A stretch of 64,000 bases of DNA from Sacculina carcini. Lineage: Eukaryota; Arthropoda; Thecostraca; Sacculinidae. A program made the position numbers and the translations under genes. Position 1 is the first letter of the stretch. Each line of letters begins with the position of its first letter. The stretch spans positions 661,501 to 725,500 of the forward strand of contig OU696589.1 of assembly GCA_916048095.2 (NCBI GenBank). Reading direction: 5' to 3'. This document shows positions 1-64,000 of this stretch, piece after piece. Below the pieces are notes generated by a model, which ran no database searches, had not been told where the DNA came from, and saw nothing but the letters and a program-made list of their open reading frames with translations.

Positions 1-690
1 CACAGGATTAGTTTGGATGTTGAACCATATAAGGTTTATTTCGCAAACTTAGTCGCATCTTCTATCTCTGCCGCATCTTGAAATGCTTTGGCGTTATCTA
101 GTTCGTCGTCCTTCATCTGGAAAAATGCTTTCAGTGTAGCCTCTTTTTTACCGAGCAAATGAACCTAAATCGTAATGCTTCATCAAGCAGGTCTCTAATA
201 GATGAGAAATGGCATGTCGCTTCGTGTTGTCTGATTTGTGTTGCCAATTTTGGCACTATTTCGCCTGGCTTACGATCCGTATTGCTCCAGAACATGAATC
301 GTTATCCGGTCACAAACCGTTTTGGATCAAATTGATCTTTAATGTACGCAACGATTTCACTCATGCTGTGCATATTTATCTCTCTGGGTGGATTTTCTTG
401 GGTAGCAAGATCTGTAAATAATTTGTATACAACATGATATTGATTTGTCAGAAAAATCTTTGCGTGTTTCTAATCTGGAACAGAATTTGCTGCAATAAAT
501 GCGCAGAAACGATCCCGATAGCCCATAGCTCGTTAGTGCAATCAAACGCAGAAAAAGTAGGTGTTAGAGTGGTTCTCGATGTAACAGATAGCTGACCCTA
601 ATTTATCGCACGCAGTAATGCAGACATTTGCTCTAGTTGCTGCTGCATTTGAGGCTGTATCAATTCATGCACCTCAGCCATGATTAAATA
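1..690 (-). pseudogene. Gypsy-type gag remnant (broken)
   Basis: Read on the minus strand from an ATG near 682, the first residues are MAEVHELIQPQMQQQLEQ. After several frame changes come pieces such as RDRFCAFIAANSVP and ENPPREINMHS, and further pieces continue toward base 1. This is the layout of the N-terminal Gag of K02A2.6-like Gypsy elements: a short leader, a W-containing capsid start, and a helical capsid. Stops and shifts in every frame mean it makes no protein. The rest of the element would lie left of the window. Family assignment is by resemblance only. Confidence 0.45.
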
Positions 691-1558
691 CTGAAAAAAC
701 TAAACAACTTGTAGCAATAGCAGAAACAGTACAAAATCACCTCCGAGAAAACAATACTCAAAATGCAAATATAACTGAAACTGAAGCCAAAATATAAAAG
801 CAGTGAAAATATGTTTTCTCCTCGTCGTAATTTTCCGTGTTGTATATTTCTAACCTTTCAAAGCACAACACAAAGTTACACGCATCCCATACTCACATCT
901 ACACACGCTACTCTCTTATTGTCGCGGAGACATCACAAATGTTGCAAAAAAGGCAAATGGAGAGTTATTAAGCCAAATGAAATAAGTCTCGTTACAACAC
1001 AGAGGAAAACTGGACTATTCGTGATTCTCTTATGGAGGATGTATAAATATTATGGCACTCATGGTTAATTTCGCCACAAGCAGCACATTAGCTGTAGTTG
1101 CAGTTATATATTACTACACATTAGTAGTACAAAACAACACATAATACATCATAAAGTCATGTACAATACAGAACATACAAGTGCAATATACAGGTAATAC
1201 AATCAATCAGTACACGCAGTATACACACGCTACACGCTATATGCTATACGAGTACTATGCTATAGTGTAAATACGCGCAGCGAGCAGCAATGTTGCGTAA
1301 CGTACTATATTTATATAAACTACAAAAAGCAGAAATGGGCGACACTCTCAGACATAGGTTGTATTTCACTCTCTGAAAAGGTTCACCAGCTAATATCTAA
1401 AGATCTACTAGTGATATTAGCCTTAGCGGGTGAACAACGAACGAGTGAGCAGAAGGAATATCCACTTCTCTCTAACGTTATGCAAGACCTGAGTGCAGAA
1501 TACACCAACCTACCGTAGAGAGAAGGACACAGAGTAGCTTTTCCAGACTCGAAATGGT
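691..1558. other. AT-rich non-coding stretch with two strong inverted repeats
   Basis: No gene is seen. A TATA-like tract (tatatttatataaac, near 1308-1322) is followed by two imperfect-to-perfect hairpins. At 1381-1435, GTTCACC pairs with GGTGAAC and GCTAATATC with GATATTAGC. At 1465-1525, CTTCTCTCTA pairs with TAGAGAGAAG. Position next to a gag remnant suggests LTR or untranslated leader sequence, but no paired LTR is present to prove it. Confidence 0.4.
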
Positions 1559-1870
1559 GAACTCCGTGGTGTAGTTGCTAGCACACCTGCCTCACAAGCG
1601 GGAGGTCCGTGGTGCGAACCCCGGCGGTGCAGAATTTTATTGGGCGAATTCTGCAATCCTACAGCCCCTGTCCACCCAGCAGAAAATGATGGTATCAGAT
1701 ATCAGCCATGATTTGTGCCATGCATTCTGGGGATGTGGCCCTCTCTAATACGTTTTACGTTCCTGTGACGCCATAGCGTGGAGAGGGTCGGTTCTGCGGT
1801 GGCGGCGAGCTGCACGGTGCACGCATGTGTGTTCATACGCTTTGGCTTCTTACCGTGTAGCAGCTGCCAC
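1559..1870 (+). mobile_element. tRNA-Val-derived SINE, copy 1
   Basis: The first ~75 bases fold as a tRNA relic. An A box lies near 1567-1581, the anticodon arm reads CTGCCTCACAAGCGGG with anticodon CAC (valine), and a B box (gtggtgcgaacccc) lies near 1611-1624. About 230 bases of tRNA-unrelated body follow, ending in cagctgccac. Two minus-strand copies of the same unit lie at 16737-17044 and 59916-60225, so the ends are defined by comparison. The internal RNA polymerase III promoter would drive transcription. Mismatches in the tRNA stems show decay. No poly-A tail or clear target duplication is seen. Confidence 0.85.
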
Positions 1871-3546
1871 TTGGGCATTTAACTTTTAACAGGTGCATTT
1901 TATATTCGTCTAAACATGACGTATAATCGCGTGATTCTAACTTAAATTATCAAACTGTGAATTCCAAGCGCGCGATGATGTGATTGCAAACGCTGTTGCT
2001 AACTGCGTGCACAAATAGCGTCATTGTCTGATGTCCTGAATTTAGCAACAAATTTTAACAGCGGAAAACCGCTAGTCACTAGTCACTAGGCACAAAACAA
2101 GCACACATACCTAGCATAGCTATATACAGGTCATCGAAACATGATTCACGCAAAATCACAACCGATCACACAAATATGGTAACGTAAAGTTATTACAAAA
2201 ATATGCACGTTACATCGAATCAAAAATGATTTAAATTTCATTAAAAAATATAATTGCAGGAAAACATTAAATTACATTAAAATCGATGTTGTAACGGTAG
2301 CAATATGTTGTTATGTTGATCTTCGCCGTTCGGCTGATCGTGATGTCTTGATAGTTCCTCTTGATGTTGTGGCCGCGATAACAAGTAATAATCACCCAGT
2401 CGAAGTTGAATTGTGTATTTTCAGCAATCAGTCAATCTACCTTAATGCTATTCTTAAATCTAATGAATTAATTACGGCTTGCCTGAGTGAGTGGTGAGTC
2501 CTACCTCGCACGTCGCTAGTCCAACTAAACCAACCGACCCAGCCACCGAGCACAGCCCAAGCACCGCCCTTATTCTTAGTAAACCCCTGTTTATATACCT
2601 ACGAACACATGTCGTTGGCACCATATACCGCAAACAATGCCAGCTAGCAAAACAGCTCGAACTACACAACCGGGACACAAGCTATTTCTAAACGCGATCT
2701 GACAGTACACAGGCGTGTTGCCTCGAGATGATCATCCAAGTCAGACGTACAAAAAAGGGTCATAAATTACTGTCACACATACTCCACACGCAGCCAAACA
2801 TATCAGGCGCCGTGTACTACTGGCGTCGCCCTAACACATAAAATACCCTAACGACAGCTGCATAAGCAGGCCGCGAAAAGAACGCGAACGTAAACTGAAA
2901 AAGAGAGAGAAAGAAAACTGAGTTAACTCACAGATAGAAAACTGGTCTGATTATAACTTTGTTATATCACAGCTGCGAGGTCTTTGAAAACGAATGTGGA
3001 CACTAGACACAATCACGGCCATCAAAGCCAACGGTTCTACCGAATCGTGATAGTTGCAATTATAGCAAACTGCCAGTCATTATTTGCCGGGTTTCCACTT
3101 CAGGGTAGGACTGAGGCATAATTCTGATCTGTGTTTATACAGCGCCATTTTTCACCATACACACATACTCCACAAGTATGTGCATACAGTATTTTGCGTC
3201 TGTAATAATGAACTGCCACATCGAGTCGACACACATAACACACAGGAATGTCCTGTGTCACCAGCCAATTGCTGTTATTCTGGCACATTAACTGTCCTTT
3301 TCAATGTTTGCCTCATCCCAATAGTTTTGTGGTATCCGTGCCGTATTATTAACTGACAGCTCCAGCATCCAGTATTAGCCCAAAATACTCTACAGCTTGA
3401 TCAAAAGTGAGGTTTTAAAATAATTCAGACCAGTTATCTTTACATTTTCATTACAAATTATTAGATAGGACCCAACATTACGTCATTACGACCCATTTCA
3501 CCTAATTTTTCAGGTGTGTATATCAAAGTGCTTAAACACAATTATA
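1871..3546. other. no recognisable gene
   Basis: This stretch shows short AT-rich tracts and open frames under 95 codons that look random. 2472-2700 is richer in C and has promoter-like spacing but no identifiable product. I see nothing further. Confidence 0.5.
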
Positions 3547-4918
3547 CAGGGTGTTCCAAAAGAAACAATGCAGTAGGAATATGCTAATAATCCAAAGAAA
3601 CAAAACTCACAGAAACATACTATTTATTGCAAATATTCACAAATCTAATACCTTATCAACTAAAGTACGATTGAGGATTGACTCGTGCAGTAAGATATGA
3701 TCTACAATAACTGTTGAAAGTGTGCGCCATTCACCTGCAGACATAAACGAGCGCGACGCTGCATGCTTTGAAAAACACACTGAAGTTCATCAGGTTTGAT
3801 GTTTTGAATAACACTTGTTATTTTCTGCTTCAGTTCATCCGTAGTTCGAGGATTGTCTGCATACACTGAGCTTTTCAATTTGCCCCACAAATAAAAGTCA
3901 GGAGGTGTTAAATCCGGTGATCGAGGTGGCCACAAACCACGAGAGATCACACGATCCCCAAAGACATCACCAGCTGCAGCCATACTGACACGAGCCGTAT
4001 GTGCAGTTGCACCATAATGCTGAAACCAGCCTTGTTGCTTTTCTTGCTCCGTCAGTTGATCAAAAATGGCTTACGATGTTATGAATGTAACAATCAGATG
4101 TGATGGTGTTTTCAAAAAAGATAGGTCCAATTATACGCCGCCTTGACAAAGCACACCAAACACCAACTTTTTGATCGTGGAGTGGCTTCTGAAACAGAGC
4201 ATGAGGATTTATTGTAGACCACACTCTAGAGTTCTGACTGTTCATGTACCCGGACAAATGGAACCATGCTTCATCACTGAAGAATGTATGGTTTAAAATG
4301 TTTTCACCTTTCTCTAGAATAAAATTTTCAAACCACCGACAGAAGAGTACGCGTTTTTCTGAATCCTGAGGCTTCAGTTCATGAACAACATGCACTTTAT
4401 ATGGAAAGAATTTAAGTTGATGCACTGCTCGGTGAGTTGATGTTAGAGATATCCTAGTTTCTTGAGACAAACGCCTCAAAGACTTTCGTGGGCTCCTCTG
4501 AAGTTTGTTGGTAACATTCTGTAATACTGTATCTGTAACGACTTTTGGGCGGCCACTTTTGGGTTTGTCTTGAACACTTCCAGTTTCTTTGAGCTTATGC
4601 AACAAAGCGGAAACACAATTTCGATGCGGCAAACGTTCTGCACCAAATTTTTCTAGAAATGACTCTTGCACTTCTTTTGTGAATTTGCCACCATCTCGGA
4701 GAACATTTTCAACAATAAATATCCTTTCTTGTAAGGTAAGCACCATTTTCCCTGAAACAAAAGAATATTTAATATAAATATCTAAAATTAGATAACTAAA
4801 TTATCTAAATAAAATATTTAAAATCTTTTGGGAAAACATTTTCAACTACATTTAAACACTTTAAATGTATAAATATCCTTTCTCGTGTTCAGTGCACTGT
4901 TTCTTTTGGAACACCCTG
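3547..4918 (-). mobile_element. Tc1/mariner-type DNA transposon, complete but dead
   Basis: The ends are matching inverted repeats of about 25 bp beginning CAGGGTGTTCCAAAAGAAAC, with one difference. They are flanked by the dinucleotide TA on both sides (3545-3546 and 4919-4920), the standard Tc1/mariner target duplication. The ~1.37 kb length and a single transposase frame between the ends fit mariner. It lies in the region upstream of the first visible host exon. The transposase is broken (next entry), so any movement would need a helper enzyme. Confidence 0.92.
3702..4746 (-). pseudogene. mariner transposase, frameshifted and catalytically altered
   Basis: The start codon at 4746 opens a 228-codon frame. 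It holds an N-terminal helix-turn-helix pair, the linker GRPKVV, and the first catalytic block FSDEAWFHLSGY. A frameshift around 4060-3990 separates this from the second part, which carries QHYGATAHTA and WPPRSPDLTPPDFYLWG. Family members normally read QDGA in the first of those blocks. Here the aspartate is tyrosine, so the second of three metal-binding acids is missing even apart from the frameshift. Combined length (~345 residues) is normal for mariner. Confidence 0.9.
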
Positions 4919-5167
4919 TACAATGGAATACAATTCTAGATTGGCGCATGTCTATGTCTATCGCATAAATTAATGGCAACCAACACAGTAACTTAAAATA
5001 TAGAACAACACGAATCTATATCTCACAAATCAACATGAGAAACTAACTTAGTTGTAATTAACACATGGTTATGGACATACAGTTACGGATATCTGACTAC
5101 ACAAATTTACACAATTAAATCCAACTAGCTTCACACATTATACATATAAAATGAACAATATATCGTG

Positions 5168-5362
5168 TTAATATAACAATTCAAACACTTGTCGCCGACC
5201 ACGAACGCGTCCACGGCTCGATCCAAGCAGGCGGTGTTGAACCACATCAGGCAGAAGACGTATACCGGCGGGGTATACTGTGTCGACTCGTAGTCCACGC
5301 GCTGCTTCACCAGTCATCCAGCTGCCGTCGTCGTTGTGCGCAAACACCTGCAGCACTTCGTT
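5168..5362 (-). CDS. unidentified short open frame
   Basis: A ~63-codon minus-strand frame ends at a stop just below 5168. It includes the peptide EVLQVFAHNDDGSWMTGEAA. The mix of amino acids and lack of simple-sequence bias look protein-like, and the upstream side has AG dinucleotides that could be splice acceptors, so a terminal exon or an element fragment are both possible. I recognise no family. The flanking parts of 4919-5588 show nothing else. Confidence 0.25.
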   Translation of the reverse strand, partial: NEVLQVFAHNDDGSWMTGEAARGLRVDTVYPAGIRLLPDVVQHRLLGSSRGRVRGRRQVFELLY

Positions 5363-5588
5363 GTGAATGTCGTAGATTAATATCCGACCGTACTAGGGGG
5401 CGTACGCATAGACGAACTAGGGGGCCGCATAAGACCCCAGATTATTGAGGATATCACATGAATTATATAGGAGTTTAAACCTTGGTATAACATTGACAAT
5501 TCTGATGACTATTGCATTGGAGACTTAGGATGTGTTTAACAATGAAGAAACGGGTCTCTCCTGCGAACTAGAGCCTACCAAAACAATG

Positions 5589-5929
5589 TGTAGTTAGAGG
5601 TGTGTGTGTGGGCTTATGCTTCTTGTGTTTGCTGGTGTCGTGCTTTGCGCATTGTGTATGTATGTTTGTGTGCGAGAGTGTGTGTGTATGTGAGTGCGTG
5701 TGTTTGCAAAGTGTAGTGCTTGCACAATGATGCGTCTGCAGAGTGGGTTCTGGGTATCGCGTGACGGTGATCGGATGCCGTGTTGAGATGTGAGGATGTG
5801 TGTGTGAGGAGTCGTGTTCGGGCTCGTTTGCTGTGCGGTGTGGTCTTGTAGGCGCGCGTGGGACATCGCTGTCCCACGCGCGCCTGTCTTTCAATATATA
5901 TTGTTTCAGTTTTGTTTTGTCAACTTACA
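5589..5929 (+). mobile_element. solo LTR with perfect 16-bp hairpin, copy 1
   Basis: The 341-bp unit begins TGTAG and ends TTACA. It is flanked by the direct repeat CAATG (5584-5588 and 5930-5934), the mark of integrase-mediated insertion followed by LTR-LTR recombination. Internally it has a GT-rich tract and, near its right end, a perfect stem of 16 bp (5850-5865 with 5870-5885) closing a TCGC loop. Related copies lie in the opposite orientation at 31564-31946 and 56022-56446. Its GT/CA tract also resembles the LTRs of Gypsy-3, which places it in the Gypsy superfamily. Confidence 0.85.
5850..5885. repeat. perfect hairpin inside solo LTR 1
   Basis: The arms AGGCGCGCGTGGGACA and its exact complement are separated by TCGC. 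The same structure occurs at 31599-31632 and 56073-56107 with small changes in the arms. Confidence 0.95.
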
Positions 5930-6326
5930 CAATGACATCCAGAGAGCAACGCCGCACAGCTGAATACGTTTTTGGGGTTATCAGAATGTTTGTTGAATCC
6001 TATGTGAAAAATTAAAAGTGGTAATATTTTGCGAAAAGTGAACATTTTACAGTAAAAAATCCTGCGTAGCTTTGCTACGGCGTACACCTCCAAATAGCGT
6101 AAACTTCCAAATAGCGAAAATTTTCCTCGATCCCTTCGAGTCCGCTATTTAGAGGGCCGACTGTATATAATAGTCAGGTCCCTTTCTCCTTTTTTGAATG
6201 TATGTAACTCCATTTCATTTAACCTCTCTTCATAATTGAGAGCTTTTAGCTACGGTTCTAATCAAATAGTCCATATTACCATGCTAACTTTATGTGGCGT
6301 TGCCTTATGTGATGAACGTGCGTGAG

Positions 6327-6353
6327 TGCGTGTGTGTGTGTGTGTGTGTGTGT
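6327..6353. repeat. (GT)n microsatellite
   Basis: An uninterrupted GT dinucleotide run, with no gene in it. The surrounding 5930-6378 stretch is otherwise unremarkable intron-like sequence. Confidence 0.9.
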
Positions 6354-6378
6354 GTTTAAAGATGATTTTGTACTATAG

Positions 6379-6471
6379 CGAATCGTTCCAACTGCACACG
6401 TCCACTTCATTCGATTGTGATGTCAGCTCGAGCACAGAGTTTTCCTGGCTGGCCAGACGTGTGGACAGCAG
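6379..6471 (+). CDS. REJ-domain (polycystin-like) host gene, exon A
   Basis: First visible exon of the host gene. The acceptor is ...tactatag before 6379 and the donor is gtaagt after 6471. It enters with one base completing a codon and leaves with two bases. The peptide includes SFDCDVSSSTEFSWLARR. The cysteine followed ~10 residues later by an aromatic-W pair is the core of an REJ/PKD-type beta module. REJ modules are extracellular stretches in polycystin-1 and egg-jelly receptors. The acceptor's pyrimidine tract is weak, so the exact start is less certain than the end. Confidence 0.7.
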
Positions 6472-6754
6472 GTAAGTACGGGACTGTTTTTGCTTAGTTT
6501 CTTTTTAGAATCCAGTAATGGGTGTGTATATTAATGACCCAGTATGAGGTTGAGCTTATGTGGTTATATCAAAGCAACGACGACGCTAGCTCTGGCAAAA
6601 ATGTATCAATTATAATTCATAATTATTGATGTTAACTATTCATTTACCAAAAATTCAAACATCTGAGGATAATATATAACAAATTATTTAAGTTTTGTGT
6701 CTTTGTTTATTCGACGAACTTGGTATTATTTTATCATTTCAATGTTTGTTACAG

Positions 6755-6882
6755 ATGGGGCACCGTCCTGGACTACGTGAGTTTAGCAGAACTGTCGTCA
6801 TATCAACAACCTGTTTTATTTGTTCCTAACAACTTTCTGTCACAGGGAACCTATCAGTTCACCATTGTTGTACGTGTGGAAG
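6755..6882 (+). CDS. REJ-domain host gene, exon B
   Basis: The acceptor is tgtttgttacag and the donor is gtgagc. It joins exon A in phase (AG+A) and leaves with one base. The peptide contains VLDYVSLAELSSYQQPVLFV and then NNFLSQGTYQFTIVVRVE. This 'L..G..Y.F.v.v.V' ending is the conserved closing strand of REJ modules. Exon length is an exact fit: one base, 42 codons, one base. Confidence 0.85.
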
Positions 6883-6962
6883 GTGAGCATTCTTGCGTTC
6901 AGTAAACGCACTGTACGATTAAACGTTTACAATTCAATCCAGGGTGATATGAGAAGGAGTAT

Positions 6963-7943
6963 TTAACATAAAGTTGATTCTAACATGGTAAAAGCATGAG
7001 CTTTGAAATATACATACAGTTCTGTAGTTCTGAAGGCAGTAGCATTGTCTGTGAGTAACTCGTTGGGAGCACTACGCTCACAGAACCCCGTTTCCAATAC
7101 TCGTATAACCGCAAAGCTGTCTTGTCTCGGCAGCCGACTCCACAACGCAAAGCGAGATGGGCCGCAATCAACCAAGGTTAAATATTGGTTCTGATTCACG
7201 TGCGCCACGTCCATTGCCAAGCTTGACCACGTCTGTGCAATCTCCAATTGACCTTGAGTCCAACGCACAGACGCAGGATCAACAAACTGACACGCCTAAC
7301 AATTGGAAACCACACGCCGCACTTGCCTCCGAGTCACAAAAGACAATCGTTTCCTCGCAAAATAGAGGGTGCGATTCACTCCTGGGTGCCCACATGTCTC
7401 ATGTAGGCGGCGCACATCCTCATCCTGAGCGGAATCAACCGTAGCACACGCGATATGACCAGTCAACATCCATTTCCGCGGAATTATTGTCAGAGTGTCT
7501 GCTTTATTCTCCGCCGAACTGACAAGACACACTTCCAGTTGCACACCACACTCTTCCATCGTTGCCTGGATAACAGATAACCTCCGCCTGATCAACATCT
7601 CGGACGTGGCTTTGCTCTTTATTCGGCATTTGCCGGAGAGAACTTCCGCTAACCACCCGAAAACCACATTTGAGTCCGTCTTTAGTCTCACCTTTTTCAT
7701 CTTCCAGAGTAAAGCCAAATTTATGCTTTTCTGGGCCGCGTCCAGCTCTGCCATGTTGATATGCATCGCTGCGTCTTTTCTCAACCAGCTCGCATCTTCT
7801 ATGACACAGCCGTCTACCTCTATCAATGCTCCCAATGCCAGAGAACTTGCGTCGACCCACACATCGGCGGTGGTCCCGCTCACATCCCATCGGCCCCCAG
7901 CAGGGTCATTCTGGCGTACTCTTTGCATTAGCTCTACAGCCAT
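6963..7943 (-). pseudogene. Gypsy-1 RNase H and partial integrase
   Basis: The upstream part holds RNase H: VWVDASSLALGALIE (first acid), NMAELDA (second) and KTDSNVVFGW (third). The integrase zinc region HETCGHPGVNRTLYFAR follows. In a second frame (7268-6963) comes the core with MDVAHVNQNQYLTLVDCG and LLTDNATAFR. The glutamate of the D,D,E triad would come after the truncation and is absent. The two parts are out of frame with each other. Confidence 0.85.
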
Positions 7944-7948
7944 AGTGG

Positions 7949-8653
7949 CTACCTCTTCGTCGTCAAAATTTGAGTCTCAGGATGATGACACTGCATTCGC
8001 CTTTTTTGAGGTAAGCGGCGGCTACTCTCAACGAACCGCATACAGGGAGATGACTCACGATTCGCCCGCACATTGAGAAAATTGAACGCCTCTTTGAGCT
8101 TGCTCGGAACGTCACCTGGATCATTGTCTCGTCGCCATTTGACACCTTCATTTGTCGGGTAAACACGCACACCCATCACACGCACTCCTACTCCATTACA
8201 ACCCATGCGCTCCGCAGGCTTGCAATGAAGTCCGTGTCTCAACAAATGATTCCTCACTTCTTCAGCGGATTTGACAGTCTCGTTCGCGATGATATCATCG
8301 ATGTATGCCGACGCAAGCAAAGCGATTCGGGCGTCCTGCTCCAGTGCTGCATTGATCACTGTCTTCATAATGACAAGCGCAACCTTTAAGACAAATCCAA
8401 GACGCGTCAAACAGTAACGTACACCCTTCACCATAACAGCTTGGTACGGCCATAACTGTTTGCTCACACGCACCTGTAAGTAAGCTTTCTCCAGATCTAG
8501 AAGTGCCACTTTTCTGCTTAATCTACGCCATTCTCGTAGTTTAGCCGCACATATATCCGCTTCCGCTGTGAATGCCGATACGTGTCCATTCATTTCTCGG
8601 AAATCCATCACAGGGCGCACTTTCTTTTTGTTTGACTGCACAACAGCCATCAA
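7949..8653 (-). pseudogene. Gypsy-1 reverse transcriptase
   Basis: The frame holds the palm motifs KKKVRPVMDFREMN, VALLDLEKAYLQV and the catalytic box ASAYIDDIIANE (YIDD in place of the commoner YVDD). It ends after the thumb at a stop, and the connection to RNase H is in another frame. A stop (ACTATGGGCCC region, near 8666) separates it from the protease frame. Base composition is like the rest of the element. Confidence 0.85.
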
Positions 8654-8665
8654 AGGTATAGTGCC

Positions 8666-9358
8666 TTATACTGGGCCCATAGTTTTATCGTTGTGTTTCA
8701 ACAACCAGCCGGCCCCGATCCAACGGTCGATCTCAACTTCATAATCTTCACGCACATCATCAGATATTCTGTACTCTGCTACTGAATTTATCAAAACAGG
8801 TTGGATGCCGCCCGTCCACTTCCATGAAGCCGTCCAGACTTGGTTTTTTGCATCGTAAGACACCTCGAAATCAGCTCTATCTATGTGAACAGCCGCACCT
8901 TCTACCTCGGCGCGCGCCGCCATCACGTGACTCTGTCTTGGAACTAACGCCGAACAATCACCAAAATTCAACCTGTTAGGTGCACGGACCGTGACTCCTC
9001 CCAATGCTCTAAATGCGTCCATACCAAGAACGACATCTACTCCTAACGGCCTGCGCTTTGTCACGACAGCGTACAAATTCACGAGATTAGCATCACTGAC
9101 AGGAACTGAAATTGTGACGTTAGCAACACCGCTACACTTGAAGCGCTGGCCACTGATGGTGAGCATGCTCATCCCACTAGGTTCCCACCGAGCACAGAAA
9201 TCACTGTGAACTATCGTACAAGTACAGCCTGTATCTACCAGCGCGCTGCACGTAGCACCGTCGACTGACAGCTGCGTAATGGGTAGAGCGCTCATTGCAG
9301 GTTTCGTGGAGAGAAGACTAGCGCTCACATCACCTCTCCACCGCCGTTTCCCGAACAA
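8666..9358 (-). pseudogene. Gypsy-1 aspartic protease and RT start
   Basis: The frame opens with FGKRRWRGDVSA, which is reached from gag by a -1 shift at the heptamer at 9346-9352. The catalytic block is ALVDTGCTCTIV and the flap-side block is GVDVVLGMDAF. It continues without interruption into the spacer before RT (VWTASWKWTGG), so protease and polymerase share a frame here, unlike Gypsy-2 where an in-frame stop divides them. Confidence 0.85.
9306..9352 (-). promoter_or_regulatory. -1 frameshift signal, Gypsy-1 gag/pro
   Basis: On the element strand, GGGAAAC (9352 to 9346) lies in gag phase as G GGA AAC. After a 4-nt spacer comes a perfect 8-bp stem GTGGAGAG/CTCTCCAC (9341-9334 with 9313-9306) around a 20-nt loop. 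A -1 slip there leads directly into the protease frame. Confidence 0.75.
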
Positions 9359-10104
9359 ATCTTCGATACGTGTCCGGGTTTGTGGCAGCGATAACAGATA
9401 ACTTTCTTCCTATTGGTAGGGCATACACAACCAACATGACCGACCTCGCCGCACCGATAACTTGTGACCGACCTCGTGTTTGACTCTCGATTTGCATGAC
9501 GCGCGGCGGCTGCCACACCAACAGTCTCCTCAATTAGCAGAGATCGTGCGCGGGATACTACTTCATCAAGATCCAGGTTATCTGCACGAGATGAGGCTCT
9601 TATACCAGATGACTCTTAGATGAGGCTCTTATACTGAAGAGACGCGCCACGCGTCTCTTCAGGTATGCCGGCAACAAAAGCGCAAATCATAGCACTGTCG
9701 CTGATTCCACCAAACAACGTAGTCAAATTTCGTAATTCGGCTAGGAGCACGTCCACTTACTCTCCTGGCCGGAGTTTTTTGCTGATGAACTGCTCGTAGG
9801 CTGAAAATTTATCTACCGCAAAAACCGTCAGCAATGCCAACTTGATTTTTTCAATGTCTTTTTTGCATTCGAGACTCAACTGCTGATAAACACTAAATGC
9901 ACCACCAGACAATCTGAGGGGCAAAATATCTTGCAAGCGATCCACTCCTCGCAGTCGACAAACAAGCTCAGCCTTTTCCAGCCACTCAATGACAGGCAAA
10001 TTATGCCCGTCAAATTCTGGGATCAAACCTGTATCGAACTGCACCATATTGGCGAACACATCAGGTATCACTGGTGACCCCGCATTATCACTGTGACTTG
10101 CCAT
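9340..10104 (-). pseudogene. Gypsy-1 gag
   Basis: The start codon is at 10104 (MASHSDNAGSP), four bases past the primer site region. The capsid part reads LIPEFDGHNLPVIEWLEKAE and EQFISKKLRPGE, closely parallel to Gypsy-2 gag. A stop near 9757 and later shifts break it. The nucleocapsid has a normal zinc knuckle CYRCHKPGHVSKIC, preceded by a second whose first cysteine is serine (SYRCGEVGHVGCVC). Confidence 0.85.
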
Positions 10105-10107
10105 GGA

Positions 10108-10119
10108 GCCGAAATAGCT
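10108..10119 (-). promoter_or_regulatory. primer binding site complementary to tRNA-Phe nt 1-12
   Basis: The plus strand reads GCCGAAATAGCT directly against the LTR end at 10120. That is the start of the common metazoan tRNA-Phe, so the element RNA carries its complement. No TGG-initial site for a tRNA 3' end is present. Confidence 0.7.
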
Positions 10120-10463
10120 TGTAACTGGCGACGTTAAGTTTAACCACGCTTGGATACGTTTCGCACGAATAACAACGCGAATAACACAACACTTGAATGT
10201 AATATGCAACGCAGTCACTACGCAACCAGCGCAACACAAATAATAAGCAACGCACACTGTCAACGCAAAACACTCATCACTCCGAAACGCTCCCGTCACC
10301 CCAGATACACACTCACACCGCGAAATCCCTCAAACGACTTACTCTACCTTCGCCCCATGCATCATCATCGTCACAGCGATGACGCCCTCTACTCTGCTTG
10401 CGCGTCATCATACATATTGCTAATACAGGGTGATAAAAACCTCACGCACATTAACAAAACACA
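10120..10463 (-). repeat. Gypsy-1 5' LTR
   Basis: The left edge is fixed by TGTAAC beside the primer site. The right edge (ending aaaacaca) is an estimate from LTR length in related elements, because no second LTR survives to compare. Confidence 0.55.
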
Positions 10464-10779
10464 GATAGCATAGGGAAGTGAAATGTAATGCAATGTAATG
10501 TAATGTAACTATTTGGTATTCGTCTGCTTGGGTTTGTTTTTGTGTCGTGCGTGCATGTGCAATTGAGTTTATGTCTGTATGTTCCCAGTTTCAGTCTATT
10601 TGAATTTGTATTGCCTGTGAGCGTGCATGTGTGTATGTGTGTGCGTGTGTGTGTGAGCCTACTGATATGACCGTAAATGTATGTGGTCACGTGATCATGG
10701 CAATGATGCATGTTATAAACGCGGCTCCTACAATTGTGTGGGGACAGTTGAAAGATATTCCTTGTGTGGGGTAACAACA
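10464..10779. other. GT-rich spacer
   Basis: A short atgta repeat (10487-10508) and a GT/GC dinucleotide tract (10618-10655). It may be another decayed LTR, but I cannot pair it with anything. Confidence 0.4.
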
Positions 10780-12284
10780 ACAACAAACAACAACAAATGT
10801 ATTTTATATAGCGCACACAGTAATCAGAGGCGCTAAACATAACAAATAAATGGACGAAAGAAAATAAAATAGAATTAAGCAGCTCGGCGGGGGAGAGTCA
10901 CAATGAACAGTTGAAGAAAGTCAATATATATGGTAATATAAAAGTAAATATAGAGTAAATACATGAATATGTATAAATATATGTAAATATAGAGTTAGTG
11001 AACAAAATTATCCAATAAGTGAAAGTCAGTGAGGGCACAAACAAGCAAGTGGCAATATGAGGGCTAGTGGCGTCGAAACGGAGGAGTAAGAGGGGACTGC
11101 AATGATAGGTAATATTTGAGCAGTGAGGTAGAAAAGTACATGTGAAATTTTTTCTCCAGTATGTGAGGAGGTAGAGAATTATATTCACGAGGAGCAGAGA
11201 AAAAGAATCATTTAGCGGACCAGCTGGATGCATGGAGAGCAGGAGGGGACACAAGGGGAACAGGACGACGGCTAGAAGGATTAGTGTAACAGGTTAGTAG
11301 CGAAGACAGATAGGCAGGTGGAGAAGACGTGTGAATAAGTTTATATACAAGACAACATTTCTTAAAATGAATCCTGGAGACAGCGGGCAGCCAACTGAGT
11401 TTGTGAATGTGAACGGAGGTAGGTGCTCTGGGAGGGCGACGTAACGCAACTCTGCACAAGAGGTTGATGATAGACAGGAGGGAGCGAATAGACTTTTGAG
11501 GTAGATGGAAACTTACAGAGTTACAATAGTCAATACGTGAGAATATATAAGAATTTAAAAGAAGAGCGGATGCCTTTTCTATGGGTTGGCTTATAGGGTA
11601 AAATTGTCGTAGGGTGATCCGGCAGGAACGATTGATGTACGAGAAATGTTTGCAGAAATAGAGGGAAGGAGCCAAAAAAATGCTTAGGTTTTGGATGTGG
11701 GACGAGAGAGACAGATCAAATGAGCAAGTTGCAATTCTGGGGGGATGAAACAAAATAAATTTCGTTTTGTCGGGGTTCAGTACGAGTTTTCTGGAGGACG
11801 CCCATGCATAAATGTGTGATAAGAGTTGACCGACCAGACCAAGTTTAGAAAGAGAGAAAGGAAAGTAAATTTGAATGTCGTCCGCGAAATATGAAATGAG
11901 ATAGGATAAAAGCGAAGAATAGGGCAAAGAGAAGAAACAAGAAGCAAGATTGAAGAGAAGGGAACCGAGAAGAGAGTCTTGGGGAACAACGGATTTTAGA
12001 GGTACATGAGTGGAAAATTCTGCATTGGAGCGTAAAGCAAAGGTCCTGTCAGTCAGATAGGAAGACAGGAGATTTAGGGCGGAAGATGAAAGGCCAAAGT
12101 GAGCAATACTACAATCTACTATAATATCACTTATACAATAGCAGGTTGACATCACAGGTGTGTTAAGAAAAAATATGCAAACTATTTGTAATGATTCAGT
12201 CGCATGAAGTTGAGAGGATGGTGGAGTTCGTTGTGCAATGACATGCCGTTTTCCCGAGAACAACGAGAGTTTACTGTTTAACAT
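10780..12284 (-). pseudogene. CR1/L2-like LINE, 5'-truncated
   Basis: The 3' end is a (CAA)n run on the plus strand at 10780-10797. Upstream on the minus strand is reverse transcriptase with the catalytic box ISYFADDIQIYFPF, the KTKFILFHPP strand, and the typical C-terminal FSRIDYCNSVSFHLPQKS block followed by 'KLSWLPAVSRIHFK'. These are hallmarks of CR1/L2 ORF2. The reading frame is intact for 358 codons (12284 to 11208), but 'PQDSLLGSLL' replaces the usual PQGS..GP. The endonuclease part is missing. A second copy with the same tail is at 54330-57235. Confidence 0.85.
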
Positions 12285-13235
12285 TACTGTAGTATTTTGT
12301 ATGCACGTTTTGTAGAATAAATTTGTGAAAAATACTCAGGTATCGAAATGCCGAATAAATCCACATGTTCTAGATTGAGTTCCATGAGCATCCACATGTT
12401 CTTGTTCTAGTTCTAGTTTCCGTAAACAACATGTGTAGCTGACAGGAACAAAAATGGTAAATGATACCAAACTTAACCCATTTGACGGCAGTGATATAAA
12501 AATAGACCACTATGGCTGTCAATATTAAATAAAGTTACTTTTTCACCTAAAGGCCACTTTTTCATAAGATGCCTAAACCTACATGAAAAAGTTGTATATG
12601 ATAAATATTAGAAACGTTATTAGGTTACCAAAAGTTACGTTTTCGTTGTTAGGTTTCTTTTTTGCTTTTAGATTACTTTTCCATTTTAAGGTTAATTTTG
12701 CCATATTTTTGTAATTTTGTTACTTGATCACGGGTTTTGGTAACTGTTTCTAGGCATGGAAAGTATATAAATTAGAATAGGAGGGCCAATAGGATAATAT
12801 ATAAGCTCTGAAGATGAAAACGTGTCATTTGTTTGGCTGTCAAAATTTTACATTTGCTTGCTTGCAAATGTATATTGCTTACTAAGCTTACATTTGCTTG
12901 CTATTTATTGCCAACTTGTTTGCTATTGCTATTATATTCTATTCGGTGGCACTGGCTAATGTTTATACTTTTGGATACGCTGGATTGAATCTCTTCATAT
13001 TAACATCTTCATGGATGCAGCGCGAGACAGTGTCATTTTACCACGGTTGAGCTCAAGAGACGAATCAGTGGCCCCATATAATAACACAGTCAGCAAATTA
13101 TTATTATATATAGACGTGTGTATCAATGTTTGAGGTATATTAAATGACCAACAACAAAGATATCTATACACAAGTATTCACAATACAACCAGTCTTCACC
13201 AGCTGGACGCTCTCAGCACTATCCTGCGTCAATCA
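12285..13235. other. AT-rich intron, no gene
   Basis: It contains loosely repeated TTAGGTTACTTTTT-like segments (12530-12700) that also occur at 14510-14580. No coding potential seen. Confidence 0.5.
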
Positions 13236-14334
13236 CCCCTGCACACGGACTACGCACACATTTCAATACGCGCACACACCATATACACCCACACACACAC
13301 ACAGTTCAGACACTCATTTACAAAGCCGATCCAGTGACCAATCAGAACATACCAATACCTCACTTCATCGCGCATATGCACATACATACAGACATACATT
13401 GATAGCAGGTGTAAACGGCCAAGTTAAACATAGCAAGCACACACATTTGCTCTCTCGTTCTCTCACACGCTCACACTCAATACAAATTCACGTCTACACT
13501 ACACTCTCCCCTGCTCCTGAGAACAGCAGGAGCACATTTTTACACGGCGTTGTCGAGTGCTCCTTCGTAACTGCAGTGGCATCATCGCTGGTGCATTAGT
13601 TGATGCCGTAACATCGACCACTTCTGATGCGCTGGTCAGCTGCGCCGGACCAACTACCAAATTGTTGTCGGCGGCTTCTTCTTCAGCAGTTTCATGGCGT
13701 ATCGGCGCGGTCTCAGTAGCTTGCTGTGGAATGGCGGGCAAAAGTATCGGGTCCTCGTTACTGTCTGCAACAGTTGTGGGTACGCCGTTGTCACCAAGGC
13801 TCGAGTTCCGTTTTCTCATTCACACCACGAGATGGAAATTCTGGATACTCGGCCCCGGTCGCTGGTGTCTATTCATACCGAATATGTGATCTGTCTTAGT
13901 CTAAGTGCGGGAAGTGTTCTTCAACCGACATTGAGGAAACAGGGTGTCGTTTCTCTCCAGGTGATCGTGTATGGGTGCGACGCGAAGGGGCTCACTATGA
14001 TAAGAGATCACAAACGGGTTTGGTAACAGGTGTGGTTTCTCCTACAGTCGTGGGAGTGAATGGTATGCCGAGACATGTGAAGGATCTGAGAAAACGGAAC
14101 TTGAGCCTTGGTGACAACGGCGTACCCACAACTGTTGCAGACAGTCAAACACAAAGCCAATCCAGTGACCAATCAGAACATACCAAGACCTCACTTCACC
14201 GCGCATACGCACATACATACAGACATACTTTGAATACAGGTGTAAACGGCCCAGTTAAACATAGCAAGCACACACATTTGCTCTCTCGCTCTCTCACACG
14301 CTCTCACTCAATACAAATTAACATATACACTACA
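13236..14334. mobile_element. Gypsy-7: rearranged element end with two direct LTR copies
   Basis: Two same-orientation LTR segments share about 184 bp (13320-13503 and 14151-14334). Between them are two opposite-facing copies of the same polyprotein tail. On the minus strand 13819-13515 holds RKRNSSLGDNGVPTTVADS and a basic C-terminus ending beside the tract AGGGGAGAG, a polypurine site against the LTR. On the plus strand 13950-14145 holds DRVWVRREGAHYDK and MPRHVKDLRKRNLSLGDNG. The second LTR begins inside this plus-strand fragment. This is a scrambled remnant, probably of two recombined copies. Confidence 0.7.
13515..13819 (-). pseudogene. Gypsy polyprotein C-terminal tail
   Basis: A 106-codon frame with an acidic, alanine-rich linker and the basic end QLRRSTRQRRVK, equivalent to the region after the integrase in Gypsy-2 (FQPRRSARQIEKR). 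It is followed by a polypurine tract and the LTR. Confidence 0.7.
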
Positions 14335-14732
14335 TCGTGGCACTCACACACGTACGTTCAGACATATTCACACGCACACAGACACATTTCGGATTGTATT
14401 GGGATGCTTTTTGGTGTTTTGTTGTAGAAATGTCACCAAAACCTAGAGGAGAAAAAGAGCTTGGTGGGCATTAACAAGAATTTAGCCTTTGCGAAGGAGC
14501 ACAAGGATATTTTTAGGTTACTTTTTAGGTTACTTTTTCCTGAAAATAATTTTACTTTCTCTATTTTTAGGTTACTTTTTGATAGCCCTACTGGTCAATA
14601 TATTGCATTTTCATATGTGTAAAGTTTTTGAACGACTTTTTGATCACCTTGCTTTTTCAGAACTATTCAACTATCTCTTGTGAAATTGGTAGCATTATGT
14701 TTAGAAGTCTTATTTGTCGCCATTTTTACAAG
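14335..14732. other. T-rich intron tail
   Basis: No gene seen. Repeated 'aggttactttt' words. It ends in the acceptor of exon C. Confidence 0.5.
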
Positions 14733-14911
14733 GTCTTCCAGCGACGGAAGTGTTTGCCTCATCCACTAGCACATACGTGCAGCTGATCAGACCTCCAGTG
14801 GGAGTGAGGTTGTTAAGCAGCGGGGCATCACTTACAACAACATCCAGACAAGAGCTGCTGCATCTACAAGCGATACCTTCGATTCCCGCTGATAGCCTCG
14901 TCTATTATCAG
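14733..14911 (+). CDS. REJ-domain host gene, exon C
   Basis: The acceptor is gccatttttacaag and the donor is gtcaga. It joins exon B in phase (G+GT) and ends on a full codon. The peptide includes STSTYVQLIRPPVGVRLLSS and IPADSLVYYQ. The exon is free of stops only in the phase predicted from exon B. The donor is a weaker match than the others. Confidence 0.8.
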
Positions 14912-15417
14912 GTCAGATATAATCTAGAGCTGAATTTGCTCAGTTGTCTTTCTGTTTGCGCTATTAGAACAAACAATACCATTATATAATCATTTAGATA
15001 TTTAGAATATCACACCGAAACATTGACGTAGCTAGTCTATCTGCCGCCAGAAGCGGTCATATTTATCGCCCCCGTCATGTACGCTTGCTGGTCACTTAGC
15101 CGCAAGAGACTGTGTGCCTCAACACGACTGTATGGAAATTAGCATGTCCATATGGTGATATAGCTGAAAAGGCGAACCCTATATCATACGAACGGTGCAC
15201 GCTTTCAGTCACCTAATCGGAGATCATTATTTTCAACTATTCGCATCAGTTGCAACTACGCATGCGCACATCTCTACAATATTAGTACGATATTGGCAAA
15301 TCGACTGTAAATGAAGTTATTACATTTGAGACTAATTAACAGTATTTTGTATGTTCAACCAAGTACATTTTCATATATTTCACAATGAGTCTGCAATTGT
15401 TTACTTTTATTCGCCAG

Positions 15418-15475
15418 AGCTATATGTTTGAGTGGTGTTGCCGTGTGGTGGACACGAGTGAAGCCACTCAGCTTG
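15418..15475 (+). CDS. REJ-domain host gene, exon D
   Basis: The acceptor is tttattcgccag and the donor is gtgaaa. The peptide SYMFEWCCRVVDTSEATQL has the Y-x-F-x-W core strand of REJ modules. I end it at 15475 because this leaves one base, exactly what exon E requires. The frame stays open to 15645 with a protein-like sequence, so a longer exon with a donor near 15639 is an alternative, but its phase would not fit exon E. Confidence 0.65.
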
Positions 15476-16379
15476 GTGAAACTCAGGATTGCTTCAGTCG
15501 AGACGCACATTTCCGCATTGATACTGACACCCAGCTACGAAAGTCGCTTGATTGCACGGATCATAACGCGACTTTCAATGAATCCAGTGGCCATTCACTC
15601 AGCTGCTACAAGAACAATTCAGGCACGCACAAATTATGCGTTTAAAATGTCTTCGGTCAAACTAAATTATGTATTTTTCCTGATGTGTTGATTAAACAAT
15701 ATACCTTTTTGTGTCTGCTTACCTATGTCTCGTTATGTTCACTGCCACTTTTGTTAATCGCCCTCTATCTGTGTGTTGTATTTTGCGTAACTACATTGAC
15801 GATTGCATTGTTGAATCAGTCATATTGTTAAGACTGCCTCATTACAGGGCAGCCATAGACACGATATCGGTACCAGATAGGAACCATTGAGTTTTCAACA
15901 ACCATCCCTAGCTAAGTCTCAAATGAGCAACATATTTAAGAAAATATCACTTACAAGATTACAAGATCTGTACTGATGGTTGACATTTAGCCTAACTCAC
16001 GGTTCCGATCAATTACAATGGCCTACTCAAATATAGTGTTCCATTCGAAAAATTTAATCACGGACAATCGTAAGCGAGACCATATTTATACGGTTTCCTT
16101 GCAGAGACCAAAGTATAAGGCGGCAAAATTACCCGGCTCCCGAAAATTATCCAGGCTCCCGAGTGAGTCAGTTACTCAGGCGCTCAATTATTGTGCCAGA
16201 TGTCGACGCACTGAAATTTTAGTCTGCGCTCTTTCATCCATGCATGCATTTGAGTCTGATCAAAAAAGGATATTTGTGTGTGACATAATATTCACAACGA
16301 ATTTTTTCTATTTTAAACAAGCAACGGTACATTTGAACAACGAATACAAATGCGATTTCTCAGTGTGAGACGACCGAAT
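15476..16379. other. intron; probable LTR debris
   Basis: It lies just 3' (minus sense) of the Gypsy-6 coding remnant, so part of 15820-16379 is likely its 3' LTR. No partner LTR is available to prove it. A 116-codon plus-strand frame at 16018 has no recognisable product. Confidence 0.35.
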
Positions 16380-18490
16380 CAGCTAATATTGACTTGAACG
16401 ACGACGTGACGTGAATTGACGTGAATATTGATACTGATCGTGCGGCTTCGATTCCACCACAAATCCGATTCTGTTCTAGCGTTTACTGTGTGCACCGGTC
16501 TAATTTGGCAGAAACACTTTATCCCCTGTCTGTAGTGGTTGTAACTGACGAGTGCACTGCTCCCTGTCCATTTGATGCATGAATAATAGTCGGAGGCATT
16601 CTCCTGGATGTTACATGCATCCCTCCACACCAGATACAAATTTGGCCATTAAACACTGATGTATCTGGTGGGATGGGACTTAAGTTTGACATATTCCTGT
16701 CAAGCGCCACTTGAAGAATATAGCTCAAAGGCCTAGGTGGCACCTGCTACACAGGAAGAAGACAAAGCTTATGAACACACAGGTGAGTCCTGTGCAGTTC
16801 GCTGACACCGCAGAACCGGCCCTCTCCACGCTATGGCGCCATAAGGACGAAAGACGAATTAGAGAGGGCCACCTCCCAGATTGCATGACACAACACATGA
16901 CTGATATATGGTACGCATTTACTGCTGGGTGGACAGGGGCTGTTGGATTAAGGAATTCGCCCAAGAAATTCTGTCCGACCGGGTTTCAAACCACGGACCT
17001 CCCGCTTGTGAGGCGGGTGTGCTAACCACTACACCACGGAGTCCACAAACGGAGTCAACTTGTGCGGCCGATAATCCGGACTCTGTGTAGGGCGTTTTTC
17101 GGTACTTGAGCAAGCCTGACGCCACGACCTCCGTGTCCACAATCCCCTGTTTGTTGGTGTGTGATGTGAGCAGGTGATTAATTGAATTAACTGTAACTAC
17201 GGCCCTTCCGTTCGACTGAGGGTAGTACGCTGACGGAATGTGGTGTTTCACACCCCATATTTTTGGGAAGTCCTCTGTTTCTTTCGCTGTGTATTCGGGA
17301 TCGCCGTCGGCACCGAGCTCTTTCGTTACACCGATGGCGATAAGTATGCAATGATTTTCGGTAAAAAAAATTTCATGCCCGATTTGAGGTCACCCGCTTA
17401 ACCTGTCCACTATCACCAAGTTTCATGAGCCTATCAGCAGACTTAAATCTGCAGCGATGGCTTGAAATGGTCTGGTGGTAACGTTTGGTGGTCGTCGCGG
17501 CAAATTCGACTGTGACGGGAACACTATCCAGCGGTCGGAACACTGCTCGAGTGCGCTTGATATTTCAGGACGTCCCCGGCCAAAAATTTGAATCGTGCGT
17601 TCTGCCAAACGTACGGCTGGTACCTTAATGAGTAGCGTGTAGTATGTGCCAAATATCGCCCAGCAGATGGGTGACATTTTGCACATACTACACGTTACTT
17701 ATCAAGTTGTCATCACGTTACTCATTCTGCACTTGCTACGCATTTCCTACGCTGGAATGAAAATGTTGTTCTTCATCAATATCATGTCGTCGACTGCGGT
17801 CATGTCGTTTCGGTATCGTCAGTATGGCTACAATATTTCAGGAACATCTGCACATCATGGCCTGATGCTGGAAACCCATGTTATATAATTTTCAACATTG
17901 CGTGGAACTGTGTCTTAAATTTTTTCCAGGTTGAATCTCCAAATGATGCGATAAGCATCTTGCCACTGGCACAATCGTAGTCTCCATCTCATAGTCATTG
18001 TTGGTCGGACAGCTTATGATAGACAGTGCACTTACTACTACTGTTTCATCACAATTAGCAGACATGTTTCTTTATGTCGCGTGTACTACTGGTATTAATT
18101 TTCCGGGAACTTGCATGATTCGTTACTGCCACATCAGTAATATTTGCTTCAACCGAAACAAGGCAGGATTTGCTGTTCCCCCTAGAGCTCTGTCCCCATG
18201 ATGTTGACGAGCGGCCTTTGGTCCGTTGTCACTACCTAACACCGCCAATCCATGGTGAAAACGCGCGTGCGTTCAAGTGCCCATGCCACCACTGAAACTT
18301 CTCCATCAACATGGCGTATCTTTTTTGTGTCTCTCAGAAATATTGAGCCTGCTATTATCCACCCGTCTTTAAAACAGCCAGTGTCATCCGAATGGCAGTC
18401 ACAACATTTGGCGCTACCAGTATCTTACTCCAGTCTTCGACCAGTCTAGATGCAAGCAGGCAGCCCTCTGACGGTGGAAAATTTGCACAA
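16380..18490 (-). pseudogene. Gypsy-6: K02A2.6-like pol remnant (RNase H to integrase)
   Basis: On the minus strand, 18300-18060 carries VTTDQRPLVNIMG and RLKQ.LLMWQ-like blocks of RNase H. 17900-17740 carries YWRYRNDMTAVDD and ILMKNNIFIP before the integrase zinc domain. 17686-17423 carries RPPNVTTRPFQAIAADLS, the entry to the catalytic core. 17251-17080 carries HIPSAYYPQSNGRA with the usual downstream helix, and 16560-16480 carries QPLQTGDKVF. The frames are scattered. A SINE (16737-17044) splits the integrase, and Gypsy-4 starts four bases past the right end. Confidence 0.75.
16737..17044 (-). mobile_element. tRNA-Val-derived SINE, copy 2
   Basis: The minus strand begins GGACTCCGTGGTGTAGTGGT and has the anticodon arm CCCGCCTCACAAGCGGG (CAC) and a B box near GGTTTGAAACCC. 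The body matches copies 1 and 3 to the end gtggcacctgc at 16737. It is inserted in the Gypsy-6 integrase, so it is younger than that element. Confidence 0.9.
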
Positions 18491-18493
18491 CGT

Positions 18494-18658
18494 TGTTAAA
18501 CGAAGGTCGTTCAGAGCGTGCACATAACAAAGAGCGGCACATCAGATATATCATAAATACACGGTAACAATCGTACAATAAATATCAAAGGCCGGACAAC
18601 AGCAAAACCTCGGCACAGAATTCCGCAACAGTGGTGTAGCGAGTCCTCCACTGAAACA
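18494..18658 (-). repeat. Gypsy-4 3' LTR
   Basis: Begins TGTTAAACG and ends CTGAAACA. It aligns with 21933-22116 apart from small gaps. Shared words include caataaatatcaaaggccgg. Confidence 0.85.
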
Positions 18659-18659
18659 C

Positions 18660-19020
18660 TGCACTGAACTGAAATGTTCAGACAATTGTTTGGCAAACTG
18701 ACAATATGTGTGAGTCAATTGTGGTTGTCTATTTAACAATTCACCTGGTAAACGCAATTTGGCACCATATACCAGCTCGGCGGAGGAACAATTTAAAGGT
18801 GATTTCATGCAGGACCGAATACCTAACAGGACTATTGGTAGTCTGTTTGTCCAGTCACTACAACCCCGAAGTGCTGAGCTGGCAGTGAAGCCGTTCTACT
18901 AGGCCGTTGGCTGCCGGATTGTACTCCGTTGTCAAGCGCGTGTTGATTCCGAAACAGTTGATGAGTTGTCTCCAGAGGTGGCTTGTGAATCGAGTGCCTC
19001 TGAATGAGACAATAGAGGTA
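18660..19020 (-). pseudogene. Gypsy-4 integrase C-terminal half
   Basis: Pieces such as RGTRFTSHLWRQLINCFG, LTTEYNPAANGLVE (glutamate of the D,D,E triad) and SSAELVYGAKLRLPGELL are in order but in more than one frame. This matches CsRn1-type integrase and runs straight into the LTR. Confidence 0.8.
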
Positions 19021-19023
19021 GTC

Positions 19024-20589
19024 TCAATCTTGTAGGTAATCTTTCATCCATTCTAACAATTTGCACTGCACTCCTCCATGATGTCGCAATTTCCATATCA
19101 ATCTTTTGTGCGGAGCCTTGTCGAATGCCTTTCTCAAGTCTAAGTATACACAGTCAGCCCAGCCGTCTCTCTCTTGAGTCTCATCAACGAGCCTCGTATA
19201 AAAATCCAGCAGATTAGTTGCACATGACCTTTGTTTTCTAAAATCATACTGTTCATCAGCTATAAGTCCATTCCTGTCGAGGTGATTTGTCCAGACATCT
19301 TTGATAATTTTCTCACATAATTTGCATACAATACTTGTTAAGGACACTGGTCTGTAGTTCCCTGGATCCTCACTGCATCCTCCTTTGTGTATGGGTGCTA
19401 TTTGCGCTTGCTTCCAGATCTTTGGCACCTTCCCACACTTTAGGCTATGTTCAATTATAGCATGTACTGGGAGAAGCAGCACCTCTTTACATTCTCTCAA
19501 AACCCTTCCAGAAACCCCGTCCGGGCCAGGAGATTTTGTCCCGCCTAACATACTTATCTTGTCCAGCACTGTTCTCGGCTCAACTTCGAAATCTTGCATC
19601 TCCACACAACTATTTACGTTGTCCTCATATTCAAACTCCCCTTCCTCCGTAAATACTTCCTGAAATTTTCTGTTCATTATCTCTGCTATATCGCGATGAT
19701 GCTCATAGGTTTCTCCGTCCACCTTTAGTCGGGTAATGCCGTATCTTTGCCTGGTCTTATTATTAATAAATCTATAGAATATTTTTGGTGTGCCTCTGCT
19801 CTTCTCAACAATATTCTTTTCCCGATTTTTCTCCTCCTGACGCCTTATTTTCGCATAATTGTTTCTAGTCATCTTATATATTATTCTATTGTTTTCAGTA
19901 TTCCTCTTTCTCATCTTGTTCCACGCAGCCTCCTTTTTCAGTCTTGCGTCTTCGCATTTCTTGTTGTACCATTCCATTATACCCTTCCTCCGGCTTTTAT
20001 ACTTGGGTACATATCTTGATACTCCTTCCTGATATATTTTTAAAAACAATTGATATTTATTTTCCATGTCCTCCTCCTTGATAAGACTGCTCCAATCTTT
20101 GTTCTCGAAATACTTTCTTAGACTCTTATAGTCCCTTTTGTTATAATTAAGTTTGTTCGTTATAGTATTATCCTCCATTTCCTGTTTCTTTCTTGCTGTG
20201 ATTTCAATTTCAATTACCGAATGGTCACTTTTGCCAATAGGACTCATGTACGCCATTTTTTCAATCATATCCTCTCGAGTAAATATCAAGTCCAGCTTTG
20301 ACGGTTTGTCCTCACCTATATATCTTGTGCATTCTTCTACTTGCTGTGTTAACATATGTTCTATTACAAAATTCAACAATATCTTTCCCCATGCTTTGGA
20401 ATTGCTTCGAGACTCTCCATTCTTCCAATCCACCTCTCCACAATTAAAGTCCCCCAACATCATAATATTCTTCTTTCTTGTAAAACATCTCTTCAGCTCT
20501 TCCACAGTATCAGTCAATAGATCCTCATACTCGTTGGTGCTCCATGATTTTGTCTTTGGAGGAACGTATACCAATACAAATTTATGCAT
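19024..20589 (-). pseudogene. LINE fragment: endonuclease plus partial reverse transcriptase
   Basis: A 521-codon frame. The N-terminal part is an exonuclease-endonuclease-phosphatase type endonuclease (IMMLGDFNCGEVDW, then GKSDHSVIEIEI). The RT start follows (KSPGPDGVSGRVL, GNYRPVSLTSIVCKL, FRKQRSCATNLL, DLRKAFDKAPHKRL). It stops at WMKDYLQD, before the catalytic YADD, where Gypsy-4 integrase resumes. It resembles CR1/Rex-like ORF2. Missing a 3' end is odd for a LINE, since reverse-transcribed copies normally lose the 5' end. Confidence 0.85.
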
Positions 20590-20636
20590 TTTCCCTCCGA
20601 GTTGTGTGCATATTTTTAATACCTGTGTACTTATTT

Positions 20637-20930
20637 TTACACATGTGTGCGTATGGCACTGTTATTGACCGCTTGCAAACACAATAAAGACTTGTCACTG
20701 GATGGATAATGACGCATTGATACGATACTATATTGCGCCCCGGTATCTGTCAGAAAGGAAATGCTTGATACCTGGTCCCGGATGAAAAACAGTAAATTTT
20801 TGTGGCTGCCTGCGATGTTTGCGAGAGAAGAATTTGACAGAAATTCTCCTCTCGGGATCAGTTTAAATAATGCCTGCAATGTTTTTCGCACGAGCACGCT
20901 TTTTCGTCGAAATTGTAATGATACCAACAA
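20637..20930 (-). pseudogene. Gypsy-4 aspartic protease fragment
   Basis: Contains the catalytic block SFLTDTGAQYSIV and is cut off a few dozen residues later at the LINE junction. It follows gag with no large spacer. Confidence 0.8.
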
Positions 20931-21763
20931 AGGTTGGTCCTCTTGTCATCTGTGGTGGATTCCTCGTCTTTTGCCACAGAGTGTGACCGAGACTTTGTCG
21001 GTCGCGGAGATTTGTGCCTCGTTACGCGATACGGCACCTGTTGCGGGGCCGACGAGGCAGTCCGCCGCACTGCGAGCTTGCTGACTTGGCGCTGCAGCTG
21101 GTTTAAACACTGTCGCATTTCAGGCAGCTCTTTAGCGCAATTGCAGCCGTGCTCAGGTGGACTCACTGCGTTAATTGCAAGGCTGGCACTCGGCAGTGCT
21201 GTCAACACTCGATCCGCTGTGCCAGCCAGGGTTTCCAGCGGCGTCTCCGGTGGCAAAAACTGCAGGAATGGAGCGACAGCATCTGGCATCGCCTTCAGAA
21301 ATATTTGCCGTACCAGTGGCGATTCGCTGTCAGAAATATACGGCGCTGTCAGGTCATGCAAGTGACGGAGAAACTGACTGGGCCGCCGGTCGCCTAATTC
21401 CTGCTATTCCAGCACCGTACGCAATTCCTGCTCATTCGTCGCGCCCAGTCGCGACTGTAGAGCCTTGCACAACTGCGTATAGGTGTCTGCAGGTGGTTTA
21501 CGAATGAGATCTATAAATTCACGGACATGATGCGGCGGCAGAAGCGATGCGGTTGTTTGAAAACGAAGAGTTTCATGCCTAATATTCGCTCTGGCAAAAT
21601 ATAGATCCAGCTGAATTATCCACACACTTGGGTCGCTTTCCACGAATGGCGGTGATGGACCCATGACGGCAGGAACAGACACTGCGTCTGATTTCACTTC
21701 ACCGTCCACGCTGGGCTGGTATACGAGAGTAAGCGGCAGGAACTGCAAGCGAATAAGCCACAA
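20858..21763 (-). pseudogene. Gypsy-4 gag (two frames)
   Basis: 21763-21404 holds a capsid start with PPFVESDPSVWIIQLDLYFA and PPADTYTQLCKALQSRLG. After one shift, 21361-20858 holds ESPLVRQIFLKAMPDAV and the C-terminal motif LCWYHYNFDEKACSCEKHC, a CsRn1-type C/H-rich box instead of a retroviral zinc knuckle. One frameshift near 21400 separates them. Confidence 0.85.
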
Positions 21764-21815
21764 CTGCGAACTAGCTACAAACTGCGAACTAGCTACAAAC
21801 TGCGAACTAGCTACA
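21762..21815. repeat. 18-bp minisatellite, three copies
   Basis: The unit aactgcgaactagctaca is repeated three times exactly, followed by a diverged fourth start, in the leader of Gypsy-4. Confidence 0.95.
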
Positions 21816-21918
21816 AACTACGAACGAGAGCTTACCAACGGTACGCAACGCTACTGAGAACTACACGACTCTATAACAATACAGTACTTATATAATACGA
21901 GTACAATACTGATAAAAC

Positions 21919-21931
21919 ACGGGGTCACCAC
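21919..21931 (-). promoter_or_regulatory. Gypsy-4 primer binding site, tRNA-Trp
   Basis: The element strand reads TGGTGACCCCGTG one base from the LTR edge, complementary to the 3' end of tRNA-Trp (TGGTGACCCCGACGTG in common animal tRNAs). This is the ordinary 3'-end type of primer site. Confidence 0.8.
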
Positions 21932-21932
21932 T

Positions 21933-22116
21933 TGTTACGCGAAGCTCTTCCAGAGCGCGCACATAACAAAGAGCGATGTAGCACATCAGATATATTATAA
22001 ATACACGGTAACCATCCTACAATAAATATCAAAGGCCGGAGACCAGCAAAACCTCGGCACGAAGGCCGCGGCACAGAATTCCGTAACAGTGGTGTAGCGA
22101 GTCCTCCACTGATACA
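21933..22116 (-). repeat. Gypsy-4 5' LTR
   Basis: Begins TGTTACGCG and ends ACTGATACA. It contains a small direct duplication of cggcac relative to the 3' LTR. Confidence 0.85.
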
Positions 22117-23466
22117 GCTACTGCACCGTTACAAATAATACAGGTAATAGCCTAGGCCAATGCGCGGCAATCGCAACGAACACGTTGTCCAACACAATGC
22201 GTCGGACGATGCTCGGGGCGACCTGACACAAGGCGAGCGAGACACAGAGAGTAGCCCTGTCAGTCAAGCTATTGCCAAAGTCCCAGTCCAACTATACGCG
22301 CACCGAGGCGACGGGACTTAAATAAACTTGGCCGTGCGTGTGCATCGACCCGACCGCGTATGAATATTGTAACACGATTGGTCAGGCAATAAAAACAGAC
22401 AAATGTAGCCACTGGATTGGTCGCTATGTGATCACGCGAGCACGTAGGCTACTGTGATTGGCTGAACTATTTTATCAAGCAAACACGCACACACACACAA
22501 GCTATGCCGCACGCAGACACACGTCACCTAACCCTACACGGAACATTCTAGAACGCATGCCACACAAACATACGGGCACGCATACACATACAACATGCGT
22601 TTTTGCGGGTTGTACTAGACACACGTCACTTAACATACATCGAACATTCTGGAAGGCATGCCACACAAACATACAAACACATGCGGCACATACATATAAA
22701 CACATACGCGCACGCAGACACATTTAAATATACACACATTAATATAATAAATATAATGTGCACGACACGCCACAACGTCTTCGAGCTCTGGATGCCGACC
22801 ACTACCCCGAACCACCGGCAGAAATGTTTGACTACAGGGTAAGGCACCTGTCCAGGTGCATGCGAGCCACTTCAATGCAATCAGCTGCAGATATGTTAAT
22901 CTCGACTGTCGGTAACCAGAAGCCGATTCCAATGTCGCACCGTTTACGCTCACAATGCCAGAAAACGGATATTAACACACCGTGTCATAATGTCAGGGTG
23001 CGAACGTTTGATGTGCGAACGCATGTATGTTTTTTTGCCGTGCCTGACATGTTTCATAGTTTGCCATACGTAACGTTCTACTGGGTTTTAAGCGCTGTCA
23101 TCTAATACCTCAATAGAGAAAATGCATGAATATATACCAGTGCTTTCACGGAATTTCATGTAATATATTGATTCACTGATATTGATTGATATATTTCAAC
23201 AGAGTATATTTACATATATTTTAACAACGTATAGTTTAAGTATATTTTAACAGCAAGTGTGCTTCTGTTATTAGAATTACATCAGACACACATTCTCAAT
23301 CAACTCATGAATTGCGCAAACATGCTATCTATTTTATTATTGAATATATATCCAATAGAGACATTGGCTTACAAATTATACCCTTGTTTGGCACGTTATG
23401 TATAGGATGTATATCATCCTGGAAATCAATTGTTGTAATAGTAATGATAAATATTATATTATGCAG
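22117..23466. other. intron with CA-rich tandem repeat
   Basis: Two ~102-bp units (22515-22616 and 22617-about 22715) share agacacacgtcac, gaacattct and gcatgccacacaaacata. The CA-rich, CCAAT-bearing surroundings (22370-22750) look like another solo LTR, but ends and target duplication are not resolved. The rest, to the acceptor at 23466, is AT-rich with no gene. Confidence 0.5.
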
Positions 23467-23653
23467 ATTTTATGAGCACCAGAGATGATCATCTCAATGT
23501 GAACGCATCCGAATTAGCATGCATCTCCGACCGATGTGCATATCAGCTCAGCGTTGCTATGACTACCGCACAAACTGAGTATGACAGCCTCAGTGTGATC
23601 AGTTCTGTCTACGTGTTGGTCACACAACAACCAGTTCCTCTTATAAGTCTGAA
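23467..23653 (+). CDS. REJ-domain host gene, exon E
   Basis: The acceptor is attatattatgcag and the donor is gtgagt. It enters with two bases and leaves with two. Peptides include LNVNASELACISDRCAYQLS, then SVYVLVTQQPVPLISL. The 'L...C.Y.L.v' followed by 'v.V...PvP.isl' is the classic junction between successive REJ modules. Splicing into exon F completes a lysine codon directly before a cysteine. Confidence 0.9.
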
Positions 23654-24932
23654 GTGAGTGTACTCAGCACTTAATCCAGCTATTGAGATCTACCTGTAGC
23701 TTGTGTTCTTAGCCCTGTCAGTGCAGTATTATGTAACGGCCGTGACTGCATGTTATTGTTGGTAGTCATGACTATTTCGAAATTGACTATAACACTAATT
23801 GACTATGACACGTGATAGCACGTGCTCGTGAACAACACCAGAGTTGTGTTAGAAATCGTGCTATCTTCATGAAGACTGATAAGTGTGTGAATTGCTAATA
23901 CAATGCGCCCATGGAGGGAAGCTCAAGCTGGATGCTTGAAACGACACGTGGAATAGAAACAACATTAAGAAATGTTTTTCTCACACAATGATGCTGACAG
24001 CCGATGCACACGAAGTGCGCATTACAACACTACATAACGACGTATGAGAAACAAGGATAATTTCGATGAGAAACAAGGATGTGCAAGGGGATGCTGGATT
24101 ATCGCTGTTTCTTTTGGAAATGGCACTGCGTTAACAATACACAGCCGCTGTACCCGCTGCGACTACATGCGGACATTTCCTCTTGTATTGTTTCCTATTT
24201 CTTTTCGGCACATGAAAGGTAAAGAGCGATACTCCAGCAGAGTCAGCATTCTCTCAAATTACATTTGCACCTTCTTCCCAAAATCAAAAAAGTACAAAAC
24301 GTGTTTTTGTGGAAAACATGCTGTACCAGACAATGCTCGTGTACCGACGATGCGAGACAGGGACCATATACAATGACAATCAAAAGCAAGCACTATGCAA
24401 TATGACAAATGCAACACACAAATACATTACAATACGATGCAAAACAACAATCATACTGTACGATTTATGGCAATAATCACACATCCCATCCAGAAAAATT
24501 TATGTTCAAGAATTTCAAAACACAATAATCACTCAATAAATCATCGACACAAAAAATTGTGCAATAATGATGAGCGCCTTGAGTGACAGTGAAAAAGTCG
24601 CACTGTAATGCCTATAATATAGCATGTCGCAGTCGTCAGTCGGTCTGGGTTGTATGGCGTTTCCCTGCAAAATTTCGGCAAACATATCGTTATCCAGGGC
24701 TTTGCATAAATGCGCAATTCTGTTTTATATTCTTAACTTGTTTATGCATCTATTTATTGATTAAGCTTTCAAAACATCATTTAACGAGTAAATATTTAAC
24801 TACACATTATGTCTGTGGTTTTCACCCCTGGGTCCCCTATTCATTTCATTGAGCTGCTAAGCGCTTGTGGAACTATACTTACTGGTCATTTTGTTTCTTT
24901 GTAGTCCGACATAGATTCGTCTACATAGATGT
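23654..24932. other. AT-rich intron, no gene
   Basis: Only short random frames were found. Confidence 0.5.
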
Positions 24933-25115
24933 TGTAGCGCAGCCCTTGTGCGTTGAATAAAAGCGCCAGACTTGGTACACAACTTGGTATTGTTTCGAGA
25001 TATCTCCTTGTTGTTGTTGTTTTTGTTGTTGTTGTTGTTGGTCCAAACTGAAATTAAACAAAAGGTGGAACCTCGATTAAGCCTAGACAAACCCCAAATT
25101 AAACCCATATATCAA
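24933..25115 (-). repeat. BEL-2 3' LTR
   Basis: Pairs with 32420-32584. Shared words include ccagacttggtacacaactt and ctcgattaagcctagacaaa. The right edge is set at attaaaccca and is uncertain by a few bases. Confidence 0.7.
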
Positions 25116-25844
25116 TGCATAACATTTCCCGCCAACAAGATTAAACGACCATCACAGGACAAACGAACATTACGGACATACTCAGTAGTAATATCCAACG
25201 GCGATCATACACTCAAAACAAATAATGACAAAGTAAAACAAACATCGACCAATTAACATATTAGGATACAGAAAACATTCAATGAACATTCAGCATATGC
25301 ACATGTTCACTGAGCGCAGTATCAAGCTGACAAATTGACATGACATAGTCATACATGGTCATACATTGTATATCATGAGCGCGCAAACACAAACGTACAA
25401 ACACGAAGTTCAACACGCGTCGATTAGTGAATGAAACAATGCGACGACAAACGAATATAGCCACCTATCGGCATACACCTGCTCAGTAGTAGACTATAGA
25501 TGGCGCTATTTTTTCGCACACAATTCGACCGTTCAAATTACATCATACATGCATGCACCAGATATCAGCATGCTTACAAAACAATCATACAATACAGGTA
25601 GATGCGCAGACATGAACATATATTCAAATGAAAAGCACGCACGCGAGACGCCTCACATTTTCCACCACCGACCAATCAATTGGAATCGTACAATACAACA
25701 CAGGTTGAAATTCAGACAGACAATAACGATGAATGACTTTAGCGCACAGAAAAGTGTACATAAACTCATACAACACAGTGGTATCATATTTAGGCAAATC
25801 ATATTCATACAGCACCTTCTTATATACACAATTTCGTAATTGGC

Positions 25845-26145
25845 TTCCGATAAATTCCCGCAGCTGTCCTCACCATAACAGATCCAACCAAGTCATCGGA
25901 TTCCTTATCCACAGATACCACCGAACCTAGAGGCCACCTATTTCTGGGACTGTTTTCGCCTTTAACCATAACCAGATCACCAGCCTTCAGATTAGGCTTC
26001 GACCGAAGTAGACCTATCTACTTCTTTCGCTCTTGAACGCTGGGCAAGTAATCTTTAAGCCACCTTCGCCTTGTTACATTTCAGGCCTTGTTGGACATAC
26101 TTGATTACGACTTCCTCTGCTGCTACCATTTCGCTGGCTGAAAGT
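25845..26145 (-). pseudogene. BEL-2 integrase C-terminus with core deleted
   Basis: The minus strand carries LKDYLPSVQER then SKPNLKAGDLVMVKGENSPR and RTAAGIYRKPITKL, the standard end of BEL/Pao pol. The preceding linker stops before any D,D,E block, so integration activity is lost by deletion. Confidence 0.8.
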
Positions 26146-26996
26146 TACCCCTTTGGAAAATCCCTTCGCAATAACATTTGCCTCAACCTGAGGAAGTGAG
26201 CAACCACTCTCTTCAAACGGTACCATGAGGAATAATAACCAATAAATCTATGAGTAGGGCTATCTATCGCTCTTGTAGTGTACACTGCCTTGTCGGGCTT
26301 CAACTCCATTGTTGCATTGAGCGCTCTGCAATCGAAAGTAGGATTACGTGGCCATATATCGTATGATTGATACAAAAAAGACGGACCATTCAACCACCGT
26401 GCGTTACCAATCAGTTCAATGGCAGTTAGCCCCCTAGAAGCATCGTCACCTGGGTTTTCAGCACTGGGAACGTAGTTTCATTGTGTAGAAGCGGTTTGTT
26501 GTGAAATCTTAGCAATTCTTTTCAAGACATACGTTTGAAATCGCTGATCTGCGTTCAGCAAATACCACAACACCATCATCAGTTGTCAGTAAAATCAGTG
26601 AATCAGTAAAATCAGTGTGTTGTCAGTAAAATACAAAGATTCAATGAGAGGCAAGTCCAACTCCGATCTGAGAAGGTGATCTAATCTCACAGCTTCCAAT
26701 GCTCCAGCCTTTTCTAATCGGGGAACTGTAGAAGCCTTGATGGGAGCGAGTCTGGACTTGGCCATCAAAAATTTCATCGCCACGCCATCATCTTCACTAG
26801 AAGATATGAGAAGATACGATACCACGCCGTATCCGTACTCAGATGCATCACAAAAATTAACCAATTGGTATCTCACACATATATCGTGAGGAACTGCGCA
26901 CCTAGGAGTAATATGTCTATCTAACAAGGATATATCAGCTAGCCATCGCATCCATTGCTCTTCTAAATTTTGTGGAATGGGTTCAATTAATCCCAA
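26145..26996 (-). pseudogene. BEL-2 RNase H and linker
   Basis: 26996-26595 holds QLVNFCDASEYGYGVVSYL and the Pao RNase H block TVPRLEKAGALEAVRL, then SLYFTDNTLILL. 26393-26145 holds the linker RVVAHFLRLRQMLL that precedes the integrase zinc domain. Stops divide the pieces. Confidence 0.8.
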
Positions 26997-28284
26997 TTAA
27001 TCCCCATTCTACACAACTCCTGAAATATTCTTCTAGCATGAAACAAGAAAGGACAAAAGAAACCTAAATGGTCGTAAATGGTACTCATAATACTCAGTAC
27101 ACCTCTTTTGGTGAGAGGTTTCCCTTCAATGTTGACATCGATTCTCAAACTATCGCTCTCCATGTCCCACAACATACCCAATGTGCGCTGCACATTGGAC
27201 TTTTCCAAGCTGACATCAACCTCGCCTAGAGATACCCCTCTTTTTTCCGCAGGTGTGCTGTCCAGGAGCTCCTTAGAATTGGATACGAACTTGGTGAGAC
27301 GAAAACCTCTGCTCGCCAAAACATACACCAGTTCTTTAACCAGCGGTAAAGCCGAATGCACGGATTCGACAGCTTTAAGACAATCATCAACGTAGAAGTT
27401 TCTCAAGATTGTGTCCAAGACATGATGAGGGTATTTATCATTGAACTCTCCGGCAGATATCTGTCGATATCTGCCTGAGAGCATAGTTGGCTACGCTTGG
27501 GCTCCATGCCAAAAAGATGTGAAGTCATCCCCAATTCTACAATCGAGCTTCTGGTAGCGTTTTCTTGGAACCATAAAATCCTGAGAACATCTCTATCTTC
27601 AACTGGCACTTTCACCTAGTGAAACATCGCCTCTATATCAGCAGTGAATGCTAACGCTCCTTCAAAAAAATGCAGTAGCACATCTATGAGTATATTCGCT
27701 AAATCGGGACCTTGTTGCACATAATCATTCAAGGAACACCTACCGAACGCCGCAGCACAATCGAAAACAATTCTGGCTTTAACAGGTTTCTTCGGATTGA
27801 TGGCAGCATGATGTGGCAGGTGCCACACCTTCCCATCATCTCAGCTCAGTTCCAGCTCAGGTACTCGTTCGGCATATCCCTTTTCAATCATCTTATCTAT
27901 TTCATCGGTATACTTGAGTTTCATGTCGTTGTCCTTTTCTAGACGTTTCCCCAAGGATATGAAACGCCTTTCGCTTAAAGCACGGTTGTTGGCTAGCGAC
28001 GGCGGTTCGGATTTGAATGGAATCTTGATACTATAATGACCATCATCAATCATACTGGAACTTTCCAACATCTGCAAAACCTTTCTGTCGTTCACCGATA
28101 ACCCAACGGATTCTGACGCGGACCCTTCAAGATCCCATAAAATGGTCATATCTCTATTGAGTGGCATATTTCGTACGAAATATGAGGATCTACGACGTGG
28201 AAGTGAATAATCGACCGGTCCATTCACCGCCCAGCCCAATGTAAAGTAAAGTAAAGTAAAGTAAATATATTTGCCACTCATCAT
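26987..28284 (-). pseudogene. BEL-2 reverse transcriptase
   Basis: 28230-27841 holds the N-terminal Pao region (GHYSIKIPFKSEPPSLANN, ERRFISLGKRLEKD). 27828-27616 holds ARIVFDCAAAFGRCSLND and the first catalytic block ALAFTADIEAMFH. 27484-26987 holds NFYVDDCLKAVES and STIYDHLGFFCPF. Three frames are used, so it is dead. The upstream connection to the protease is broken by the LINE at 28244-29568. Confidence 0.9.
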
Positions 28285-29568
28285 AGTATGTACACAATAA
28301 ACAAAGGTAAATCAAAATATGTGGCGCATATTCATTAAGACAAAGCTCCTGATGGAAATTTAGGGTCAATATATAGATACATGAACAATTATACACGCAC
28401 AACACATACACGAACACTTATACACTTATACATACATTCAAAATATGTGGCGCATATTCATTAAGACAAAGCTCCTGATGGAAATTTAGGGTCAATATAT
28501 AGATACATGAACAATTATACACGCACAACACATACACGAACACTTATACACTTATACATACATTCATGTGTGCATACACATCAGTGATTCATCTTCCTCA
28601 ATGCGATGGCTGTAAGTCGCAACAACCAGCGGGCACTATTGCTGCTGCTGAAGCTGTTGTTGGCGTAAGTGTTATTTATCTGTATTTTAACAGAGTTCAG
28701 TGAGCCAGTGTGTGCTAAGGTTTTAATGTATGTTGGTAGATTATTATATATTTGAATGCCTGAATAGATTATACTGTTTCTGAATAGATTGGTTCAGAAT
28801 TGGGGTGTAATTAGAAGCAAATTTGTGTCACGCGTATTGTATTGGTTTTGCAAAGTTTTAAAGTAATGTTTGTTGCGACCGGCACGCACAGTTTTATTAT
28901 CAACAACGAGAGATTGTATTGAATATGAAACGATATTTTGAGTACATTTGAGGAGCTGAACAATGAAGAAGTAGAGTGGTATTTTGGCTTGAAATGAATA
29001 CACCTCATAATTCGCTTTTGTACTTTATCTAGTCTAGTTAGAAATGATGGTCATTTACATGACCATATTAGCATGCAGTATATTAAACGTGAGTAACCTA
29101 GAGCATAATATATACTAAGGATGGCCACACTTGTCAGTTTACTCCTGATTTTGTATATCACACCGCACAAATTTGACAAGGAGCAAACAACATTATCTAT
29201 ATGATTCTTCCCGTTCAGATGCTCATCTATTTGAATTCCTAAAAATTTAGTACTAGTGACATTCTCGACAGGCAAATTTTTCCAATTTATTCCTGATAGT
29301 GAATTTTTCAGAGATCTATTTTGAAAAAGAATATATTTTGTTTTACTTAATATATTTATTTTCAAATTATTAGCTTTTATCCACTGCGATAGCTTCACTA
29401 ATTCGGAGCTTACATCATTTCGCAGAGAAGGTAGGTTTTCTCCAGGCAATAATATAGTTGTGCCATCAGCATATATAACAAACTCGAATTAGGAACTAGT
29501 ATTCATTATATCATTAATCATTTCAATCAATCAATCATACCCTTATATCATTATTCATTATATTCATT
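28244..29568 (-). mobile_element. LINE inserted in BEL-2, 5'-truncated
   Basis: Flanked by AATGT on both sides (28239-28243 and 29569-29573). The BEL-2 frame (...FAIHTT / GWAVNGPV...) is continuous across the insertion once it is ignored. The 3' tail is a TTTAC repeat (plus taaag, 28243-28262). The minus strand carries RT: the catalytic box reads YADGTTILLPGENLP, with glycine for the second aspartate, followed by LSQWIKANNLKIN and FLGIQIDEHLNGKNHI. Younger than BEL-2. Confidence 0.85.
28312..28563. repeat. 126-bp tandem duplication
   Basis: 28312-28437 is repeated directly as 28438-28563 with no difference I can see. It lies in the 3' untranslated part of the inserted LINE. Confidence 0.95.
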
Positions 29569-29569
29569 A

Positions 29570-30480
29570 ATGTGGTGTGAATTGCGAATGGTTCTCCTGG
29601 TTTGCCTACCCTGGTCTCCTTAGGTATGAATAGATCAAGGCAATCCTGACAATGAGTGATTCAACATCCCCAACCTGGACCTCTGGAAGCTCAATGTCTC
29701 TTATATGTGACCATTTATTTACATCGAATCTAGTGGCCAACCATGACAAATCTATATTGAGTGCTGGACGCACCGTCACCTGAGGAATATTTTAACTGTC
29801 TATGGTATCGTGAACATCGTTAATAGACAATGAAGTGACCTTGACATCGAGCGAAACGTTTGCTTCAGCAATCGTTGTGAGCTCTATACGATGGCTAGAG
29901 CCCGACGCTCCCAACCTCTCACACAAACTCTCACTGCAATATGTGGAATTTGAGCCTGAGTCTAGCAGAGCATACGTATCAAAGTACCTTAACGAACCAC
30001 CACATCTGACTCTGACAGGAACAATCGGCAGTCCTAACTTCATATTCTGACTATAAGACTGATAGATGCGAAATGACTAGACCTAGGTGGCACTTACGGA
30101 ATAGTTTCAAGCTGAGACTGTTCAGTATTCTTTTTTGGCAAGTGTAGGTATTGACTCTGAGCTGTACCACATCCATCTACAGGACATGAGAAGTCCTTTT
30201 AACAGCTCTCGCCCTTGTGGCCGTACGAAAAACAGATCGAACAAAGTCCCTTCGATTTCACTACATTCCATCTCTCTTTAATCGACATACTCTTGAAGCG
30301 TGAAAATTTCAGAATGTAGTGCTGCTGATCACAACATGGACATTTGCTGGGATATCTATCAAAATGCAGTGCAAAGGCGTGTGCCCCACCGCATTTGCTA
30401 CACTTGTCATTAGATTTGCACTCTTTAGCGTAGTGCCCACTCTTCAGACATATCATACACAAGTTTATATTTCGAAACAA
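29570..30480 (-). pseudogene. BEL-2 zinc-knuckle region and protease
   Basis: 30480-30199 holds the Pao C/H-rich segment CMICLKSGHYAKECKSNDKC and CSICFSYGHKGESC. 30043-29792 holds the protease with TYALLDSGSNSTYCSESLCE. After it comes the spacer ending GKPGEPFAIHTT at the LINE junction. Frame changes separate the parts. Confidence 0.85.
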
Positions 30481-30697
30481 AGTATGACGCTAAGTAACAT
30501 CAGTTTCCAACAACAGTGGACACTTTTTGGTCGAATGAGCCCCATTACAAATGTTACACATACTCTCATCTTTGCTATCAGCTTGTGTGTACTAGCTCAC
30601 GCGACATGTCTGTTTTTCTCTGACCTGATCACGTCTGATTTTCTCTCATCTGCTGTTTAGGTCCTTGTTCTTGACAGCCTGCAACGAAGTTATCGGA

Positions 30698-32175
30698 TCA
30701 CAAGCAAGTCTGCAAGAACTCACAAAACTGGTGAAAAGAGGGATATATGTGAACCATTTGTGAATTTTGGGAAGATATTCGCCAATCATCTACCACCACT
30801 GCCCACTTCTGAACAATGTTATCAGGAAGCTTTCGCGGTAATCGCTGGTTCTCTCGTGGGTCATCTATATACCGCAGCGCCGGTACGGCAAATGATAGAC
30901 TGAGACAGTACTGTAAAAAATCTGAAAATTTGTCCAGCGTCCTGCAATCATGGGCCGCTACAGCAGGCCACTGATATAGTTTGTTCCTTAGAATATTGAA
31001 AGTGTTGAGTTGGTCCCCATACCTGTCCTGAAGAATCGCATTGGCCCTCCTATAGGAATCTTCTGTTCTCACCGAAAGAACCCCTTTAATGGCGTACAGG
31101 GCTTCACCAGAGGGATATATCATTAAATATTACAAACAGTCACATTCCGGGACGCGAGATTCTACAAAGGTCTCAAACTATTGCATCCAAATGACAAAAT
31201 GGAGAGGATATCTACTGAAAATATATGGTTCTTGAGGAGGCAGCCTAGTCCTGCTGTGCTTGTCTGTCAGCAGACCAGCCAGCCTATCCAAGACTGAGGC
31301 TACTGAGGACACCCCATTCTCCTCATTCAGCTGGATCGAGGGGCGATCCACTGACTCAGTTGACATAACCGGTAAATATCGATGCCCGAGCGGTGATGAA
31401 TCAGCGTTCTGCCCTGAAGGGACTACTTCGAGTATGTGTCCAGATATACTAGCGTTTTCTGCGAATTCCATGCTGCGATCCCAACACGCTCAACTCTGCC
31501 ATAGTCGCCTTCATTTCACCCTCGATTTTTAAATCTTCCAACTCCATGCTCTTTTTATGTATATGTAGAAGCAAAAAAAATCAATATATATTCCAGACAG
31601 GCGCGCGTGGGCATCACTGCCCCACGCGCGCCTACAAGACGTCACACTCCAACCGCACCACGAAAACGACTCCTAGCTCACACCGTGACACACGGGAGCA
31701 CACACGGACACACACACACAACACAGTCCTCACCCGCAGCATGAGCCAATCAGTGGCGAGCCGGTCACTCGCTCGCCGCCGCGGGGCATGAACAGCGTGA
31801 CACTCATACATACATACAAACGCATACATACAAACACAGTACACAACACGAACGCAAACGCGAATCACACACACACACACGCTAAACCACACACACTCCA
31901 ACGCGCTCACAACCTCTCTCTCTCTCTCGCTCACAATCACAACACAGTATCTCAATCTGCTTTTCGAATTCTTGCCGTTTATATTCCCTTTCAGTCTTCA
32001 ATCTAGCCATTTTTGCCATTCTCTCTAGCCTGGACGATGTGGAATTCTGACTGCCGCAGGAAGACCCGAAAACGTGAGACCTAATCTCTATCATGTCGGC
32101 ATAGTCTGGGTGTAATAATTGGTTGTCATCAGCCATGCTGGTCTGGATGGAAAATATAGGAATACCCACGGTCAC
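30698..32175 (-). pseudogene. BEL-2 gag, split by a solo LTR
   Basis: It starts with MADDNQLLHPDYADMIEI near 32136, followed by a charged coiled coil (TEREYKRQEFEKQIEI). The solo LTR 31564-31946 interrupts it. The coiled coil then continues in the same frame (MELEDLKIEGEMKATMAE) and leads to the capsid (LSVRTEDSYRRANAILQDRY, 31123-30698). Allowing for one TSD copy, the two sides are in frame, so the LTR entered a gag that was still open at that point. Confidence 0.85.
31564..31946 (-). mobile_element. solo LTR with hairpin, copy 2
   Basis: The 383-bp unit from TGTAGAAGC to AACACA is flanked by gtata (31559-31563) and gtatc (31947-31951), a target duplication with one change. The hairpin at 31599-31632 has the same GGCGCGCGTGGG arms with a one-base bulge. 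A CA/CT-rich tract fills the right part. The orientation is opposite to copy 1. Confidence 0.85.
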
Positions 32176-32419
32176 TCATCATGAGGCACAAAACGAAATA
32201 TACTAACATACGTATATAACTATTCAACAACTGCAAAAAGCGTATTATAAACTGTACCTAAGCCATAATCGAGATCAACACAACGAAAATAAACCTCAAT
32301 GACAAAAAACTAAATTCTGACAATATCAACCGGTGCTATGAATACATGAAGATCCAGTACACAAATCGGCAACAAATTTCGGAGTAAAAACGGAAAGATT
32401 CGAATCCAAATCTTCGGAC

Positions 32420-32584
32420 TGTAGCGCACCCCTTGTGCGTTGAATAAAAACACCAGACTTGGTACACAACTTGGTATTGTTTCGCGATCGTTCTTGTTTT
32501 TGTTGTTGTTGTTGGTCCAAACTGAGATTAAACAAAAAGTGGAACCTCGATTAAGCCTAGACAAACCTCAAATTAAACCCATAT
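32420..32584 (-). repeat. BEL-2 5' LTR
   Basis: Partner of 24933-25115. It lies ~280 bp upstream of the gag start. The right edge is approximate. Confidence 0.7.
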
Positions 32585-32657
32585 AATAACCAAATTAGTA
32601 AATATCCATAAACGATACAGATCAAACACATAACATCAAACAACTCACGATTTCTGA

Positions 32658-32757
32658 CATTCTCTAGGATGTCAATATCTCAAACATTCTCTAGGATCTC
32701 CAATATTTCACAAATTCTCTTGGATCTCCAATATCTCACAAATTCTCGAAAGTATAA
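32658..32757. repeat. ~32-bp minisatellite, about three copies
   Basis: The unit is roughly attctctaggatctccaat plus atctcacaa, repeated with small changes. The surrounding 32585-33113 shows no gene. Confidence 0.85.
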
Positions 32758-33119
32758 CTCTCAGGTGTTCGCTCTCCGCGGCTCAAACAGTGAAAAGGAA
32801 GACGGAAAGCGGCGTTGCTGTTGGTGTATGCAATCTCGACGCTGCAACAATGCCGTTGGTATATATAACAAAAAAACGTACAGCTAAATTCTAACGAAAA
32901 ATATGATGATAAATAATTTCTGTGGGTGTAACAGATGTTGTTATCAGTGTTGACCAAGTATTCCATGTATTCCCCATCTATGTATGCTTGATGAAATATT
33001 ATATATGTATTTATGAATATCTTATCTGTATATCTCGTATATCTATGCAGGATTGCGTCGCAACGTTTGCTTTGTACAAATACAATTATATCCCTGAAAC
33101 GGGTGAAAAAGCTTGAGAA

Positions 33120-33430
33120 TATCGCCCCGACGTGGTGACCTCGCGTGAAACTTTCACGCACGCGAGAGTCGATGGTCACCAAGTGGTCTAACGTTGAGCG
33201 ACCCTGGCGAAATCCGCACTGAGCATCATTGAACAGCCGACCGCGTTCAAGAAACCATACCAGCCGTCTGCAAACCATTTTCTCAAACAGCTTGCAGAGA
33301 CTGGAGGTCAGCCATATCGGGCGATAGTCAGACGGGTGATCGCCCGATTTGCCCTGTTTCGTGATGGGTAATTCATGGGTGTTTGCAAGCTGGAAAGCAC
33401 CCATGAAAACCCCGCGTATGACGTGGTGTT
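33120..33430 (-). pseudogene. inverted RT segment of the LINE
   Basis: Contains QLANTHELPITKQGKSGD, the fingers motif SDYRPIWLTSSLCKLFEKMV, and CGFRQGRSTLDHLVTID. The catalytic palm is absent. Confidence 0.85.
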
Positions 33431-34682
33431 TTCCCAGCATGTGCCTGAGCAGCAGCACCTTCCAGGACCTCAGTGTTCTGTGCTGTTTTGCAGCAAAATT
33501 AGGGCACTGCTGGAGTCATGCGGGATGGGTGCTAACGACGCCCTCAGACAAGAATACACAGCAGAGTCACCCTGGGAATTGGTCACACCCGAGGTTGACG
33601 TCTCGCTAGCAGCTCTGCCGAAACACCGTACAGTGCCCAGTGTGCTTAGTTCAAACACACTGGAGCGAATTCATTCTTACGGACGGTATACTGCCGTGTA
33701 CACTGATGGATCTAAGTCGGCCAGTGGTGTGGGTTGTGCGATTGTATGTGGAGTTACGTGCCGTTCGAGCACGCTGCCACCGAGCGCATCCATTTACACG
33801 GCTGAACTTCACGCTATCCTGCTGGCCCTGGTTTTTATTCGCTCATCTTCATTTTATTGTTTTTAGTTTTATTTGACTCCCTTAGTGCTTTAACTTCATT
33901 ATCGTCTTTCTCCTTACATCCTCTTATACAGATGATTTTTATCTCTCTTGACATCATCCACCACCAGGGCAAGCGTGTAAAGTTCTGCTGGATTCCGGCC
34001 CATATTGGTATTCTGGGCAACGAGCGAGCTGACAGAGCCGCAAAAAGAGCTGCTGAACGAGACTTTTATTCATTTTATTTTAACTTTCCCGTTCCGTATA
34101 CGGAATTTTATCCTATTATACATCGTTTTATCCGTTCTCGCTGGCAGCTCTCCTGGGACGAATGTGGTTCTAACAAATTAAAAGCTGTGAAGCCCGAAAT
34201 CGGACATTGGATGTGCTCTTGTCGCCGGAAGAGGTCCGAGGAAGTGGCGCTCTGTCGTCTGCGTGTGGGTCACACGTACGATACGCATCGCCATCTTCTA
34301 CTCGGACAACCTGAACCCACGTGCAGCGCATGTAATGCACGTCTCTCCGTGCAGCACATCCTGGTGGAATGCCCATCATTATCAGAGGCGCGTCAACGTT
34401 TTCTTGGATCCGTTCTGACTATTCACCATGTTCTCGGACAGGAGCAATCGGCGGTCATTGAGGGCCGCATTTTTGAGTTTTTACGGCTTTTGCCTTTTAT
34501 TCATTGATTTTTATTTCTTGACTTTCACAATAATTTTGTTCACTATCACACTTATTTATTTCATCATTCCATTCCTCGTCCATCATTTTAGGGTGTTTGG
34601 GCTGTGAATAGACTGGGGGTGCCGTATGGTCCCAGAGGCCGGTGCACCCCATAAACACAAATAACGAACGAACGAAAAAGGG
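33121..34682 (+). mobile_element. LINE copy with inverted 5' part
   Basis: Flanked by TGAGAAT (33114-33120 and 34683-34689). The right end has a short (aacg)n-type tail, so the element is plus-oriented. About 33121 to 33430 is the reverse transcriptase read on the minus strand (SDYRPIWLTSSLCKLFEKMV, CGFRQGRSTLDHL). From about 33430 onward the plus strand carries RNase H and the C-terminal zinc region. Opposite-facing halves inside one duplication fit twin-primed reverse transcription. The clade is RNase-H-bearing (Jockey/I-like). Confidence 0.88.
33430..34507 (+). pseudogene. LINE RNase H and C-terminal zinc region
   Basis: RNase H motifs in order are AVYTDGSKSASGVGCAIV, SIYTAELHAILLAL, FDSLSALTS and WIPAHIGILGNERADRAAK. 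The C-terminal CSACNARLSVQHILVECPSL matches the C-x2-C-x7-H-x4-C box of Jockey/I-type LINEs. A frameshift near 33860 in an AT-rich patch (tttttagttttattt) separates the second and third motifs. Confidence 0.88.
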
Positions 34683-34754
34683 TGAGAATCAGTGCACTTG
34701 GTGGATGGGTCGAGTGTCGCGACCATATATCCCGATGAGTATGTCTGCTGTCAG

Positions 34755-34909
34755 GTGTCACGTGGTGCGGATGTGTCGTCCTTGGGTCGATAATCACCTC
34801 GTGGTGAACCTCGGCTCTAGATTGACACTGGTCGGTAAATGTCATCAGCACTGCCCGCCCGCGCTGAACTGGCAATGGCAAATTAAATTGCAACTGAATG
34901 ACACGACAG
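34755..34909 (+). CDS. REJ-domain host gene, exon F
   Basis: The acceptor is tatgtctgctgtcag and the donor is gtaggt. It enters with one base (completing AA+G) and leaves with one. Peptides include CHVVRMCRPWVDNHLVVNLG, then LVGKCHQHCPPALNWQWQIK. The 'L.L.g.C..C.....W.W.i' pattern is the strongest REJ signature in the window. The exon starts 65 bp after the end of the inverted LINE. Confidence 0.93.
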
Positions 34910-35220
34910 GTAGGTATACAACGTCAATATAGGTGTCGGCTGCTCCGCCATTCTTCCTGTATTAGAAATCATGAAGTGATTAAGCCAATATGAAATTTGA
35001 TCAGTCTATTGAATGAGAAATTAATTTAAAAAATTAATTAATTGTTTATTGTTTAAAGTACAGGTTTATAATCGCACATGTTGCAACGAACAGTTTGTAA
35101 ATTATTTAGTTAATCAGTGAAATTTCGTCCGTGGTCAGCTAGTCACTTGTATTTGCCATAGCTGGTAAAACGTCCGTTCTTCGGTTAAACTGATATTCTG
35201 TGTTGTTGGTGGTCACACAG

Positions 35221-35357
35221 AGGTCCGATTCGATGCCGACTCTGCTCCTATTTGGACATTTCCCAGGCGCAATATCGCCTTAATTAATCTGACTAGGCTT
35301 GAAAGACACGCTTACATCACCCGTCTTGTGGTCATTGCAAAGGCCAGTGATTCCAGT
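35221..35357 (+). CDS. REJ-domain host gene, exon G
   Basis: The acceptor is tggtggtcacacag and the donor is gtaagt. It enters with two bases (G+AG) and ends on a full codon. Peptides include PIWTFPRRNIALINLTRLER and YITRLVVIAKASDSS. It supplies the closing strands of the module begun in exon F. Confidence 0.88.
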
Positions 35358-35528
35358 GTAAGTAATTGAAGTTGATATGCACTCGTTTACAAAACACGTT
35401 CTCAAACTGTTATGGTAATTGAATGGTTTAGTGCGCGTGCAACTAACAACACTTCCAAACAACGAATATTTGTACATATACACGGCAAATATCGAAATAT
35501 ACACATATGCAAATAATGAATCATACAC

Positions 35529-35945
35529 TGTGGTTGAATATATTGAAGTAAAGGTGAACACAAATGCACAATGTAAACACGGACTCCACTGAGCTAGCAA
35601 AACAAAACACTACGCAGTTAAGATACAATAGGCGTAAGACAACGATATCTACACCGCACTTGCACACACTCGCCTCCTCACGCCAAGATTCAACACCGAA
35701 CTGTCACCCATCAACACAACACTCGATACCCAACGCATCACTGCCACCTGATACCTCGTCAGCACCTTGCAACGAGTGCATTGTGCAAACACACACCTGC
35801 ACACAAACATACATACACAATGCGGAACACTACGCCAGCAAATGCAAGCCCAGCCACACACACACACACACATGCAGACACACACCTGCACATAACGAAA
35901 AACTTCAACTAAAACAATATGACAAGATAATATCACAAAACTACA
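35529..35945 (-). repeat. Gypsy-3 3' LTR
   Basis: Begins TGTGGTTGAATATATTG and ends CACAAAACTACA. It has a CA-rich microsatellite-like centre. Confidence 0.93.
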
Positions 35946-35959
35946 CCCCCCTTGATCTC

Positions 35960-36901
35960 AAGATCATTCGGACAAGTAATCATTCATCCAGACCGGAGGT
36001 CTTCTCTCTCGTACACTTCGTCTAGGACTTTGTCTGACGGGCGATTCTGAAGTTGGAGTTTCGGTGGCCTCAGAGTAATCACCGTTCTCTTTGTCAGCCG
36101 GAATGACCACAGGTCTCAAGTCCAATATGTGACGAGGTACACCATCCACCGACACATTATTTGACAAGTTCACCCCTGTTACAGTACCACGGGTCCACTG
36201 CGAAGTACACTTCCGATCTGGCGGCTTTACCCACCCTTCCTCAGCGATGTGAACAGCTCATTCTTCCAAATCATTATCGACAGTGCATTCTACAAATGTA
36301 TTTCGCCACTCATACTTGTGTACATTGCGATAGGCACTGACAATTCCTCCACACCAACCCTCGGAGACATGTTATACCAGTATACCGCCGTAGTCGGTGG
36401 TATGTTACTTCTTTCGGCGACCGCATTTATCGTCCGATGGTGGCGCTCAACAATACCATTGCCGTTAGGGCGGTAAGCTGCGCGGTAAAACGGCCGAGCT
36501 TTCCACTTGTCCAGCAGCTCCTGCATTTCTCTGGAACGAAACGCTCTCCCGTAGTCCATTAACAGCTCACGAGGTGGTCTTCTCTCTCGGAAAACTTCAT
36601 CCAGATGATTATACACCTGCTCCGCTGTCTCAGACCGAAGCTCACGCCACACCGCAAATCTACCTGTTCCGCAATCGACAATCGACAAGTCCTGATGGTG
36701 TTCATAGTGGGTCACATGCACGGCCAGTCTGCACCACACGTCGTTCACGCTAAGATGTCCTGCAGCATGGCGTGAAGGAGCGGGATCAATGGATTGGCAC
36801 CGCTCACAGGCTCTCACCACTCGCCGCAAAGTGTCGCGTGACACACTAGGGTCCGCTTGTCGGGCTAAGAAAAGAGTCCTGTCTACGCCCATGTGATGCA
36901 T
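35960..36901 (-). pseudogene. Gypsy-3 integrase
   Basis: The zinc domain ends RVVRACERCQSIDPAP. The core has LAVHVTHYEHHQDLSIVDCG, LLMDYGRAFRSREM and NGNGIVERHHRTIN. Relatives read an aspartate where this one has histidine (AVHVTHY), so the first catalytic acid is lost. A stop precedes the C-terminal part, which carries VDGVPRHILDLRPVVIPAD and a basic tail ending PPVWMNDYLSE. Confidence 0.88.
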
Positions 36902-37329
36902 GCCAGGTATCTGCCGAATTTCATCTGCAGTGATTGTACATATATGATTGTCTTTCTTGTCATGTTCACATCCGCTTTGACGGCATTTCCTGCTTTGACC
37001 AAAATCCCTTTTTCACGCGAGTCAGTTAATCAGCTTTATTCTGCGTGGTCGGAACACTCGTGACGGATATTTTAAAAGCCAAGTTCTGCAATGAGATCGC
37101 TCAAAATTCCCAATCTTCTCTTGATCAAGACTTCCCCTGCACCCTTTGTATTCACTCTTATTTCCCTGTCGATCACTGTGCTTTCCCAGCCGGCTACTGT
37201 TTCAGAGTCTGTGCGAATATCAATATCCTTCAATTGTCATTTCACCGCCATGTTCACACCCCGTTTGTCACCATCGAACACTGAGGTGAATTCCGGATCA
37301 GTGATCTCCAGTCTCCGTTTAGCACAGAT

Positions 37330-37690
37330 TTACACTTCGCCACTTTCAAAAACCGCAGCGCGTGCAACATTGTCATTTGAGCCAGATTTGACTTGAGAGC
37401 CGCACACAAAAACACCACCAATCTTCTCGATTACCTCTATTCCAATCACAAGGTCGACATCGTTCACAATATTATCAACGACCATAGCACACACTCTTAG
37501 ACACTTTCCAGATATCTCAAAATCAATCACAGCCGTGCCACGACACTACTCTTCGTCCGTCAAAAGCCCTTGAAAACTACTGCCTGCGATGCAAGTAACA
37601 AGGTGTGACCGAACAATAGCCCCAGAACAACCAGTATCGACTAGTGCGTGAATTGTCTAACCTGAGAGTTTTGCCTCGACGATTGGCAGT
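37330..37690 (-). pseudogene. Gypsy-3 protease
   Basis: Two pieces are present. Near 37650, IHALVDTGCSGAIVRSH has the catalytic aspartate. 37530-37330 carries VVDNIVNDVDLVIGIEVIEK with the hydrophobic Gypsy 'ViG.dv' strand. A frame break separates them. The deletion that removes RT starts just downstream. Confidence 0.82.
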
Positions 37691-37703
37691 TGGATGGGCG
37701 CCT

Positions 37704-38450
37704 TCACTGATTGTTTGGAGTAGCTGCTGGCGCACCAGTTACTGCTGAACCGATTCCCTGACGGCACTTTCGCGAAATATGTCCATTTTTCCCGTAATTG
37801 TAGCATGTAATTGCTTTTATTTTTGGACACATTTGAGCCCTATGAGGTCCGTCACACAAGACACAACTGCCTCTGAACTGCTGAATCTGCTGAGTGTCGA
37901 CTGGTCTTACATTTGATTTGCATACGATATGTGGTGCAGCCGCAGCCGCGACTTGTCCATCATTCCGTGTGAGCACACGCGCGTGGTTAATCAGCGCAGA
38001 CATTTCCATTGAGAAAACATCCTGCCTTCTTTGCAGGCTCGCTCTGACATGACTGGCAAACCCATTCACAAACCTCAATCTACAGATGTTCTCCAATGCT
38101 TCACCACCAAAATCAGCCAAACAAGCAAGCTTTCTAATGTCAGTGGCAAAGACATCAACTGATTATCCTTCCCATTTCTTGTCACACAGATTTTGAAATG
38201 CAATAAACAGATCATCTGCAAACGCCGTTTGCAGCACGTACTCGATTCTGTCAGCATTTTCCTGGTCTTCGTTGCTCAATTGCAGAAACAGAGCAAGAGC
38301 ATCAACTTCTAAGTAGAGAGGAATGAAGCTGGTAAGATACGTCTACTTTTTCAGCTTCGCCACTAGTTTTGGCTTTCTTGAGCCACGCAGCCACATCACC
38401 TTCTCCTTTGAACGGTCTCATTGTGTAGTCACTGCCCGACACTGTCATGA
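37704..38450 (-). pseudogene. Gypsy-3 gag
   Basis: The start is near 38450 (MTVSGSDYTMRPFKGEGDVA) and continues AAWLKKAK..AEKVDVS. The later part is ENICRLRFVNGFASHVRASL, and the nucleocapsid reads CVLCDGPHRAQMC and CYNYGKNGHISRKC. In the last knuckle the second cysteine is tyrosine. Frame changes near 38300 and 38130 break it. Confidence 0.85.
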
Positions 38451-38459
38451 TCCAATACT

Positions 38460-38471
38460 GGCCGGTTAGCT
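38460..38471 (-). promoter_or_regulatory. primer binding site complementary to tRNA-Ile nt 1-12
   Basis: The plus strand reads GGCCGGTTAGCT directly against the LTR at 38472, identical to the start of common animal tRNA-Ile(AAT). No 3'-end type site is present. Confidence 0.7.
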
Positions 38472-38886
38472 TGTGGTTGAATATATTGAAGTTAAGGTGA
38501 ACACAAATGCACAATGTAAACACGGACTCCACTGAGACAGCAACACAAAACACTACTCAGTTAAAATACAATAGGCGTATCACAACGATATCTACACCGC
38601 ACTTGCACACACTTGCCTCCTCACGCCGAGATTCAACACCGAACTGTCACCCATCAACACGGCACTTGATACTCAACGCGTAACTGCCACCTGATACCTC
38701 GTCAGCACCTTGCAACGAGTGCATTGTGCAAACACACACCCACACACAAACATGTATACACAATGCGGAACAATACGCCATCAAATGCAAGCCCACGCAC
38801 ACACATGCACACACACACACACACAAATGCAAATAACGAAAACCTTCAACTCAAACTATATGACAAGATAATATCACAAAAACACA
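38472..38886 (-). repeat. Gypsy-3 5' LTR
   Basis: Partner of 35529-35945 with scattered substitutions, so it is older than Gypsy-2. Confidence 0.93.
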
Positions 38887-39140
38887 TACACTGACAATAC
38901 AACTATACGTAATTGACTGATAAATAATAACGAATGCCGCACTTCCTAAAATGTTCAATTCATGCACTTCGGAGGTCGATACTTGTGATTTGAACTTGTG
39001 ATTGGGACGCGCCCCAAAAGTGGTTGGATGAACTTGTTGTTAAAGTCAGAGCAGATATAGTGTGTTCATCTTCTATCCTGAATAATTGTTATCATCAAGG
39101 ATTATGACATTTTGTGATATTTTTACTAATTTGTTGTCAG

Positions 39141-39246
39141 TGGAATTCTTATGGTATGTCAGTGATGAGGTTGAAAGTCAACCATCCTCCCAGAGACGGT
39201 CGGTGTATAATTGTCGCATCCAACCGCACGCAGTATACACAGCAAG
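39141..39246 (+). CDS. REJ-domain host gene, exon H
   Basis: The acceptor is aatttgttgtcag and the donor is gtgata. It starts on a full codon, as exon G requires, and leaves with one base. The peptides WNSYGMSVMRLKVNHPPRDG and CIIVASNRTQYTQQ give the 'y..v.v.VN.pP..G.C.v.P..G' motif that opens an REJ sub-repeat. Confidence 0.92.
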
Positions 39247-39556
39247 GTGATATTTGAAAATTAGTTTATAGAAATATTTCCATTTTTCATGATGACAATT
39301 AATTATTGTCGTTAATTACAACGCGGCCAAGTGTATCTATAACAACTCGTATCAGCGTGCATTATATGATTCATCAGTAATATTTACGCAAATAAACATA
39401 CAAAAATTTACCTCAACTGATAAGATTGTTCCTCTGTAGATTTATTTAACAATAGATACAGATTCAATTGTCATTTTGACTAGCAGGTTTTTGTGAGAGC
39501 ATTGAACACTTATGCACTGAATCATACCCTGAGTAAGACTTGATATGTTTTGTCAG

Positions 39557-39661
39557 GCGATGAATATGTTCTGGCCAAAGTATTGGTACAACCATGGCTG
39601 GTTCGTTGCTCCGCTATGAACGACCCAGAGCAGCACTCGATTGTATCGTTCAAGTATTTTG
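39557..39661 (+). CDS. REJ-domain host gene, exon I
   Basis: The acceptor is tatgttttgtcag and the donor is gtaagc. It joins exon H in phase (G+GC) and leaves with one base. The peptide VRCSAMNDPEQHSIVSFKYF has the 'C...nD......Y.F' strand of REJ/polycystin modules. The next exon is 14.4 kb away, beyond the nested elements. Confidence 0.92.
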
Positions 39662-40397
39662 GTAAGCATCGCGTATGTGCGGGTGGTGCTCCTTCTCCAT
39701 ATGATTCAATAGAATAGATTAGAGATAATTTGTAACGAATTACAAAATATTCAAATAGCGGTGGAATATTTTTCTAATAAGATATTGATAAGTAAGAATG
39801 AAATTATAGATAGCTGTCGTAAAACTACTGAATGCAAGGACATTGCTCAACTACTTCCAGCTATAATTTTGTTTTGGAACCCATTTACGCCGAGAAAGGA
39901 AAGTTTTTTCAGAGTGGTTTACAACTTTTAATATAGAGTACAAACGGATTTGAAAAACAAAAATAGCCTCCATTTAGCTGTACAAAGTGTAGTTTCTGAG
40001 ATATGAGCCGTAATCATATGGGCACGCTCGTCACAAGGGGGTACCAAAACGAACTATTTTCAAATCTGATATACAATATTGTATAATGATAATATTCATA
40101 CATTTGAACATTATTTTCATATTCATACATTACTTTGACTATTCATACATTTCATTGATAGTACTACATATTCAATATATATATATATAATCAAAACAAA
40201 TCAAAACAAAGAAAACTGAAATTGAAGAAATCAAAATAAATAAAATTGAAATTGAAAAAATAAGAAATAAAATTGAAATTGAAAAAATCAAAGCAAATAA
40301 TATTAAAAACAAAACAATAAACGTACGATTATATTCACCATGCCCAAAAAATATCCACATTAACTAATATGCGGTAGTACACGAATCAGGAACCAAA
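39662..40397. other. AT-rich intron
   Basis: It contains an A-rich degenerate repeat (40195-40310, gaaattgaaaaaat-like words). The 3' side borders the piggyBac remnant, so part may be transposon sequence. No TTAA-flanked end was recognised. Confidence 0.45.
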
Positions 40398-41400
40398 TTA
40401 TTGCGTGTGATACGACTGGAAACATTGCAAGCATAGCCCAACATTGCATTTTGAGCAGTTCATACGTACGGTGGAGCTGCATTTATCGCCGTGGCACCTA
40501 CGACGGTTAGATGGAGCTGGGGAATCCTCAATTCTGTAGTACCTGACATCATTGAATCCTGGCCGCGATGAAATTCTTTTCATGCCACTTTTCATGGGAG
40601 CAGTTTGAAACCTAGACAAATATGGCATTGCCACTTTTTGTTTCAAATCGAGATGATCTTTTCCTGAACCCCTCTTCTTAGCCAGGATCCAATTATTATG
40701 AGCTGAAACATCGACCAGCCAGGAAAACAAACTCCACCATCACTATTTACCTATGATTCCAATACGGTAGCAGTTGCTCTGTTCCGCTCATTGAATGGTT
40801 GTATGCTTGTATTGCTTTTGGAATTTCGATGTCAACATGTTTATGTTTTTTGCTTTGAGAGTGGACGCAAGAGTTACAACAGCGTTGTATTTCCATCTAG
40901 TAACTTTTATGATCTCGGAGCCCATAATTCCCGTGACACACTCGGCGTAACCTCTCTCTTTCTTGTCAACATTATTTGCACCAAGAATAGGGCATGATTT
41001 TTCGATCCTGTTCTTCCTCATTGTCCCTGTTCCGTCGTACATACGGGGTTTTATTTCTTGAAGTAACGGAAGATCTTATACAAATTATCAGTGAACAGAT
41101 GGTATGGAAGAAACTGTTTTTGATTACTGTACATATTCAAAAGATGAAGTACTGTAGCAGAGCATTTTCCAGAATTTTCTTCTAATTCTTCGTCTCCTTG
41201 GTGAGTCTTCCCTTGGTAAGGATCAAAAGTAGTGATATAGCATTGGGTTGTGTTCTGACTCCATATCTTATAACCGAACCTAATGGTTTTGTTGCGAATG
41301 GTCTGCTTGAAAATGTGTTTACCAAAATATTTCACCATCGCTTCGTCGTGTGAAAGATTTATCTCAGGAGCGTAATGTTCCATAAACTTACGTTGCAAAT
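40398..41400 (-). pseudogene. piggyBac-1 transposase remnant
   Basis: 41398-41051 holds LSHDEAMVKYFGKHIFKQ, RFGYKIWS and FTDNLYKIF, the first two acid blocks of the piggyBac DDE/D core. 41042-40788 holds TGTMRKNRIEK and VTRWKYNAVVTLAST. Near 40755 the block normally GGVD reads DGGVCF, losing an acid. 40730-40398 holds WLVDVSAHNNWILAKKR and the cysteine-rich tail CSKCNVGLCLQCFQSYH. The N-terminal part before 41400 is missing. Confidence 0.85.
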
Positions 41401-41549
41401 TAATTTCAAAGGACGCAGTTTAGCATACTTGTCATTTTTATCAAGGTCATCAGTTGCATTCTGCTATTTATTCCATGATGATTAGAAATATCTAGAAATG
41501 TATAGTGCAACTATCAAAAATCATATAGAAATAAATAAATAATCGTTAG

Positions 41550-42205
41550 TTCCGTCTTTCAATAGCTTTTTATCAGCTTTAGATTTAAGACTGTTCATAT
41601 TGGTATGAGAAAAAAAAATCATCACTAAACGCATTTGAGACACTCACGGTAGCTTGAAGCTCTGCAATCGTCCTGTTCAGCGGCTAATTGGGGTCATACA
41701 TTGGGAATGTTGTTTGGAAGAAAACAATGTGTTCCTTGCTATTATGAAATCATCAGGAAGTGACTTGTACAGCATGCACACACTGCTGGCTTTCCTACGA
41801 TGACAAAGATCACCACAGAGGCACTTGCAAACTCCAACAACTCTGTCAATTAGATTGAGGCGACAATACGCGGCAGATAACCACATGGGGGCACATTACT
41901 CCAGAATTGACAAGATAAAATAACGAAAACAATTGATGAGATTGTGTTACTACCGTTCAGCCAATACACTATCCTTATAATTCTCAGTTTTCGCGATGCC
42001 GAGCCAACCAACTTCCAAATGTGACCTTAAAAAGTCAATTTGGCGTCCAAAATGCACACCCAAGATTGTATGCTCATCACAAATAGTGATTTAGGCGTCA
42101 TTTATCTAAACAGCTCCATGTAGATGTTGAATATTACCAATAGGTTCGAACCCAATTGGTTTATATATTTTGATGTATTCAGTATCATATTCCACCTGTT
42201 TGACG
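41550..42205 (-). pseudogene. jockey-like LINE, thumb part left of BEL-1
   Basis: The minus strand reads TILGVHFGRQIDFLRSHLEV, then CRLNLIDRVVGVCKCLCGD and HRRKASSVCMLYKSLPD, the C-terminal RT region of jockey-like LINEs. The upstream palm of what appears to be the same copy lies on the far side of BEL-1 at 52844-53220, so BEL-1 split it. Confidence 0.65.
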
Positions 42206-42209
42206 TACG

Positions 42210-42458
42210 TGTGGAATATATTGAGTATACCTGCAAACCTGCATTTACCTGCATTTAATTATGAGGATCCGTATTGAGAGGAATTGCTTATATGTGAAAT
42301 TCTTGATGTGCTTCGTCATATCTGCTTTGTTCCATATTTGAATGACAAGTGTCGGAATACAGTGAGTTTTGTGGAGTTGGGCGGATTCTGTCTTTAACCT
42401 TGAGCGTCTTATATATTTTGTGATACTGAGAAAAAGACAAGTAAAACTCACCAAAACA
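42210..42458 (+). repeat. BEL-1 5' LTR
   Basis: Begins TGTGGAATATATTGAGTATA and ends CCAAAACA. Pairs with 52607-52838. Confidence 0.88.
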
Positions 42459-42459
42459 T

Positions 42460-42478
42460 TCGTGACGAAACCCGGGAC
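42460..42478 (+). promoter_or_regulatory. BEL-1 primer binding site, tRNA-Phe 3' end
   Basis: TCGTGACGAAACCCGGGA differs at two positions from the complement of the animal tRNA-Phe 3' end (TGGTGCCGAAACCCGGGA). It starts one base after the LTR. Confidence 0.6.
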
Positions 42479-42572
42479 TGCTATTTTGGTCCATTATTGT
42501 TGTTTGCTGTTTTGTGGCATTTTCACGAGTATGAACAAGGCTGTGAATTGTTGCTCTGCAGCCAAGTGATGG

Positions 42573-43582
42573 GTGACGAAGGGGTGTTCGACAATTGACG
42601 CATTGAATGAGGATGCTCATGTGCTCTTAATCGAGTCTTGTTTGAACACTTTTGACAAGCGCATGGAGAAATTGGAAACTGCTCAGCAAACTGTTGAGAG
42701 TTTTTTGGTGGAATATGCCCTCATGAAGAGCATTGACAAGGCCAGTGAGTTTCATGACACCGCCATGAATTTTCGCCTGAATGCTACGAGATTGTTGCAG
42801 AAATTATCTACAAACCATAAACAAGAAATTCCGACGTCGGTTTCGTCTGCTGGAGCAAGTCATCCTACCAGTGGTTTGCATAAGCTGGATCTGGCCGTTT
42901 TCAGTGGAGACATTATGGAGTGGCAAACGTTCTGGGAGAAGTTATCTGTCAATATTGGTCAGACTGATCTGCCGCCCATCAACAAGTACAGTTATTACTG
43001 TCGCTGCTGAAACGAGAAGCCACGGCTGCTGCCGACGGTTTGGCTTTGACTGCAGATAATTACAGTGTCTGCTGTGAAATATTGTTGAAACGATTTGGCA
43101 AGACGGAGCGAATAATATTAGTTCATGTGCAGCAGCTGATCGATCTTGGTATCAGCACATCGTCAACGGTTGCAGGTGATATGGTTCGGTCGCTGCACAA
43201 GCTGTACAACTCTTTGGTTAAGCATATTCGTAGCCTGGAGTCGCTGGACATCAAAAGTGACAGGTATGGTTTGATCTTAACAACGTTGATATTGTCAAAG
43301 TTGCCTAATGACATTCGAATGGGATGGACCAGGATCTCGGAAGACAAGGAGGACGATATAGAATTTTTGTTGAATTATCTGGAAAGAGAGATATCGTACT
43401 ATGAGCGTTCTTCCATGGTAAATGTGAATCATAAGATAGCTAACGTTCAAGAACATATAGCCAAGTCATTTCCGGCTTCTGCTTCAGTACTGAATGTTGT
43501 GTCTTCAGACAAGTGTGTATTTTGCAAAGATGCTCACGCATCGGAAACATGCGATTATATTCCTAGACTTTCTGTAAGTTAA
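42573..43582 (+). pseudogene. BEL-1 gag
   Basis: Two frames. 42573-43010 has an N-terminal coiled coil (FDKRMEKLETAQQTVESFLV) and the Pao capsid start LDLAVFSGDIMEWQTFWEKL. 43040-43582 has LTADNYSVCCEILLKRFGK, ILSKLPNDIRMGWTRI and ends in the first zinc cluster CVFCKDAHASETC. A single frameshift near 43010 and a stop at 43582 interrupt it. Confidence 0.9.
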
Positions 43583-43588
43583 AGGCGA

Positions 43589-44170
43589 ATGAGAATACAA
43601 TCACTTGGTGTGTGCTTCTCATGTCTAAAGACGTGGCATAAGTCTAATACATGTCAGGTTATGTGTCAGTATTGTGGAAAAAACTATAATGTTATTTGTT
43701 GCTATGCCAAAATGCTAGTAAAGCATAACAGAAGGGTACCTGAACCAGTGAGAGGTGATTCTCGTTCGCCTGTCACAGAAACAAGCATTCAAAGGAATGC
43801 CACCACATTAACGTGTAATATGAGCGGTGCTAAGCAGGTGGTGTTGCCAACTGCCAAGGTTTGGGTATGTGGACCTGCAGGGAAGTCAGAGGCTTGTGTC
43901 TTGTTTGATTCTGGTTCCAATCGAATTTATGTGAATGAGGATCTCGTCAAGCGAGTTAATGCTGTGTATATCGTAAGTCAGCCGGTTGAGTACTCAGTGT
44001 TCGGAGGTGGTCGAGTGAGTAACACCGAGCAAAAGTTGTATGAGTTAAATGTTGTGGGTAAGCAGTCTTCAGCGGTTTCTGTGAATATCCAAGCTCTGAA
44101 GGTTTGTCTGCAGTCACCGTATTTGTGCTCCATTGTCATGTCCCAGTTTGTCAACAAGCGTGCGGAATAA
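43589..44170 (+). pseudogene. BEL-1 zinc region and protease
   Basis: Starts with GVCFSCLKTWHKSNTC and CQYCGKNYNVICC, then the aspartic protease block CVLFDSGSNRIYVNEDLVKR. It ends at a stop at 44170, followed by a broken spacer to RT (44171-44497). Confidence 0.88.
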
Positions 44171-44497
44171 TTTTCCGAATGTTGAGTTGGCCGATGTTGC
44201 GTTGTTTCTTATTGGCTTATATCTTTATTGGTCACTGATGGATACCGAAGTGTTAAGGGATCCAGAAGGCTGCGTAGCGCACAAAAAGTAAATTCCTTTA
44301 CATTTTATCAGTCGCGATCTACCCAAATGGGGGGAACCCTTATGCGGGCCTGCAGCTATTGTGTCTAGGTGATCTAAAGTCAGAGGAGCTGAAGCGTTGT
44401 TTTGTATCTGGATATTATAGGAATAGCTTCACCCGTGAAGGGAGAAGAATATCCGCAATGGATGAAATAATTGGTGACTGATGAATTGGTGAAATAA

Positions 44498-45480
44498 ATG
44501 GTGACTTTCAAAGATGGTATATATCAGGTAGCACTACCGTGGAAGAATGAAGAAGCTAAAACTAGTCTTCAAGATAACTATGATGATGCTAAGCGTAGAT
44601 GCCAGTCTCTAGTGGGTAAATTAGTTAAAGACCCCGCATTTCATCAGAGGTATGATATTGTAGTGTCTGGTATGGAGACAGCTGGATATATATCGGACGT
44701 GTATCGTCCAGATAGGCGGCTTGATAGGTATGTGTTATATTTGCCTCATCATGCTATAGTGAAGGAACAAAGCGTATCCACCAAGATAAGAGTTGTATTT
44801 GGTGTTTTGGCAAAGGGACCAAATGGGGTGTCTTTAAACTCATGTTTAGAGGCGGGGCCGAGTTTTCTTCCGTGCGTTGTTGATATTATTTTGCGTCTCA
44901 GACATCATCGAGTGGCAGTGGTGGCCGACATAGCTAAAGCGTTTTTGCAGGTGTCATTACGACCACGTGACAGGGATGTTCACAGGTTTCTGTGGCAATC
45001 GGGTGGCACGAACAGAGTTATGCGTGTTCATCGTGTCACATTTGGAGTAGCCTCAAACCGGTTTTTGCTCAATGCTGCGATAAGACACCACTTGAGTAAA
45101 TATCACTCCGGTAGTAAGAGAGATGACGGAAAATATGTATGTAGACGACTGGATTTCTGGAGCTGAATCTGAGGAAGAGGCAGTAGCCATGCTCGAGGAA
45201 GCTCATGCTGTTCTTTCACACGCTGGAATGAATCTTACTAAATGTAATTCCATTAGCCGATTAGAATTTGATTCAGCATATAATTACTCGGATTTGGAGG
45301 CAATATGAGACATGCTAAGGCTCTGGGCATTCATTGGAACGAAATGGAAGGCACGTTCACTTTTGATGGTGTTCACTTGCCCACGGATATTGCTCCTACG
45401 AAGCGTGTTATTTTGAGCTTCATTGCAAGGATATTCGACCCATTGGGCCTTATCTCGCCATACATGATGCCATTGAAGTG
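44498..45480 (+). pseudogene. BEL-1 reverse transcriptase
   Basis: 45166 ends the first frame, which holds YVLYLPHHAIVKEQSVSTKI, RVVFGVLAKGPNGVSLN and AVVADIAKAFLQVSL. 45123-45308 holds the catalytic MYVDDWISGAESEEEAVAML in a second frame. 45300-45480 holds LGIHWNEMEGTF- and IARIFDPLGLISPYMM-like blocks. The motif order is typical of Pao. Confidence 0.9.
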
Positions 45481-46196
45481 ATTAATGCAGAAATTGTGGT
45501 ATATGGGCTTAGACTGTGATGAGATGTAGACGGGTGCGTGTCGTGAATGTTTTGATGGTTGGCTGCAGGAGCTGTCAGCAATTCAAAGAGTTCCAGTCCC
45601 TCGATATTTTGGCACATCTATTTCACAAACAGAGTTAGAGATCCACATATTGGTGATGCTTCGCCATTGGGATACGGCGCATGTGTGTACCTGAGATGAT
45701 CTGACTGTAATTGTGCATTTACCACAGGTCTTGTGATGTCAAGAGCAAGAGTTGATCCATTGAAGTGCATCGCCCTTCCTAGATTGGAATTGCTATCCTG
45801 TCTATTGTCATCTTGCTTGCTTAAATATGTACGTGACATGCTACACCTGCTACACAAGGTGTCCCTACCAACTGTGGACAGATTCGAGGGTAGCGCTCGG
45901 CTGGGTTCGAGGCGATGTAAGCTAGTGGAAATTCTTTGTCAGTTACCGCGTACGCGAGATCCCAGAGTTGTCCGATCCAATGAACTGTTGTGTCTGTCCA
46001 GAGTCAGACAACCCCGCTGACTTGATGACTCGTGAAGCAAAGGCAGAAGTTATTAACTCACAATTTTAGCTACATGGACCCGCCTGGCTGGAAGGGCCTC
46101 GTGATGCGTCTCATTCCTTTGATCAACGTGTTATGGATGAACCATTTGAGATCAATAATGTTATTTTCGTGGTTTCAGACTGTGGCTCTTGGCTAC
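45480..46196 (+). pseudogene. BEL-1 RNase H, cut by Gypsy-2
   Basis: The block SRARVDPLKCIALPRLELLS (45733 onward) is the Pao RNase H core, with the serine-glutamate pair that contributes a catalytic acid. 45880-46030 continues toward the linker in mixed frames. The coding ends at the Gypsy-2 target site GCTAC (46192-46196). Confidence 0.82.
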
Positions 46197-46370
46197 TGTA
46201 GTAGAGTCAGATGACAGCAGCACCACGTTTCACCTGTATTTTCATGCACCAGCGCTCAGCAATCAAACACCATCCTTCCACAGACAACGCACACATTCAA
46301 CTCCCCCAGCACCGGCTTCTCATGACCATCGCACACCAGCACACATCAACATACATGTAAATGCACACAC

Positions 46371-46449
<79 letters not shown>

Positions 46450-46608
46450 ACTACCTGCCACAACGCTCAAATGCAAGTCGAGCCGAGTCAGCAAGCTGAC
46501 GCTGCAAACATGCACACACTCGCACACAGACATACATATGCACGCGAATACGACACTCACTCACACCGCTCTGGCTAGATATGTAGCACTCTAATATACT
46601 AACGCACA
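46197..46608 (-). repeat. Gypsy-2 3' LTR
   Basis: TGTAGTAGAGTC to ACGCACA, with a (CA)n run at 46361-46446 that is longer than in the partner. Confidence 0.96.
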
Positions 46609-46749
46609 CTCTCCCCTGATTATATACAAATCACAAAAAAACGCAAGTTAACACAGGACAATAGGGGTAAGAAGAAAAGAAGCACAACATGAACATCAAA
46701 AGAACAAACCACAAAACCGAACATTCGTGTCAAATAGTCATGATAACAA

Positions 46750-49293
46750 TCATCGGACGGCGTGCTGCCGCTTCTCAATCTGCCTCGCTGATCTGCGGGG
46801 CTGAAAACCCGATAAAGCGTCACATTCCTCGCGACTCCGTCGATGAGGCAGAGTGATGAACATTTCATCATCCGCGTTGTCATCTGGAACTTCTGGTTGT
46901 TCAGCCTCGTTATGAGACTGATCACGAGGTCGCAGATCGCGCACGTGGCGCGGAACGTTATCCACCTCCACAGATTGATGCGAAACCACACCAGTGACCA
47001 CACCCTTACCGTATCTCTGATCACATCGCACGTTTGGTGGTTTCACCCACACCAAGTCTCCCTTCTTGTACACACAATCTTCTGATTCGCCCGTCAGCGT
47101 TGAAACCTTATCAATGCCTCGCACTCTGACTGCGTATTTGTACAGTTCAGCGGCTGGACAACTGTCTGATCCGCTACCACGCGGCGTCACGTTATACAAG
47201 TATACTGCCTCGGCCAGAGAACACCCTTTTCTAGCCGCTATAACCTTCACGGTGCGATGGTTACGCTCCACCACCCCGTTACCACTTGGTACATACGCAC
47301 ACCTGAACCTCAGTCTGACTCCCCATCTTTCAGCAAAAGCCGCGAAGAGCTTACTTCTGAAAGCCGTATCGTTATCGCCGAAAAGCTCTTCCGGAGGTCC
47401 ACGCTCGCAGAAAACACTCTCAAGTTGCTCGATGACACACGCGGCGTTTTGCATGCGCAACGGCCGCCATATTGCAAACCGTGACGGTCCACAATCCACC
47501 ATGGTCAAGCACGACAATCCTTTCCAGTGGGTAATGTCGATAGCAACGCGTTGCCACACGCGCTCCACCTCCAGATGACCAGATCTCCATTTTGCCGGCG
47601 CTGGATCTACCGATTGACATATTTGGCACCGCTTTAGAGCCTCCCGTACCTCTCGCGAGCTCACATTCCGTCGCGTCCGTCTGACACACTGTAACGTCCT
47701 CCGAGCTCCAGGATGTCCCATCAGATGATGAACATCACGAATCACCCCTGCTGACGAGCACCCATCGTCTTCACACTCAGCAATTCCGCACCCGACGAAC
47801 GACGTTTTTGAGTCACTGAAGCAGTCAGTTGATAGCTTCAGCCACCGTTGAGGCACGCGCGTCATGCCGTCCGCTCTGTTTAGTGCCGAAGCCACTAACG
47901 TAACTGAAAGATCCAGGTTGTATTCTTCCACCAACGCGGCCACAATGTCAAGTCTCCTTCTCACCAGCAGTTCTCCTGCAGCCTTCGTTCGCAGTCGTCT
48001 CTTACCTGACAAACAATCAGTGACCCATCGATGAACAGTCAAAGAATCGGTAACAATTTCGATTTTCCGCATCTTCCACACCAAGGCCATATTCAGTCCT
48101 TTTATCAGTGCGTCTAATTCCGCCATGTTGATGTGCGTCGCACTGTCGGATCTCAGCCAACTTGCATCCTCAATTATGTTACCGTCAACGTCAAGACGAA
48201 CACCCATGGCGAGCGAGCTCGCGTCAACCCACACCTTCGCCTCGTGTCCTTCCACATTCCATCTGCCACAAACTGGATCATTATCCTTTACAACTCTCAG
48301 CACCTCCTTTAAACAAGTCTTTACGTGATCGTTCACAACTGGATCGTCCCAGCCCTTCGTGTGCGCATTCGTGAGCCGCTTGATAAAAGCTACTGCCACC
48401 CTCAGCCATCCACACACGGGGTAGTGACCGACTAATTTCCCACAAAACGAAAACACAGATCTTCTTGTTATCATTTCGGGCATTTCACAAACCTCCCCGT
48501 CTCTCCTCCACGACAGCGCACCACCCTCTCCCCAGACTCTCATTCCCAAGAGTCGCGCACCATCCGTCACCTTCACACTTGCCTTGCAAACGAGTCCATA
48601 TCGGTTCAAGTGACTCTCAACTCGCTCCACTTTGACAACATCCTCATTCACCAAGATATCGTCGACGTAAGCCGAAGTGCCTCTCTCAACTTCGGGGTCG
48701 GCTGACAACACAAAGTGCAGCACAGCTCTCATGACTAACGGTGAGACGTTCAATCCAAACGCCAGACGCGTTAGGCAATATCTTTGACCCTTCACAATCA
48801 CCGTTTGATATGGCCACATCTTATCAGACACCCGAATCTGCAAGTACGCTTTTTTCAAATCAAGCGTTGACACCTTCCTGCCCTGTCGTCTCCATTCACG
48901 CACTCGATCTGCGCACACATCAGCGTCTCTAGTGTGTACGTCAATGTGCTCGTTCACTTGCCTTAAATCCATCACTGGTCTCACTTTGTTTCTTTGTGGC
49001 ACCGCCATCAGCGGGACAAGACCTTTTGCAGGACCATGCTTCCGCTCATCATATGGAATCAGCCACTCCTCACGTATGCACTCTTCCAGTTCCTCCTCAA
49101 ATGCAGACCGGACATCGTGCGACATAGAATACTGCCCGACACGATTGTACAACACTCCGGGCTCTCCAGCATCTGACCACTTCCACTCAGCCGTCCACGT
49201 GCGTTTGACAGGGTCAAACACCACAACAAAATCTTTCTCTTCAATCCGAACAATTTTTGCATGCGAGACTGGAGCACAGTCCGTTCTGTTCGA
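46750..49293 (-). CDS. Gypsy-2 Pol: reverse transcriptase, RNase H, integrase
   Basis: It is open from just after the TAG at 49294 to 46750, ~847 codons, with the first methionine at 49224. RT motifs are NKVRPVMDLRQVNEH, VSTLDLKKAYLQIRV and TSAYVDDILVNEDVV. RNase H motifs are VWVDASSLAMGVRLD, NMAELDALIKGLN, EIVTDSLTVHRW and ALNRADG. Integrase has the zinc domain (HHLMGHPGARRTLQ, RCQICQSVDPAP) and core acids in VAIDITHW, LFGDNDTAFRS and GNGVVERNHR, then KKGDLVWVKPP and VPRHVRDLRPRDQ. All catalytic residues are present, with no frameshift. Confidence 0.95.
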   Translation of the reverse strand, partial: SNRTDCAPVSHAKIVRIEEKDFVVVFDPVKRTWTAEWKWSDAGEPGVLYNRVGQYSMSHDVRSAFEEELEECIREEWLIPYDERKHGPAKGLVPLMAVPQRNKVRPVMDLRQVNEHIDVHTRDADVCADRVREWRRQGRKVSTLDLKKAYLQIRVSDKMWPYQTVIVKGQRYCLTRLAFGLNVSPLVMRAVLHFVLSADPEVERGTSAYVDDILVNEDVVKVERVESHLNRYGLVCKASVKVTDGARLLGMRVWGEGGALSWRRDGEVCEMPEMITRRSVFSFCGKLVGHYPVCGWLRVAVAFIKRLTNAHTKGWDDPVVNDHVKTCLKEVLRVVKDNDPVCGRWNVEGHEAKVWVDASSLAMGVRLDVDGNIIEDASWLRSDSATHINMAELDALIKGLNMALVWKMRKIEIVTDSLTVHRWVTDCLSGKRRLRTKAAGELLVRRRLDIVAALVEEYNLDLSVTLVASALNRADGMTRVPQRWLKLSTDCFSDSKTSFVGCGIAECEDDGCSSAGVIRDVHHLMGHPGARRTLQCVRRTRRNVSSREVREALKRCQICQSVDPAPAKWRSGHLEVERVWQRVAIDITHWKGLSCLTMVDCGPSRFAIWRPLRMQNAACVIEQLESVFCERGPPEELFGDNDTAFRSKLFAAFAERWGVRLRFRCAYVPSGNGVVERNHRTVKVIAARKGCSLAEAVYLYNVTPRGSGSDSCPAAELYKYAVRVRGIDKVSTLTGESEDCVYKKGDLVWVKPPNVRCDQRYGKGVVTGVVSHQSVEVDNVPRHVRDLRPRDQSHNEAEQPEVPDDNADDEMFITLPHRRSREECDALSGFQPRRSARQIEKRQHAVR

Positions 49294-49821
49294 CTAGCCA
49301 TCCCGTTTTTCAACGCAGTGCTCATGAGCTGCACGGCTCAAATCACCGTCACATTCATCTGGAACCTTATCTCTAGCACCGAGACACACCCCTAGCGTAG
49401 GACGACTCACTACCTTAAGACCTTGGGCTCCGAACCGAACAACACGCGAGGAGCTGACCGTCACACCTCCCAACATTTCAACACCGTTCATCCCCATGAT
49501 AAACTCGAAACCCAAAGGTCGAATGGCCACCACCAACACTTTCAACAGTCGCACCCCATTCACTCCATCAATACATACTCTCACATTTCCAATCCCTTTG
49601 CACCTTTGCCGCTGCCCTGACATTGTCACAATTCTTGTTTCTATGGGTCTGAATTCACTGCAGAGAGACACATGAGCTACACAAATCGAACATCCAGTGT
49701 CCACCAATGCTGTCGTCCGCTCGCCGTTAAAACACATTGAAACAGTAGGAAGCGCAGAATTTAGAGAGCGGGAGAAGACGCTTGCGCAAACGGCCTCTCC
49801 CCTTGGTCGTTTCCCGAACAC
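49294..49821 (-). CDS. Gypsy-2 aspartic protease
   Basis: Entered from gag by a -1 shift, giving GKRPRGEAVCASVFSRSL. The catalytic block is TTALVDTGCSICVAHVSL and the second conserved strand is GFEFIMGMNGVEMLGGV. It ends at TAG (49294-49296) after HCVEKRDG. The downstream Pol frame is the same frame, so readthrough of this one codon would give a PR-Pol fusion. The homologous stretch of Gypsy-1 has no stop here, which favours a nonsense mutation, but readthrough remains possible. Confidence 0.9.
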   Translation of the reverse strand: MFGKRPRGEAVCASVFSRSLNSALPTVSMCFNGERTTALVDTGCSICVAHVSLCSEFRPIETRIVTMSGQRQRCKGIGNVRVCIDGVNGVRLLKVLVVAIRPLGFEFIMGMNGVEMLGGVTVSSSRVVRFGAQGLKVVSRPTLGVCLGARDKVPDECDGDLSRAAHEHCVEKRDG

Positions 49822-50567
49822 TCTCGAGAGAAATGTCCGACTTCATTGCAGCGATGACACCGCACCACACTGCCACGGGCCACAGCGCCTCTCCTCATTG
49901 TTCTTCCTCTAGAGCTCACAGCTCCGTCCCGACAATATCTGGCAAAATGTCCTGTTCCGCCACAAGCAAAACAACGTAGCTGAGTATTCCTGATGATTGG
50001 CACGGTCGCTGTTCGAGCACCAAGTCCTGATTGCACAAATGACGCCTGAGGGTCCTCCTGCAACAGAATGCGAGCACGAGCCAGAACTTGATAAATGTCC
50101 AGGACTTCCACGCGTGAGCCCGCCCTCAAAAGCTGACGCACATTGGAAGGCAGCCCTGCAAAAAACGCGCACGTGATCGCTGTCTCTGGTACGCCACCGA
50201 ATAGCACAGCCAAACGTCTCAAATCCGCCAGATATATGTCCGGTGACTCGCCAGAGTACAGTTTGCGGCGCGTGAACTGTTCATAGGCGGTAAACCGATC
50301 CGCGCCAAATGCAGCTTTCAACTCAGCCTTTAGTTTGTCGCAATTAACCCGATCGAGGGGGTTCATCTGCTGAAACACCGCAAACGCCCCTCCTGTCACG
50401 CGTAGCGCAATGACAGTTGCGACATCGTCCACATTTTTGAGCTGACATACGACCTCTACTTTTTCCAGCCATTCCGAAACATCTTGTTTCCCGGAGCCGT
50501 CAAACTCGGGGATGAGCTTGAGATCAAAATTTGACTGCGATCCACTCGATTGATCAGGATTACTCAT
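49761..50567 (-). CDS. Gypsy-2 Gag
   Basis: 268 codons, starting MSNPDQSSGSQSNFDLKLIP 18 bases after the primer site. The capsid has LIPEFDGSGKQDVSEWLEKV and EQFTRRKLYSGESPDIYLAD. The nucleocapsid has two zinc knuckles, CFACGGTGHFARYC and CHRCNEVGHFSREC, both with all C-C-H-C ligands. Gag ends at 49761 and overlaps the protease frame by at least 60 bases around the slippery site. Confidence 0.95.
   Translation of the reverse strand: MSNPDQSSGSQSNFDLKLIPEFDGSGKQDVSEWLEKVEVVCQLKNVDDVATVIALRVTGGAFAVFQQMNPLDRVNCDKLKAELKAAFGADRFTAYEQFTRRKLYSGESPDIYLADLRRLAVLFGGVPETAITCAFFAGLPSNVRQLLRAGSRVEVLDIYQVLARARILLQEDPQASFVQSGLGARTATVPIIRNTQLRCFACGGTGHFARYCRDGAVSSRGRTMRRGAVARGSVVRCHRCNEVGHFSRECSGNDQGERPFAQASSPAL
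49770..49815 (-). promoter_or_regulatory. -1 frameshift signal, Gypsy-2 gag/pro
   Basis: GGGAAAC (49815 to 49809) is positioned as G GGA AAC in the gag frame. After 7 nt comes a 6-bp stem GGGAGA/TCTCCC (49801-49796 with 49775-49770), whose loop holds the palindrome TTGCGCAA. The same heptamer is at the same place in Gypsy-1. Confidence 0.8.
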
Positions 50568-50584
50568 GATTGAATCAGTAAAAA

Positions 50585-50596
50585 GCCGAAATAGCT
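50585..50596 (-). promoter_or_regulatory. primer binding site complementary to tRNA-Phe nt 1-12
   Basis: The plus strand reads GCCGAAATAGCT abutting the 5' LTR edge at 50597. That edge is fixed independently by LTR comparison and by the target duplication. Confidence 0.78.
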
Positions 50597-50770
50597 TGTA
50601 GTAGAGTCAGATGACAGCAGCACCACGTTTCACCTGTATTTTCATGCACCAGCGCTCAGCAATCAAACACCATCCTTCCACAGACAACGCACACATTCAA
50701 CTCCCCCTGCACCGGCTTCTCATGACCATCGCACACAAGCACACATCAACATACATGTAAATGCACACAC

Positions 50771-50831
<61 letters not shown>

Positions 50832-50990
50832 ACTACCTGCCACAACGCTCAAATGCAAGTCGAGCCGAGTCAGCAAGCTGACGCTGCAAACATGCACACA
50901 CTCGCACACAGACATACATATGCACGCGAATACGACACTCACTCACACCGCTCTGGCTAGATATGCAGCACTCTAATATACTAACGCACA
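50597..50990 (-). repeat. Gypsy-2 5' LTR
   Basis: Near-identical partner of 46197-46608, with a shorter (CA)n run. Confidence 0.96.
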
Positions 50991-50995
50991 GCTAC

Positions 50996-52260
50996 CAATC
51001 TAGCGCTGGAGTAGTCTAGAAAAATGTGTTTGAGTAACGGCCTTGATTTTGCGGTTTGTTGATAACGTAAATTCATCGACCATCGTCGATTCATCATCGT
51101 AGATTCATAAACGTCGAGGTGTATTAGACTATGATGAGTTATCACAAGCAAGGATAGTATTGTTACGAGCTATGCAGCAAGATGTGTTTTAGGAGGACTT
51201 GGTCAATTTACGAAACGGGACTAGTATATCCAAGAACTCTTCTATTTTCAAGTTGAATCCATTTTTTTTACGAGAATGACCTGCTTCGAGCTCATCAATG
51301 GGTCGAGAAATCGGTGGATTCGAGTTATTCAGGAATGTTCCCTGTGATCATTCCTAAAGGATATTTGCGCTGCTTATTGTGCGGGATCAACATTTGCGAT
51401 CCGCGCATTCTGGCGTTACAACGCATTTATCCCTTGTATGTTGTGTGTATTGGATTATTCGAGCAAGAAGTATAACCAAGAAGGCTAAAATACGATGTGT
51501 TGCTTGCAGGAAACAAGAAGCTATTGTGTGTGATCTGCCGTCTGCTCCCTTACCAGCTGAGAGATCGAGCCGAGCAGGTCCATTTAGTGTAGTTGGTGTT
51601 GATTTTGCAAGTCCTTTATTTTGTCTTGACTGTCCGAGAAAAAACTGTATATATGCCTATTCACTAGTGCTGTTATCAGAGATATGCGTTGGAGATAACT
51701 GACGTTCTTTCGTTGGAGTCCTTTATGTCAGCTTTAAGGCGGTTCTGTGCGCGTTGTGGACTTTCTCGTGTTATTCATTCCGACAATGTCAAAACTTTCA
51801 AAGGGGCTCAGAGTTATTTGCTGTCGTATTTTTGTTCAAGCTCCTCTAAGTGGAAATTTATTGCGCCGCAAGCTCCTTGTTGGGGCGGATTTTGGGAGAG
51901 GTTGATTAGGAGCGTGAAGTCTGCCTTGCGGAAAACATTGGCCATTAAGTTACTTTCACAAACAAAGATCGAGACAAGTATTATTGAAATTGAGTATATA
52001 ATAAACTCGAGACCTCTTACGTATACCAGCGACGATGATCTACCCTTGACTCCTAATCATTTTCAAATAGGCAGAACCAGTGGTTTCCAAAGTGTTGACG
52101 GAAATGAGATCGCGCCTATTTCATCAGATAGGTTCTGTCTCAGAGAATGTCAACGTTTACAGTTCCTGGAGCGTTTCTGGAAGGTTTGGCAGAAGGATTA
52201 TTTGCTCCAGTAGCGTTAAAAAGGCTCAAATCGGATGGATCTAAAATATATGAGAAGATA
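50996..52260 (+). pseudogene. BEL-1 integrase
   Basis: 51379-51702 holds the end of the zinc domain and core entry (AGPFSVVGVDFASPLF, first acid). 51689-52213 holds FCARCGLSRVIHSDNVKTFK (second acid), PQAPCWGGFWERLIRSVKSA (glutamate) and EIEYIINSRPLTYTSDDD, then QFLERFWKVWQKDYLLQ. These are the diagnostic Pao integrase blocks. A frameshift lies near 51695. 52214-52560 holds decayed C-terminal sequence and the polypurine tract. Confidence 0.9.
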
Positions 52261-52606
52261 ATCTACCGAGATTGCGCTGGTTGATAGGGGTTATGACACG
52301 TTTGATTGAGGGATAGGATGGAAAGTGCAGAATTGTTGAACTGCGCACTTCCAAGGGTATAATTATTCGACCCATTCAACGCCTGCATAATTTGGAGGCA
52401 GACGATGCATTAGGTTCAAGAGCTGCGGAGTTGAGACAGGCGACGCTCACAATGGATGCACGTGCGGAACCTTCGTAAGCCCCTGTTTCACAGGAACCGC
52501 TGTATCAAACAAGGGGTGGGCGTGTTTGTTGTCGGCCTAAGTATTTGAATGATTATGCTTAATCAATGTTGATGTGTTTTTAAATACGGGTATTTAACGG
52601 GGGGAA

Positions 52607-52838
52607 TGTGTTGATTATACCTGCCTGTGACTATTCAATTATGAGGGCTCTTATTGAGAGGAATTGCTTATATGTGAAATTATTGATGTGCTTCGTCATA
52701 TCTGCTTTGTTCCATATGTGAATGACAAGTGCCGGAATACAGTGAGTTTTGTGAAGTTGGGCGGTTTCTGTCTTAGACCTTGAGCGTATTATATATTATG
52801 TGATACTGAGAAAAAGACACGTAAAACTCACAAAAACA
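52607..52838 (+). repeat. BEL-1 3' LTR
   Basis: TGTGTTGATTATACC to CACAAAAACA, after the tract ACGGGGGGAA. Confidence 0.88.
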
Positions 52839-52843
52839 GACTA

Positions 52844-53220
52844 TTCGAAGGAGACAGAATTTGAGCCAGAATGGTGATATCATTAACATATTCATATACA
52901 GGGTTGCTTTGGTATTGTACAAGTCAGCGGTGTAAATGTGGATAAAAATGGGGCCCAACGCACTTCTCTGTGGGAATCAGGACACAATGTTGCTCAAGCT
53001 GATGTTGGTCCCATCAACGGCAACGCGTACCCGATTGGATAGAAATGGTTACAAAATGTTCAGCAAACTGCCACATATTTCAATGCTCTTAAGTTTCTGC
53101 AACAAACCTGGTGGCTCCCACGGGCAAAAGCTGCAGAAAAATTTAGCTGTACAATTCGGGCTTCACTGCGTTGATCTATCACTTGCTGGAGCTCGTGTGT
53201 GATGGTAAGCAGAGCGTAGT
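52844..53220 (-). pseudogene. jockey-like LINE, RT palm right of BEL-1
   Basis: The minus strand has MGPIFIHIYTADLYNTKATL and then, in another frame, YEYVNDITILAQIL in place of the FADDTAIL-type catalytic box. This part precedes, in gene order, the thumb fragment found left of BEL-1. Confidence 0.65.
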
Positions 53221-53459
53221 TATGCTTAGGTTTTTGCGATATGCAAATTGGCTCTCTGACAGTAGAGTACTACTTCCATGTTCTTATGCAGTCAGGAAGA
53301 TATGAAGTGTTCAAATACCTCGGACAAAACAGGCGTGATTGATATCTGCCGATAAATGGCAACATCAACTGACTTGATATGGGCGATAGGCGTGATATTC
53401 TCAATCCGCCAAAAGTGCAGATCAGCGGATGGAAATGAACCAACCTTCATCAAAGTGTC

Positions 53460-53860
53460 TAAATACAGCAATAAACTTCGTATCTAAACTATTGGATATA
53501 AAGTATTCGTTTCGGAGCTGGAGTATTTACCTTAGCCTTGAAACTGTTCAGATTGTTCTGCAAGAAACATAATCGCCAAACGCATTCCAGACACCCACGG
53601 TAGCTGGAAAAAAAAGCGCGGACATTATTATGTTCAGAAGCAAATTGGGGTCAAACAGAAGTGCATTGGGGTCATGGGAATATTGTTTAGAAAGAAACCG
53701 TGTACTCCTTGCTGTCCATAAATCATCAGTGAATTATTTGTTAATCGGATCATGGTGGTTTTTCTTGATGCTGTACAGCATGTACATACTGCTGACCTTC
53801 CACTGATGGTAAAGGTCATCAAGAGCCAATTAACCGCTATAATTACTATCATTTTTACTA
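53460..53860 (-). pseudogene. second jockey-like LINE fragment
   Basis: The minus strand has SSMYMLYSIKKNHHD and RSTRFLSKQYSHDPNALLF, a diverged copy of the same thumb region as 41677-41886. Nothing else is recognised to exon J. Confidence 0.6.
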
Positions 53861-54028
53861 CAAAGAGTTGTGCAACAGTTGCAATTTGTTAGATAACATT
53901 TGACAGGTATATATTTAATATTGGGCGATTTATAGGCGTAATCAGGTGGTTTTAGGGAATTGTCTTGGTGCCATGTTTCCTTTGCTTGGCCTCGTTATGA
54001 TTGCACTCTGCATTATTGATTATTTCAG

Positions 54029-54180
54029 CAACCGAGATCCATTCACAGGCAGTAACCGTGTTTACCACATCACCAGCGGCCGAGGCTAGCATTGTATTTG
54101 CACTGGGAGAGTGGCGACTCTACTGTTCCATCTCCGATATGTACGCAGCAACGTCCACCCACTTCATTGCCACCGTCAAG
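54029..54180 (+). CDS. REJ-domain host gene, exon J
   Basis: The acceptor is ttgattatttcag and the donor is gttagt. It joins exon I in phase (G+CA) and ends on a full codon. The peptide includes SIVFALGEWRLYCSISDMYA and TSTHFIATVK, the 'lplG.v.l.C.v.D..ga.t...~.v.V' pattern of REJ modules. It is the last exon I can support. The next must start on a full codon. Confidence 0.9.
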
Positions 54181-54504
54181 GTTAGTTTATCGAATCTAAC
54201 TTTCACTGTTTTCCCTTCAAATGCTCTACCCTTCTACTTCAAATACTCTCTTTCCTGACTCTGACGCTATCTGAGGTAGTGTATATGACACGGGGGATAC
54301 TCCGCCTGTGATGGTGTCCCTATACCTCGACACAACAACAACAACAACAAATATGTATTTCGTATAGCGCCAGAATGATACAAGGGCGCGAACGGACCAG
54401 AAATAAATCAGCTAGAAATAAAATATAAGTGCACACAAGCAAAAACAAAAGTATATGCTAAAACGAGAGGGTGTAGGCAAGATAAGCTAACACGAAGTAA
54501 ATGT

Positions 54505-55338
54505 TTACACGATATTGCGGTCAGATGCTGCAGCGAGGGAGAGATGATGATTAAGAGCAGAATATATGAACGCGTATGAGGAAGAATCGCGAATGTGAGA
54601 AGAAAGTGAGTTAAAGATACGCGGGGCTGAAAAATAGAAGGATTTGGCAGACCAGGGAAAGAGGTTAAGAGCAGCTGGACAGATGAGAGGAAGTGAACGT
54701 CGGGAAATGGGTCCGTTGTTAGACAGAAGCAGAGAGCGAAGATATGAGAGAGAAGATGAAGAATGGAGGATTTTGTATACGAGACAGCACAGCTTGTATT
54801 TTATTCGATTGATAGCAGAAAGCCAGTGGAGTTTATGGATGTATTGAGAAGTAGGAGTGCGTGGTGGAAGGCGGAATATGAAACGACAAGATTGGTTAAG
54901 GACGAAATCAAGACGAAGAGCATTTTTGTATGGGAGGTGGAAAAATAAGGAATTGCAGTAGTCTATGCGGGAAAGAATGTGAGCTTGGATGAGGAGAAGC
55001 GCTGAGTGGTAGTCCAGAAGAGGTCGAATGGGATAAAATTGGCTATTAAGCTGTTGACAAGTACGCTGGGTATTGATGATGTGGTGGCAAAAAGTGAGGG
55101 AGGAATCGACAATAACGCCGAGGTTCCGAATTTGTGAAGATAGCGGCAGACTGAGAACCGGAGGAAAGATGGAGGGGGCATGAAAAACCAAGTATTGCGT
55201 TTTTTCGGGATTCAACATGAGGTCACGAGAAGCGGTCCAGGCAGATATATCAGCGAGTAGGTTAGGGACAAGAGAAGGCGATGAAGAACGTAGAGGAAAA
55301 TTGATTTGCACATCATCTGCGTAAATATGGAATGACAC
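54505..55338 (-). pseudogene. LINE RT C-terminal part
   Basis: Intact catalytic box YADDVQI, the KTQYLVFHAP strand, the IDYCNSLFFHLP thumb block and the C-terminal KLHWLSAINRIKYKLCCLVY. It is longer and better kept than the 10.8-12.3 kb copy. Confidence 0.88.
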
Positions 55339-56021
55339 AGAGTGGTAACGCAGAATAGGACACAGAGAAGAGACATATAAATTTAATAAGGTTGGACCAA
55401 ACAGTGATCCCTGTGGTACCCCTGAGTTTAGGGGAACAGACGAGTACGTACCGCCGTTACAGCGAACTGCGTAGGAACGGTCGGAAAGAAATTAAGAAAT
55501 GAGTGAAAGTGCTGTTCAACTAATGCCTGCTGCCTGTAAATCCTTGTGTAGGATACTGTGATTCACTAAGTCAAATGCGGACGAGAAACCTAATAATATG
55601 AAGAGCACAGTATTTTTGAAGGAGAAATGAGAAAACACGTCTGAAATTAAGGAGAGGAGTAAAGTCTCTGTGGAACGGCGTGGCACAAATCCGGATTTGA
55701 GTGGGTCAAGTATGGAATTAATGTGCAGGCGCAGCTGTTCCAGGATGGCTGCTTCGATTAATTTGGATTAGAAAGTAAGGAGTGAAACAGGACGATAGTG
55801 AGCAGGAGAGGTTATATTGAGATACTGTTTTTTAGTATTGGAGAAATCAGTGCATATTAGAACCAAGAAATTCACCATGTAAGAAAGAGGAATTTATCAG
55901 ATGGGTGAAAATTGATACAAGCGTATAGATTGAGTCAGAGAGAGCGAAAAAAAATTTCGGGTCTCAAGGGTATTTGCAGGATTTGAGTTTGACGATATAG
56001 CGGTATGTCTCGGAAAGGCGG

Positions 56022-56446
56022 TGTAAACAATACAAAAAACTTCTGCCAAACAAAATTAATGTATATTAAGACAGGCGCGCGTGGGACGGCGATGTCCCAC
56101 GCGCGCCCACAAGACCACACCACTCGTAGACACGCCTCATGAACGAATCACCATTTCCCCTAGTTACAGTCAACAACAAAGTTCAGCACACACGCACACC
56201 AGCACACGCACACACACACACCATGCATACACATACACACACGTGCACACCATCTGCCTGTATAACCAGTGCTGCGCATACAGACACGCACACATTCACA
56301 AACAAACATCTACCGCTCGCGCAAGGACCACAGCCACACAAACACGCGCACACTTTCACTCGCGCTAACATACACACTTGCATACGGAAACATCATAGCC
56401 CAAACACACACAGACACACACACTAATGTCTCAGCAATATACCACA
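56022..56446 (-). mobile_element. solo LTR with hairpin, copy 3
   Basis: 425 bp from TGTAAACAATAC to ATACCACA, flanked by a perfect GGCGG duplication (56017-56021 and 56447-56451). The hairpin at 56073-56107 has GGCGCGCGTGGGAC arms. A CA-rich right part follows. It is inserted in the CR1/L2-like LINE. Confidence 0.92.
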
Positions 56447-56807
56447 GGCGGACTTGGGAAAATGCTGAACACGAATGAGCTGAATGAGTGTGGGTGAGAG
56501 TAGTGTTGGATACTGGGAGTTTCGAAAAAACAGTAGTCATTTTATCAGAGAAAAATGAGGCCATGGATGAAGCAGGAATGGGACAGTGAGAGTTTGATGA
56601 GCGGCCGGTGATAGATCGCAATGTTGACCAGCGGTGAGCAGTTGACGTAGAAGAAGATAGATGTAGACAAATATATTTTGACTTGGCCTCGGCATGGAGA
56701 ACCGTCGGCGTGCGGAACAGAAGTCAGCCCAAGATGAATGAGAGCGGGAGCGACGCCATAGTCGCTCCTTAGAGCGATTAGCAGATTTAAGTTTACGTAG
56801 CTCACGA

Positions 56808-57235
56808 TTAAGCCAGGGGCTGGGGGGTTAGACGAGCGGATACGAAATACATGTGCAGGAAAGATATTTCGTGAATAGTTGAGAGAGCATTGTTGATATG
56901 CTCTGGCATAAGTGTAGGAGAAAGCAGAAGATATGATAAAGGAAAAAGAAGTGAATGAACCAATTGATGGAAGATGGTCGAATCAAACTTATTGTAATTG
57001 CGGACAGTAATTGATTTGGATGAGGAGCGAGGGAGAGATGCAACAGCTAAAGATGCTGCAATTAGGCTGTGATCGGAATAGTGTGAATCAAGTGGGAAAG
57101 TAAAATGTTGCGAAATGAGAGTGGTGTCGTCGGATGGTGTAAGTAAGAGGTGAATAGTGTGACCGGATAAGTGGGTAGGAGATGATATCAAACAGGTTAA
57201 TTCAGAAGATTCAAGGAGTGAAATAAAGACACTTT
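56808..57235 (-). pseudogene. LINE endonuclease domain, C-terminal part
   Basis: Carries SVFISLLESSELTCLISSPT, LLLTPSDDTTLI and the SDHSLIAA strand that closes apurinic-type endonucleases. The N-terminal catalytic half is not found upstream of 57235. Confidence 0.75.
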
Positions 57236-57932
57236 GGTGGTGGTGGTGACACTTCCCCCGACACCTTGACACTTTCACGAGCTGGCATGGTGACACGGTG
57301 ACTTTCACGGTGAGTATGAGTTCCTGGAACTAATAAATTGATTTGTCTTCTCCTTGGCTGAGCGGAAAATGCAAATTGCAAGTTACAGAATCGAACGTCA
57401 CCACCTCGCCATCTACAGAATATCAAAAGTACATCCAAATTTTTATATTTTAATTATATTAAAATGATATCAATTAATTAAGCAGAATGAAACAAAGATG
57501 CATCTTTTATTAATAGTTTACAAGTATGATCGGCAAGCTTAAGGTCATTAATTGTTAATATAAATAAATGCATAATATGTATTCTTAATCCCAATATTAA
57601 TGGTAATACTTGTACATATTTATTTGAATGCCGTGCTTTTCAAACTAGAATATTATTATTATTATCTTTATAATATCAGTGGTTCGTAACCTTTCTCGTA
57701 TTTTCTACTACTTTCAATAGCAGAACTGACGAATCCAAATAATTCAGTTGTTCCTGTGTTATAGAACAATAATAAGAATACATACTATTTAGTTATTCCA
57801 CACTATTGAAGTGAACATGATATGATTGCCCCTTATAAAATTAGGTGTTGGACCCGCTCCTCTGTTGAAAAAGTGACCTATGGTTGAATCCTTAACCCAA
57901 GAAATATAGACAAAAATACATAGCGTCTCAGA

Positions 57933-57960
57933 CCAAGCGGGTCTTTTTAGACCCGCTCGG
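57933..57960. repeat. GC hairpin followed by T-run
   Basis: AGCGGGTCT and AGACCCGCT pair perfectly around TTTT, and a run of eight T follows. Part of the same word (gacccgctcc) occurs at 57850. Confidence 0.9.
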
Positions 57961-58099
57961 TTTTTTTTGCATAAGCTCTCTTACATGCTCAATATATTCT
58001 ATATATAGGTTCTTTTAAGTGCTTATTACTGAGAACATATACTAAGAAACATTAAGGTTAACTAAAAAATGAAATATTTGAATTCATTCATTTGTAAAT

Positions 58100-58680
58100 A
58101 ATGTAAAATATTGTGAATATTTGTAGTGTTATTGCTTTTCGGCTCCTGTGTAACCAATAACACTACCAAACATAATGGATGTGTATTAATGAACACCGAC
58201 ACGCGTTCGCCACAGATGGCCAAACACTGCCACACACCGCCACACAATCCGTCCCTCGTCCCGACACAAAGAGGTCCTTATATAACAGACAGCACATGTG
58301 TGTGTGTGTGTTTGTGTGTGTTGATGACGCAACTCGTGGAAAGTGTGAATTGATTGCAGCGAATACACGATGACTGGTTGCTGAGTGGGTTGGTTGCAGC
58401 GGACACACGATGACGCAAGATTGTGTGCAGTTCCAGTGATTGTATGATTCGTCTGCGTTTCGCAGTACACACGCCACATATTCACACAATTGAGTATATT
58501 CACACAAACACACACACACACACACAAAAATGAATAAATTCACACAATATTCACAAAATCACACGCATGTATGCAAAAACCGAATACAAACACGGAACTG
58601 TTCCCTGCACTGAAAACATATATTGACGCTGTGCTCGCCACAAATACTACACAGTCGTAACAGTTTACAGTCGTAACAGT
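58100..58680. other. CA/GT-rich stretch inside the piggyBac-2 interval
   Basis: It contains ccttatataacag (TATA-like, near 58275), GT and CA microsatellites, and a loosely duplicated segment (gattgcagcgaatacacgat and ggttgcagcggacacacgat). It looks like another LTR-type insertion. No ends were resolved. Confidence 0.4.
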
Positions 58681-58814
58681 AGAGCTTGCACTTGCTGTCC
58701 TTTTTGGGAGGAACCAAGTATCATCTCGTTATCTTGTTCGTATTTTCTGCTAAAAGACATGAAGAGGATGAAACAGGCATCTAAATGGATGGGCTGTCAT
58801 TAGGTAATACTCCT

Positions 58815-59900
58815 TCAAATGAGTTTGCCAATGTGATAATCAAAGCACGGCGAACACTTCTTGCATTGCAAAGGAGTTTGAACTTCCATCCATAAGATCA
58901 TAGCATTCAGAGCGCTTATATCAATCATGTTTAAAAAGATCTTCTCCTCTCTGATCTGAACGACTCGACAAATTTGACATTGTGCATGATACTGAGTAAT
59001 GTAACAACTTTGTTTTTCTTTGGACAATAAGAAACAATAGTCGCATCTTTTTTAAAGCCATACATGTTACTAAAATCTTTCTATATCTAGTGACAGAAAA
59101 AGCCCTGGGCAGTTCAGGTCGATTTTTTCTAATTCTCCCAAATATTATAAGTTTTCTACGCAGGAGCTCTCGTCCTAATTGGAAGTTTGTGAAGAAATTG
59201 TCGGAGGTGATATTTTTTCCGCTGTTTTTGTAAGCATCATATAGGTTTAGAACAACTGTAGCTCCCAGGTGTGTAGCTCTTTGTTTACTTTGTTCGCCAA
59301 CTTTGTAAATGTCCAATTTCAATGCATAGCTTGTTTGACTGTCACAAATAGCCCTACATTTGATTTCATAATTTCCAGGCTTCGATGGGATGTATTGACT
59401 GAAAGGACATCTACTTCGAAATGTTACTAGTTGCTCATCAACAGTCAAGTTGGCACCTGGGATAAATGCATCTTGTAATGTGCTGTTCAACATGTCAAAT
59501 ACCTTCCTTATTGGTTGTAATTTATCTGGATATCTATGCTGCCTCCTTTCAACAGCGTTGTCGAATCGCATCATGCGAAAAATTTCTTGCAACATATTTC
59601 TTGCAAATATTGCGCAGAAGATTGGTCGTCCATCGCCTTTGCTCCATAACTGATTAACTGTTTCTCCTTTGGATTTCTAAACGCCAATGAGTAGAAGAGT
59701 TCCAATGAATTTCTTCAGCTCTTCAATATCTAGCTGCCTTCACTCATCTTGGAGTAATGCGTTTCCTTCAATGTTCGTATATGTGCAAATCTCCTGAAGT
59801 AATGCATCTCGAAAAAATAGTAAAAATGCTGAAGCGATGTCGTCCACATTACGGTTAGCGTACCTAGTTAGACCACTCCTTTCACGTACAATGTTAAATA
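58815..59900 (-). pseudogene. piggyBac-2 transposase
   Basis: In order on the minus strand: NRNVDDIASAFLLFFRDALL-type N-terminal sequence (59860-59700), CAIFARNMLQEIFRMMRFDN, then an open frame from 59595 with LTVDEQLVTFRSRCPFSQY (first acid), PSKPGNYEIKCRAICDSQT and NITSDNFFTNFQLGRELL (second acid). 59027-58815 has ISALNAMILW near the C-terminus. Stops near 59680 and 58920 and the lack of a clean GGVD block mean it is inactive. A different subfamily from piggyBac-1. Confidence 0.85.
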
Positions 59901-59915
59901 AGGTTAAATGCTTAT

Positions 59916-60225
59916 GTGGCAGCTGCTACACGGGAAGAAGCCGAAGCTTATGAACACAGGCTTGCCCCGTGCAGCTCGCTGCCACCGCAGAACCGACCCT
60001 CTCCACGCTATGGCGCCACAAGGACGTAAGACGTATTAGAGAGGGCCACCTCCCCAGAATGCATGGTACAACTCATGACTTATATCTGGTACCATTATTT
60101 TCTCCTGGATGGACAGGGGCTGTGGGATTGTAGAATTCGCCCAATGAAATTCTGTTCCGCCGGGCTTCGAACCACGGACCTCCCGCTTGTGAGGCGGGTG
60201 TGCTAACAACTGCACCACGGAGTCC
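59916..60225 (-). mobile_element. tRNA-Val-derived SINE, copy 3
   Basis: The minus strand starts GGACTCCGTGGTGCAGTTGT, has the anticodon arm CCCGCCTCACAAGCGGG and a B box GGTTCGAAGCC. The best-preserved tRNA part of the three copies. It lies between piggyBac-2 and the Gypsy-5 LTR. Confidence 0.92.
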
Positions 60226-60238
60226 GAAGTCCGAGTCG

Positions 60239-60564
60239 TGTTATGAACACGAAGTCTCCCTGCCGAAACTGATTGCGGATCCGACGTCCAGTTTTCAATT
60301 TTATTTCTTGGTACGAAAATCGTCGTAGAACTTTCATTCGCAACTAGGATTTGCTCAGAAATACATTGGTTACTGTATTGTTTCATGAAACAACACGGAA
60401 ATTGCAATTTTGGAATATATATATATTATTCAACAAACGCTTACAACAATAACAATATCAGAACGCTCTCACCACACCAAAACACTCACAAGTACCACAC
60501 TATTCAAATCACTTGTCACCTTGTCGCTAACGCGCAGCGTATGACGCCTCAATTATTATTTACA
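60239..60564 (-). repeat. Gypsy-5 3' LTR (probable)
   Basis: Starts TGTTATGAACACG and ends ATTATTTACA. The next bases on the right are a purine-rich tract on the element strand (GAGGGGGAGGTGGGAGGTGG), as expected just upstream of a 3' LTR. Confidence 0.65.
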
Positions 60565-62110
60565 ATTATGCCACCTCCCACCTCCCCCTCAGTCACGAAC
60601 ATAATCAGACAGGTATCGTGGAGGACGCCGTTCACGACTGCTACAACGTGGAGCTGGTGTGGGCCGCTCCACTTCAGTTTGCTGCCGGTTGTTGCTGATG
60701 GACGGACTGATGGTGTCATCGCTTTCCATCTGGTTCGGTTGTTCACGTACAGATGCCTCCAGCAAAAGATGTCATCTGTTACGCGTTTTGATGCGTCCAC
60801 TTGGTGTGCGGAGTACATAGCTGCGTGGGCCTTTTATTCCCACGACGGTCCCAGTACAGTCCCAACTTTTGCTCGATTGACTTTGAATGATAACTGCATC
60901 TCCCACCCTCATTCGCGGCAACGGATGCGATCCTTGATTATAAGTCAGCTGAGCTTGAACGCAGCGTGGTGCATCGATGGCGTTCGCACTACTCCTCCAC
61001 TTCGGTGCAAAAGCACTACGATGCATTGGAATGGATGATGGGATAGGGTGGCCGAATAAAATCTCCGCTGATGATTGCCCACCTGCGCCCGGAGTGTTCC
61101 GCAATTCCAGCAAGCCTTCAGTGAAAGTGTCATCGTCGAGTTCCCCGTTAGACGTCACCTTCTGCACTAAGCGCTTGATGCGCTTGACCGCTGATTCAAC
61201 AAGACCATTCCCTTGAGGATATTCGACACTGCTCACATCATGCTGCACTTTCCAGCGCATAAGGAAGTCTCTCGTTCGGCGAGAAGTGTATTGTGGTCCA
61301 CCGTCGCTGCGAAGACGGTTGGGTACGCCAAACGTTGCGAACAACTGACGCAGCGTCCGGATGAGATGTCGTGATGTGGCGTCTGACCGTGGGCATTCGG
61401 CGACACAAGGCCAGTTGGAATATCTGTCCACATATATGAGGTAAGTGCGGCCGGCGTGCTGAAAATAGTCCGTGGCAACACTTTCAAACACTCTGGTAGG
61501 TTGATCGTCACAATAGTATGGCTCTTTCGGTTGACTGTTGCCGTAATGACTAAATGAAGAGCATGACGATACAGCCATTTTGACATCATTCTGTATTGTC
61601 GGCCAGAATACCGACTGCCGTGCTCGACCTATAGTGCGATTCATGCCCTGGTGTCCACTATGAAGTCGGCGGATGATATCATGTCGCATTTTACGAGGAA
61701 CTACAAGACGTTTTCCGTAGAGTATCAAATTTACGTCTACATTTAATGAGCTTCTGATGTTCCAGTAAGGTTTTATCTCATCTCGACAGGCGTGACGATC
61801 ATCTGTAAAGCCAAGTCGAATAGCTTCTTTGAGGCAAATGCACTCCGGATCACTCATTATCCTATCTTCGATTTCACCTAGAAGCCCATCGTCAGTTATA
61901 TAGCTCTCTTGGTCGCCCTCATGCGTTAAGTGAGCCACTGCTGCAACACCAATTTCAGGAACAGGATCCAGAGTTATTTCGTTTTTTTCGCCGAGGAGCG
62001 GAGCTCGGGAGAGACAATCGGCAGCTGCGTGCCTCTCGCCAGGGCACCATGCAGCCGTGAATTGGAGATGAGCCAGCTGCGCTGGCTTCGCAGCCAGCTT
62101 CAGTATTTAT
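60565..62110 (-). pseudogene. Gypsy-5: K02A2.6-like RNase H end and integrase
   Basis: One long minus-strand frame. The RNase H tail (PGERHAAADCLSR) lies near 62030. The integrase zinc domain begins RRLHSGHQGMNRTIGRARQS, and the core has SVATDYFQHAGRTYLIYVDR, LRSDGGPQYTSRRTRDF and PQGNGLVESAVKRIKRL, giving all three acids. The C-terminal MRVGDAVIIQSQ follows, ending in RERRPPRYLSDYV near 60600. In the zinc domain the second cysteine pair reads SSCSSFSHYG, so one ligand is lost. The element is cut at about 62110, and RT and gag are absent. Confidence 0.88.
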
Positions 62111-62189
62111 AAACATGATATAACAATTTCAGAAAACAAATCAATAAATGGATAATAAACGGTGCAAGGCAATACTGTGCACATCAATT

Positions 62190-62322
62190 ATTATTGAGCT
62201 TCCTAGAAGTTTACTGGCAGAATTTCATCGAAAACCTGACCAGCTTGTTCAGCCAGATTTTCTGGGAGGTGTCGTTGACTTGGATACGCCTTCACGATGT
62301 TCGGTTCTAACTATTCAAGTAA
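62190..62322 (+). CDS. possible further host exon (uncertain)
   Basis: A stop-free stretch between ...attattgag and a donor-like gtaaac encodes LLAEFHRKPDQLVQPDFLGG and TPSRCSVLTIQ. It can start on a full codon, as exon J requires. I see no clear REJ signature, so this is only a candidate. Confidence 0.2.
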
Positions 62323-62489
62323 ACAAAAAATTGTTAACAATATACAAATAGCAATGATCGTCACGGTAAAAAATGTCAAAGAATGTTTGGCCTTTAAACA
62401 GAATATCCACGAGGCCAACGTCATTCGAAAAAGGCCAAACATGGCTATCCTGGTGTGTGTGTGTGTTTGCGTGTGAGAGGTTTTATCTG

Positions 62490-62493
<4 letters not shown>

Positions 62494-62552
<59 letters not shown>
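62494..62552. repeat. (GT)n microsatellite
   Basis: A long uninterrupted GT run. The surrounding 62323-63333 shows no gene, only AT-rich sequence and a 17-bp duplication near 62605-62640 (gcattagggctgctcat). Confidence 0.92.
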
Positions 62553-62559
<7 letters not shown>

Positions 62560-63333
62560 ATAGCTTATATCTGTATTGGTGCGTATGTGAGTGTGTGTGC
62601 ATTAGGGCTGCTCATTTGCATTAGGGCTGCTCATTTGTCATCTGCTCAACTTGCAGGCGCAAGTTCTTCACATTATTTAGATGACGGTGATTATAATGGT
62701 GGTAAAATTATTGGAATCAAACGTGATTTGGGGCGCGAATTGCATTTGAAAATTTGAAAATTGACCAAAATTGGAAAACTTTCACATATTTTCCCCTTTC
62801 ACAATATGGTATTCATTATATAGAAAATATATAACACTTTGCATCAAATATCTATACATTTTATTTTTAATGACATGTCTTTGTTGTATTACGCTGATTA
62901 TTTGGCTGCGCAGGCTATCTCAAAAATGTGTAATAAAACTATAGCAGAACCAATTAACCGGCAATTTTGATCCGTTTTGGCGAAAATTGCACTGCTTTTT
63001 TGTTGTTTTTCATTGAGTCGCATCTATTCTCATGAAACAAAATTACCGTTATTCCACTATGATCGATGCAACGTGTAGAAGTCGTGACAGTCGGCAGTTG
63101 CTCCTACTTTGCATATTATAAGTACAGTCAACCAATGAATTAAACGTCACCAAATCAACACGCTTGTCGGTATAGTGGAAGTACAACGATCTTGTAAAAT
63201 ACAAAAAAACACATTGTGAACACGGTGCCGTGTACTCTTCAAGTCATACACAAACAATTAATAACTGCTTTGTACAACATGAAATACCAAAAACAATTAC
63301 TGCAATGTAAAACACAATACAATAACAGCAGCA

Positions 63334-63642
63334 CTAAATCCGATTTTTAAATCCGAGCATTTTCTTTCCGTGGTTTTCCACAAGGTGCATGACGTCTTGT
63401 AGCTGCTGTTCGTCTTTGGTAATTGATCCGATAAAATCGTCTAGGAGCTTTACACCTCTCTCAGCAATGTCATTGTAACAAAGTATGGTTTCGTGGTATG
63501 TATATATAGACATATTTGTGTATTTTTCGTTGTACATTATTTCTGTACATGCGAGTATTGAAGTTGTGAGCGAACCTACACGTGGCAGTGCACTAGGCAG
63601 TGCGGGCGATGCGGTTTCAAGTAGTTGCGCCCCCTGCATCAA
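63334..63642 (-). CDS. unidentified open frame
   Basis: 102 codons ending KKMLGFKNRI, with ETILCYNDIAERGVKLLDDF and QQLQDVMHLVENHGKKM. It looks like a folded helical protein, not chance sequence. It begins exactly where the right-edge LTR seems to start (TGTTGTAC at 63643), so its true 5' part may have been separated by that insertion. No family recognised. Confidence 0.35.
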   Translation of the reverse strand: MMQGAQLLETASPALPSALPRVGSLTTSILACTEIMYNEKYTNMSIYTYHETILCYNDIAERGVKLLDDFIGSITKDEQQLQDVMHLVENHGKKMLGFKNRI

Positions 63643-63949
63643 TGTTGTACGGGTGCATCGATATGTGTATTGCAGCTGCCTTGTTCGGTCGAGGAAGTGA
63701 CGCGTGCAGTGTGTGTGTGTGTGTATGTATGTCTGTGTGTATGCGTATTGCGGAGCGATATGATCATGAATCGGGAGTAGAGTGCAGGAGACGGTGTGAT
63801 GTGGGTGTTACTGCGTTTAGTGTGAAGTGGTTTACGGGGCAATATTGAGTGACTTGTCTGCACGGGCGTGCAGGTGTATTGTGGAACCATATTGTTGCTG
63901 TTTGTCTTTTGTTCCTTCGTTATTTCCCCTTACAATACACTTCATAACA
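63643..63949 (+). repeat. 5' LTR of a plus-strand Gypsy at the window edge
   Basis: The right end TTCATAACA is fixed by the adjoining primer-site-like block. The left end (TGTTGTACGGG) is an estimate. A GT tract and the hairpin CTGCACGGGCGTGCAG (63858-63873) occupy the same relative places as in the hairpin solo LTRs. Confidence 0.6.
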
Positions 63950-63961
63950 AGCTAATCAGCC
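63950..63961 (+). promoter_or_regulatory. primer-site-like block, tRNA-Ile 5' end variant
   Basis: AGCTAATCAGCC is the complement of GGCTGATTAGCT, two changes from tRNA-Ile nt 1-12. It is followed by an ATG at 63971 (MSAMNNDCAM...), the expected gag start, which runs off the window. Confidence 0.55.
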
Positions 63962-64000
63962 TACAGCATCATGTCAGCGATGAACAACGACTGTGCAATG

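Follow-up and report, generated by a model that had tools for sequence, protein, structure and literature searches.

Introduction

Three types of primer have been described previously, namely a whole tRNA, one half of a tRNA that has been cleaved in the anticodon stem, and a self primer, as set out in the available excerpts of a plant survey (PMC6317226). In conventional LTR elements the primer binding site (PBS) lies directly inside the 5' LTR and the primer is drawn from a tRNA, as at the locus described here, but conventional priming uses the opposite end of the tRNA, whereas here there is no pairing with CCA. In copia-type priming (Drosophila copia and the plant elements Osser, Bryco and Bianca) a cleaved 5' piece of the tRNA supplies the 3'-OH, and the geometry of our sites suggests that the same would apply here. 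The copia-type cut lies in the anticodon stem, whereas the one implied here falls in the D arm, at nt 12; our PBS covers the extreme 5' end of the tRNA and pairs with nt 1-12, not with nucleotides ending in the anticodon stem. Copia-type priming had been named in the first-pass annotation as a precedent with a different cut, which agrees with the excerpted survey, where half-tRNA primers are cut in the anticodon stem and confined to Ty1/copia elements (PMC6317226), in contrast to the Gypsy-type element here.

Tf1/sushi elements are also Gypsy-type, and in them a short 5'-terminal RNA pairs with an LTR-adjacent PBS and has to be cut to yield a 3'-OH (PMC4600332, in excerpt). Their primer is the element's own mRNA, whereas here it would be the 5' end of a host tRNA. 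Some details of this likeness to Tf1/sushi self-priming are general background. Ty3 and Ty1 use a host tRNA in bipartite priming and Ty3 is also of Gypsy type; according to the excerpted source, synthesis in Ty3 begins at the 3' end of the tRNA, with a PBS that is bipartite (PMC5371799), whereas here a second contact was not detected within ~300 bases. From the sequence comparisons below we consider it probable that a Gypsy-type lineage in Sacculina carcini starts its minus-strand DNA on a 5' fragment of a host tRNA ending at nt 12.

Results

The window and its host

The window is the whole stretch of 64,000 nucleotides of contig OU696589.1 that was analyzed, and the assembly searched comprises 264 Mb in 43 contigs. 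An animal source is indicated by the database relatives of the Gypsy-2 pol protein, which by name are from crustaceans and nematodes, and by a BEL-type DUF1759 frame in the repeats. Frames of this type are typical of animals. Genera named among the relatives are Trichuris, Amphibalanus, Petrolisthes and Macrobrachium.

42968-43579, plus strand: DUF1759 frame, presumably BEL/Pao-type

The window also holds three tRNA-Val-like repeats (1561-1830, 59954-60223 and 16777-17036), 89-90% alike and recognized as tRNA by ARAGORN or Rfam, which look like a tRNA-derived SINE. In addition, there is a perfect 126-base tandem duplication (28312-28563) and a transposase frame matching Pfam DDE_Tnp_1_7 (58924-59676), which we take to be piggyBac-type.

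Gypsy-type elements with a tRNA 5'-end PBS

The PBS under study belongs to Gypsy-2 and recurs in further elements of the window, as follows.

50585..50596, minus strand: Gypsy-2 PBS, reading AGCTATTTCGGC in the sense direction, the complement of animal tRNA-Phe nt 1-12
50597..50990, minus strand: 5' LTR of Gypsy-2, pairs with 46197-46608 at 95% identity
46197..46608, minus strand: 3' LTR of Gypsy-2, pairs with 50597-50990 at 95% identity
46609..46619, minus strand: polypurine tract of Gypsy-2, sense TCAGGGGAGAG
46192..46196, no strand: left target-site duplication GCTAC (plus strand), flanking Gypsy-2
50991..50995, no strand: right target-site duplication GCTAC (plus strand), flanking Gypsy-2
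49764..50606, minus strand: gag frame of Gypsy-2, stop to stop (Pfam PF00098, CCHC knuckle, translation)
46753..49293, minus strand: pol frame of Gypsy-2 with RT, DUF7047, RNase H and integrase (Pfam and database relatives)
10108..10119, minus strand: PBS of Gypsy-1, 12 bases identical to the Gypsy-2 PBS
38460..38471, minus strand: Gypsy-3 PBS, reading AGCTAACCGGCC in the sense direction, the complement of host tRNA-Ile(AAT) nt 1-12
38472..38881, minus strand: 5' LTR of Gypsy-3, pairs with 35529-35940 at 91.5%, outer edge uncertain
35529..35940, minus strand: 3' LTR of Gypsy-3, pairs with 38472-38881 at 91.5%, inner edge uncertain
63950..63961, plus strand: Ile-type PBS of the right-edge element, AGCTAATCAGCC, 10/12 to tRNA-Ile

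Gypsy-2 has the TG...CA LTRs (ends TGT...ACA), the short duplication and the polypurine tract of a Ty3/Gypsy element, and the first-pass claim that its LTR edges are fixed independently by the LTR pair, the TG...CA ends and the GCTAC duplication was confirmed on all three counts. The domain order of pol (protease, RT, RNase H, integrase) is likewise that of Ty3/Gypsy; Pfam places RT at 135-215, RNase H at 382-426 and integrase at 517-668 of the Gypsy-2 frame, and the protease domain was seen in the body of Gypsy-1 only (Pfam). On the sense strand the junction reads ...CTACTACA / AGCTATTTCGGC / TTTTTACTG... with no spacer between LTR and PBS, and the gag frame runs on through the PBS. The 12 bases of the PBS are the complement of GCCGAAATAGCT, which is found at 50585-50596 and 10108-10119 and nowhere else in the window on either strand. 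The identity of the Gypsy-1 and Gypsy-2 sites had been noted from the sequence alone and holds. A partner LTR of Gypsy-1 was not found by repeat comparison, which gave microsatellite matches only, and its LTR edge is therefore placed by the PBS together with the gag frame behind it.

The Ile-type word GGCCGGTTAGCT occurs once in the window, both strands counted, at 38460-38471. The aligned LTR of Gypsy-3 lacks an initial TG and a clean duplication was not seen. At the right edge, the near match to tRNA-Ile that had been pointed out is present at 10 of 12 bases; the element belongs to the family of a copy elsewhere (L303) whose Ile site is exact, so the window copy looks decayed.

Matches of the Phe-type and Ile-type sites to tRNAs

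The first-pass annotation had equated the Gypsy-3 site with nt 1-12 of tRNA-Ile, and the host genome bears this out. GGCCGGTTAGCTCAGTTGG occurs at ten places in the assembly, each called tRNA-Ile(AAT) by ARAGORN, and AGCTAACCGGCC complements the first 12 nt of this tRNA (12/12 from nt 1).

For tRNA-Phe, no host gene was found assembly-wide with patterns for the 5' half; GCCGAAATAGCTCA occurs at two places, neither a tRNA gene by ARAGORN. The anticodon-arm pattern gave 13 places, none read as tRNA-Phe by eye, and a control gave as many. With D arm plus anticodon and three mismatches there were six places, all with a Tyr anticodon and none tRNA-Phe, and the 12-mer combined with the T loop had no match in the assembly. 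In an Rfam tRNA search (63 of 15013 candidates scored, 51 matches listed), tRNA-Phe was absent among the 40 matches inspected. A host tRNA-Lys(CTT) was readable and is presumably identical to the human sequence. To our knowledge every animal needs a tRNA-Phe gene, and since runs of N were present in a few fetched loci, we take the missing gene as a gap in readability. The Phe match therefore rests on Drosophila: in the excerpted text of two papers, tRNA-Phe 5' probes end in exactly the 12 PBS letters (PMC7038984, PMC6542536). These printed probes agree with the earlier statement that the 12 bases directly inside the 5' LTR are nt 1-12 of animal tRNA-Phe. The forward sequence also appears in a published list of fragments of tRNAs, in the available part without a tRNA name beside it (PMC12025293).

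That no tRNA-Phe gene is readable in the assembly favors another source for the primer, such as a tRNA-like transcript or some other small RNA of host or element in which these 12 bases occur. Against this, each of the two PBS types corresponds to nt 1-12 of a different tRNA, in the same register, with the Ile match verified in the host, and the two genomic GCCGAAATAGCTCA sites, the two places checked as an alternative source, are not tRNA genes. We regard such an RNA as an unlikely primer that nevertheless deserves some weight.

Of the ten fetched Ile-type loci, eight have gag frames or pieces of the same lineage behind the site (L295 and L302 do not). Changes between site types were analyzed on a gag tree built from 17 rows with the PBS-read residues removed; five rows were short and one Ile row (L305) has one site mismatch. 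Left out were the Ile loci L295, L298, L300, L301, L302 and L304 (near copies or no usable frame), the Phe loci L033 and L043, and all other Phe loci that duplicate an included family or have no gag. Four Phe/Ile changes are needed on this tree, in which 1 of 14 inner branches is strong and which rests partly on fragments; the strongly supported branches force at least two. A single Ile clade was rejected (p-AU 1.9e-5). Because the Ile-type rows do not form a single clade in gag, the PBS type changed at least twice in the same register, which is in line with the switch between two tRNA species at the same positions that had been proposed from the window.

Recurrence of the site across families

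The Phe-type 12-mer occurs 2021 times in the genome (1016 and 1005 by strand), whereas 28 are expected from base composition and the reversed word occurs 5 times (3 and 2); the count is beyond chance. Among the first 30 loci together with Gypsy-1 and Gypsy-2, CA stands directly 5' of the 12-mer in 31 of 32 (L032 has CT), and the bodies behind it fall into 14 groups.

The recurrence was also examined from the protein side, using the gag protein of another family (L060) as query, which gave 145 genome matches. The sample was 60 of 109 divergent matches; the other 49 divergent and 36 closer or partial matches stood outside it. Residues 1-4 of the query are read from its own PBS, and 0 of the 109 divergent matches align to these residues. 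The earlier note had raised the possibility that other copies carry unrelated leader sequence at this place. Instead, 43 of 60 loci had the exact 12-mer and 8 had it with one mismatch; in 7 the stretch ends inside the site and all bases seen match (four bases in three loci, seven in two, ten in two), and 2 were without a site. Of the exact sites, 41/43 directly follow ...CA and the other two (L197 and L225) follow ...ACAATA.

Nine loci (L036, L037, L044, L045, L052, L053, L056, L057 and L059) have the same junction of LTR and PBS with no gag frame recognized behind it, and are probably non-autonomous elements that share the primer.

An open search was made with GNNNNNNTAGCTTGT, a free 7-mer followed by TAGCTTGT, a pattern that itself demands an LTR end in ACA. 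It gave 3669 genome places vs 1691 for the reversed pattern. Among 100 places listed of the 3669, GCCGAAA accounted for 56, GGCCGGT for 10 and 29 other words for at most three each. Five loci with the other recurrent 7-mers GCAGCGA, GCGCCTG and GGACCTC were inspected and had no gag frame behind; by eye, some of them look tRNA-SINE-like.

Edges of the site and the case for other known primers

The edges were analyzed in 75 contexts sorted into 23 rough groups (ungapped, 55% identity) with one representative each; since an exact 12-mer was what the contexts were selected by, the information lies in the flanks alone. On the LTR side the last base is A in 23/23, preceded by C in 22/23 and before that by A in 21/23, and further out only T at -4 stands out (17/23). 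On the body side no column exceeds 12/23 and the bodies of the 23 groups are unlike. G was found in 0/23 representatives at each of the first two bases after the PBS, an absence that may reflect composition. G at -1, which is needed to pair with tRNA nt 13, was found in none of the 23 representatives, thus pairing ends at tRNA nt 12, at the terminal CA of the LTR. The check that had been suggested, whether matches always end at nt 12, was borne out in 23 of 23 representatives.

Five further elements were fetched, of which four have paired TG...CA LTRs (94-100% identical, in one element fully identical) that end at the PBS, with 5-bp duplications. A purine-rich stretch precedes the 3' LTR in three of these four (L290 is without), and for the fifth (L293) no LTR match reaching the PBS and no partner were found.

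These edges bear on conventional priming, in which the 3' CCA end of a full-length tRNA would pair with a TGG-type site near the LTR and the 12-mer would have some other role. In the excerpted plant survey, PBSs are mostly complementary to tRNA 3' ends (PMC6317226). A TGG-type site of 18 nt at the LTR edge, which the earlier note had listed as a finding that would speak against priming by a tRNA 5' end, was looked for in the 23 family representatives and was not found; the comparison covered host tRNAs of 18 anticodons, with Phe absent from these. The stretches were up to 72 bases long, and in 6/23 representatives they contained no TGG from which 18 bases could be scored; the best match was 13/18 at 29 bases in, a score with no shuffled control behind it. 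The LTR edges, fixed by pairs and duplications in Gypsy-2 and four more elements, also argue against 3'-end priming, which we consider extremely improbable.

Self-priming of the Tf1 kind, in which the RNA of the element itself folds so that its 5' end meets the PBS, is known in Gypsy elements, and in Tj1 of S. japonicus the PBS is the complement of that element's mRNA 5' end (PMC4600332, in excerpt). In six of our elements a primer sequence in the own LTR did not rise above shuffles (best 6-8 of 12 bases, shuffle mean 7.1-8.0). Moreover, one PBS is common to families whose LTR ends differ, and the other PBS type again corresponds to a tRNA 5' end, which leaves self-priming with an almost negligible probability.

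A second contact of the tRNA within ~300 bases was not seen above shuffles for 7- and 8-mers. The counts of 7-mers were 0 vs 4.1 in shuffles for Phe (14 loci, tRNA nt 13-34 only) and 9 vs 11.8 for Ile (7 loci, whole rest of the tRNA).

The junction in gag proteins on other contigs

The words TSYFG, QAISA and KLFR are the three frames of CA followed by AGCTATTTCGGC, and the 12-mer is translated in all three frames by different families. Gag relatives were searched for twice, and leaders reading through the junction were found in 13 of 120 relatives listed of 235 for one family, and in 1 of 120 listed of 223 in the second search (14/240 in total). T precedes SYFG in 5/5 and Q precedes AISA in 8/8 among the 240 listed relatives, and both residues are required by an LTR end in CA. 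Permuted words occurred on average 0 to 0.02 times. Of the 13 leaders, 12 were found by the leader rule, which was widened during the analysis, and P0187 lies just outside it. Some gag proteins on other contigs therefore read through this junction as well, and the host itself may be among the sources.

No Ile-type leader was seen among the listed gag relatives, and the junction was in none of the listed relatives that bear species names. KLTG, one frame of the Ile junction, was rejected as a marker because the gag core also contains it (9 proteins).

The 12-mer is located in the leader, where packaging signals can also sit, and it could be conserved for packaging, RNA folding or as a protein site. 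Such a role is very unlikely in our view: the 12-mer adjoins the LTR without a spacer and is followed by variable bodies, different families translate it in each of the three frames, and both of its two versions correspond to 5' ends of tRNAs.

Discussion

Priming by a tRNA stub, the reading we favor, would draw mostly on tRNA-Phe and in some families on tRNA-Ile. The 12 bases after the 5' LTR would pair with tRNA nt 1-12, and since extension requires a free 3'-OH at nt 12, cleavage of the tRNA in its D arm, after nt 12 and before nt 13, would be necessary. The cut may occur before annealing or after, and it may be made by a host nuclease or by the element's own RNase H. The first base copied would be the terminal A of the LTR, which would fix the LTR edge. 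Plus-strand synthesis would then copy the stub, run off at tRNA nt 1 and re-write the 12-base PBS. Copying that ends at nt 1 would account for the 12-base length of the conserved block. Ty3 has been reported to inherit its PBS and not to copy it from the tRNA (PMC7472051, in excerpt), so the re-writing step may fail for the Gypsy lineage here. A primer of 12 bp is short, and this counts against the stub model.

Regarding the cut, a bolder version is that the tRNA is still whole when its 5' end anneals and is then cut after nt 12 by the RT-RNase H of the element itself, which would make this a fourth primer class, lineage-wide in animals. The enzyme would make its own primer from a tRNA with UAGCU at nt 8-12. 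Tf1 is thought to cut its own mRNA, and if the RT-RNase H version were true, half-tRNA priming and self-priming would be joined in one mechanism. We put this version forward tentatively and hold it to be possible but doubtful.

The first-pass annotation named no Gypsy lineage with a cut at nt 12, and the open-access PMC literature, as far as its excerpts go, gave none either, nor an earlier description of a Gypsy element whose PBS matches the 5' end of a tRNA. In IMG/VR no relatives of the pol protein were found, and the matches to the 14-mer pattern listed there, in viral contigs, are presumably due to chance.

If priming by the tRNA stub is true, a Gypsy lineage primed by a 12-nt tRNA 5' stub, with its site present about two thousand times in a single genome, would add a fourth primer type to the three described. 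It would also define a role for 5' tRNA fragments, and it would pose the question which nuclease cleaves the D arm. For annotation, our results suggest that a search for complements of tRNA 3' ends would miss such PBSs.
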